Assembly: GCA_020091685.1 (NCBI GenBank)
Contig: CM034607.1
Coordinates: 29,944,831 to 30,008,830, forward strand
From: Lutjanus erythropterus
Lineage: Eukaryota; Chordata; Actinopteri; Lutjaniformes; Lutjanidae
DNA: 64,000 nucleotides
Reading direction: 5' to 3'
The notes beneath the pieces are model-generated. The model was given only the letters and a program-made list of their open reading frames with translations. It ran no database searches and was not told the origin of the DNA. The translations under genes were made by a program, and so were the position numbers. Below are positions 1-64,000 of this stretch, piece after piece; within the stretch, counting starts at the first letter, position 1; every line of letters starts with the position of its first letter.

Positions 1-270
1 AGACGCCTGCATCGTTCACATGCTCCCTAGTAAACCCATGTGTGTTGAGAGCTTCTCTGAATATCCTCCACTGGGTGAGTAAGAAATCACAGCGGGTCTC
101 CAAGACTTTTTCAGCTCTGTGATCCTCTCAATCAGATTTGCACATGTCAACTCCAACACCAAAGTCAAATTCAAGCACTTTTCAAGTATTTTCAAGCAAC
201 TCTAGTTGACGTATTAGTAATTAATTATTAATTAATTCATTTAAATTCTTATTTTGCAATTAATTTATTG

Positions 271-308
<38 letters not shown>

Positions 309-928
309 CTGACTTATTTTATTTCTTTATCTAAAAACGTAACTAACTAATTCAGTCAGGTAGTAATTTATTATGAAAGTAATGTGATTATAGCACCTGT
401 ATGAACTCTGAAATTTATATAGAGTTATATATCTGAAGTTTATAAATATACATTTCTTTGTCCTCAGATTTTTGGTAAGAATGAGTGTGTATCAGCTGCT
501 CTGTTCGGTTGTTAAAAGAAAAAATGTTGAGCTTTATGTAAAATGTTTATTTTGGACAGTAAATCTTTGGAAAGAATCAATTCTTTTAGTGTATTCACGC
601 GAGCATTAGGAACAAGGGAGCTCAGCTTTCCTTAGATACAAGCAGGGGACAATTCCAAGGAAAAAAGGTTGGGAACAACTGCTTTAACTGACATTTGAGC
701 CTCCGTCACTGCTTACAAACCAACTGACACTAAAATGAACAAACAATGTTAGTAGAACTTATTCCTTATTCCAAACTTATTCCTGTCCATCTCTTCCTCC
801 CAGGTCGCTTTGCTGTGCGTGACATGAGGCAGACCGTGGCCGTCGGTGTCATCAAGGAGGTCGACAAGAAGGCCGCCTCCGGTGGAAAGGTCACCAAGTC
901 TGCACTGAAGGCCGAGAAGAAGAAATGA
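1..928 (+). CDS. eef1a1: Elongation factor 1-alpha, 3' end (last two coding exons; gene starts outside the window)
   Basis: Exons 1-74 and 804-928, joined in phase (a split Gly codon G|GT) across a GT-AG intron. The first exon reads through the conserved core [15 protein letters not shown] and the second through [17 protein letters not shown], followed by the lysine-rich end [13 protein letters not shown] and a TGA at 926-928. These are the last ~65 residues of eEF1A, the GTPase that brings aminoacyl-tRNA to the ribosome; this is part of its third beta-barrel domain. The piece differs from the usual vertebrate form: [10 protein letters not shown] replaces IVDMVPGKPM, and the tail is [24 protein letters not shown]-like rather than ...KSAQKAQKAK. 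It may therefore be a divergent teleost paralog; which of the eef1a1 copies is not decidable from this end alone. Family identity is certain, the paralog symbol is not. The next gene, cgas, is also near EEF1A1 in human. Confidence 0.93.
271..308. repeat. (ATT)n microsatellite in the last eef1a intron
   Basis: About 12 ATT/TTA units within the 729-bp intron 75-803. The rest of the intron is AT-rich and I see nothing else in it. Confidence 0.9.
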
Positions 929-1179
929 ATTCTCATGCAGGACGTCCAACAAAAAGTCACGTCTCAGCACCTTTCTGTTCCTCATCCCAACACCATCTTC
1001 CGGCTTATGCTGATTAAAACCCATCGGAAAAGTTTCCGCCGGAAAGGAGGGCTTGTGCCTCGTAGGTAAAACTATTAGAAGAATTAGATTGAAAGCAAAA
1101 TAATAAAAAAAATTTAAACATACAAAGTGAAGATGTGTCCTTTCTTGTTTCACAATTTATTTTATGAACATGGTGCTTC

Positions 1180-1185
1180 AATAAA
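1180..1185 (+). terminator. Polyadenylation signal of eef1a
   Basis: AATAAA lies 252 bp after the stop codon, followed by a T/G-rich stretch (TTTGTAAATG, then TGATGTCTTTT). An AATAAA-like string near 1100 is less well placed. Confidence 0.6.
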
Positions 1186-1246
1186 GGATCATTTGTAAAT
1201 GTTTTAGAAAACCTTCTGATGTCTTTTACTAATATTAAATTTGTTC

Positions 1247-1608
1247 TTAAAGGACCAGTGCGTAGAATTACATGGTGTCTCGTGGTGAGCTTACAGGTTG
1301 AAAACACTATAGTGCCCACAAAAAGGTTGTATCTAGAGTCAGGGTTCGGTTTGTCCATTCTGGGCTACCGTACAAACATTGCAGTTCAATATGGTGGCCT
1401 CATGGCCAGTCAAGACAGGCCTGTGAACACATACAAGTAAACGAGGGAGCGGCGTTTTCTCAGCTTTCTGTAAGTCATGTCTCTGACCTGTGACGATATA
1501 AATGGCTCATTCTGAGGTAACAAAAACACAACAGTTCTTATTTTCAGGTGATTCACTAATGAAAAGATTCACCTCTGCCACCATAAATCTTACACATGGG
1601 ACCTTTAA
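1247..1608 (+). mobile_element. Non-autonomous DNA transposon (MITE) with TTAA ends
   Basis: The element begins TTAAAGGACCAGTGCGTAGA and ends in TAAATCTTACACATGGGACC then TTTAA, a degenerate inverted copy of the start. It has no coding capacity. The right half of the same family recurs in eloa intron 1 (42530-42716), ending in TACTGGTCCTTTAA. TTAA ends suggest a piggyBac-type target site; that class assignment is inference. It starts about 60 bp past the eef1a poly(A) signal. Confidence 0.7.
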
Positions 1609-3125
1609 CTCAAGAACGTCAAAATATTTGCATCTCACAAGAGCGGAAGCCTTTGATGAAAATTTATCAAAGCAGTACAGAATTATAGATATTTACAGTT
1701 TTTCTCTCTTGCTTTGGCTCAATTTTCAAAGGAGAATTTTTCAGAATTTTTTCAGTTCTCAGAACAGTTTGTTGTTCACAACAGTGTTATTTCTCATTAA
1801 TTTAAACAAGCCGCACTTGTCTTGTCAGACGTGTGCAAAAGACTAAGTACAACTGTCTACGACTGGTACAATAAACCACATGTATATGGGTTGCTGAACA
1901 AAATTGACAAGTTGATTTGCAGTGAAATTGTCAGGCTCTTCAAAATCTCTCAGACATCCATGTGTATTTCATAAATATCTATGTGATGTCTGCTTAGTCA
2001 ACAAATATTTATCTTTCTTCCTCCAACTTAACCAGGCACATTACCTCAAAACTACAAATAACTTTGGTTTGGACAACAATTTTCAGCATACAATGAATGT
2101 GAGTCATCCGACATGTTTGGAGGCGACCATTTACCATATTCACGGCGGCCATTTTCCTCTGACAAGCTCAGATGTTGCACTGCTGTGTTCCAGGTGGCAA
2201 ACGTAGGGAATATCCCAGATCAGTGCTATTTCATTGCTCCCTGCTTGATCAGCGACTGATCAGTAACAATGGACAGTGAAATTCTGGAGGGACATCAGGC
2301 CATATTTCAAGCTAAAACAACATAAACCATTAGTAGCTAATGCACTACACAACAGCTAATGTTCGCATTCAACCACTTCCTAGTTAACGGAAATGAATTT
2401 TCAAATATCAACACTTATCTCAGACACATTTATTTAGGCCTGGATGTAATAAAACTTGTAATATATGTATGGAAACATAAAGGTTGTTATATATACAGAA
2501 GTGTGGTGACTGAGAGTAAATGTTTGGTTGATGACCTTTTATTACATAACATTTTGGTCATATCTAATTTGTAATATAGTATTAACTTGTAACCGTTGGT
2601 TGCTGTGCACATAGTTACCAAGATTAATTAGAAATATTATTTATTGGCATTAGCCCTGATAACAAGTCCCCTAATCTACATGGAGCCTTTCTCTTAACTT
2701 TCTTAGAGGAACTTGATTATTTCGCTCACTCCTCTCAAAAAGGCAGCCATTTTAAAAGTTAAACCTCCTCAACTGTCAGTTTAAAGTTAATACTGGATCA
2801 CATTTTAAATTGGTGCAACAGAATTACATTTAATCTCAGTTTAGACTTAAGACTGAACTGAACAGAGGTTTAAATTTAATCTTTATTCATCTTAAGTTAG
2901 TTCAAAACTTTGTTTGAACATAATTTAAAGTTAAACCATGATTTAATCAGGAATAAAAATGAATCCTTGTTGGTGCAGCCGAGCTGAAGTGGCCCCATAT
3001 ATCACAACTTATGTATTCAGTTCCCATAAGACAGATTAAGACTTACGTAACCTTTTCAAGAATTTACAAGGTGTGGCTTTATTATATGACACTGATGTTT
3101 TAAAAAACACTGGTAAAATTATGTA

Positions 3126-3128
<3 letters not shown>
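1609..3128. other. Intergenic eef1a-cgas, no gene seen
   Basis: AT-rich sequence with short open frames that match no family I recognise, contain no splice-supported exons and have no conserved motif. I see no RNA gene. Confidence 0.6.

Positions 3129-3197
<69 letters not shown>
3129..3197. repeat. (TG)34 microsatellite upstream of cgas
   Basis: An uninterrupted alternating TG tract of about 69 bp, ending 60 bp before the interferon-response element at 3257. Alternating purine-pyrimidine tracts of this length can adopt Z-DNA under negative supercoiling (established for TG repeats); any role here is inference. Confidence 0.97.
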
Positions 3198-3199
<2 letters not shown>

Positions 3200-3256
3200 A
3201 CTGACATTAGGAGGAGAAGGTGGGAGGAAGGCATTTTCCTCAGGTTACATTTCACA

Positions 3257-3274
3257 GAAACCGAAAGTGAAAGT
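3257..3274 (+). promoter_or_regulatory. Interferon-stimulated response element (ISRE/IRF site) of cgas
   Basis: GAAACCGAAAGTGAAAGT: three GAAA cores each separated by exactly two bases, which matches the IRF/ISGF3 consensus GAAANNGAAA plus a third half-site. It lies about 76 bp upstream of a perfect splice donor (CAG|GTGAGT at 3351) and about 1.15 kb before the cgas start codon. That is where an interferon-driven promoter should be if the first exon is non-coding. Mammalian CGAS is itself interferon-inducible. Confidence 0.7.
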
Positions 3275-3289
3275 TGGAAAAGTGGATAG

Positions 3290-3350
3290 ATACTGAAGGG
3301 AAGGACAATAGTCTCCATTTACATCTGCAGCAGACGCTTCGTGAACACAG
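3290..3350 (+). other. cgas: Inferred non-coding first exon of cgas
   Basis: The start codon at 4415 sits 32 bp downstream of a good acceptor (TTCTCTGTAG|ATTAAT, exon from 4384) and directly after an in-frame TGA, so the mRNA must begin further upstream. The stretch ending GAACACAG|GTGAGT at 3350/3351 is the best donor near the ISRE. The 5' end of this exon is a guess; only the donor is visible. Confidence 0.45.
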
Positions 3351-3380
3351 GTGAGTTAAACCACCTATTTATCAATCAGT

Positions 3381-3414
3381 CTATCTATCAATCAATCTAT
3401 CTATCTATCTATCT
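3381..3414. repeat. (CTAT/CAAT)n short tandem repeat
   Basis: Degenerate tetranucleotide run in the inferred first intron of cgas. Confidence 0.8.
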
Positions 3415-3934
3415 TAGTTTGGTTTAAATCTTCACTGCATGATGATTTTTTGTCAGTGACTTCATTTGTCTCATATGAATGGATTTTGAAGCAGTTGTCC
3501 CTGGGACACTGGTTAGTAAAAGGATCTTTTTCTTGGCAGCATAAAACATTTGATGTAGGTTATAGTGTTATGTTTTTTTAAAGCAAAACTATTCTGCTAT
3601 AAAACAATCTAAATATTTGACAGTTTTTGTCTCATTGGCTTTGGCTCATACTTTAACTGATCACTTATTAAAAAATAAAGTCAGTTATTTAATCCAAATA
3701 TCAAAATGTTAAAGCAATGTAACTTAATTACTTTCTGTTACTTTTGAATTAAAACCATATACAGTGAAAATGTTTAGCCTATTATAATGTTTGTTTTAGG
3801 TTTATTCATTGTTTGCCCAGATATTCCTTCTATAGTGGAAGATTTATAGTGATAATTATACACATTTAAATTAACTTTGTTAACAATACTATTCAAGTAC
3901 AGAGTAGTAGTAGTATTAGCCAGACAACTGGATC

Positions 3935-4072
3935 TGTGTGTAGCTAACGTTAGCGATTCTTCTAGTTAACATTACCTATTGTTCTGTGTAGCTAATATTA
4001 GCTAATGTTAGCGGTTGGTCTGTGTAGCTAATGTTAGCGGTTGGTCTGTGTAGCTGACATTAGCTATTCTTC
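3935..4072. repeat. Short minisatellite of TCTGTGTAGCTAATGTTAGC units
   Basis: Four to five imperfect units of about 26-30 bp (core TGTGTAGCTAATGTTAGCGG) in the inferred first intron of cgas. The GTTAGC/GCTAAC word is also the core of the larger array at 28260-28820. Confidence 0.7.
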
Positions 4073-4414
4073 TGACCTGTAAATGTTTCTTTAAATTATA
4101 TTCAGTCTTGGATGATGACAATATTTTCACAGCTGAAGGCAGAACTATCACTATTTAAACATTTGAAATTTATGGAATATATATGTATGGATAATTTTGA
4201 AAATTATTTCTCAAAAGATGAAAGAATATTTAGAGGTGATGAGAGTTTGACAGTTTCACTGAAAATCAACTCATGAATTTTGATCAGTGAGCCATATACA
4301 AGTGGTGATTGTGCAAATTGTTGACAGTTGTACTTAGTCTTTTGCACACATGTGCCAAAATATGTTATTCTCTGTTCTCTGTAGATTAATACTGCAGTCT
4401 TAGACGAGTGAATT

Positions 4415-7400
4415 ATGCACAGAGAGGACAGAGATGCGAGCCTCAGACGGGGCAGTCCGACTGTTGCTTTGCAGCACAGAGACAGCACCAGAAGAAAGTC
4501 GAGTCCTCCACACCTCACACCAGCAAGACAACGGCTGCAAGTCCAGGATCAACAAGCAGGGGATGTGGCAGGTGAAATTTTGCATTTGGTTTGAGATTTG
4601 AAAGAGTTGGTCAAACAGCTTCATTGTTGCCACGGTCTCTAAGTCTCATCCTTGTTTGTCTTACAGAGGACGGATCCAGAGAGGTGGAGGAGTCGGTCTT
4701 CATCTCCCCTGAACTGGCCAACTGGATCAAACTCAACGCTAAAGACATGAAGATCCGGCAGAAAGACCGCTCGTGGGCTGCAGAGGTGGTGAACGATTTC
4801 AGAGACAACCTGCTGAAATTCCTGCGGAGCAGCAAGGATCAGCCTTTCTTCCAGTCAGCGGACTTCCTCACCACCGGCAGCTACTTTGAGAAAGTTAAGG
4901 TCAGGTCATGATGACAAACCACCCACAATACCTAAAGGCAACAATACAGTAACTCTGTGACGCTTTGGATCGGAGTTTGCTCAAATAAATATCAGTAAAT
5001 AAATCAGTTTTGTGTGAAGTGGTGTTGACTCTCTGTACTCCGACCTCAGATCCACAGGCCCAATGAGTTTGACATGATGCTGAAGCTTCAGGCTCCTTCA
5101 CGCCTCAACATGATGGAGCTTGATGATGGCCTCTTCTACCGCATCGAAATCCCCCGGCCAACACGTGCCACCCGAAGCCCCGTACAAGCCTTTCTTCTGG
5201 ATGACGAGCGCACGCTTTCATCAAGCAAGATCCTGAACGAGACGTACCGTCTGGTCCGCAAGTTCCTCAAAACCTACAAAGGTGAGATCGTCACTGTTCA
5301 TCTCTTCTCTGTTGTTATTAGTTTGTGCCAATCGTCTGGTTTCTCCCTCCATGTCCATGTTGCCGTTATGGTTATTTCTACACTGTTTAACATTTTGTCC
5401 ATGACAAATTTAGGCTTATTATGGCCTCTGTCTGTGTTTTCTTGTCCCTGTTTCCAGCTCCTGACGAACACTGTCACTGGGAGGTGAACAGGAAGCGTCC
5501 AAACTCGCCAGCTGTGACTTTATCTCTGTTCAGTATGGGAAACAGCAGTGATGAGCTGATCTCTGTGGACGTGGTTCCTGCTCTGGAGGTAAACATTTTT
5601 TAGATGTGAAAATATTCTGCTGCCTCTCTGATGTCTAAGGCTGTCCCTGACTGTGCCACACTTAATTTCTGTATGAGCTTAGATGAGTATGTTTTACCAG
5701 TTAGATTCATGTTTTCATGTCTTTCTTTGTTATCTGTGATGTGACAACATCAGTATTTTCACACAGTCACAGAAATTGAAAGTGTGCATCCTCATATAGT
5801 TCAGTTCAACAAAGCTGCAGAGCTTTTATTATTTAAGCATTTATTTTACCAAACCAGAGTTGGTGAATGTTGGGACAGTGGAAGGATGAACCAAGACGTT
5901 TTTGGTGAGTTTTATTTAGTTTCTGTGAAGTTTGAATGAAGGTGATAATGATGCAGAAAGAATCTGGTGAGTTTGGCAAGAGCAATTAAACAGCTGTTTC
6001 TGATTAAACCAAATTACGATTTAAAATAAGGTCTTTCACTGCTGTGGTCTTTTCCATAATGTTGTCAGACACTAATGATAACAATCTGCACCTGTCGGAG
6101 ACAAAATGTTGCTGATACATGAGTAAAAATCTTGTCAATCTCTCAAACTGTTTGTTTTATCAAAATATACTTGAATGTACCTAAAGCTAGCTGCTAGATG
6201 CTATACACTGATCCTTTAAAGTGCCAAAAGTGAAAGTAATAATTATGCAGAATAACTAAGTTCAGAATAAGAAATATTACATAACTGTATAACAATTATT
6301 AATGCATTAATGTGTGAACATGTAATGTTGCAGCTGGTAAAGTTTAATCTATAAGAATAATAAGAATAATAATAAGAAGAAATAAGTGTACTTCTTCCTA
6401 CTCTTTTTCAAGCATATAAACTGTTGTATAGGTTTTCTCTAATTTTTGTTTTGCATCTAGCTATTCTTAACAAAGATTGTTGGTTATGTTTTTATTGTTT
6501 ACTTTCTTTCTTACAATCTAAAACCAAAGTTATATGTTGATTATATTTTATATAAATAATCTGATTCTGCAAAGTCACTAATTAAAGTTTTAAAATAAAT
6601 GCAGTGGAGTACAAAGTACAATATTTCCCTATAAAATGTAGTGGAAAAATAAAATTTTGAATATTCCAGTAAAGTACATATACATCAAAACTGTAGAAAA
6701 GTAAATGGACTGTATTTTACATAGTGCTATGTTTTATGTGTTTTATGTCACATCCACTCATTCACAAAGCGATAAGGAGCAATTTGGGGTTCAGTATAAG
6801 TGCTTCCTTTTAAAATACTTGGTATTTCTTATATTCTTGTATGTAAGAAACACATACGCATACCTCCTCCACATGTGGTAGTAGCATTAGTAGTCAAAAT
6901 TCTATAGTACGGTGGCCTGGTAGTTCAGTTTGTAGAACATTTGCTCTATGTACGAAGACTGCGAGTCCTCTGCAGCGGCTGTGGGTTCAAATCCCGCCTG
7001 TGGTTGTCTGGTTGATTGCATGTCATTCGCTGACTCCCTCCCCTTTCCTGTGATATCTTCAACTGTCCTTTAGCCCCCCAGAATTGTAAAGTAGGAGGAC
7101 TATATGCTAATGTAATGGCAGTGGAAGGTAATAGTATTGGAGGCAGTAATAATGACAGTAGTATTGTACTTACATACTGATCTAACGTGGCTTAACTTTT
7201 GTCCTCGTTCCTGTGTGGAGGTTCACTCGTCTCAGGGCTGGCCGCTCGCCGTCCGTTGCGGTCCAGATGTGGAAAACTGGCTGGGGAAGAAGGTTCGCCA
7301 AGAAATCAAAAGTTTCCCCTGTTACTTTGTACCCAAGAGGCTGAAAGGACGAAACCTCAAGGAGGACGCCAAAGGTGAGAAGGATTTCTGTCTGTGAACA

Positions 7401-10259
7401 TCAATGACCACAACACTACAAACAAATGATGTTCATACAAAATGCTTTAGATTAAACTACCCAACAGTATATAAAGTAGTTCAAATGAGGTAAACCTTAA
7501 ACATCTAATTAATGCAGCAGAAATATTAATCCATAAACATCAGATATGACAGTAAAACACTGACAGGGACCATTTTACTGCATTATGACTGCATTTACCT
7601 TTGATCATTTAGGTAAAATCTGCAGGATTTTCACTTGTGGTGGGTTGTTTCCAGTGTTAGTGCTGCATAAGCTTTATGTTTTGCAAAAAAAAAAAAAGTT
7701 TAGCAGAATTGGCTGCATTTAGCAGAAGATTGACAATGGCCATTTAATCATGGTGTTTTTCGGTGTTATGGATCAATGAATGAAAAGAAAAATAAATGCA
7801 GTCCCCAAACAGCTCATGAGAAATGACAATCAGTGTCTCCTCCTCGCCACAATAACAGCAGCCATCTGTGCACACCGCTGGACTGATGAGGACCTTTCTA
7901 TTTGTTTCTTCAAATTCTCTTGTCAGTGTATTTCCTCTCTTATTGTGCAAACAAATAAATAAATATTTGTACTTAAAGGCCCAGTAATTTAGCCCCATAT
8001 ATTTCCACCTCAGCTCGAGCGCAGAGTTGACAGAGGAATCTTTTTACTGCTGAAAATATGAACATACAGTGTTGACAGAAGAGAATGTGCACTATTTGTT
8101 CCAGTGCTTTGGTTTTAAAGTTCTTGCATGATGCTACGTGTTGAGCTAAAACATTATCGTGTTTGTGGAGCTGTAAAACACTTTGTGCAAAGGCTGGGAT
8201 AAAGTTATTTTTTGTGAAGTGTTCCTTTAAAATTAGCAGCACCTGTCTGTCCTTGCTTTTCTGTCGCATGTGTCTGTGTATTTGTGTGGTGACATTTTGC
8301 TCCTCTGTTGCAGAGAGTTGGAGGATTTCTTTCTCTAACATTGAGAAGAAAATCATCGCGAGCCACGGCAACACGAAAACCTGCTGCGAGAGCAACGCAA
8401 CCAAATGCTGCCGGTGAGACTGAGTCACTTTATTCACAGTCATGAAGCTGTTTGGTAACCTTTGATCCAGTCGTCCTGAATCAAAGTCGTGCCAGTGTGG
8501 TTCCAGTTAGACCAGTTAGTCATGACTGAACAGTGTTTGACCTGAACTGACAATGAAACTGTAAAATGTCATAAATAAAACTGCTTCAAAAATTCACCTG
8601 ATTAAAGCTTTAGTATTATATACAGCATTTTCTGTACCTCTGTGTGATAAAATACTCTCTCTAATGGGTTTTTAAATTGAAATGAATGTCTTAATTAATA
8701 ACTATGACATCATATGCTAATTCTTTATGAATCAGATCAATAAGAACAACTTTTATGTTGCAAAGTTGTGAAAAATTCCTTTGGTCGACCAGCTGACCAG
8801 TCTTCACAACTTATGTTTTTAATTAATTTACTCATAATTATTAAATTATTTATCAATATTCATAAACAGTTATTAATGATTCATAAACCCTTTACAAAGG
8901 ATTCTTTATTTAAGTAAAGTGGTACAAAATACCACATTACTAATAAAATAGTGAATAGTGTTTATAATTAAGTAATTCAGCAATTAAGATTGCTTAACAA
9001 ACTTAATAGAGAAGCAAAAAAGGAGGCCATGATAGCCTTCAAATTAGCAAAGTTTTCAAAGTTTTCATGTCATGATTATTGAAAATAGGAGATATACCAT
9101 TTAAAAATAAATAATGTCCTGTTGTCTCTGGCAGAAAGCAGTGCTTAATGCTCCTCAAGTGTCTAATCGAGGGCCTGAAACAGCGTTTTCCCAAAGAGCT
9201 GGATGACCTCTGCTCGTACCACGGGAAAACTGCCTTCCTCCACACCCTGTCCATCAGGTACTCTTCAACAGCATCATCATCATCATCAAAATATCAGCAT
9301 AAACTGGAGCACGAGAAGCACAAGTACTATAATTGAGCAGAGGTGGGACTAAATCCCAAGTGACAAGTCTGGATTCAAGTCCAAAGTCCTAAACTTTGAG
9401 TTTCGAGTCCTAAACAAGCCATAATACGCTCTTTATCAAATGTAATTAGATTTTAACAACAGAGCCTCCTTTTTGTGCAACTTCTAATGTCAAATGAAGT
9501 TGGAAGTTGTTGTGTCTCTGTCTGTAATTTTCGATCTGCACGTTTTGCAACTCAGTAATATAACTGGGGATATATGATAAATATTGGAGCCAATAAATTA
9601 TTGGATGATATTTATTACAAATATCTGATTTGGCAGATTGTAAAAGCATTTAATTTGAATTTCTTAGACAAAGGCTCTATAAAGTTGACAGAACCCCAGT
9701 CTGGAGAAGCAGCAGGAGTACTGCTGTTATGGACAGGATCAGCAGCAGAACAATTCTAGATGCATTGAAAAAAAAAAAAAAAATCAATATTAGATTAAGT
9801 GTACCCTATATATCGAATATTTTCATATCATTCTCTGCAAAGCAACCAGTCTCTGTTTTCTCTGTCAGGTTCAGTGACTCCATGTGGTCCAGTCAGAAGC
9901 TCCCCGCCTGCTTCCTGCACCTCTTCAACGCTCTGGAGAACTTCGCTCACATAGGCGTCCTCCCTCACTTCTTCGTCCCCAAATGCAACCTCTTCTCCCC
10001 GAGCGTGTTCCCCCGCAGAGCGCTGGCGTTCCTCGTCGGCGCCCTGGAGGAGCAGAGGAGGGAGGGTCTGCCCCTGCTGAAGCCTCCAGCTCCTGTCCCC
10101 CCACTGAGACTGATGAGTCCACCAGAGGACAACACCTCCACCGAGACGTCTGCCGATCGGCCGTCCGCACAGACTGCAGTCATAAGTTTACTGGTGTTAG
10201 TGTTCGCTGTAGCTGGTGTCCTGTTTCTTAAGTGGTGGGAAAGGAGGAAAATAAATTAA
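4415..10259 (+). CDS. cgas: Cyclic GMP-AMP synthase (cGAS), with a predicted C-terminal membrane anchor
   Basis: Eight coding exons: 4415-4571, 4667-4899, 5050-5281, 5458-5588, 7221-7374, 8314-8413, 9135-9257, 9869-10259 (1521 nt, 506 aa). All have GT-AG borders and matching phases. cGAS binds cytosolic dsDNA and makes 2'3'-cGAMP from ATP and GTP to activate STING. Residues 1-52 are a short, Arg-rich N-terminus (human has ~160 residues here). The nucleotidyltransferase core has GS at 123-124, Glu136 and Asp138 in NEFD, and Asp245 in SVDVVPALE. Arg306, Ser308, Ser310, Lys344, Ser363 and Tyr364 align with human nucleotide contacts. The zinc thumb is H320-x5-C326-C327-x6-C334, the mark of DNA-sensing cGAS. 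The human-like end ([10 protein letters not shown]...GLPLL) stops near 447, followed by a 59-residue extension. There a P/S/T-rich linker leads to [18 protein letters not shown] (480-497) and the tail KWWERRKIN. Start: first ATG after an in-frame TGA. Identity is very secure; membrane insertion is inference. Confidence 0.95.
5640..5990. repeat. Dispersed repeat in cgas intron 4, shared with klhl31 intron 5
   Basis: Segments here such as TTCATGTTTTCATGTCTTTC and ATCTGTGATGTGA-CAACATCAG recur with small changes at 21690-21840, in the same order. A looser match continues around GGTGAGTTTTATTTAGTTTC (compare 22120-22160). No coding capacity; family not identified. Confidence 0.6.
6911..7085 (+). 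mobile_element. tRNA-derived SINE (cgas intron 4)
   Basis: Pol III box A TAGTTCAGTTTG (6921-6932) and a perfect box B GGTTCAAATCC (6984-6994) lie in a tRNA-like head that starts GGTGGCCTGGTAG. A non-tRNA body follows (TTGATTGCATGTCATTCGCT, then TCCCTCCCCTTTCCTGTG), typical of acanthomorph SINEs with a 'TGCATGTCAT' body. The acceptor stem does not pair and the box spacing is wide, so this is not a working tRNA gene. Confidence 0.8.
9696..9850. mobile_element. Fragment of a TTAA-ended foldback MITE (cgas intron 7)
   Basis: Contains TCTGGAGAAGCAGCAGGAGT and a GTTATGGACAGGATCAGCAG stretch, followed by A-rich sequence and ATATCGAATATTTTCAT. It matches the inner left arm of the longer copies at 57958-58687 and 59007-59786. 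Both ends are missing. Confidence 0.65.
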
Positions 10260-11554
10260 TAAAAACTCCCCCTTTAACGAAGTATACCAGCTTATACAGG
10301 GTGTTATAACTTATCAATAAATGAAGAGACACAGATGAATTTTTGTGCTTTGAGAAAGTTGAGAGGTGACCTGTGATGAACATTTATCAGTGACTATATT
10401 GATGACATCATAATCAAACTACATTAAATATCACATTTTCCATGATGATAAAGGAGGTTTTAACATTTTGTTATGTAAAACAGAAACAATTATCCTGACA
10501 ACATCCTGATATCATATCTATCTGTGCAACAGATTAAATTATTTTGGGGTATTTGCTTAAATTTTGCTTTAATACAAAGTGTTTTAGTATCATGTTGGGG
10601 TTTTTTTTTGTAACTTTCAATGTACTGTAATATTTTGTAAATCAAAGGATTATAATAATGAAATTTCGTGAATAAATAAAAGTATCCATGGAGTGCCTTT
10701 AAAAGATTAACTTTGTTAAAGAATTAAAAAGTAAATGTCAGAAGAAGGATAAATAAAATCACTAATATGCAAGGATATATAAATAAAATCTAAAAGAATA
10801 ATTTGACACTTTCTTTTTTCAGTCATTTGTGTTATTTCTGTAGAACAACAACAACAACAACAATAATAATAATAATAATAATAATGAAAAATCTTAGAAT
10901 TGTTCTTTTATATTTTGTTATTTGTCTTTTTATTTCCACGTATATTTGTCTATTTATTCCTCTTTGTATGTCCACATTTATTACATTTTATTTTATTTCC
11001 GATTTTTTTTTTTTTATGTCACTCCCATGACTCCATCAGTACCTTGTATTGTTGATTTAATAAAAAATAAAGGGACATTATGTCTGTGGTGAAAGACTCA
11101 TAAATAGAGCTACAACTCATTTCCTTTTGTTTTAATTTACCATGAATCAAATGTTTATTTAATTAATCTGGTGGTTATATAAAATGTCCAACTTCAGATT
11201 GCTTGTTTTGTCTCACCAAAATTCCAGCAAGATTATAATTATAAAAGAGAAGCAAGTCGTCATGTCTTGGAACCTTGAACCACTGTTTCTGATTGAAAAA
11301 TTATTATTTCTATATTATTTATGATCAATTCTAACTGTTGGTGATTAATTTTCTCTTGATCAGAAATCAAATAGTAGATGCAACTGACATGTCATTGTTT
11401 ACGCAATCTAAATTAAACTCAAACTATATAATATATGCAGACGATAAAATAATTTACTTTTACACAAATATTTAACTTTTAGTTCGTATCCCTCGGAACC
11501 CTCGCGCTGTTTCCCGCGGTGTTCCCCCGAGCTCATTTACGGTGAACACACCGC
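10260..11554. other. cgas 3' UTR and cgas-rpl11 intergenic
   Basis: AT-rich. Candidate poly(A) signals AATAAA occur at 10316-10321 and 10671-10680. The AATAAA at 10258 overlaps the stop codon and is too close to use alone. A mixed (AAC)n/(AAT)n tract lies at 10844-10885. No gene seen. Confidence 0.6.
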
Positions 11555-11592
11555 TATAAATGTCTGTCGCCGGAAACGTAACGTCCTCTTCT
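11555..11592 (+). promoter_or_regulatory. rpl11: rpl11 core promoter: TATA box, ETS site and 5' TOP start
   Basis: TATAAA at 11555-11560, an ETS/GABP-like CCGGAAAC at 11570-11577, and a pyrimidine tract CCTCTTCT at 11585-11592 whose first C is 30 bp after the TATA box. The start codon follows at 11604, giving a 5' UTR of about 19 nt. A 5'-terminal oligopyrimidine start is the mark of ribosomal protein mRNAs under mTOR/LARP1 control; the exact cap site is inferred. Confidence 0.7.
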
Positions 11593-11603
11593 AGTGATCC
11601 AAC

Positions 11604-16315
<4,712 letters not shown>

Positions 16316-16347
16316 AGGACCACCTTTTGTTCTTGTTTGTAACAAAT

Positions 16348-16353
16348 AATAAA
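16348..16353 (+). terminator. Polyadenylation signal of rpl11
   Basis: AATAAA 33 bp after the stop codon, followed by CACTTGTCCTGTTGTTACTG, a GU-rich downstream element. The 3' UTR is very short, as usual for ribosomal protein genes. Confidence 0.85.
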
Positions 16354-18097
16354 ATGGAAAAAATCACTCACTTGTCCTGTTGTTACTGTGGTGTCTCTTT
16401 AGTTTATAAGTCAGCATGACGACTTACTGTGGAGTGGCTCATACCTCAAGTTAAATTGGTTTTATCACTTAAAATCTTGGAAAATTACAACTGTGATTAG
16501 ATCTTGTTTTGTATGAAGAGCTCAGTTTGACTCCCAGGTTGTAGGATGTGTTTTAACCACAAGTGGGCAGTATGTGTTCACAGGAGAGGTGAACATTTTT
16601 CCATCGGTGAGCTCACTCCTATTTACAGATGTTGCTTGGTAGTTGAAACATCTCACTTTAATGATCACGGCCGTGTTCCTAGAAGATTTATTAAGTTATC
16701 TGAGAAAATGTCCGAACAAAAAACCTCAAATCTGGATCGTGAACTGGTTTCTGAACAGTAACAGAAGTACTGCCTTTGAATATTACTGTAAGTGGAGTAT
16801 TTTTATCTTCTGCTACTTATTACTTTGTTCTCAACTACTGTTCAGAGGAACATGTTAGACTTCTGACTTCACTTTGTCAGCGACAAGGGGGGCTTTTGTC
16901 TGTTTTTTTTTTTTTTTGAGGACAGATGTAAGACAAATCTTTGCCCTGCTGGAATCATACATGTCAAAATGGTGATAACAGATTTTGAGAAAAAATTAAA
17001 TTTAGTACCTGATTATATTCCTTCAAAGTCTTCACAACATGCTAGTGCGCAGACATGGAGGCATATAGCTGAGGTTTCCACGCTGTGCAAATGTAAAAAA
17101 AAACTTAACTTGAAGACCCCCAAAAATTGTATTTCAAAAATTTTGCAACAATTTAAGTTTCCAATCATTCAGTAATGACAAACCTACAACTCAAAGATTT
17201 AAGTTCTAGAGAACAAAAGTAAATTAACTTGAAAGAGTACAGGTTTGCAAAACTTGGGTCTGGTGAAGGCAGTTTCTTTGAAATTGAATTTACTCAACTT
17301 TTTTAAGACAGTGAAGTTTTTTTAGTTCACCTTCAAGCTGAGAGCCATCCAGACGGATATCTCTACAGTCAATATCTTCAAAAACGTCCGACTGAAAAAA
17401 AAACATTTTTATTACATGACTTTGTTAAATACTTCTGATTGGTCAGTTAAATTATTCTAAGGTCCGTTATCTCTCTGTAACAGGCCGTTGGTATGTAAAA
17501 AAAAGACTAGTTCCTCTGTTCTGTTGTCAGACTACATTTTCCAGCAGTTCAGTTTGTATCAAAAGTTAATAAAAAGGCAGAGAATCAGCATGTTTTGATC
17601 ACATTGGCTTTTATTCAGTGAAACCCCACAGAAACCACCAGCACAGAGCTCATCCAAGGAGGAGACAAATACAGAGGGATTCAGCCAATCAAATGAGCCC
17701 GATTGTCCTCATTGTATCTCATGATAAACATAATTTATCATTAACTCTAAATGTGCTCTACGGCTGTCAGCAGGTTGTCATTTCCACCTGCTGGAGTCTC
17801 ACTGGTTCTTCAGTTGGTAGTTTGTCTTAGTTTCAGTAAAAATTAGACCTCAGAGGATGACGAATGTTTACAAAAACACAAACACAGGCGAGCGGAAAGA
17901 ACTTGTCACACGTGTTCGTCGTCTTTTTGTTGCATTTTTCATTATTTGTTGGATTTTTATTTAGATTTTTCAGATTTTTATGCATTTTTAAAAAGATTTT
18001 ATATATTTTTTTCTCACACTTTCTGGTTTCTTCGGAAAGGTAAATTACTGAAAACAAAACACACATTTTTTCCATGTTTTTTTCTTTTTCTTTTCTG

Positions 18098-18594
18098 CCC
18101 ATTTCTGCCAGTAAAAAAATATATCCGCATGGTAAGTCTTTATGGGATAAAGAAAAGAGTCAAAATTATGAGATAAAATGTCAAAATAAGATCAAATGTT
18201 GAAATTGTGAGATAGTCAAATTATGATTATTTTAGAAGTCAAAATTATATATTAATTATGAGATTAAAAAGTCATAATTACGAAGTCATAAATATGACAT
18301 AAAATGTAGATATTTTGAGGTAAAAGTCAAAATTATCGGATAAAAACTCAATTATGAGATATAAGCTTTTTAGATTTTCATAAATGAGATAAAAAGCCAT
18401 AATTAATAAATAAATAAGTCAAAATTATGAGGTAAAAAGTTGTAAATATGAGTTTAAAATTAATACTTGAGATAAAAAGTCAAATTTCTGAGTATAAAGT
18501 CAATTGTGAGATAAAAAAGTTGTAATGACTAAGAAGTCACAATTATGAAATAAAAAATCATGACTTTTTAAATCTCATAATCTGGCAGAAATGG
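18098..18594. mobile_element. AT-rich MITE with internal 'GAGATAAAAAGTC' repeats, copy 1
   Basis: Exact 14-bp terminal inverted repeats, CCCATTTCTGCCAG at 18098-18111 and CTGGCAGAAATGGG at 18581-18594. TTTCTG occurs immediately outside both ends and may be the target duplication. The interior is a degenerate array of about 20-22-bp units around AATTATGAGATAAAAAGTCA. No coding capacity. Confidence 0.75.
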
Positions 18595-19020
18595 GTTTCT
18601 GTACTTTCTAACCTTCACCTGTGTTGTGGAGTTCACACTGCCTTCCTCTTGTGTTCACATCTTAATCCTTCCACTCCATCGCGCTTATAAAATGTTTATT
18701 TTTAAGTCCTACATCTATAATTTATATTGTCACAACTGAGCTACACTACTTCTGACAGATTAAATAAATAAATGTTTTTTGGTTTTTGTTTTTGCCGGCC
18801 TGCTTCTTTCCTCGTGAGAAATACTTCAAGTTTGCTGATGAGAAATGTTGATTATTGCAGATTTTCGTCAGAATCGGCTCATTTCTTGTATCGGCCACAC
18901 ACACGCACACTCACTCGTCTCTTTCACACACACATTCACACTTATTTTCACAGTTGGACATCACACACTCTGCCTAGATACATCTTTGTACACAAACTGC
19001 CAGTGGATTCACAGTGACGT

Positions 19021-19021
19021 T

Positions 19022-19056
<35 letters not shown>
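19021..19056. repeat. (GTT)11 microsatellite
   Basis: Uninterrupted GTT/TTG units. The leucine run it could encode on the + strand is not part of a gene. Confidence 0.95.
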
Positions 19057-19366
19057 CAACCCAAACTTTACAAACACAGACAGCCACCGATCCCGTCTTC
19101 TCCATCATTTTCATCCTCCTCCTCCACGGTCACCTCACTGCCTCCACCTGCTCGACGCTGTAACTCATCCAATCATCCACCTTTTTCTCCTCCGTTTCCA
19201 TCAACCTAAAACCTCCTGAGGTCACTCTGGATCAAGCACGACCTCTTTTATTTCTTATAAAACCAGCAGATACAGTACATGTGCTTTCATGCATCTGCAT
19301 CTGGTTATATTTTAAATTAGCATCTAATTGTAATATTTTTCATAATTATAAAAATCTGAAGTATGG

Positions 19367-19625
19367 AAGCCTGTTTCTGCTGGTTAAAGAGAAAAATATC
19401 TTCATGGTAAATCATACTGGTAAGACAAAAAGTCATAATTATTAAAATAAATCACAATTATGAGATTAAAAATCAGAATTTTGAGATTAGAAGTCCAAAG
19501 TTATGAGGAAAAAAGTCACTATTATGAGATTATAAGGTGACTTTATTTCATAACTTCACATTTTTGTCCCATAATTCTGATTTACCATGATGGTTTTTTT
19601 TCCTTTAATTTACACAAGCAGGCTT
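19367..19625. mobile_element. AT-rich MITE with long inverted ends, copy 2
   Basis: The left end AAGCCTGTTTCTGCTGGTTA and the reverse complement of the right end AAGCCTGCTTGTGTAAATTA stay similar for about 48 bp, through CATGGTAAATCA. The interior has the same AAAAGTCATAATTATGAGAT words as copy 1, and CATGGTAA is shared, so the two are relatives. Confidence 0.7.
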
Positions 19626-20075
19626 ACATATAATGGCGGTCAGATATCAAGTTAACATGTTTTTTTTGTTTTTGTTTTTTAAGAAACTCTAAAATCCCCA
19701 TTGAAAGGATCGAGAACCAGTGCTTCATCTTGTCCAAATCAAATCCTCCATAGTAATTGTTATCAGTAAAGAGTTACATTTATATAATTATAAAATATAT
19801 TCATATTTATTCTGTTTATTTTTTATTATATATATTTCTGCAATATATTTACTTTCAATAATGTTATGAAGTAAAAAAAAAAAATCGCTCAGTTGCAGTG
19901 TTTTCTACTGTTCTGTGTTGTCTGATATTCTTTGTGTAATTATTTACAGACTGAAATTAATTTCAGTTTCACTTAAAGCAGATACAAACAGTAAAAAACA
20001 GAGCAGACATGATCCAGATGTTCTCCAGAGGTTGAACCGTCCCTCCTCTCTTCAGTCTCTCCGTTCTTCTCGTCT

Positions 20076-23000
20076 CTACGCTGTGATTGGTTGTGAAGGA
20101 GCCACGCTGTTCTCTCTGCTGCGGTTCTTCTTCTGCTGCTGCTGCTGCTGCTCGTCGTGGGCCGGGGTCTTCCGGTGCTGCTGACGGCGAGCTGTGTTGC
20201 GTGGCGGCAGGGTCAGGGTGCAGCAGGACACTCCCACCGTGGGCTCGGGCAGATCCTCCGCCATGGACCAGCTGTCCGTGGCCGGGTCGTACTTCTGGAC
20301 TGCCGCCTTGTAGCGCTTCTCCGCCTCGTTCCAGCCTCCCAGCAGGTACAGCTTGTCGGCCAGCGGCGACAGGCCGGCGGTGCTCACGCCGAGGAGGAGA
20401 GGGGCGGCCCGGCTCCAGGTGGCGCTCTCCGGGGAGAACACCTCCACCGAGAGCACATCCACCCGCTCACCGCCGGGCCCCAGCTGGCTGCCTCCCACCA
20501 CATACACCTTCCCTCCGAGGGCGGCGGAGCAGTGCCAGCCGCGGGGTGTCTCCAAAGAGGCCTTCTCGCTCCAGGTGTCGGTCTCCACGTTGTAGCACGC
20601 CACAGAGCGGGAGTAGGCGCAGTTGATGTAGCCACCGGTCACAAGGATGTCACCGGAGGGCAGGGTGGCGCTGGAGTGGCAGCAGCGGGGCATCTCCATG
20701 GGAGCACGCATCTGCCAGGTGTTGGAGGAGGGCAGGTAGCTCTCAGTGGTGGCCAGCAGACCCTCCACGTTACGCCCGCCGATGGCGAACAGGCGGCCGC
20801 CGCTGGCTGCCAGAGAAAAGTGGGTGCGGCGCTGACGCATGCTGGCCAGGTGGAGCCAGGTGTTGAAGCGAGGGTCATATCTGATGGAGGTTAAAGGCAG
20901 AGGAGAGAGTCATGGTTAGAGGGGTTTGTGCAGAGCTGGAGCTCCAATCGGCACCAAGCAGGTTAAAAATGACCTCCTAGAAGGTTAATGCACCCTTTGG
21001 TTTGTGCCTGATCATGTGGGTAGGGGGCCGTGTTAAGGGGGATGCATCCCTCTTGTTAATCTGCCATAACTCCTCTTTATCCCCAATAAATTTGAATAAA
21101 TTAGTTTAAAACTCTGTCTGACTCATTGATCCTTTATCTGACTGAGGTTTGTGTAAGTTCTGTGGCCCTGACCATGGCTCTGACACATCAGTAGTCTGTA
21201 CCGTGTATTCATAAATCCATGGAGCTGTCCGTGGTGCTGAAGTTACAGACGGCTTTATAATTGCACCTTTTTTTCGGCTCTTTTGTCAGTTTCGCCTTGG
21301 TTCCCTACTATTCTTTAAACCAGTGGTTCCAAAAGTTTTTCCTTAAAGGTGCAATTTACAAAATTCAGCTTCACTGTCCTCCCCGCATCCTTTTTCAAGC
21401 AGCCAGGTCACGAACCTTCTCATACTACAGCTACATGGTACACAACATCTTTCTGAAAACATCTGAGGTGAGAAAAAAGCACTGAAGTAACGTAATCTTG
21501 ATCCACATTTCGATCTGAGTTTTGTTCACAGTGAGTTTTCCGGCATGTCTTCCTCCCCTCCCCCAACTTCAGTGAGTAAACAAAGCATTTGTTTTGTTTC
21601 TGTACTGCGACCTCTGGTGGCAGTGAATGTTGCATTCGACACCTTTTATGGATATTGAGATTTATATCTTAATTATCTACACTTTAAAAATAACCATTTC
21701 ATTTCAGTGTGCCACACTCAATTTCTATATCAGTCTACATGTAGGTTCTACCAGTATGACTCATGTTTTCATGGCTTTCTTTGTCATCTGTGATGTGAAA
21801 ACATCAGATTTTCACACAGTCAGAGAAAGTAAAGTGGGGGGGCTGCAAATAAACAAACAAGTGTTGGTTGATGCTATCAAGCTGACCTTTTTCTCAGTAA
21901 AATTCAACCTTTGAATCCTTCTTTTATCAGCTGATTCACCAAATATTGTTAATGATTGATAATACTTGTGGGGTGGGGAGGCCTGAACTTTTTTTTGGCT
22001 TCTGAAGCGTAGCTGACCAGAAAAAGTTTGAGAAACACTGCCCTGGACTACAGCACTGCAGTTGCTGTCTGGCGTCACCCGCCTGCACGCTCTGTGCTCC
22101 TTCGTGCTGTGAATTAAGGATTTATTTGGTGAGTGTTATTTTGTTTCTGTTAAATATGAATGAATGAAAAAAGGTCTCTCACTGTAGGGATCCTTTCCAC
22201 AGTCTGTTTCCTGTCTCTGCACTGGGACGAGGTGGAAGTTGGTGAAGTTTACAGCCTGTCCTGCTGTTGCATTGCTCGGTGTACAATGACAGCTTAAAAA
22301 ATAGCTAAAACTTGTTTACCAACTGCTGGTTTCACCTTTTTTCATCAGTTATCAACAAGCATATGTTGGCAGGAGTTTTTTATTTAAGTGCAATAGTTAA
22401 TATAAAATATATATTTGTTTCCCTCACTGAAATGTTCTCCCTGTGCTTTTTTGTAAGCCTCTCTCTGTTTTATCCTGTTAGTGTGATGCACGCTGACAAA
22501 CAAAGGAAAAAGTTTATTATTAGGAAGTGGTTCCACTGTTTTTTCTCTGCCTGTATGTTTTAAGACGTCGGTTATCTCGTCCTCGTACCTGCTGAGGGTG
22601 CTGACGGCGTGCTTGGCCTGGTTGCGGGCGTCGTTCTGGTCCTCTCCTCCAGCCACATACAGGAAGCCATCCATCACAGCCACGCACTGGTTGAAGCTCT
22701 TCGCCGGCAGCTGGGTGAGGTGACGCCAGGTGGCTCCTCCTTCACGAGGGTCCCTCCACAGCACCTGGAGGTCAAAGGTCAGTGAGGGGGGTTTCTTTTG
22801 TTTATGTCAGTGAACACAGAGATAGACACAGAGCACCGACCTCGCGGCTGAGCGCTCTCTCGGTGAGCGACGGTCGACCGCCGATGGTGAGCAGAGTCTG
22901 CTGGCCGGCACGGACCTGCGTGCGGCGGGACTGCAGGGTGTTCTGCTGGTAGGGCAGCAGGTGGTAGTTCATGGCGTCCACCAGCAGGCGGTGACACTGA

Positions 23001-25870
23001 GGGTCCATCATCATGCGGGGAACCGGCTGGATCTGACTCACCAGCTCGCTGGCCGGGATCGTCTCGAAACGGACGTGAGACAGGAGCTCTGCGGCGTGAG
23101 GCTGACGAGAGGTGTCGAAGTCGAGCCACCTCATGGCCAGCTGGAGAGAAAAACACGATTTCATTGGATAAGACAAAAAATACAACATGTGAATCTTTAA
23201 AAACCAAACCCCCCGACCAAAACTGACAAATAAAAACTGTCAGAAATATCGACTTATGTCACATTTTATAAATTCATTAATGCCTACAATTAATTTTAAT
23301 ATTTATGGTGCATTTCATTGAATATTTATTTACTCAGTTTTATGTCTATTTGTCTTTTATTTATTTTCATCCCCTTTTGGTCCTCCATACTAAAGTGGTC
23401 GAGTTTATAAATAAAACGATGGCTGCTTCTCTCCCTTCAGCTGCTCGTCTATTTAGGTCTGTAATGTAGTTGTATATTAATAAACATGTCGCTGCATACA
23501 GTGAGTTATACTTGGTGGTTTCTGCTCACGGTCGACCTGCAGGTGACTGATTCATGGAACTGTGCTCTGCTCTCGGCAGCTGGTCTGGGGTCTGTTTTTA
23601 GGTCTGGATGAAAATAGCAGGAAGGTCTAGAGGGTCGAAAAGTTTATACTGGAGTTTAATACTGGAGATGATGATACTTGCGGCGGTCGCATCCTAGAAG
23701 ACCTGGCATTTCTCCTCAGTTAGGATATGAGGTGTGAATATGTCGTCATTAAAAGAATCTTTGAAATTAAATTCAGATTAAAATTGACTCTCTGAAACAA
23801 CAGATCAAACCACAGCTACGATTCATTCAGTTTAAAGCGATAGTTTGGTATTTTTGAAGTGGGTTGTATGAGATATTTGTCCATAGTCAGTGTATGACTG
23901 ACCTAGTTCTCTCTTGCTCAACCAAACTCCTTTCCTTTCCAAAAACTGTAATTTTACCTTGCAGAACACAGGAGTTGTTGGTCTACTGCTTCCTCTGAAT
24001 CTGAACTAACCTTTTAACTCACAGAAGTCACACAATAACACAAAGAAACTAACCAATTGAGGCAGCGGTAGACCAACAACTCCCATATTCTGTGAGGTAA
24101 AATTGCTGTTTTTGTCAGTGGAGTTTGGTTGGTTTGGAGAAAGCAGTGTTTGGCTTGAATAGCGGCAGTTTCCTGTTGGCCAACGCTGTCTGACGGCAAA
24201 GTAAAGCAGTGAAAATATTCTAAATATAGCGTACACGTAATCTTTTTGAAATTTGTTTTGCTGCTGACACTGTCCGCAGTGCATTATTTTTCCCCCAAAG
24301 ACTGTTTCGCCTAGTCTTGCCCTACTGAGCTGTGATTGGCAAGTTCTTGATGCCTCAAAGATGTGTCCATGTGATTGCCATTTCAACCGTTGACCCAAAA
24401 CAAAGTTTGACCTCTGACCTGGAAGGCAGTGACCTCTGAAGGCAGAATCAGCGAGTCGTCCTGCAGGAAGGCAGAGATCTGCTCCAGGGTCAGCTGGGTG
24501 AACAGCGGCGTGTCGGCGAACTGCACGAAGTTGTCCAGGACAAAGCGGCGGGCGGCGTCGCACACGGGCAGCAGGCCATAGGCGGCGGCGATGTTCCAGA
24601 TGTAGACGCAGGTCTGCACGTTGAGCTCGGCCAGCAGGAAGTCCATGCACATCTTGAGGAGCTGAGGGATCTGCAGGGTGGCGGCGGCAGAGGCGGTGCA
24701 GCCGATGGTGTAGAGGGACATGTGGACGCGTCCCAGGTAGGCAAAGGTGATGACGTTGGCGAGGCCTGCAGACAGAGGGGTGGCAAGAGCGAGGCGGACT
24801 TTTAGATTTAATTATAGCCAAACCCACGTCTCTAACATGGGAGACCAGATGTTATTCAGGAAGTAGAAACACAGCCTGCTGTAGCCAGGAGAAACTTATC
24901 ACAAAAGCTGATTTCTTTTTCCTTAAATTCAGCTGCTCAAAGCATCATTTAGGCTTTATGATGTTCATGCTGCATGAAATACTTTTTAAATTGGTTGCAT
25001 CATTGTGTGCATCTATAAGGTTAAGTATACTCATACAGTATTTATTGGCATCTAGAAAGCTTTGGATTTTGACTACAAGTTAAAATAAAGTCCCTGATGT
25101 TTGAACAACGTTGACAGCACAACATGCATTTATAGTGATGGATACACCAACTCTGGATAAGATTAGGAAGTTAAATCTTATTTGCACATTTGTGGTGGGT
25201 TAATATAAATGGAAATGGTGGCTGCACAGTCGGATTGCGTACCAAGAGGTGAAAGGGAGGGGAGCTCCAGGCGCTTCATGCCGGGGTCTTTGGCTAGAAT
25301 CTCTCTGAAGTACTGACTGACTGAAGAGATGACCAGCTTGTGGACGTCAAAGGCTTTTGTCTTACAGGCCAACTCCAGGTCAGTCAGGAACCTGGGGAGG
25401 ACAGCAGGTGGACGCATGAGGAAGGATGAAAAACATACAAGATACGACATGCTATAATGGCATCATAAGGTAGGAAAGGGCAAATTATCATTACCATTGC
25501 CTTTTATGATAAACGTATTGGATTGAAAGTAAGTATAGATAATAATCAGTGCCTACTTCTCCTGACGCATCTTGCTGAGCTCCTCCAGCAGGGCGTTGCC
25601 GTGCAGGGGTCGTGTCAGCTCGCTGCCCAGGCCGAGGCCCCTCTCTCCGGGCTTGATGACCGGCGGCGGCAGCGGCAGGTTGAGGCTGTTCAGCTGAGCG
25701 ATGTCCAGCGCCGCCATCTGCTCGATCTTCTTCACCCCGGTCTCCACCACCACCACACCATCGCCGCGGCTCTCCACCTTCATCTGGACCGGGTTGGTCT
25801 CCACGGCAACCTGAGAGATGGTTTCCTCGGCGGGCTTCTTCTGGCGGGAGGCCTTCTTCTTTGGGGCCAT
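20076..25870 (-). CDS. klhl31: Kelch-like protein 31 (BTB-BACK-Kelch)
   Basis: Six coding exons in transcript order: 25870-25557, 25391-25243, 24765-24419, 23140-22841, 22764-22589, 20880-20076 (2091 nt, 696 aa; human is about 634). The start MAPKKK, the BTB region (~100-200, KAFDVHK...MSLYTIG), the BACK region (~210-310), the signature [20 protein letters not shown] and five to six Kelch blades (from ~350; [40 protein letters not shown]) are specific for KLHL31. KLHL31 is a skeletal/cardiac muscle protein, presumed substrate adaptor of a Cullin-3 ubiquitin ligase. Two regions look expanded: an N-terminal block before BTB and a C-terminal tail with a six-Gln CAG run and basic residues. The donor of exon 1 (AA|GTAGGC) is weak but is supported by phase and by the MRQEK-FLTDLE join. 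Identity is very secure. Confidence 0.95.
21640..22190. repeat. Dispersed repeat in klhl31 intron 5, shared with cgas intron 4
   Basis: Second copy of the sequence at 5640-5990 (GTGCCACACTCAATTTCTAT, then CATGTTTTCATGGCTTTCTT and TGTGATGTGAAAACATCAG). It lies on the same strand of the window, so it is antisense in klhl31 but sense in cgas. Confidence 0.6.
23832..24330. mobile_element. TTAA-ended foldback MITE, right end degraded (klhl31 intron 3)
   Basis: Begins TTAAAGCGATAGTTTGGTAT, then AAGTGGGTTGTATGAGATAT. The middle folds back: TTTTACCTTGCAGAACACAG pairs with CTGTGAGGTAAAATTGCTGT. The expected right end (...CCCTTTAA) is not found before exon 3. Same family as 57958-58687 and 59007-59786. 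Confidence 0.7.
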
Positions 25871-26130
25871 TTTGACTGTTGAGGCTTTTTTTTTAGGTTT
25901 TAACCTAAAGTTCCTTCAGTAAATGGTTTCCTACAGTAAGTGAGGTTTACTGAGTTGACTTCTTGACAGACAGGGACACTGGTTCACTTACTAAAAATCC
26001 AGCTGATCAACAAAACTAAATGAAAAATAGTTCCTGACACTGAATTAAGTGCTGACTTTTGTCCTCCTTCCAGAGTTCGTGATCGTTGGGGATTTCGTTG
26101 GTAGTTCCACTTCAACACAGCACACAGCAC
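25871..26130 (-). other. klhl31: 5' untranslated part of the klhl31 start exon
   Basis: On the minus strand a strong acceptor (TTTGTTTTCAG|GTGCTG) puts the exon start at 26130, with the ATG at 25870. An upstream non-coding exon is therefore expected, as in the mammalian gene. Confidence 0.55.
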
Positions 26131-28259
26131 CTGAAAACAAAGAAGGAAAACACAAAGATGTTATTTGCAAAGTCTAGTCAAACCCTTTTATTTATCTTTA
26201 TTTCACTTTTCTTTAATTTCACATAAATAAAATTATTTGGATGTGATGTAAGGCTGAAATACAGTGTCTGTGTGTGCGTGTGTATGAACATAACTGGCCT
26301 GTTTAGCAAAATTTAACTATTTAGAAGAACTATTTGGTGTATAGAAGCACAGCAATGCTTAATGGACCACAGCAGTGTAACAGTGTCATGTGTTTTCCTC
26401 ACTTCAGTGCTGCTATTAGTTTGTATTCATGTCAGTTCTGTATGAAAATCAAACTTTAAAAGTTGTGTTATTGATGATTTCGTGCTGCTGGGGGACACTA
26501 GGACCATGCAGCGACAAGTCAAACAGGTGAGAGAGACAAACAATAATTAAGCTCCTGGGCAGCAGGTGTGCAAAGACTGCAGACCTCCACCTCCTGAGAC
26601 TCTGGTGCTTTTCCATGTTGATCTACATAAACTGCACTCACACATAACATATAAAATCCAACATTAACTTTTCCAATGATTCCTGGGCACGCTAAATATA
26701 AATTCAGTGACAAATTTAACCTGTAAGTCACTCTTTCACAATGTTCAATATTAATTTAGCAGTTTGTTTCTGTACTGTACTTTTTAATCATTATACAGTA
26801 ACTAATTACTAAGTACTACTTACTTTTAGGTTTTTCACAGGTAGGAGACTCCCTGTGCTCCAGCAGTGGGTGTTTGTTGTTTCTGTCCTCCCCTTTTCTT
26901 TCCTTCTTTCGTTTTCATAAATGTTCCTAATGAATAGCTAGATTTCATTCGACCCTCCTTTTTGACAATAAAATTTTCGAAGAAACAACACAAAACAACT
27001 CAACTTTTTTCTCTGCACTTTACATGTTTTCTCTAGTACAGTTAATTTAATATCAAGTTTATTTTGCTGGAAAAGTTTTTGTTTTGAATCATTTCAAATT
27101 TCCCTCAATGTGTCTTTTCAAATTTAGTATACTAACTTTTAGGACACTATTTTTTTTTTAAGTTAAAACAAATTGTGTCTTGTTTTTTTTTTCTTACAGT
27201 GAACATTTTGTCTCTTCTTTGTTGGCTACGATGTGTCTTTATATCTTGAATTATTAAAGAGAAAACTGTTCCAGATAAACAGTGTACTCCTGATAAACAA
27301 CTGAAACAAATGTCTCCAGACTTTAAATCACACTATTGTTTCATGGTTACTGGAGGACAAAGCGAACCCTCTGACAGATGCACATTTCTCTGCTAATCTC
27401 TGAACATCACACAACACAACAACCCGCAGACTGAGTGCCGACACCTTTTCTGAGTCCAACTGGGGATCACCTACAGACTCTGTCTCTATGGGCCAGTAGC
27501 AGTGTGAATGACAGGTGCGGGTGTCCTTTTGTGAGGCTGTCCAGAAATGAAGCTCAGGGTCGGGTTTGTGGTTTACAGCCGGCATTCAATGCTGCACGTC
27601 ACAAGCTGTGTATTTCAACCATAAAGCGACAGGGGAATCTTATTCATGATTGCAATGAGCCGCAGTCTGCACACTGCAGCATGTCAGTGAAGAGGACTGT
27701 AACAGAGAGGGATCACATGTGAGTGATGATGTGCAGAGAGAAGAGGTGTGTCTGAAATAAACAAATGGTGTATGTGGAGTTTCCTGGATGTAACTAAATA
27801 TATAAGTGTCACCTGCCTATTTCTGTGGTGTTTTTTGTGCGTGTTTTGTTGGCTTGGTTGTGTATCTGTTGTTCTGGCTTTTGAGGGCGCATGAGGCATG
27901 TGTGGAAAAGCAGTAGGCAGTAGTAGGTAAATCATTAATACTCAATCTAACATCACTTATCAACTTTTATGTCTGTTACCTAGCAACCAGCAATACTTTT
28001 CTCATCTCACCAAGCTAAACAACTGTGGCTCCGTTGTGTTGTTATCATTGAAACACACTGAACATACATTGAAACATACAAAAAAGCAAGAACAAAGATA
28101 AGCACTTAACTTCAATACAGCTGTTACAACAGAGGTGATGGTAACATCTGTAGAGAAATCCAAAGTTGTTTATTTTGGGAAATTTACAACAACGCTAACT
28201 TGGGAGATAAAAGAAAGAAAGTGAGCTAAAGACAGCAGACACAGTCTCTGCCACATCTG

Positions 28260-28820
28260 CAGCCATATGGATTCAACAAATTAGCTAACACTAGCTAATG
28301 TTAGCTGTAACTACCATTACCTTCCATCAACGAATACTATGGTTAGCTACTCTTAGCTGTAGCTAACTATCATTACTTTGTGTCAACAGTCACCACTGTT
28401 AGGTACTCTTAGCTGTAAGAACCATTATGTTATGTCAAGAATTACTACCATTAGCTACTGTTAGCTGTAACAACCGTTACCTTCTGTTAACAAAAACACA
28501 ACCCTTAGCAACTCTTAGCTGTAATGGTTACCTTCCATCAACCATCACCATCGTTAGCTACTACCGTTAGCTACTACCTGTGAACAATCACTACCTTTAG
28601 CTTCTGTTAGCTGTAACTACTGTTAGCTTCTGTTAACAAAAACACAACCCTTAGCAACTCTTAGCTGTAATGGTTACCTTCCATCAACCATCACCATCGT
28701 TAGCTACTACTGTTAGCTACTACCTGTGAACAATCACTACCTTTAGCTTCTGTTAGCTGTAACTACTGTTAGCTTCCATCAGTGAATACTACCATTAGCT
28801 GCTGTGAGCTGTGTGTGAAA
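28260..28820. repeat. GTTAGCT-type minisatellite with a 146-bp tandem duplication
   Basis: Dozens of TTAGCTACT / TTAGCTGTAA words in imperfect units. Inside it, 28481-28626 and 28627-28772 are near-identical 146-bp copies (both begin CTTCTGTTAACAAAAACACA); I see one base change, CTACCGTTAG versus CTACTGTTAG. Confidence 0.88.
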
Positions 28821-29489
28821 AGTACAAAAAAGTTTGTTTTAGACAAAAACAATGCACAATCCTGAAAAAAAGTTTTAAAAATTTAAATAAACTAAATAAA
28901 TAAAATAAAATCTTGACTTATGGTCCAGGTTCAATGGCTTAATTTTGTTTTAAAAGGCTTCGGAAACAACACACATTTAACAGTTAAGTGCTATACTACC
29001 TTTTAACATTGAGCTAAAATGATAAGCTGTAGTGACAGTAGCTGGAATGGAGAGGAAACATAAAGTCATCTGCTGCTGGACGGCCCCGCTGTGTTAAAAT
29101 GAACTTGATGTCTGATAGTAAACAGCAGGACGATGATCTTTGTTCCTGGCTCAGGCTTTGTTGTTGTTCACCTGAGCCCAGTGCAGGGATCACCTCACCG
29201 CTGTGTCTCAGTAGGAATGAAAAGTAAACCCAGTGTCTATTTGGGGCCTTAGCTGTGTATCAGTATTACATGACCTTTCTTTCACTGGCCATCACTTCAT
29301 TTTACTTCTGTCATTTTTGCTTCATCGATGCACTTTCTGCCCTCTAATTAATGTTATTAAACACATTTATTGTCAGTTAGTTATTAGACCGAACTGGTGC
29401 TTTTCAAAGTCAGACCTAAAGTTGGTTTTCATGCTAGCCTAATTTATGTGGATACTCTTTTAGCCAGGATAGCGGTATGGCTGTAAGAT

Positions 29490-29905
29490 GTCTCTGTAGG
29501 TCAGTAGGTGCACCACTTTGGTCCAGACTGAAATAACTCAACAACTGTTAGATTTATTGCCATGAAACTTTGTACAGACTTTTATGTTTCCCAGACAATG
29601 ATAACTGAGGTGATCCTCTGACTTCTCGTGTTGCGCCACTATTAGGTCAAAGTTTCAGTTGTTAAATTATTTGGTTTATGACTTCATATCTGCAAAACTA
29701 ATGACTTTTCCATCAGCATCAGTTGTACTTTGGGTTTGCTCCTAATTAGCAAACGTTATCATGCTACCATGCTAAGTAAATATGGTTATAAAAAATACCT
29801 GTTTAGCATCAAAATGATAGCATTGGCACGATGAGCATTTTAGCATTTAGTTGAACACAGCTGTGCCTCACAGAGCTGCTAGCATGGCTGTAGACTTTTA
29901 TTATT
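29490..29905 (+). repeat. Acanthomorph interspersed repeat, class unknown
   Basis: Runs of the kind TCAACAACTGTTAGATTTAT, CCATGAAACTTTGTACAGAC, then ATGCTACCATGCTAAG and TCACAGAGCTGCTAGCATGG. I recognise this from many perch-like fish loci as a high-copy dispersed element; its class is not evident. No open frame. Confidence 0.6.
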
Positions 29906-30129
29906 GTTTAATATTGAGCTTGAATTTTTTTGGTTATTAATGTGCATTTCTTGAGCTTAATATCCTCTAAAGAACTTCAGATAGCTTTGCAGACTATTGC
30001 AGATTAGCGTCACTTAAAAGTTCCAGTGAAACTTCTAGCTAAGTGCTTCCTGTAAAGCAGGCCTGAAATGGGTTTCATTAGAACTAGCTAGTTTTTCTTA
30101 TTTTTTGCTTGTAGTTTATTAGCCAACAT

Positions 30130-30400
30130 GAATAATTTAGGACGTAAGATGAAAAAAACATAACAGGAAGAAAATACAAGACATAACAAGAAAAAACAAC
30201 GTAACAAGAAGAAAATTATATAACAAGACGTATCAAGCTGAAAATGGCATGAAAAGACATAACAGGACAAAAATAACATAAGACAAAAACAACGTAACAA
30301 GACATAACAAGACGTAAGAAGATATAACAAGACAAACATGATGTAAGAAGAAGAAAACAACGTAACATGATGAAAATGCTGCAAAAGACGTAACAAGATG
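30130..30400. repeat. Purine-rich minisatellite of (A)GACATAACAAGAA units
   Basis: About 15-20 degenerate 13-20-bp units with cores AACGTAACAAGAAGAAAA and GACGTAACAAGA. The strand is strongly asymmetric (A/G/C with few T). The minus-strand frames across it (Cys/Phe/Leu rich) are repeat translation, not genes. Confidence 0.8.
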
Positions 30401-30479
30401 AAACAGACAGAGAGGGAGTAAGTGAGGGAGTAAAGGTGACAGCTTTCCACATAAACAGCGGGTAGAAATGCGGGTGTCT

Positions 30480-30650
30480 TTTTACTTTTATACTTTAAGT
30501 ACTTTTCAGAGCCTGTACTTTTTCACTTTTACTTGATTAAAGAAGTTGAACCAGTACTTCTACTTTTACCAGAGTCCTTTTTTTTACACAAGTATTTGTA
30601 CTTCTACTTTACTAAAGAAAATGTGTACTTTTGCCACCTCTGACTTCACC
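30480..30650. repeat. Fragment of an 'ACTTTTACTTG' type interspersed repeat
   Basis: TACTTTAAGTACTTTTCAGA, then CAGTACTTCTACTTTTACCA and TGTACTTTTGCCACCTCTG; a degenerate relative of the sequence at 36154-37451. Confidence 0.55.
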
Positions 30651-30825
30651 GAGTTGTAACTTTAGTTGTAAACTTCTGTCCTCATGGGAAAAGTATCCTA
30701 ACACCAACAACACATACAAACGCCACAATTACAGTGAGCAATCATGGCCACAAATGTATACATGATTCACTCCGTCCATCTCCTCCACCCCTCCTCACTC
30801 ATTCGCTCTGTGTCTGAACTTGGCT

Positions 30826-30943
30826 CTTTTTAAATAGCCTCCATTGGCTCGCTGGCCAACAGCCTCCACACATGGACAGGCCGGAGGAAGGCAGGAGACG
30901 GGATCGTACAGGACGGGGCAGCAGCTGTTGTCGGTGTCATATG
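30826..30943 (-). promoter_or_regulatory. klhl31: Candidate klhl31 promoter: TATA/MEF2-like box, CCAAT and two E-boxes
   Basis: Read on the minus strand: E-boxes CATATG (30943-30938) and CAGCTG (30927-30922, the myogenic bHLH form), CCAATGG (30847-30841), then CTATTTAAAAAG (30837-30826). The last is TATA-like and one base from a MEF2 site. This is a locally GC-richer island about 5 kb before the klhl31 ATG. KLHL31 is a muscle gene, so the combination is apt, but I find no decisive splice donor and the assignment is inference. Confidence 0.3.
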
Positions 30944-33900
30944 AAGAGGAGGGGCTCACAGTTACAGACCGTATGGGCTATTTGGGATGTTGCAATCGCC
31001 CTTTAAACAGTTGAAACAGCAACGCTCAGCAGGCAGGACGCTGTATAACATCATTACACCACAATTTAACTGAGAGGAGGATTGATGCTCCGAGATGCTG
31101 CAGCATGTGGACTGTAATTTAAAAAAAAAAGTTTGGATCGTATGCATCAGCAGCTGAGAGTTTCTGTGAATGTGACCCTCTCAGTCTAATGATCACAGAG
31201 GTGTAGGGAGGTGATAAATTCAGTGTCAAGGCCAACTGGAGACAAGTGGGGCAGGATGATGACAAAAATGTATTTGATTCATCCAGAAACAACAAGGTGG
31301 AAGTCAGAAATAACATCTTAATCAGCATGGGTTCCATAGACTCTTAGAGAGTCTCATCAAGATATATTCCTTGTATCTAGCTCTTATATTCATATATTTA
31401 CTGTGTTTTCACAAAATAGATGCTCAAAAGTGTTCAGCTCTTCCCCTCAACTCCAGTATATGTCAAGTATTAGCTCACTTAGCTTACTTAAATGTACTAC
31501 AAGAAATTTTCCGGAAATGAAAAAAAAAATTGTGGTTACCACAGTTGAAAAACTACCATTTTTGTCGACAGGGGTCTCCAAGTTCCTTCTTGTAGCTTTG
31601 AGTAAAAGTACCAGTATCATTGTGTAAATCTACTCGATTACAAGTAAAATTCCTGCTTTCAAAATCCTACTTAAGTAAAAGTATGCTTCTATTATCAGCA
31701 AAATGTATTTTAGCATATAATATGTAATTTCCAAAACAATAACAAAAGATGTAGTTTGTTGATGTTGAAAAGAAGCGTGGGATCATGGGAGTTGTTGTCT
31801 TTAACTGACTCTGGCAGAAACCATGTTCACAACAAAGGTAAAGTTTTTCATTTCAGTTTTTCATGTTATGTTCAGTCATGTTTGCCAACTTCCTTCCTCA
31901 TTCTCTGATATGTTCAATGTATGTTTTTCTGCAGAAGTCACAGCAACTAGAGGCAAGCAGGAAACGCACAGATAGCCTGAATAAAATTACACATTACTCT
32001 GGGTTTGAACATTTTTGAAAAGATTTGGAATAATTTAAGTACACAGCTCAACAAAATATATTATCTCTAGCATTTAGACATTTTTAATGTGGAAATGTTT
32101 CATCGCTGTCCAATTAAAAACATTCATCTTATCAGCCATGTTTTCAGCTTTGTGCATTTTTTCAGATGATCCTGTGGTTTTGTAAATGGTTTGTTTGGCT
32201 TAAGAAAAAGGAGAAGTGTCTCAACTTATAAAGGAGCATTTCCCCCTTCAGTTTTAGGGAAATGTATAGATTTTTATGGAGGGATAATGTACAGTGAGCA
32301 AGACATTATTGTAAAATAAACCCTGACAGGGTGATGCAGGTCTTGAATTATACTCATTATCCCAATTATTACATGGTTACTTACCAAAAAAATCTGTAAT
32401 TTGATACAAAATATAGCATTTAAAATTATTTTATTGATTTAAAAATATTTTACTGCACCTCCAGAGTCTATGATCAAAACTGCATCCATAGCAATTGTCT
32501 CTCTTTCACTGTTTGGGAGAGTCTACAGCAGTGTTTTCCTGTGAAACTCCAGCAGTATTTTGTGGACTAAAACAATAAGCCTGCCCTTCAATTAGCATGA
32601 TCATGAGTAGATAATGACTGAGCTTTCATTTTGGGTGAACTATCCCTTTAAATAACAAATAACTATAGCTACTGAATAAAGTACAATATTAGCCTCTAAA
32701 ATGTAGTGCAGTTTAAGTTTAAAGTAAAATTATGACCTTGGTGACGTTTCAGACAAACTAATCTTGCTTTGGAAGTGATTCTGAGGCATGAAAACAATCT
32801 TTGCTCTGCAGAGATCAGACTTCAGAAATATCTGAGACCAAGGTTAGTGCAGGGAGCAGCTGCTCTGTCATCCACCGTACTGGGAACCAGACTTCACCAC
32901 CACCCCCCAACACCACCACCACCATCATTATCACTGATAAATATACTGTAACTAACAACAGCACATCCTTCCAAAACAACAGCACCACAGCCTCAAAGGC
33001 AACACAATTGTGACTATTATATTAAAAACAAAACAATAAAATACAAAAGTAACAAAATAAAGCAGTATTTTTAAAAAAAGGTTTTCATTAATAAATAAAC
33101 ATAAACCCAAATAAGTTAGCAGTACTTGAAAAAATCGAGGCACAATTTTCTTGAGTTTTCTTTAAGCTACCAGAGCTTAAGCATCACATGTACTCTTTGA
33201 TTACAATTAAATTCAAATTATTGATGATGTCAACTCAAATATTTTCAGTAAATCCACATTTTTTATTTTTTAGTATTTTTTTTATTTTTTATTTAGGGAC
33301 CTTATTTCCCTCATTAATGAAAATTATTAGCTTAATTAAGAGAAAAGAAAGAAAATTCTATTGGCACGCAACATTTTTAAGTTAGTAGAACCTGCATAAA
33401 TATAAAATTTTCACTACTTAATGCAAATAATTAATTTGCGCACTCAGTTTTAAAGTTGGGTTTAAACACAGCAGAAAAAATCAACTTCTACACAATTAAC
33501 AACTAAAATAATTGTTCAGAACTTTTTCTTTTAATACCAATTTACAGAAATTTATTGAGAAATTATGAGAAAACAGGCTTGTAAAATAAAGTGTTATCAA
33601 TATTTTTCATGTTATGAACTGCATTATACAGTATTTTACTATGTTTCATGAAAGTCTGCAAGTTTTAGAAAACGTAACCAAACACCCAAAGGTTTCAGAT
33701 GTCAGTAACAGGTCAGATATTTGCCTGGTGACCCAGATACAAACAAACAGCTGGATGTAAATAAAAACAAGCATTAAAGTGATTTTCTGTGACAAGCCGA
33801 GGAACCAAATGTGTTCCAAAGTTAGTCTGAGACATGTCAGCAGTCAGAGCCACACATGAATCCATATCCGTAACTAATTACTCTGAAAGATATTAATGTA

Positions 33901-35612
33901 AACGTCCAGCTGGACAGAAATTGAGCTCGGTTTGAATCACCGCCAGCGTCTCGACCCAGATGGTTGATACAACGTGAGCTGAGGGGAAACACCAGCTTCA
34001 GTCTGCAGCTTCCACTTACTAACAGATATTTATTTACATCTTTAATTTACTCTTGATGAAACTCTTCTTTTGTTTTTAACTAATAACAAATATTTAGTGT
34101 TTATTGTTTTTTTTTCTGTGAGATAAATACCAGATAAATAACACAATGTAACTGCAGATTAATTTGTTTGTCAGGTGGTAATGTGCGTTTGTTTCATTGA
34201 AATAGAAAAATAAACAGTTTTACTGTGTAAGAAAAGGAGAAGGGAGGTAATCTAAGCACCTGGGGCCCTGCTTTAGTCCTGACTTTTATTTTTAGACGCC
34301 GACCTCAGTGTGAAACTGCTCTGAGTATTTGGAGCTTTGCAAAGAAGCACAGATATGTCAACTGGTATAAAGTGAATCACTGTGATGCTTTTGTCAGAGC
34401 TGTTTTTCCTGCCAAAATAAATGACATAACTGAGGCTGGAGAGCCGCCCAGTACAACCACATTCTTTGTAGCTCTGTTGCTCTGCTTTGATGTTTAATAC
34501 TTTGGTTAAAGAACTGTTGACGCGCACCAACAGAGGGTGGAGTGACAGTTTTCATGCTGGATATCCGAGACAAGAAACACAGTTGAATTCATAAGAAGCA
34601 AAACATGCCATTTATCAGGTCAACACACTCAGCGGTTTTCCACCTATGGCCTTACTCGAGCTGCTGTGACCAGTAGCTTCTGGTGGCTAACACTAGCTAA
34701 TAGTTGCCTCTATGGCCTTACTCAGGCTAGACATTTAGCTTATGGTGGCTAATGTTGGCTAATGTTTGCTGCTATGGCCTTACTCGCGCTGGTGTGGCTA
34801 TTAGCTTATAGCAGAAAATGCTAGTTAATCTAAGCAAACTTTGTGTATGGGAGGATTTTTGAAATCTGAACTGAGACAGGCTAGCTGTTTCCAGTCTTTA
34901 TGCTAAGCTAGGCCAATTGCCTCCTAGCTTCGGGTCCATATTTCACATATAAATATGAGATTTATATCAATAGTCTCATCTGACTTCGTTTGAGCCAGTC
35001 CAACAGCATCCAATCCAGTTGCAGGAGAGAACCATGAAGAATTAACATAACGTTATAGACGCCAGTTAGAAAAAATGATACCAAAGATAATTTTGTTGGT
35101 GTTAAAAAAAACAACTATGCGGTTTTCAACAAAAAACAACTTCCAAAACACACAGGTTGAAATTTTCAGACAGCAACAACTTTCCCGTTTTGTTCAACAT
35201 TTAAAGTCACACAAAGAACAATAAGTCAAGGCTAATATATAGTGAGCTAACACTTAGCTAATGTTAGTTTAATGAGTAACTTTGTAAATAGAGGAGGCTG
35301 GAAACTTACTGTTACATTATGAATTGTTTAGGCATTAAAACTGGGACTTGACTTGTGACCTGTCAGTGTTGACTTGAGACTCAAGTGCAAAGACGTGACT
35401 TGCAAAACAAAGACCTGGTCCCACCTGTGCTACAGAACACATGGGATCTTGAACATGACCACTGAATTGAAGTAGCACCAGTCTTAATAAAACCAGAACA
35501 TTATGAGCTTTACTAAAGTGTTATTAACTACATGTCTATGGTTTTGCACTGCAAACTGTTTGTGTTGTTGTTTTTGTTGTGAAGTGTTTTTGTCCACGAC
35601 CTGTAGCTACCC

Positions 35613-35614
<2 letters not shown>
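30944..35614. other. Intergenic klhl31-eloa, left part, no gene seen
   Basis: AT-rich, with degraded interspersed repeats: ACTTAAGTAAAAG type at 31600-31740, the 'AAACCCTGACAGGGTGATGC' MITE at 32280-32560, and GCTAGCTGTTTCCAGTC type at 34850-35000. Short CAC/CAT runs near 32896-32930. No supported coding exon. Confidence 0.55.
32280..32560. mobile_element. Degraded copy of the 'CAGTGAGCAGGTCATTATTG' foldback MITE
   Basis: ACAGTGAGCAAGACATTATT, AAACCCTGACAGGGTGATGC and CCTCCAGAGTCTATGATCA match the interior of the full copy at 60763-61327. The terminal arms are not preserved. Confidence 0.65.

Positions 35615-35693
<79 letters not shown>
35615..35693. repeat. (CA)n microsatellite
   Basis: About 79 bp, with one AA interruption near 35679. 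Confidence 0.97.
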
Positions 35694-35810
35694 AAACACC
35701 ACCCTCGTGCATCTCCACCTCTTCTATCGCTCTGTGAATTCCATTGCGTATCTCATGAGTGTATTTATAGGTGCTGACCATCACAACACATATGCATGTG
35801 TGTGTATTTT

Positions 35811-35830
35811 GTGTGTGTGTGTGTGTGTGT

Positions 35831-35901
<71 letters not shown>
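35811..35901. repeat. (TG)n microsatellite, inverted partner of the CA tract
   Basis: About 91 bp with one AG interruption near 35835. With the CA tract 117 bp away it forms a long inverted repeat. The Thr-His and Cys-Val frames across both tracts are not genes. Confidence 0.97.
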
Positions 35902-35903
<2 letters not shown>

Positions 35904-36911
35904 AGCTAGGGACTGGAAAGAGACGGACTGACACCTCCTGTAGAGTAGTAATATCCCAACAGCAACTGGCAACTGCTTCACATTGTTTCCACTCAGCAGT
36001 TAAATATAAATATTCATATAAATTATTAATTAATATGATGATGTCATGTAGTAGAAGAGGTACTCATATTTTACTTGAGTACTCGTTGGGCCCCAACAGA
36101 GCTCTACATAATGTCATTAAACATCTTATTACAATTTCAGAAGCATTAACACACAAGTGGTGGAATGTATCCGAGTACATTTACTCAAGTCCTGCACTTA
36201 AGTACAATTTTGACAACTTTCTTTAGTATTTACATTTTATGTTACTTTTAGCATCTATTCCACTACTTTTCAAGGATAAATACTTTACTTTTTACTGCAC
36301 TACATTTATTTGACAACTTTAGTTACTAGTTACTTTTTACATAAAATATGATATGATGCAGTACTATATTACTTATCTGTCTAATACTGAAGTATTTGAC
36401 AGACTACACCATTCAAAAGCTCTAACATGTGATAAAAACAGAATACACTATAATGCTATAATACTGCGACACTGTATAAGGAGGCATTCTGCACAACGAG
36501 TACTTGTACTTTTGATACTTTATGTAAATGTCTGCACTTTTTTTGAAGTAGCATTTTGAATCAGGACTTTTACTTGTAACAGAGTATTTTTAGTCCGTCA
36601 CTCTTAGAAATATGGGCTCAAAGGGGTTCTTCCTGAAGGGCTGAGGTTCTACCCAGAACCATTTTCTTCTAAAGAACCCTTTTTTGGAGAAAGGGTTTGT
36701 CAAGGGTTCTTTGTAAGACTGAGAGTTGCATTGAGAAGCCTTCTCATCCAAATAGCCCTTTTTGGAAGGAGTTCTTCAAAGATTGTCTCTGACCTTAAGG
36801 GTCCTTTGTATAAAAGAGTTCTCTGTAGAGCCTCCCGGGTGGGTTCTAGATAAAACCCTTGGGATATAAAGGGGTTCTGGGTAGAACCCCCTGGGTGGGT
36901 CCTAAATAAAC

Positions 36912-37011
36912 TCTTGGAATATAAAAGAGTTCTCGGGACAGCCCTCTGGGTAGGTTCTAGAATCTAGAACCTACCCAGAGGGCTGTCCCTGACCCTTTTA
37001 TATTCCAAGAC
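36912..37011. repeat. Near-perfect inverted repeat, ~48-bp arms and 3-bp centre
   Basis: Left arm 36912-36960 (TCTTGGAATATAAAAGAG ... GGGTAGGTTCTAG) and right arm 36964-37011 (CTAGAACCTACCC ... TTATATTCCAAGA) are reverse complements with a few mismatches. The centre is AAT. Confidence 0.85.
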
Positions 37012-37046
37012 CTTTATCTAGATAAAGGTCTTGGAATATAAAAGGG
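36993..37046. repeat. Perfect 54-bp palindrome with no spacer
   Basis: Arms 36993-37019 and 37020-37046 are exact reverse complements over 27 bp each (centre ATCT|AGAT; outer ends CCCTTTTATATTCC and GGAATATAAAAGGG). It overlaps the right arm of the preceding inverted repeat, so two alternative hairpins compete. Confidence 0.9.
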
Positions 37047-37451
37047 TTCGCAGCAGAACCCCCGGGTGGGTTCTAGATAAAACACCTGGAATATAAAAGG
37101 GCTCACGGTAGAACCCCTGAGTAGGTTTCAGTTAGCAGCCTGAGAAGGTGGAAAGATTCTGGATAGAAACCCCAGAGATGGTTCTGGATGGAACCATTGC
37201 ACCATAGAAGGGTTCTCCTTTAGACCCTTTCTTATGGGGTGTTCTGGGGAAACCTTTCACAGGTGGTTCTGGGCATAACCCTTTATGTTGGGTTCTACAT
37301 AGAACTCTGAAAGGATTTCAAGTGGAAATATACCAAAAAGGGTTCTCCTATGGAGACAAGCCATGGTTCTAGTTAGTGCCTTTATTTCTAAGAGTGTATT
37401 TTATTACTACTTTTACTTGTGTAAAGAATCAGAGTAGTTCTTCCACCACTG

Positions 37452-39433
37452 AGTAAAAGGGCACATTTCTCTGTTGTGGGACTAATAAAGGATTATCTTA
37501 TCTTAACTACAGTGAAAAGTACAATAAGTCCTTCTGAAATGTGGTGTAATAGAAATATAAAGTAGCATGAAATGTAAAGTACTTCAAAACTGTACTTAAG
37601 CTGAGTACTTCATGGACTGGAGGAGTTTTCATTTCAGTCCACTTTAATGAAACCTTGGTGGGAACGTGGAGATTTTAGGATATAAAGGTGCTTTGGTTCC
37701 TTTAAGTGACTAACTTGTCTTGACACAACAAGCTGTACTGCAGTAAATGAAAAGTATTTTTACCTCTTTCTCCCTCCTGGTTCCTGCTCGTCTTCTCTTC
37801 TTTTTGCTCTCTCAGCTTCTCTCTTATAGCTCTCTTCTAAGTTCTTTCATTTGTCTTTGTTGTTGTTCTCTAACAGGTTCCTCTTTGCTTCGTCCCTCCG
37901 TCCTCTGTCAGTCTGCCACAGTGCTGTGTGTGTGTGTGAGTGTGTGTGTGTGTGTGTCAGGGGGGAAATCAGGGTCTCAGCTGCAAACATCTAAAATCAA
38001 ACCACGCCTCCTTCGGCCAACATCAGATCCTCTTCTTTCCATCTCCAACGTCCACCTACATTTCCAAATACAGGCACCCCCTTCGCCCTCCCCTCCAAAA
38101 ATATCCCATAAGAGGCCCCTCTCCTCTCACCCGGCCCCGCCTCACGGCCTCTCATGGCCCTTGGGTTTCAGGTTTTAGATTTGGTTGCAGTGTTGTGTAT
38201 CTGCTGCATTTTTACAACAAAACTGTGAAAATACTCCACTACAAGTAAAGGTCCTGCATTCCAAACCTTACTCGAGTACTTATTATGCATGAAAATGGTC
38301 CCTGTCAGTATATCTGACATTTTTACTGCTGCATTAATGTGTGTTACATTTTGCTGCTGTAGATCTTTGTTTGAGCTAATTTTTGTTATTTTTACTTTTA
38401 AAAAATGACTTAAATGACTGATTATCAAAAGCAATGCTAAACTTCCAAATTGACTAATTATTGTCAATTATAATATATTACAATATATATATAATTATAT
38501 TTAATTCCAAAAAATATCACAAAACACCAAAGAAATGCTTAGCACAGGTTCTCATCTCCCATGGAAACAGCATTTTTGTTAAAAATCAGGGTGGTTATGT
38601 TGATTTTCAGTTGGTCTAGCTACTGTTTTTCATCAATCAATTGATCAATTAATCTACTATATGTCACAAAATTGTGTAAAATGTCCCAAAAAGTTTCCAC
38701 AGCGAGAAGTGACATATTTAATTTGCTTGTATTGTTTGACCAAATGTCCAAAACTCAAAAATAATCAGTTTACATTTAATAGAAAATGAAGAGGAGCAGC
38801 AAATCATAGAGAGGGGGGGGCGTTTGCTTGAAAAATCACTTGTTAAAACGGTTCTTTATTAATTTTCTGTTGTTCAGTTAATACAGTAACATACTAACAG
38901 TCAGCTGATTAATATGCTAATATTTCCTTCTATAATTAAAAACCCCATGATACAGATGTTATCCTAATAAAACAATAATAATATATTAATATTAAAAGAT
39001 TCACCTCAACTAAATAAAATATAGCGAAACCATGTAACCACAACCCATAAAATATTAAATCTTGAATCCACAAGAATATCATAGATCTTTTCATGAAAGC
39101 AGATACACCGCCAACAGCTTGTTCAGGTATTACACAGTAAATAATACATGCTAATTCAGCATTTTCACTGACATCAAGCTGACAGGTGTTCCCTGCGTGC
39201 TCCGTCAGCTGTCTGTGACGTAGTTCCGTCTTTAAAGACTGTTCTCTTAATGTACAAACTTTCACTTTTTCGTAGTTACCATGAATAAATTATTTTTAAC
39301 GTACTAATTGGTGCTATTTTTAAGGATGATAATATTATCTTTTTTTTACCGACTTTTAAACGCCTGTGCCTCTCTGTAGCGGTCATTAAACTAGCGGAAC
39401 CTCTTTTTCTTTTTCCTCAGTCAGGATGAAGTA
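37452..39433. other. Intergenic klhl31-eloa, right part, no gene seen
   Basis: Contains a TG tract at 37925-37957, a partial 'GGGCTGCAAC'-type MITE at 38610-38790 and otherwise AT-rich DNA. A plus-strand open frame at 37747-38178 is Leu/Ser/Cys-rich low-complexity and spans the TG tract; I do not call it. Confidence 0.55.
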
Positions 39434-39441
39434 GCTTCCGG
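39434..39441 (+). promoter_or_regulatory. eloa: ETS-like site in the eloa 5' region
   Basis: GCTTCCGG about 30 bp before the eloa ATG, in a TATA-less, locally GC-richer stretch after a pyrimidine tract (CTCTTTTTCTTTTTCCTCAG). Such sites are common in housekeeping promoters. The pyrimidine tract could instead be a splice acceptor, so the cap site is unknown. Confidence 0.35.
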
Positions 39442-39464
39442 GCGACAGGGTACCAGCAGTAGAC

Positions 39465-42400
39465 ATGGCGGAGGAACTGCTGGAAACAGTGGATAGACTT
39501 CAGTCTCGGCTCCTGGAGAACGTGGAGCCTCGAAAGGTAACGACTGAACAGGTGGAGGCAGACGGAGTTGGTGTGTAGCACCGCCCGTCTCCTGAAATGC
39601 GACGGTTTGGCTCCGCCGGCCGAAACGAAGCGGCAGCCACGGCAGTTCTCCGAAAGTCGCAGCCGTTTTTTAAATGCTGCGTTTGAGGGCCGCTGTCGAG
39701 CTCCGTCTTCTGAAAATCCTCCACGTTAAACGGCAGTCATTAGATTTTTTTTTTGACCAAAATATAAATTATAGAAGTTTTGAAACAACAGCAGTGGAGG
39801 ATTAAGTACTCTGATCTACCGTGTTTCAAGTAAGACTTGCATTCAAAATTTTAGGCCTACTTCAGTAAAGGCACAAACGTATTAGTATCACAACATACAA
39901 ATTACTAAAAGTAAAGGTACTTATTACTTGTGTATATATTATTTGACGGTAATTATTGAAGCCTGAACGTGTACATAAGTTTTGCAGATGGTTAAGGTGT
40001 GGCTGATATTATTTTAGATCCTGCAAGCTTGTGTTCTCCTTTGGGATTAGTAAAGTATTATCTTACCCTATAATAATTTATTTGTTGATTTATATTTTGC
40101 ATCAATACTATGACTCTGTAAAGGTATTAATAACTGAAGAGATATAAAGTAACAGAAAAACATAATACTCAAGTGAAGCACTAGTACCTCCAAATTCTAG
40201 TGAAGTACAGTATTTGAGTAAATGTGTGATATTTAGTTACCCCCCCCCCCCCCCAAGGATTAGCGGTTACAGACAATGAATGAATGAATGAATGAATGAA
40301 TGAATGAATGAATGAAATGTTAAAGGTTTAGTGGTAGAGAAAATCAAATTAACCTGTGGCACTGGGTTGGCAATGGTTACAGCTGTAAAGTAAACAAATG
40401 GCACAGGAAAGAAAATCATGCAGAAGTATTCCCAAATGTCTATCACAAGTTTTTAGAGGTTAAAATGGACATCTTAATTAATTACATTACATTATATAAA
40501 TGTAAACAAATAAGGCAGTACAACTGTGATATTATTACAGATCTTTGAGATATGGCTGTGTAGAAAAACACTCAAAACTCAAAAAGGGACAAAGGGGATT
40601 TCAGGGACATTTAGGGACTTGCATTTTTATTTATTTAGCTTTGTGACCTTTCCAGTAATGAGAATTTGCATATCACAATACATTTTTTCAGTTTCTCCTT
40701 TATTACCAATCAATGCATTATATATGCATATGATTAGAGTTCACTAGATATTTTATTTTATTTAAAAAAATCTTCCCTTGTTTTCAGTATAGCTGGTAGT
40801 AACAAGGAAGAAAAGAAAACATCCTGTGGTTTCAGTATCTGTGTTGCAGAAGGAACGTACTGCACTACTACATTAGTGTGAAAATTAAGTCTTAGTTGAA
40901 CCAAAGTTAAATCCTGAAAAAAATAAGTTCTTAATCTTAATACTGTTAACACTAAGGATCCATGTCAAGACAATACTTGAACATATTTGCACGAGTCATA
41001 AGTGCTCACCTTAGAATGGCAGCAATTCCGACAGCCTATGAAGGCATCATGTGAGACGTCACGATAATTAAGGGGTTTTAACTTGTTATAATGTACTTCT
41101 TTAACCCCGGCTTTTAGCTAATATTAACATCTGTCAGCTCGGTGTAATAACCGCTCACAGACACTCTATCGGTTAGTAAAATATAACGATAACCACGACA
41201 TAATATATCTTTATAACCAAACCAGAGTAGCCAGAGTAGCCGTTAGCCTGCTAGCTTACAGACGTTGGTGTGGAAAGTACTGACAGTTAGACCCAGTCCA
41301 GGCCTCTTCACGTTACACTGATTTATCGGATTTCAGCCGAAACTGCAGCTGTACATCAGTACACTGATCTGAAAACGTTGAGATTTAAAAGCAGATGGAT
41401 GTTATTTAACAATGTCCGAACTCCCCTTTGTTCACTTTCTCTGCTGTGTAACGTCAACTGTGCTCCCCCCCAAAACAAAGCAGTTTAATCTGTGTGACAT
41501 TTTTTTTTTTGGTTAACGGAAGACAGAGTCCGGTTTTCAGGGGTAATAATTTGGGTACAAAAGGTTAAATGTCAGCTCAGTGGTTTTACTACAGCTCTGC
41601 TCCATTAGGCCACGACATCACTTAACTAGTCTCCCCGACGCAGGACTCTCACTTAAATGTTGCTGCTTCCAGTGTGAATCAAACGCGTTTATTCCTGTTT
41701 ATGAAAAGGTCAGGAAGAGTTCAATAAATTGTTTTTTCTTTCTAAGCCAGTGAGTTTTAATGCCAAAAGAATGCGAGCAAGTGTAATCTACACGTGGGGA
41801 TAATTGCATGTAAATCATCCTGAACGTGTTGAAATTGAAACCTGTAAACAAACCAGTCATGCATGCAAGGGTGTAGACTTGGGTAGGCAGATAGGGACAT
41901 GTCTTTACCAATAATTGTGGTCAAAATTTTGATTATAACCTCTGTTGTCTGTCAGTGTGTAGTCAATGTTTGTTAGTGATACTCAGTATTGTGACAAAGT
42001 ACCTGTGAGACATAACACATAAGACATAACAAACAGTACTTTTTCAAGTTTTGAAAGACTGCATCCTCCCACACTGGTCTCTTTTTATTGCTAAGATGTT
42101 TTTAATATGTATTAAGTGACAAGCAACAAATCTGGTGCGCTATTCATACAGTCAGGAGGAAAGAGAGAAATATACACAAATCTATTATTTTGTAATTTAT
42201 TACCGTGCATGCTGTAATCTTAGTCAGCACTCCTCTGGCAGCAGCACTGCACTGTGCACTTCAGGCATGAGACCAGTGTGGGCAAGTTACTGAAATGATC
42301 AGTTACAGATACTTGTTACTTCTCTCAAAAGTGCATGAATTACTTTGCAAATTACTGCATATAAAAGTAATTAGTTACTATGGAAAGTAACTTTTGCATT

Positions 42401-45400
42401 ACTTTTAAATTTCTGCTTCAATTTTCTTATAATGTACAGTTATATTATTGTTGTGTAGCTATGTTGTTTTATTCTAGCTATTATTTTATTGTAGCTGTAT
42501 TAATTATTCAACTCGTGAACCTTGTCTTTGCACAGTTTGTTCTACAATAGCCCAGAACAGAAAAAAACAAACACTGGCTCCCGATATGGCCTGTGCGAGT
42601 TTTACAGCCACCATGGTTTCTCCTACATGCTCTAAAAGGAACAGTGTGACAAAGTGTTTTCAATCTGCAAGTGCAACCGGAGATGCCACTAAATCTTACA
42701 TACTGGTCCTTTAATTATCTTCAGTGATGCCAAAGTAATGGTACTACACTGTGTCGATCTGTGTGATAATACTGATATTGAAAATGTGGCTGCTTAAATA
42801 TCAGAATCGGCTTCTAAATTATTGGTTTTCTCTTGTTTTTCCAGCTACTAAAGACTTTGAAGAGACTGGGGGAACTTCCCATGACTGTGGACATACTGGT
42901 GGTAAGGATGTGCTGATTCATCGCTCACATCCTCTTGATTTCCAAACTCGCGTCTCTGCCAGTAAAAAGAAGAAAGTGAACGCTGCAGTAGTGAAGTTGT
43001 TCAAGCTCCAGTGACCTGCTGGAGAGTCAGCAGAGTCGCACAGTCAACAGCAGCGGAGGACCAGTTTGGGAAGGCGTTTAATCCCTGAATCCTCCAGTTA
43101 AAAAAACAATATAAGACAGTGTTTGTAGTGTGCAGCGAGTGTGTTGGAGCTTTCTTGTCAGGTGCAATTTATGCCGATTATCAGCACAGCCTCAACATGT
43201 TTCTGACCAATCAGGTGACTGCTGAAGCTGGCAGAGACATGATAACAGCTGTAAAAGTAAAATCCGCTCTGCAGCTCACATGAACACATACAGACATAAA
43301 ATTTGGATGGAAGTTAGGATGACAGAGGCGAGCAATCAGTGTCCATGTTTTTACTTTGTTTTCTTCTCTCGTAGGAAACCGGAGTGGGGAAGACTGTGAA
43401 TTCTCTTAGGAAACATGAAGTAGCTGGAGAGGTGGCAAAAAGCCTTGTAGCCAAATGGAAGAAACTGGTTCCTCAATCTGCGGACAGGTACGTTTTGCAT
43501 ACCTGTGCCTCAACATGCAAACAGTAGTGAGAAGTAGAGTCCATGGAGTTCAAGTTTCAGCTCTCATGTCTCTGTGTAATACATAGTTTGTCTGGTCCTG
43601 CCATGATCATATACTGTACAACACAGATGTTCAACCAACCTTTAGACGAGGAGCTCCTTGAAATAACACAGTGTCTTCTTGCAGTCCATCATCACCAGGT
43701 ACCTGTATTGTTGCAGGGGGCCTTAAACCTAAAGTTGGTGGAAAAAAAACAGTCTTTTTTTTTTTTTTTACAAATAAAACTCGACCACATTCACTCTGAA
43801 GCTGAGTTTTATGCTGCTGCTGCTGCTGTTGAGTGGAGCTGGGGTTTTTTATCTGCCACACAGCCTCCGTCTTTGTAGCATGTGGTCGTGTGCCCGCTGT
43901 GTTTCCTGACGAGATTCAAAGTTGGATAGATGACAGACGATCTGCTGCATGTGCATATCGAGTTTTGCATAGTGATAATGCAGTTGGTTATGCTGAGTTT
44001 CGAAGCGTAGGCTATATTAACTGGTACTGGATTAATTAATTAGATTGTTTCAGCTACAGGATCATGGATGCACATTGATTTCTGTATTAATGTTAATGTG
44101 CCGTGTTAAAACATCTAGTATAGTTGCTCTGTGTTGCATTGCCTCTGGTACGATGAAGTATTTATTTTAATCTCTTTTTTTTTGTAGCAGATTCGGTTGC
44201 AGGTTTGCAAATTATGTGCATTTCACTTAACCTGTAGTTGAAAATGCTGATAATCAATTAAACATTAATAATTTCTAAGATACAAAACACACATCATTTT
44301 ATTATTTTTAAATCTAAGTTTAAGTTTCCTTATTCGGTAAATGACTCCGCCAGACAAAACAATGTCAGATAAGGAGCATTTACTGCTGTTTCTAGACTAC
44401 TGCTTAATACATTTTTAATTGGTCAAATTCTTAACACTGATTATTGATTAATCATTAACCTCCCTAGACTGTACTAATTTTTTACACAGATATCTGTCTT
44501 TCTTTACCTGATGGAGGTCCATGCAGCCGTGCAAAGAGAGAAAAACAAATGACCAGCAGAGTAAAAATAGAGATGAGCAGCACGACGCCCTTTGGGAAAT
44601 AGCGAAGTTGTTACTGAACCTTTCACAACACAAACACCAGTAAAAGTGGTAGCTTCCTGCCTGTGCGTGCGCTGCCATATTGTTGTGACATCATTTGTGT
44701 TTACGTTGATGAATGAAGAAGTCAGAAACTCAAGATCCATCCAACCTGAGTTTCCAACTGTTCCATTGCACTCTCATGTTGGAGGTTGTTTTTTTTTTTT
44801 TTTACTGAGTTCTGAGTACAATGGATTGCAGCATTAGGCGCAGCTTCCTAAATGTGAAATAAAAAGCTTTAACTTTTATGCACCAATTTTGTAGCGATAA
44901 AATCAAGCCATTACTCTAAAATGACTTGGAGAAAATCAAAATGGGGGGAAAAAAATAGTGGGCCGGGTTTAAAAAAAATACATTTTGAACACCTGGGCCA
45001 CTTTATGAAATTGTTTCCTGGACGGTAACTTTTTTCCCCTGTTTTATTTTAAAGCTTCTCACAGGCCTGAAAAGATCAACATATCTAGTAGTTCACAAGT
45101 TTATGAGATATAGCAAAAAAATACATTTTTGTAGAGTAAATATTTTTTTTCCTGCTCTCTCTCTTTCTGTCATGCAATTTACTAGTATTCAAATTCATTA
45201 TAGACATAAAGGAAGCAGGGTCTTGATTAATTTCATTTCACATCATTTAACATCTGTTTGGATGGGAATGCTCGACAAAAGGAAACAGTGCCAGTTAGAG
45301 CTGCACAGTATGGAAAAAAAACCCTACATAAAACTCACTGTTGGTTTTTAATTAAAAACTGCTAGTAATAATTGATTTAGACAACAGAAATTTTAAAAAT

Positions 45401-48400
45401 AATAACATAATAACATTATATACAATTCTACTGAAACACATTTGTCTCACAGAATATTACTATAAAAGTATATTATTAACTATGAAAGTACTGTTGAAGG
45501 ACTGTATATGAGGTTCAATGTGCCCCAGTGTGTTTCACCACTGTTGTCTCTCGACTACAGACCAACCAACAGCCACGTCAAAGAGGCGTCGCGGTCACAC
45601 ACACACTCACGAGGCCCAGAGGCAGGTGGTGGTGGTGGAGGCCACAGACGCACCCGGGAGCCTTCACCTGACGAAGAGCCCTCCTACATGGAGGAGGAGG
45701 AGGAAGAGGAGGAGGAGGAAGAGACAGGCTATCACACAAACTACTCGCCTTCACCTCCTCAGCACGAGCAGTACAGCCCTCCACAGCGAGGAGGCTACCA
45801 GTCGGACGAGTATGAGAGCCCCGAGCCCGAGCCTGAGCCTAGTCCCCCTCCTCCTCCTCGCAAAGACGTCCGCCACGCCAAACCAAACAAAGAACCCAGC
45901 AAAAACCATCATCACAGTTCCCACGGCGACAGAAACAGGGACAGAGATGAGGAACGGCGGCAACGCCATGCACAGATGAGTAGTGATCGAGGAGGAGGAG
46001 GAGGTGGTGGTAGTGGTGGTGGTGGTGGTGGTGAAGGAAAGAAACGCAGTGCAGACAGAGACAGACAGCAGAGTCCAGTACAGAAGTCTGCAAAGCACAG
46101 CAGGAAGTCCACCACACATGAGAGCAAGAGGGAAGAGAAGAAGAAAGGAGGAGATGAGGGTGAGTGTGTTCACATGGATCCAGAGTTATAACTAAAGGAG
46201 AAATCTGTAATATATTTACTGTAATAAATCATAACTGTTTTAGTTTGCCTGTTTCATGTTAATTAGAGTTAAAATTAATGCTGAATATATATATATATAT
46301 ATATTAGCAGTTTAAACTTCCCTGTGCTCTACAGAGAAAATATTACACCAAACTCCCTTCAAGAAATATAACATTTTAACAATTCCTTCCATGTGTGTAA
46401 AAACACACAACTCTACAAACACAAGATAAAAGGCATCATATGTTGACAGTCTTCTTGTCAATTCGGCATCAATATAATCCATCAAGATAAAACTGTATTT
46501 AGGTACAAATGTTACATTTTGGATTTCGTCTTCTTAACCCCTCACCAGCCCTCGTCCATCATGCGTGTATTTTAGTCTTTTCAGCCTTTACCAAAGTAAC
46601 TGCTTCCTGTTTGTTGCTGGAGAGAGCACGCCTGCAAGATGACTGACTGCTGAATGTTTTCTTTCTTTAGTGTCTGTTTTTTTACCATGGTGGAAAAAAC
46701 TTTGCTTCAGTGTAGCTCAAATATTTAATAATGTAAAATCAAAATATGGGGATGAAAAAAACACGTTTTCTCCCCCAAGCTTTATAGTCAGAGTATTCTG
46801 CTGTTTGCTCCATTGCTGAGGCGTCCATGTGTGTTTGCACAGTTTGTGTCTGATGACAGAAGATATCGAAGGTTTAAAGCAAGAGCCATTTCCTGCTTCT
46901 TCCTGGTCCTGACTAAAACGATGCTCACTCAAGTTACAGGCAGGCCAAGACATGGAGTCACACATCATTGTGTTTTCTTAAAGATAATGATGGATAAAAC
47001 TGGACTCAATGAGCATTTAAAAGGATTTATCAGTAAATAGAGAATTCAGCAGAGATCAGTTAATTACAGCTGGCTTGCAACAAAAGTTGTGATTGTTTAG
47101 TTTAAATATGAACAATTGTATTTCATCAAGTTTTAATTATTGTAGAAGCCCAAATCATCATGTGTTTATTAGATGAGTAGTTGTCTTGCAGCTATGTGCA
47201 CCAGAAAAGATGTTTCTGTTTTATCAGTGCACAAAACGAGGCCACAACAGAGAGCAACATCCTGTACCGTCTGATTGAGACACTGCAGTTAACGACCTGT
47301 CAGTAACTCTGCTGACGGAAAACAACAAACCGTAAGTTATTAGCAAATTTCAAACAGTTCCTTAAACAACAGCGAGGGATCTCTCTGTCCTTAAGAAGCT
47401 GAACACAAAAACTCAAGCTGTTTTATTTCAGAATTCCAAATGGAGAAAGAAGTTTAGATGTCAAATATGACCTGGAAAATCTTTTTATCTTTGAAAAAAA
47501 AAAAATTAGGATTTGTCAGACAACCACAAAATTTGAAGATGTCACATTGGGCTCTGGGAATTTGTGCTGAACATTTTTCATCATTTATGACATTTTATAA
47601 ACAAAACTAAAAATCTAGAAAATAATTGTCAGATTAATCGTTGGTTTGAAGCTGCCAACAAGCTCAACTCTGTGTGAAAGGTCTCGCCATCTTTCAGTTT
47701 CTGGTGGTTGTTATTCACTTTGGATAAAGGTGTCAAAAAAATTCCCATGATCCACTGCATCCTCAGATGTTCCCGTCTCCCTCTGTGTTTCCAGGGCGAC
47801 CGCGGGTGCCGAAGGACTCTCCACCCAAGGAGGAGGAAGAGGACTTCGAGACTCCCACCATGTCCTTCGAGTCTTTCCTCACGTATGACGCCCCGACGTC
47901 CGTCAAGAAGAAGAAGAAGCCATCGTCGTCATCATCCTCGTCACACAGTCGACCGTCTCACTCCTCATCCTCTGTGTCGTCCTCCCATCACACACGCACC
48001 CCTCCATCTGCGCCCTCCTCCTCCTCCTCTTCTTCCTCCAAAGCGAGCAAAGCTAACGGTACTCAGAGCAGCAAGAGGTCGCATTCAGGCTCCAGTTCAG
48101 CTGCAGCGACGTCAGAAAAACGCAAGAGGGTAGGAACAGCAGCAGAGGGAGAGTTATCCAGACTTAACCAGATAAATTTACAGATTATCCTTTATGATAT
48201 CTCTATACCACTGAAAGCTGCAAATTTCCTCCCAAAGCCACCACAGAAATCCCTGTTTCTGCTTCTTTTCACACTGCCCTTTAATGTACAAGGTGTTTTC
48301 TTTATTAGCATGAAAGAAGAGCATTTTACGACCTAGAAATAAACTTATTTGGTATTGAACTGAGGGCCGGTTTCAGGATTTTATAAAACTCAGATACTGC

Positions 48401-51400
48401 TACTGATAAGTCTGTAGGTCTGTGCATCTAATCGAAATCATGTCGTAGTTCAAGGCTTGCTTTGTCCTGCAAAGATTAAAAACTTTGTTGTGGCTTTTGT
48501 GGGTAAATTAGAGATAAGTTGTAAGTAATTTCCTTGCAGAATCATAAGTAATAATCCACATTTACTTTTGAGTGTGAAAGTTAAAGCGTTTATAATCTAT
48601 ATTTTTAAAAATGACTGTGAAAGGTTCATGGTGACGAGCCTACAAAGAATGATCGCCTGAATCTGCAGCTCCACTTGGCTTTATGGAGCTTTTTAGTGAG
48701 TTTCAGTTCATTGTTTAGCTGTCTGGCTGTAACCTTACTGTTTTGGTTCAATCTCACTGCTCTTAAACTGTTGTTTTGAGCCACACGAGAGCCAGCTTTT
48801 TACAGTGAAAAACCTCTAAAAACCCACTGAACACTACTTGCTCAGCACCAAACAGCAGACGAACACAGTTGAGGACTTGCTGGTGAACATAGTGGAACAT
48901 TCAGCGGCTAAATGCTCCACTACGTCCCTCAGGAGCTGGTAGAGACGGACCTAAAATAGAGTGAAAATTGGACTTAGCAGCTCATTCTTGTGAACTAAAC
49001 CCTGACAGGGTGATGCAGGTCATTCTGAAGGCTGTTTTTTTTCCACAAAAATGACCTGCTCACTCTACATTATCCTGCTTATAAGAACTGACCACAAAAA
49101 AATGACACATATATTATTATTAGTAGTTGTAGTAGTAGTATCATATAATAAAATTAAATAATTAAAAATAATTTTATTGCTCCTCCAGAGTCTATAATCA
49201 GAACTGTAGCAACGGTCATAGCAACGGTCTGTTCTTCATAGCAACCATTTGTTATTCATAGCAACGATCTGCTCAGAAATAACAGACCTTAGAATGCTGT
49301 AATTGACCAATCAGAATTGAGAATTTAAAGAAGCCATGAAATAACTCCTAATAAATGATAACACTGATCCGTAACCACTAGATGTGTAAAGAAGAAACAG
49401 GGCCCTCATTACAGAAAACCTCTTCTCTCAGTTTAGGGTAATGTTAAGGATTTTTGGTACTACAGTACCATGTTTCATAGCAGTCCTAAATAAAGATGCC
49501 TAAATTCAAAATAACAGTCACAAAACAGGACAGCACTGTTGTTCAGTCTGTATGGAAACGATAGTGAAGATAAGAAACAACATGAACAATGAGATATTCT
49601 GAGTGAACTGGGGTTGAAACTAACAATTATTTTTTAGTTGATTATTTTCTTGATTAATTGGTTAATAGTTGTTTGTTTTAAAATGTCAGAAAGTGGCGAA
49701 AAATACTGACCTCAACACGTCCTCAAATGTCTTGTTTTGTCCGCAGTCCAAAGGTATTCAGTTTACTGTCAGAGGAGTAAAGAAACCAGAAGATATTCAC
49801 TTTCAAGAAGCTGAAATCAGAGAATTCTGAGTTTTCTTTTTAAAAAATTGCTCAAAGCAATTAATCAATCATCAAAATAGTTGATGATTAATGGAATAAT
49901 TGATTAATAATCAATTAACCGGTAAATCGTTGCAGCTCTAGGCTGAACAGCTTCTCAAACGGTATGATGCCGCTTTAAATCTCGTGGACCGTGTGTTAAT
50001 GGGTATATATCGACTGCTAAGATAATCAATTATGAATTTGAGCAACATTTACATATGCAGTCCTCAAAACTCCACATACTGACGTGACGGCATCTGCAGT
50101 TCACGTCTTTATCCTGGACCAATGATGTGGAAGAGAACTTCCCAGAAAGGCGGGGTTTCCTCTCCTGTACTGACACGATTAATACCCCAGACTCATCAAA
50201 ATTCAGCGGCCATCTTTTCTTCTCCATTAGAGCGAGCTAGCTCGCCAGTGATATGTGAAGTGAGACAGCCGTTGTCATGGATACAGGCAGTCTTGTGTTC
50301 AGTTAGGATTTCTTTTCTTTTTTTTTATTTAGTTAAGGCAAGACAAAGGACAAAACAGTTTAGATTTCTTAGGTCTGAGACAGGCAGGGAGGTGGATCAA
50401 ATTGTCTGATCCATCAGAATCGTAAGGCTCGGAGCTTATCAGTTCCTTTTATTGATTAGGTCAAACTCATGCTCGCACTGCTGGTGGAGAGCATTTTCTT
50501 GACTGTTTCTAGACTGTTCACATGCATTGACACTGAAAACCTACTTTTTCTCCACACATAAAATTGATAAAGAACTGATGATAGCATTGGTGTTAATAAA
50601 ATCTTATCAACAGGATGCATTCATGAGTTCAACAATTGCATCTGTAGTAGCGAGGGTTCCTGATATCTTTGAAACTTAGAATACGTTACAGTTTTTACCA
50701 TTTGCTTGCTTTCAGCTGCACCTCAGAGTCTTTATCAGCAGATGGAGTTCATTCAGGCCTTTGCTTTAGATTTTTCCTGATATGGCAAATTAATCCACAG
50801 CATGTTTGTAAATCGAAGCCCTGACAAATTTTTTTAAAGTATTCTAAGACTTAATTGACCCTTGAGCTCATGGCTTTGTCTCTCCAGGAACCAAAGATGT
50901 GATTTCATTTTGTAGAATTGTGTTTGTTTCCTAGCAACAGTAGCTTATTTTTCACTGTCAAGATACTTCAGAGAAAAGCGGTAACCTGCAGGTCTCTACC
51001 ATTTACAACAGACTCATTTAATAATTTGTCAGTGTAAATGGAGAACTTGTACCCCTGGCTCTATACAAAGGTAAAAAACAAACACCTATAAAATCAGACC
51101 AGCTGTTTAGCTTAGCTTCATTCTCTCAGTGTTTAATGCTAAGCTAACTGTCTCCTGACTGTAGCTTAACAGAGTGATACCAGTCGTTTTATGTGGCTGC
51201 CGGAAAGAAAGCAACAAGCATATTTCCCAAAATGTTGTACTGTTTCTTTAACCTATTGTGTAATTTGACTGTTTTTGTCCTCCCGCAAACTTTTCATTTA
51301 TTATTGATTGCATACAAAAGTCTTATTTTGAAAAGTTCCTGCTTGTTGATGTTATCGTCGTCTGCAGGTGGTCGAGGCCGTTCCGACTCTTCCTGAAATC

Positions 51401-54400
51401 CCTCTGCCAGCGATTCAGCCCAATTACAGACCTCTGCCCTCCATCGACGTCACACCGCTGTCCCCTCAGAGACGGAAAGGTAACGTCCTCACCTTAATAT
51501 TTACCTCCTTATTTATGAAACATCACAGTTCCTTCTCCTAAACCTCGATAACCATCAAGCAGACATAAACATGATCCTCATACTGTGAATGTCTAACATT
51601 CCAGACACAAACACTTTAACTTTTCATTAATATTTCCTCCATATTTTTCTATATTTTGACAGCGCTGTAGTCATGTATGGACTTCTGTAGGGTTCTGACT
51701 GACATGCAGTGTGTTGTGTTTACATGCATTTAATTAACTGGTTGCTGTTCTCCAATAACCTGATTTCATTTCAACAAAATATATAACAGGTCTAATGTTT
51801 TTTTTCTGAATTTTTTGTTCATACAGCCTTGACAATTTGCTATATAGGCACATTTTGACTCGTAGAAGTCTCCTCACCCGTGATATCATTCAGAGGTTAT
51901 ACAACTTAACTTATACCAAGAAGACAGGTAAACAATTAAAGTAAGTATACAAGTTCTGTAAATTAATCATAGTTAAGATAAACAAATAAATAAGTATTAA
52001 AAAACACAAAATAATAATAAAGACAATTAATAAATATGTTTTAAGGGGTCATTTTTAGACATTTTAAAAAGAAAATGTTACATATTGTAACTTTAAACAT
52101 CATGTAAAAGACCACATCTCTGGTTTGGTGTTCTGTTTCTTGGTTCCTGTTTGCACACTGGTGTATTGGCCCTGTTTTACTGATCACTTGGAGCTGTGTA
52201 AAGTTACTACCAATACAAACATTCTTACTGCTGCTGCTTCACATTAAAACCTTTCCACTAGCGAACCTGCAGGATGCTTTTAGAAGAGGAAATAATAGGA
52301 AATGCACTGTGTCTGTCACCAAGTTAGCAGTGCTTTTCATCATTTAAAAATAGGTCTAATCAATCAGATATGGAATCTGTGTAATTTGGTGAGTGGATCA
52401 GTTAAAAATATTGCACAGAGGAAGAATCCATACAGAGACTAACCCTAAAATCCCTATAAATACATGTGAAATAAGCAAACTGTGCTTCCTGAAACGGTCA
52501 GGTGTTGGAGGGAAATCTGACTACTGACTTCCTTTGAGAGTATTTATTGTAACTGGGTTGCTCAAGTAGATGCAACCACATTCTGTGGTTACCTGTGTAA
52601 CCTGGTTTCTGTTTTATGTGCGTGTAAATGTGCTGAGTGAGCCCATGTGTAGAAAGTGACTGAAGCTGCATTTTTGATTTCCAGAATCAGAGTCAGGTTT
52701 TCACACGTAAGGGGTTTGCTCTGTTGCATAGCACCGAATGTAGTGGGAGAAAATATGAGTAAAAATCAAAATATGGCTGAACAATCAATCCAAATATTAT
52801 TGAAACTGCAACATGGCCATGTGAAAAATCCAAATGGCAGAGGCTTCAATTATTTGATAAAGGAAAAATGCATCACAACAAAATGAAGCATTGTGGTGCC
52901 ACAGAGACGCCTCAGCCTCCAAATCATATTCTCCAGACGAGAGTGAACGTGCTTGTTTGGTACAGAGCCCAGCAAAAATCAAAGTGTTTTCATGTAAAAT
53001 CATCATCGTCATGTTTATTTTTTCCAGTACAATGAAAATACAAAATTACCATTCCCACTGAATGCTGACTCAAAATGAAAATTGCGATATCTGTCAATTA
53101 TTGCAATGTTTTTTTTGCATTATCATCATTCAACCCCAGATGGAAGCAAGGACTACAAATCAAAAAAGGCATAAATAGAAAATAGAAAATTGACATTAAC
53201 ATATGAAAATCTAAATTATATTCTAGAAACATTATGTACAATATGATAACAATATATGTAATTTAAATAAATGGCAGAGCTACACAGGTTTATGCAGGAA
53301 TGTGTGAAGTTCACAGTATTAATTTGCTGCTCCACCCTGGTTTAGGGGTGTGACAGGCCACAGATATACTTGCTTTCACCTACACGTTTGCATACAGATC
53401 CATGTGCATCATGGCTGCCCTGTGCATCCTGCATCCATTTGGAGTGATGATTGTGCAAAAGCAAAGCTGAGCAATTTTATTGCTTCACAGAAGAGCTCTT
53501 TTAGGGAGAACCAAGGCCAAAATAATAAACAAAACCTCTCTGACCCCTTGGTTGAGTAAACCCAAACTAAACAAAACTAACATGAGCAGCAGGTGTCTGG
53601 GGAAAAAAATACCACATAATGTTAGCAATAAAACCAGAGCTAACGCCTCAGGGTCCAGGAGGCGTGCAGGTCCTGGAAGGAGAGCAGATTGCAGCCGATC
53701 ACTGTCTTGGTGTAGTGAATGATACGCTGCAGTCTGTCCTTGTCCTTGGCAGAGGAAGCTGAAACTTGACCAGTTGCTTTGGTCACTTCAGTGACAAATA
53801 TTTTTATCTCCCAACACAGAGCTGTCACTGAACAGCTTGAGGCTTTTGGCTCGCTCAGACTTAAACATACTTTGGGTGTAAAAAAAAAAATTGTAGCCTT
53901 GTGCATTCACGCAAATTGTAAACCAGTTATTTCTTTTCTTTTCAGTGTCAGCATATCTGTAAATGTTCATCCTGTCCTGCCCTGTGTCACCCTGCTTGAC
54001 TTTCACTCCCTTCCGTACTTTCAGTTCCTGTCTGCAATGACGAGGAGGACGCCGGCTTCACAGGGAAGAGATTCAACTCTAAGATGGTGGTCTACTCAGG
54101 ATCGAAGACCTCATACCTGCCCAGGATGATGACTTTGTACGAGCAGTGCATCCGTGTGCTGCAGAACAACATCGACTGTGAGTGGAGCTGCTGTGTATTA
54201 TTTCATTTTCAGATAGATCAAAGTTTCTCCCAGCAGGTGTCACTAGAGTGTCTGTAGATGCCCACAGTGTTGCCACAAGCTTGTATACCATAAAATAACC
54301 ACTAAATGTGTTCACAATGTTATTTTATCCTAAATTAAATGCCACTCAGATGAACTTCATGTGAAGTGGATTAAAAGAAGGGCAGGGCTCACCACAAAGG

Positions 54401-54656
54401 ATAAAAGATAAACAGAAACATACTTAATCACCCGACTAAGAGCCAATATGTGCCACTCGTCTGTGGTCACTTCCCACCCATCTGTTATAATGAAGTGGTT
54501 AAAACAAATGAAGATAACTGCACAGATGTGACTGTTGGCTGCGTCTGTGCTCTTTCAGCCATCGCTGAGGTGGGCGGTGTGCCGTTTGAGATCCTGGAGC
54601 CGGTGTTGGAACGATGCACGCCAGAACAGCTGTACCGCATCGAGCAGAGCAACCAG

Positions 54657-54695
<39 letters not shown>

Positions 54696-57320
54696 GTTTT
54701 TATACCTGTGAGTATAGAGTGTGTAGAGTATTGGGCGTTGCACCTTTTTGATTTAATAAGGACACTTGACGTTGTGCCATAAACCCCTCCTCTGCTTCTC
54801 CAGATTTACTCAAAAGAAAAAAAGACTCTCGTGGATTATTTTTTTGATTCTGACTGTTCCTGTCACAGCTTGTTTCTCTATAAAAGGTCTGTGCAGAAAA
54901 CAACACATGTTCTCGTACTTGCCAACCCTCCAGATGTTCCCGGAAGACTCTAGCTTTTCATTGTCCTCTCCCAGATACTCTTCCCAGAGTCACAATTCCC
55001 CCATATTTCTCCTGACTTATGACAAATTTCTGGCACTGTACAGCATATAGAGCCACTACAACTCTAAAAGTCTACTGTTTCCACCCAGACAACAATACAG
55101 CTGCACCACATTGTGTTTCGTGACACGGCAGAGAGCTGCTCGTACCAGCTGTATCCAGTCCTCCTTTAAAACATCCATGCTTGAGCCTCGTCTTCCTCAG
55201 TGAGTGAGAGACAGAGAGAAATGCAGAGTAAGAAAGAGAAAGAAATACTGAAGCAAATTTTAGACGGCCTGGAAAGAAGCTATCCTGTTTCTCGTGTTTT
55301 AAAGTTTTAAAGGAGAGGGGCACATTTTTTTCTAAGAGCAGCTTTTGTTAGTTTTATTCTTTAGAAGTCACCAGAATGCAGGAAACAAAGTTGACGAAAT
55401 CCTGAGACCCTCTGCTTTAGTTTCAGAATCCTCTATATTTATTAGGTCTCAACGTTGGAAAGTTTGATTCTCGTTCACCAAAGAAGAAAGTTATTTTAAA
55501 AGTGAATAAATAGGCCTTCATCTGTGGGTAAGGTGAGGTGTAAAATCATAATTTGAACCAGTCAAGTGGAAGGTTAAAAATAAGTCCTAAATGATAATAA
55601 TGTGCTAATAGATTATAAAAATACACTTGGATATATTAGCACTTCCTCAGGGTGTCTGAGGAAGTGGGAGCACTACACCTGACCAATTAAACGACTTCTT
55701 TTCCCCTCAAAGAGCAGCAGAAACACTCCTGTTATGATAGTTTTTTATGATAAATTGTCTGTGTTGAGTTTTACTGTTTTCAGTGACAAATTCTCAGCCA
55801 AAATAACAATGATAGTTTTACATGATATTAAAATACTCACCATCCATTGTCTTTTCTGTTCAGTGCGGACAGGTGGTCACATAGATGTAAAAACTGCATG
55901 TTTGTACAGTCAGAACAGGAGTATGTGGTGTTATCTTCACCCTCAGTGCACATGTGCATCATAAAGTAAAGCAAACAAGCATCTGATGGAGCGAACAAAC
56001 AATAGATTGACGAGTGAAATGAGTCTAGAGTCTGAGAGGACTGATGGTTGGTCCTTCCTCTTTCAGTGGTTCACGGAGGACTCTGACGACCTCTGGATGC
56101 GTCACTGTCAGCGGGACTTCAAGCGAGAGTCTCCTCAGGAGTACGAGTCATGGAGGGAGATGTATCTGAGGCTGCATGACGAGCGCGAGGAGCGACTGAG
56201 GCTGCTCACGCAGAACATCTCCTCTGCTCACGCCAACAAACCAAAAGGTAGACAGAGAAACTTTTACTGACTCAATCATAGGATCTAAAATAATGAAAGT
56301 GTGACGTTCAGGGTGACAAACATTGATGCTGAATGGTAGTTTTTATATTAAGGTCTGTGAGTGTTGGTGTTTCAGAGTGTTGTGTTTGTCCTAACAGGGC
56401 GGCAGGTGAAGATGGCGTTTGTGAATTCTGTTGCCAAACCGCCCCGTGATGTCCGCCGCAGACAAGAGAAGTTCGGCACCACGAGTGGTTTGTCCACATC
56501 CGCCTCCACCGCGGCATCAGCTCCCATCAAGTCAGTAATCCGCTGCCCACCTGTTGACACCGTCTTAACTTTCACAACACAGCAGGGGCCTCTCAGACTT
56601 AAATACTGTAACATACAGGACATGATCATCTGTGTTTTCAAGTTTCACTAGTTGAGATAGAAAATAATATATGTAAAAAAAAAACTGTGTGCACATCAGA
56701 GTTTTCTCAGGATATTTAGAGGATCTCAGTTCTCAGACATCATTATTGATCTGCTTGTTTTTGGTAAATTGTGGTGGGCATTTTTGAATGATTTTGTTTA
56801 CATTTTATAGGCTAAATGATGGATCATTTAATTGAAAAAATAATGAAGTGTTTAACCAGTAAAAAAAATCAAAGTAGTTGTTGTTGCCTGAATAGAATTT
56901 TCAAAGTAAAATAATCCATATTTGCACTTTACTTTGGGGATTTCAGGCTCAGCCAGTCACTGACCTTTTGTCTCTTCCTGTGTCCTTTCAGAATAAGACC
57001 AGCTACCACAGACTATGCTAGTGAGTCAAGCCGCTCCTCTTCCTCCCAGCATAACCCTCCCAGCTCATCTCGCTTCTCAGCACCAGGTGGAGGTGGAGGA
57101 GGAGGAGGAGTTGGAGGAGGACATGCCGCCCGGGACAAGCCACAGGTCAAAAGTAAGTTTCTGTTCAGGATCCTTAAAAGAACGAGAATTATATTTGAGT
57201 TCCCTTAAATCTGATCTGATGAAACGATTTTGTTTTTGTGTTCTTCCTCCTCTGGCAGAAATCGCCCCCATGATGGCCAAAACTATCAAAGCTTTCAAGA
57301 ACAGATTCTCCCGCCGATAG
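39465..57320 (+). CDS. eloa: Elongin A (RNA polymerase II elongation factor, Elongin B/C partner)
   Basis: Twelve coding exons: 39465-39536, 42845-42901, 43375-43487, 45561-46159, 47795-48129, 51368-51479, 54025-54177, 54559-54656, 56067-56247, 56398-56530, 56992-57152, 57259-57320 (2076 nt, 691 aa; human about 770). Phases agree throughout. Residues 1-80 form the TFIIS N-terminal domain. A low-complexity middle follows, with an 11-Glu run, Glu-Pro repeats, Gly runs and Ser runs. MSFESFL is at 303-309. The BC-box [10 protein letters not shown] (466-475), which binds Elongin C, opens the Elongin A domain ([20 protein letters not shown], then [11 protein letters not shown]). The end [19 protein letters not shown] is family-specific. 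The protein speeds Pol II elongation and, with CUL5-RBX2, ubiquitinates stalled RPB1 (established). In human it sits between RPL11 and PITHD1 in this same order. Identity is very secure. Confidence 0.96.
39790..40238. mobile_element. hAT-like MITE relative (eloa intron 1)
   Basis: AGCAGTGGAGGATTAAGTAC at the left and AAGTACAGTATTTGAGTAAA at the right, with ACTAAAAGTAAAGGTACTTA inside. It is a degenerate relative of the element at 36154-37451. Confidence 0.55.
40240..40316. repeat. Poly-C (15 C) followed by a (GAAT)n tract
   Basis: Fifteen consecutive C at 40240-40254, then about ten GAAT units at 40275-40316, in eloa intron 1. Confidence 0.95.
42530..42716. mobile_element. Right half of the 'GGACCAGTG' TTAA MITE (eloa intron 1)
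   Basis: Ends ACTAAATCTTACATACTGGT then CCTTTAA. Matches the inverted right end of the element at 1247-1608. Confidence 0.65.
48990..49340. mobile_element. Partial foldback MITE (eloa intron 5)
   Basis: AAACCCTGACAGGGTGATGC, AATGACCTGCTCACTCTACA and CCTCCAGAGTCTATAATCAG, then AATAACAGACCTTAGAATGC and a diverged right arm. Same family as 60763-61327. Contains a short local array of ATAGCAACGGTCTGTTCT units. Confidence 0.7.
49609..49940. mobile_element. Full-length 'TTGCAGCTCTA' MITE (eloa intron 5)
   Basis: The left arm GGTTGAAACTAACAATTATT, then TTTAGTTGATTATTTTCTTG, is inverted at the right in GATTAATAATCAATTAACCG ... CGTTGCAGCTCTA. Between them lies AAATGTCAGAAAGTGGCGAA. No coding capacity. 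Confidence 0.65.
51050..51250. repeat. Fragment of a 'GCTAGCTGTTTCCAGTCT' family repeat (eloa intron 5)
   Basis: GACCAGCTGTTTAGCTTAGC, TTTAATGCTAAGCTAACTGT and a TTTCCCAAAATGTTGTACTG-type end. Other fragments lie at 34850-35000, 57718-57957 and 58880-59005. Confidence 0.55.
53640..53790 (-). pseudogene. LINE reverse-transcriptase ORF fragment, C-terminal end (eloa intron 6)
   Basis: The minus-strand frame reads [20 protein letters not shown] then [17 protein letters not shown]. This resembles the end of the ORF2 protein of non-LTR retrotransposons (pattern: K/D-x-x-R-L-Q-R-I/V-[V/I] ... I-x-G-x-x-L-P/S). Only about 45 codons are recognisable and the rest of the element is absent, so this is a 5'- and 3'-truncated relic. 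The clade (CR1, L2 or Rex-like) cannot be told from so short a piece. Confidence 0.5.
54658..54689. repeat. (AC)16 directly at the splice donor of eloa exon 8
   Basis: The exon ends CAG at 54656, the donor is GTAACACAC and the AC tract begins at intron base 2-3. Length changes here would alter the donor's flank. Confidence 0.9.
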
Positions 57321-57406
57321 TGTGAAAGAGACTGAATGTACTTGATGAATTCCAACTGTGTTTTTAATTTAAGTTTAGAAACATTTTACTGCAGACCCCT
57401 ACAAAC

Positions 57407-57410
<4 letters not shown>

Positions 57411-57454
<44 letters not shown>

Positions 57455-57478
57455 ACACACACATACACACACATACAC
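57411..57478. repeat. (CA)n microsatellite in the eloa 3' UTR region
   Basis: Interrupted CA tract (with AT steps at 57449-57475), starting about 90 bp after the eloa stop codon. Confidence 0.95.
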
Positions 57479-57614
57479 CTTCATCTCTACCCAACAAACA
57501 TATCAAATTAACTTTTCAGTATTGGTGGAACAATGGTTGTTCTTTTTGTTATTTTATTTAAGTGGTGGCATTTCTTTTGGGGGTCTTTAAATGAGTATTT
57601 AAATCATGAAAGAC

Positions 57615-57616
<2 letters not shown>

Positions 57617-57679
<63 letters not shown>
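57617..57679. repeat. (AC)31 microsatellite
   Basis: Uninterrupted CA tract about 140 bp after the previous one, in the same orientation. Confidence 0.97.
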
Positions 57680-57683
<4 letters not shown>

Positions 57684-57717
57684 CTGTTACTTTCCTTGTT
57701 TTGTAGCAGACATTTTA

Positions 57718-57957
57718 AAAGGAATAGCTTGACCATTTGGGAAATACGCTTATTTGCTTTCCTATTCATGTCTCTGCACTATGTGAAGCTAGAGCTACCA
57801 GCTGGTTAGCTTAGTTTAGCATAAAGATTGGAAACGGGGGAAAACGGCTAGCATTGCTCTGTCCAAAGGTAACGAAATCCACCTATGACCACCCCGCTCT
57901 GAAGCTCACAAATTATTAACGTACATATTTTGTTCGTTTTTATGTAAAAAAAAAGGG
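57718..57957. repeat. 'GGAATAGCTTGACCATTTGG' family repeat
   Basis: TTAAAAGGAATAGCTTGACC, GGGAAATACGCTTATTTGCT, then GCTTAGTTTAGCATAAAGAT and GGAAACGGGGGAAAACGGCT. The right end abuts the next MITE at its TTAA. Confidence 0.6.
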
Positions 57958-58687
57958 TTAAAGGGATAGTTTGGATTATTTGAAGTGGTGGTCTGGAGAA
58001 GCAGCAGGAGTACCGGTGTCGGAAGCTTTAGGAAGCCACCTTTAAAAAAAAAAAAATCATTATCAGTTTAAGCATATGCTATATTTAGAATATTTTAATT
58101 TCTTTACCTTGCTGTCAGACAACCTTTTCCAACTGGACACTGCAGTTTTAAGTCAAATATCGCTCAACCAAACCCAAACCAACCAAACCTCACTGGCAAA
58201 ATAATTAATTTTACCTTGCAGAACACAAGACTTGCAGGACTTCCGCCGCCTCAGTTGATTAGTTTGTTTCTGTTATTATGTGACTTTGGTGTTTGAAACG
58301 GTTAGTTTTGATTCACTGAAGTCACACAATAACAATAAAAAACTAGCAGATTGAGGTGACGGTAGACAAGCAACTTTTGTGGTCTGTGAGGTAAAATTAC
58401 TGATTTTGCCAAGGGAGTTTGGCTGAGCAAGAAAGAGGGATATTTGGCTTATATACCAATGATTTCTCAGTGGAAAAGACTGATGGCAAAGTAGAGTCGT
58501 GAAAATATCACACTGAAACAAGATGTACCTCTTTTTAAGCAGCTAAAATATGTTTTGCTGCTGCTGCTGCAGTCTGCTCCACACCCCAACTGTGGGCGCG
58601 TTGACCACCATCTACTGTAGGTAATACACTGACTATGGCTAAGTATTTCATACAACCACACTTCAAAAACCAAAACTAACCCTTTAA
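57958..58687. mobile_element. Full TTAA-ended foldback MITE, copy A
   Basis: Starts TTAAAGGGATAGTTTGGATT and ends CAAAACTAACCCTTTAA, with long imperfect inverted arms. GTCTGGAGAAGCAGCAGGAG lies on the left. TGACCACCATCTACTGTAGG, then CACTGACTATGGCTAAGTAT, lies on the right. The middle also folds back around GTTTGAAACGGTTAG. No coding capacity. TTAA at both ends suggests a piggyBac-type target site (inference). Confidence 0.78.
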
Positions 58688-59006
58688 ACCCTGTGCAGAA
58701 CTGACAATTATGCGTTTTACAGGTGGGGTTATGTATTAAACTATTCTTAGCCAGGACCAGTTGCCAGGCAACCGGTGGAGACACTAGTAAGTTAAAAATC
58801 ACAACCAAGAAATAGTTTGGCACTAAACCTCCCCAAAAATATTTTACTTATTTTTTATTACCTTTTGAACAAATGAGACTCAACATGTTAATGAGTGACA
58901 TTTAGAGGTGTTGAGAAGAAGATTTTGCTTCCAGGCTAGCTGTGTCCTCCTGTTCCTAGTCTTTGAGCTAAGCTAAGCTAACGACCTGCTGGCTGTAGCT
59001 TCATGT

Positions 59007-59786
59007 GTAGAGGGATAGTTCAGATTCTTCGAGGTGTTGTCGTATGAGGTAGTCAGTGTATTAGCTACAGTAGATGGCGGTCAGCATGCCTTCAGTTTGG
59101 AGAAAAAGCAGGAGTACTGGTGTAGAAAGTTAAACAATATACTGCTGTGGAGAGGGTCAGCAACAGAACAATGTTAATTTCAGGTATACAGTATATTTAG
59201 AATATTTTCACTATTTTACTTTGCTGTCAGACAATCTGTTGCCAGCCAGGAAACTGCTGTTATAGAAGTCAAATATCACTCTCTCCGAATCAACCAAACT
59301 CCACAGGTGAACTCACTAATTTTCCCTCACAGAACAGGAGTGTTGCTGCCTTGATCTGTAAGTTTGTTTGTGTCATTGTGTGACTTCTGTGAATCTGAGC
59401 AAACCTTTTGCACACTGAAGTCACACTAACAGATTGACTCAGCGACAGTCCAGAAACTCCCATGTGCTGATAAGTAAAATTACTCTTTTTGTCAATGGAC
59501 TTTGGTTGGTTTGGTGAGAGCGATATTTAGCTCATATAACGTTGGTCTCCTGTCGTAAAAGGCTTGAGATGGCAAAGTAGAGCAGTGAAAACATAAATGT
59601 AGAGTACACTTGAACTGATATTGCGCTGCTGATCCTGTCCACAGCAGTTCATTGCTTAGCTTCCTACAGCGGTACTCCTGCTGCTTCTCAGACTTAAGGC
59701 ATCAACCACCACCTACAGTCGGTAATACACTGACTGGTAAGTACCTCATACAACCCTGTTTTTAAAAGTCCGATCTATCCCTTTAG
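59007..59786. mobile_element. TTAA-type foldback MITE, copy B
   Basis: Same family and orientation as copy A, about 320 bp further on: AGAGGGATAGTTCAGATTCT at the left, GTAATACACTGACTGGTAAG and CGATCTATCCCTTTAG at the right. Its arms are more complete (AGCAGGAGTACTGGTGTAGA pairs with GCGGTACTCCTGCTGC). Confidence 0.78.
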
Positions 59787-60430
59787 CAGACAGATGTGAA
59801 AATTGCATTTTTAAAAAAGCATATTTCCCGATATAATTTTTCCTTCACAGGACAAAAAAACGTATTAATTCTTTTAATTTAAGGAACAGTAGTTTGTTAC
59901 TTTCCAGTTCGATCAAATGAAACACTACATGAGGAAAACCTTTACTCGCTCTTGTTTTATCTTTCAATGGCTGCATGGTGCACGTCAGCTGAGGTGTTAA
60001 AACTCCACCAGAGACGTCAACTGGCTGGTTTAAAGACTCTGCTTTTAAGAAAACAAACACATGCATATTTAATCATGTTTTTGAGGATATCAGTGAACTA
60101 CACACACACATACACACACAGACACTTTGTAGACTTATTTTAACCCATCCTGTGGCTTCAGATCATGTTTTCCTGCTGTTGAATGTGTGTGTCCCTGTTT
60201 ATATCTGCTTCACTGTGACAAACCGCTTGAGTGAGGGCTGAAGAGACTGCAGCAAGAGAGGAGCAGCAACAAAAAGGAAAAATAACAATAAGGAAGTAAA
60301 ATTGATAGGACGTCTGCAGCTTCAGTCGACAACAATGATGAGATGTATTTATTTTCAACACTGGGACCTGGCACCCCACATCATGGGCCTGAAAGGAAGT
60401 AGATTTAAAATTGTAATTTTATTAGATTTT

Positions 60431-60436
60431 AATAAA
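60431..60436 (+). terminator. Possible distal polyadenylation signal of eloa
   Basis: AATAAA followed at about 50 bp by the GU-rich stretch TTTTTGTGTGGTGGTG. It is 3.1 kb after the stop codon, so the 3' UTR would have to include the MITEs. I found no closer convincing signal outside a MITE (58334-58339 lies inside copy A). Confidence 0.3.
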
Positions 60437-60762
60437 TGTTCTATGGTCATTTTTATTAAAATTGACTTTTTGCCCTTAACTCTTTTTGTGTGGTGGTGAT
60501 TTTTAGCTGCCCATCTGTCCTGTAGGCCTTCTTAACAAGTTATTAGTATGTTGTTTACATTGTTTATGTTTTCCTCAAGTCATGTAATGTGGCATTTATT
60601 GCCAATTAAACCTACATTTTATGTTGTGCCCTTGTTTCAAATATGTCTTATAATTAACATCCATGATCTTAATCACTGGTTCCCAACCTTTTTTTTTCCA
60701 AGGACCCATTTTTCTATCATCGAGTAAACCAACAACCCCTAATTAAGTCTCATATTTTATAG

Positions 60763-61327
60763 ATAACTTTGTTAAATGCTTGATTCTGATTGGTCAGTTA
60801 CAACATTCTATGGTCTGTTATTTCTTATAACAGACTGTTGCTGAACAGGCCGTTGCTATGGATACAGGTCTACTCAAAAACTCTGGAGGAGCAAGAGGAT
60901 GATTTTTGAATCCATAAAATCATTTTAAAATTAATATTTTGTGTCAAATGATTAATGTTTTTTGATAGCTAAGCATAATAATAAGCAGCATAATGCACAG
61001 TGAGCAGGTCATTATTGTGAAATCAACCCTTTCAGGATGATTCACGTCCTCTCTGCTGTTTGTCAGGTCCTGCATCACCCTGTCGGGGTTTATCTCACAA
61101 TAATGACCTGCTCACTCTACATTATTAAACACCTACTTACTTTAATGAAATCAAGAGTTTGACTCAAAATATATTGACGTAAAAAGTATTTTATTGCTCC
61201 TCCAGAGTCTATGAGAGAACTGTTTCCACAGCAACTGTCTGTTCTTGATAGCAACAGTCTGTTATACAGAAATAACAGACCTCACAATGCCATAATTGAC
61301 AAAAATCAAGTATTTAACAAAGCTGTA
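60763..61327. mobile_element. Full foldback MITE of the 'TTTGTTAAATGCTTGATTCTG' family
   Basis: About 70-bp inverted ends: TAACTTTGTTAAATGCTTGA, then CTGTTATTTCTTATAACAGACT, against TATACAGAAATAACAGACCT, then AATCAAGTATTTAACAAAGC. Inside is a second palindrome around GCAGGTCATTATTGTGAAAT / CTCACAATAATGACCTGC. No coding capacity. Relatives: 17418-17495, 32280-32560, 48990-49340. Confidence 0.78.
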
Positions 61328-61505
61328 TAATAGATTAACAATAATAATGAACAATAACATTACAGAACAACTGATAATCTGTACATTTAACCCAAATAAT
61401 GAATGCAAAACTGCAGGTAGTTTCTGTAAAGCCAGCAATTTGGATGAAATTTGAGCTCATTATTCTGTGAATGTTGCATCAGAAATGAGTTTTCCTGATA
61501 TTTTT

Positions 61506-61507
61506 AG

Positions 61508-61540
<33 letters not shown>

Positions 61541-61542
61541 TA
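61506..61542. repeat. (AT)n microsatellite
   Basis: Nearly pure AT run with one AC step. Confidence 0.9.
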
Positions 61543-61629
61543 AATAGAATTCTGTGTTTGTATTATGTATGTTTTTAAAATAATCATACACAGTTAAGTG
61601 AAGGATCTGAGTGATTCCTTCACCACTGG

Positions 61630-62060
61630 CCAACTCTAAGTAAGTTCGGTACTTAAGTACAATTTTTAGGCACTTGTACTTTACATGAGCTGTACTCCAC
61701 TACATTTTGGTGGTAAATATAGCAGCTTTCACTCCATTACATTTATTTGAGAGTATTTGTTACAAGTCACTTTGCAGATTTAGATTACTAACACAAAATA
61801 AAAATAATTTAATACATTTTTATTAATATTATGAATTACAATTATAATCAAATAGTATTTTAATATTATTATGAAATGTGCCATTCAGAACAGTGAGCAC
61901 TTTTATTTTTAGTATTTTAGTGTTTTCTGAGGTTAATATATTGCAGTTTTATTTATTTAAGCGTTTGAATGCAGGGCTTTTAGTTATAAAAGTATTTTTA
62001 CACCTGTAAAACCTGTTTTTACTTATGTAAAATGCCTGAGTAATTCAGCCATCACTGCAA
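61630..62060. mobile_element. Degenerate hAT-like MITE ('ACTTAAGTACAATTTT')
   Basis: CGGTACTTAAGTACAATTTT, ACTCCACTACATTTTGGTGG and CATTACATTTATTTGAGAGT match the interior of the element at 36154-37451. Ends degraded. Confidence 0.6.
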
Positions 62061-63275
62061 ATTCTTCTAAATCACGCCAACACCATGACAATAATCTGTG
62101 ATGGAGGATCACATGTACACTTCATTTTAAGACGTGTAGCCTGTTAGTAGTTACTTTATTGTCAGTAGTAATATCGCCAAATGGATTTACCTTTAAAACA
62201 AACAGAAGCTCATTAAATGTGATGCACTGATCTGAATTACTGCAGACAATGGCTTTACGACAGTTATAAACTGTTTGAGACAGTATTGACGTTTGGTGGT
62301 AAGAGATGTCAGCCAATCAGAGAGCACATCACGTGTTTGGTGTTTTGCTGCTCATGCAGGTGAAGTGGCCGCAATGTTGTAGAGGATCATTTCCGGTGAG
62401 GCGCTCATTCCCTTCAATAAAATACCTGTCTGCACTCAAATCCTTTTTTTAAAAAAAGATAGTGAGGTCGTGTACTCAATATCACTCATACAGGCTTTGA
62501 TTTTTGAATGCCTATTGTCAAAAATCATGAACATATGAATATATAGCCAGTCTCAACTCATAGTTTAGCCATGAAAATGTGACAATCTACTACCAGCAAC
62601 ACATTAATTTTCACAGTAACTGAGTTTATTGCAGGATATTTATATTTTATTTCAACATTTTTTTTCCTTTAAAATGCGTTTCACGTCTGTTTTCGTTTCA
62701 CATTTCCCCAACTTTAGTTTGATTTTCTAATGTCACTTTGTCTTCATTTATATCAACACAAACAGGGACAGTTATCTGATTGGCTATATGATCGGCAATA
62801 AAAATGTACATATAACAGCTGATAAAAACGACAACCACAAAAATAGCAAACATGTTTTTAAAAAATAAGGGATGAAAACAAAATAAATTCATGTAGTGTG
62901 AGACAAATACATATTCTGAATAAGTTGAAAATTAAACAATACAAAATTAAATAGAAACCTTTAAGTAAATAAATTAAGTTCATCAAACCTATGTTTCTGC
63001 AAAATTCTAAAAACCTGTTGACTTTGTAAAGTTTGTAAGAGCAAAAGAGTTAAGTATGAGGAGTGGAAATAACAAAAATTAACTGATAACAATGAAAGTG
63101 ATGGAAAAGGCACGTGAATCGAAAACAGGAGTAAAAAGAATGTGAAATGAAAAATTGAGTGATTTGATCAATTTCAAGATGATTTGATATAAGCAGTTGT
63201 GATAATAAAACAGAACTATGTATCATCATCGACAATTTGTTTTATTTTGAAAATCTCGAACCGGACGTGCACATC
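62061..63275. other. Intergenic eloa-pithd1, no gene seen
   Basis: AT-rich DNA with no recognisable exon or repeat family until GC rises near 63250. Confidence 0.55.
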
Positions 63276-63283
63276 TGACGTCA
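63276..63283 (+). promoter_or_regulatory. pithd1: Perfect CRE/ATF palindrome upstream of pithd1
   Basis: TGACGTCA, the full CREB/ATF consensus, 146 bp before the pithd1 start codon in a short GC-rich, TATA-less stretch (CCGGACGTGC just before, CCGCGAACTG after). Position and perfection make a real promoter element likely; the binding factor is inference. Confidence 0.5.
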
Positions 63284-63428
63284 GTTCGCTTGACAGACAA
63301 GAGGTCTGTTCGCTTCAGGCCGCGAACTGAAACTTAACTGAGCTCGTTCCACTTTAAACTAAACACGCTGGACGAACGTCTCTCTGTCCGTGCTGTCTGT
63401 ACTGGAGAGCAGCGTTTTGAGCTCCACG

Positions 63429-63626
63429 ATGTCCGGGCACGGTCATGGACACAGTCACGGACACGGCTGCGGCTGCGAGGGGGAGCATGAGCCCGCGGAG
63501 AGGGGCCTGGAGTATGGACTGTACCGGCGGATCGACCTGGAGAAGCTGCAGTGTCTGAACGAGAGCAGAGACGGGGACGGAAAGCTGGTGTTCAAACCGT
63601 GGGACCAGCGGAAGGAAAGGGACAAG
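63429..63626 (+). CDS. pithd1: PITH domain-containing protein 1, first coding exon (gene continues past the window)
   Basis: 66 codons ending at a donor (GACAAG|GTAACG) in phase 0. The start MSGHGHGHSHGHGCGC is His/Gly-rich with a CGC pair, followed by ERGLEYGLYRRIDLEKLQCL, NESRDGDGKLVFKPWDQR and KERDK. This matches the start of PITHD1 (human MSHGHSHGGGG ... GLYLRIDLERLQCLNES ... VFKPWEER). The PITH domain proper, with a thioredoxin-like-protein C-terminal fold, lies in later exons outside the window. PITHD1 is reported to act in proteasome-related and RUNX1-related roles in mammals; nothing here bears on that. Human PITHD1 follows ELOA on 1p36, as here. The reading frame past 63626 is intron. 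Confidence 0.93.
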
Positions 63627-64000
63627 GTAACGGCCGAACACAGCCTCTGTCCCGGTCAGTTAGCCTGTCTGTGTCCCTGCGATGGTGGTGGACCCTGTGA
63701 ACCAACAGACAGAAGTTAGACGGGTGTTCCTGTCTGTGGGTGTGTGCGCTCTGTCTGTGGTGTTGCGTAGTCATTAAAACAAACAAAACTTTATTAATAT
63801 CACTCACACCGACAGATTACATGGAGCTGCTGTGGAAGCATATTTCCGCACATACGATTAAAATAAGATCCTTTTCATTATAATGAGAAAATTGACCAAA
63901 AATAATGACTTAATAAAGCAGCTCAGAATAATGACAAACTTTCTCGAAATAAAGACTCATTTATTTCAAAATAATAAGTAAGTAGTCGTGCTGGGCAATA
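63627..64000. other. Start of pithd1 intron 1
   Basis: Begins GTAACGGCCG; AT-rich further on, with an AATAATGACTTAATAAAG-type AT stretch. No other feature seen. Confidence 0.7.

Follow-up and report, generated by a model that had tools for sequence, protein, structure and literature searches.

The place where cGAS is held in the cell decides whether it encounters viral, mitochondrial or own DNA. The described membrane proteins that come closest to it differ in activity or in descent: MiD49/MiD51 and the ITPRIP proteins are membrane-anchored near the N-terminus and are not known to be cGAMP synthases, and TREX1 is not a known cGAS relative and degrades DNA instead of sensing it. TREX1 is a cytosolic DNA enzyme of the same pathway, held at the ER by one C-terminal helix according to the accessible part of the source (PMC11904002), and MiD49/MiD51 and ITPRIP are placed in the same superfamily as cGAS (PMC10732462, in part). 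For cGAS itself, tethering by the N-terminus versus the core surface is disputed, and the accessible text of PMC6927687 argues for the core surface and assigns a tether role to mouse R222, K240, R241 and R244. In the cGAS literature searched, as far as its accessible text extends, membrane cGAS is described as plasma-membrane-bound, as anchored to the mitochondrial outer membrane or as bound to an unnamed membrane; no cGAS membrane helix is described there, and a tail-anchored or transmembrane cGAS was not encountered. Among cGLRs, 87% carry no added domain and the fusions named in the excerpted report are ankyrin, TPR, death-domain and multi-cGLR proteins (PMC9980059).

In fish, grouper EccGAS was described in the available sections of PMC9945316 as having no transmembrane region and as uniformly cytoplasmic, overlapping in part with ER and mitochondria, and it co-localizes with STING at the ER (PMC11264591, in part). 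Grass carp has two cGAS copies, cGASa and cGASb, with opposite effects (PMC11264591). A review, as far as its text is accessible, states that the teleost cGAS N-terminus is markedly conserved and that knock-down of zebrafish cGAS left the HSV-1 response unchanged, which speaks against a strong role (PMC7582293).

The cgas gene of the window

The window, a 64-kb stretch of Lutjanus erythropterus DNA that forms part of contig C17, contains on its + strand a cgas gene of eight coding exons (4415-10259) encoding 506 aa. Rebuilding the gene from GT/AG junctions reproduced the 506-aa model of the initial annotation; 15 alternative in-frame junction sets gave proteins of 496-504 aa, all with the same C-terminal tail. 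An in-frame TGA (4409-4411) lies just 5' of the ATG. No further cgas was seen by tblastn inside the 64-kb window, and Rfam and ARAGORN returned no matches.

4415-4571, 4667-4899, 5050-5281, 5458-5588, 7221-7374, 8314-8413, 9135-9257, 9869-10259, + strand: coding exons of cgas (GT/AG junctions, phmmer, Pfam)
4415-4741, + strand: 77 N-terminal residues ahead of the aligned core, with a net charge of 0, interrupted by the first coding intron (4572-4666)
8314-8413, + strand: exon with most of the zinc thumb (H320, C326, C327, C334; junctions and residue check)

Both Mab-21 domains, the nucleotidyltransferase (PF03281, 4.5e-35) and the C-terminal domain (PF20266, 2e-22), were detected by Pfam. A phmmer search against the PDB gave 41 distinct sequences at E <=0.001, with cGAS chains as the top matches and mouse cGAS as the best (E about 2e-73), the aligned part running over window residues 78-447 and residues 155-504 of the 507-residue mouse chain. 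In this core, 145 of the 349 aligned residues are identical to mouse cGAS. At the positions that we take to be those of the cGAS catalytic (G-S, E, D, D) and zinc-thumb (H-C-C-C) residues, all five of the former (G123, S124, E136, D138 and D245) and all four of the latter are kept. Judged by these features the window copy is a cGAS whose active site is intact and which may carry out DNA-activated 2'3'-cGAMP synthesis. The two proteins differ at their ends: the mouse chain stops three residues past the aligned part, without a membrane helix, and has 154 residues before it versus 77 in the window copy. The N-terminus is short, as had been noticed before; the 52 residues then counted ahead of the core are those that the first coding exon encodes.

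A second cgas copy with the reversed architecture

The 938-Mb assembly was searched with a Mab-21 profile, which gave six matches among eight scored candidates: C3 contributed one match, C4 two, C16 two exons and the window gene a single exon. By this search the genome appears to hold two cgas copies. The second copy, which is new in this analysis together with its reversed architecture, lies on C16 (locus L007 1450-5052, about 26653450-26657052) and has five coding exons for 582 residues when the second of two in-frame ATGs is taken as the start (627 residues from the first). Its N-terminus comprises 232 lysine-rich residues before the core with a net charge of +17, versus 77 residues and a net charge of 0 in the window copy. 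Its C-terminus, FPIFK, ends one residue past the last mouse-aligned residue without any tail, and no membrane segment is predicted in it (best energy +2.33). All four mouse tether residues (R222, K240, R241 and R244) are present in the C16 copy versus three in the window copy, in which K240 is replaced by proline. Identity to mouse cGAS is 45.1% over 357 positions for the C16 copy and 39.6% over 369 for the window copy, and the two fish copies share 36% identity over 373 columns. With five versus eight coding exons, intron number differs between the duplicates.

As a separate observation, the C16 protein starts with MTGRGRPRK, which by eye resembles what we take to be an AT-hook motif; Pfam detected no AT-hook in this copy at E up to 1. 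A decayed anchor behind the C16 stop was also considered and rejected: the same frame meets more stops before a hydrophobic run that lies in AT-rich flank and shows no clear similarity to the tail; the run was taken as chance.

In both loci an eef1a gene immediately precedes cgas and shares its orientation, and the eef1a exons upstream of the two copies form seven exon-sized pairs matching at 67-96%, with the last exon lowest.

about 804-928, + strand: last coding exon of the upstream eef1a in the window (ORFs and eef1a exon comparison)

In the trees the fish copies were grouped against mouse with values of 96/96 (six rows) and 99/99 (five rows), to be read with the tool's warning of long branches, which in the five-row tree applied to the fish-copy pair itself. 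The simplest reading of these data would be an old duplication of the eef1a-cgas block in fish, possibly through the teleost genome duplication. Beyond the intact C17 eef1a, more eef1a-like pieces in differing frames lie upstream of it (L014 1506-4714), perhaps a decayed or tandem copy.

The grouper protein may be the counterpart of the C16 copy, a suggestion that comes from length: its authors give 575 aa (their 1695-bp frame would give 564), nearer to 582 than to 506 (PMC9945316, in part). Compared by description, EccGAS resembles what is proposed below for the window copy in its partial overlap with ER and mitochondria and differs in being reported without a transmembrane region, which, given its length, need not contradict an anchor in the window copy.

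ISRE-like sites lie upstream of the window copy.

3257-3272, + strand: overlapping pair of strict ISRE-like sites (GAAACCGAAAGTGAAA), 5' of a presumed non-coding first exon; putative promoter element

The strict ISRE pattern occurs five times in the 64 kb, counting both strands. In the first 1.6 kb of L007 no strict ISRE was found, with one loose match at 1203. The ISRE-like sites suggest that, of the two copies, the one in the window may be inducible by interferon.

A hydrophobic C-terminal extension

The last exon of the window copy stays in frame past the end of the mouse alignment for 59 codons (residues 448-506, 10080-10256) before the stop at 10257-10259. This agrees with the 59 added residues noted earlier, except that their start had been placed at 10082, two bases off.

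10080-10175, + strand: P/S/T-rich linker, residues 448-479 (32 residues), net charge -1 (composition)
10176-10229, + strand: predicted membrane helix, residues 480-497, uncharged (insertion energy, window counts, AlphaFold)
10230-10256, + strand: C-terminal tail KWWERRKIN, residues 498-506, net charge +3 (composition)

The linker, hydrophobic stretch and basic tail of the initial annotation were all recovered. The best predicted insertion energy was -2.5 for residues 477-500, and the next separate segment of the protein scored +3.72; the same formula gave -0.76 for a segment of SEC61B, -4.66 for one of VAMP2 and -1.91 for one of glycophorin. The best 19-residue Kyte-Doolittle mean was 2.82, and the GRAVY of the helix is 3.02 over residues 480-497 and 1.93 over 478-500. 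An AlphaFold model of exon 8 alone, made from one sequence and with a mean pLDDT of 54.6, showed residues 477-505 as helical; this was the part modeled with most confidence, its blocks averaging 70-82. The layout is that of a tail-anchored protein, with a single hydrophobic helix nine residues from the C-terminus (480-497 of 506) and, by the energy scan, no other predicted membrane segment, as had been claimed; the predicted absence of an N-terminal signal comes from the same scan.

The extension belongs to no family detected in the PDB (best E 2.2, a receptor membrane helix) or in Pfam (best E 0.028, below the Pfam cut-off). Two scans of viral_contigs and one of genome_contigs returned no relatives, which has no bearing on conservation in fish because these collections are viral and prokaryote. 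An origin of the tail as a transposon or copied exon was rejected, since blastn in the window found only matches of 17-21 bases besides the tail itself, and the genome search returned, apart from the tail, three hits with E between 0.8 and 7.

Membrane anchor or read-through

Taken together, the sequence features argue with moderate confidence for a duplicated cGAS with a short N-terminus and a predicted C-terminal tail anchor, its catalytic domain lying in the cytosol and the ER being a somewhat likelier destination than mitochondria. If the tail is translated, the last helix would be captured post-translationally by the route of tail-anchored proteins, and its insertion would leave the catalytic domain in the cytosol, the ER being somewhat favored over the mitochondrial outer membrane. 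An ER-held enzyme would sense DNA near STING and away from chromatin in interphase. It would still have to pair on DNA, and the flexible 32-residue linker would probably permit such pairing. The positive-inside rule counts against this reading, as a basic tail would favor the opposite topology, and so does the retention of the chromatin-tether arginines R222 and R241. The published descriptions of a grouper cGAS lacking a transmembrane region and of a conserved teleost N-terminus weigh on the same side. The earlier interpretation of a membrane-fixed fish cGAS is partly supported, and so is the view that an N-terminal tether was replaced by a C-terminal one: the C16 copy, with its long basic N-terminus and no tail, agrees with such an exchange, while the retained arginines, together with the argument for a core-surface tether in the accessible text of PMC6927687, speak against it.

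The alternative with most in its favor, although in our estimate unlikely, is a young read-through, in which loss of the ancestral stop in this lineage turned former 3' flank into coding sequence, the hydrophobic stretch having arisen by chance and being neutral or only weakly used. Both the C16 copy and mouse stop at residue 447/448 in window numbering, as such an event would predict, and a genome search with the tail gave no second clear hit (next E 0.8). How readily chance supplies a helix depends on the comparison. In the 64-kb window outside 4000-10300, read in six frames at steps of five codons, 1,510 of 22,941 windows of 59 codons were open, and 52 of the open ones (3.4%) held a helix of equal or better energy, and 24 of the open ones had an equal or better Kyte-Doolittle mean; the 3.4% speaks for a read-through, and the 52 out of all 22,941 for an anchor. 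Against it, random sequence rarely gave both features at once: three base models, each supplying 20,000 first-order random sequences, gave 1,177, 280 and 137 open ones, of which 0, 1 and 1 held as good a helix (4, 13 and 12 when any energy up to 0 was accepted). Shuffling the residues of the tail 5,000 times never gave as good a helix. The combination of open frame and helix is uncommon, yet chance may produce it for a feature chosen from the whole window.

The compositional evidence for coding use of the extension is mixed. For the whole extension, one of 250 intron or UTR windows scores as coding-like; however, among the six frames the true one has the lowest score (0.06 versus 0.10-0.32), so that the score reflects GC content and not frame. 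By composition the linker is core-like, which disfavors a read-through, and the helix and tail are intron-like (77 of 255 windows score as high). Third-position GC over residues 480-506 is 10 of 25, where codon use in the rest of the gene would give 17.6 (P 0.00085), and this deficit, with the lack of a frame-specific coding signal in the anchor codons, suggests that the anchor may be young and counts in favor of a read-through. GC is 0.52 in the extension versus 0.29 in the 3' flank, a contrast that favors the anchor reading. Within the extension it declines from 0.63 (linker) to 0.35 (stop). This gradient has two possible reasons, an innocent end-of-gene trend or a recent birth of the anchor, the second of which fits a read-through. 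Pointing the other way is the placement of the helix at the extreme end with a short charged tail, in the style of tail-anchored proteins.

Within the anchor reading, and overlapping with it in probability, stands the more doubtful proposal that the tail is a mitochondrial or peroxisomal anchor, which would bring cGAS near leaked mtDNA and MAVS instead of STING. According to the available part of PMC5450235, an anchor with its tail cut to +2.9 went to mitochondria and a tail of +3 is more usual there, whereas strong hydrophobicity of the helix can outweigh a tail of moderate positive charge and direct the protein to the ER. The net charge of the tail and the GRAVY of 1.93 for the wider helix favor mitochondria and weaken the ER call, and grouper cGAS partly overlaps mitochondria (PMC9945316, in part); the 3.02 of the 18-residue helix core favors the ER, and the two GRAVY values together give a lean to the ER without certainty.

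On a simple consensus no donor-like site in exon 8 exceeds 5/9, versus 6-8 for the seven used donors, and the polyadenylation hexamers lie at the end of the reading frame.

10250 and 10258 (10250-10263), + strand: two AATAAA hexamers overlapping the end of the reading frame, none earlier in exon 8

No sequence signal that would remove the tail, either a good donor or an AATAAA before the helix, was seen in exon 8. A main mRNA without the tail, made by alternative splicing or polyadenylation and leaving an ordinary soluble cGAS as the mature enzyme, is very improbable with no exon 8 donor above 5/9 and no AATAAA before 10250, even though the last used donor, that of exon 7, is weak (6/9).

A possible difference in location between the two sensors

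Returning to the putative tail-anchored enzyme, the opposite architecture of the two copies, a tail in one and a long basic front in the other, suggests that the cell may keep its two sensors at different sites. A tentative extension, possible though short of probable, is that localization split after the eef1a-cgas duplication, the C16 copy keeping a long basic N-terminus and the four tether residues and the window copy becoming interferon-inducible and ER-anchored beside STING. If true, a vertebrate cGAS would be separated from self-DNA partly by an integral membrane anchor, and the split might help explain the opposite roles of the two grass carp copies. The duplicates form a natural pair, one with a long basic N-terminus and the other with a predicted anchor, in which the tether question becomes testable. 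Work on fish cGAS may be setting side by side two proteins that differ in location, a possible factor in the conflicting roles described in the accessible text of PMC9945316 and PMC11264591.

Neighborhood of the window copy

Pfam was run on 20 sampled ORFs of the window and matched four, a ribosomal L5 C-terminus (presumably rpl11), Kelch repeats, elongin A and a PITH domain, all downstream of cgas. In human, we take eef1a-cgas to lie at 6q13 and the genes of the ribosomal L5 family, elongin A and the PITH domain at 1p36. On these positions the window joins genes of the 6q13 type (1-930 and cgas) to genes of the 1p36 type (11600-64000), which implies a chromosomal junction relative to human between cgas and rpl11.

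Repeats were also noticed in and around the gene. A segment of coding intron 4 (6910-7060) looks by eye like a tRNA-derived SINE (GTAGTTCAG ... GGGTTCAAATCC), and ARAGORN called no tRNA in it. A 26-base tandem repeat (TAGCTAATGTTAGCGG...) occupies 3999-4074, before the first cgas coding exon, and a TG microsatellite of 34.5 copies lies at 3129-3197, near the cgas promoter.
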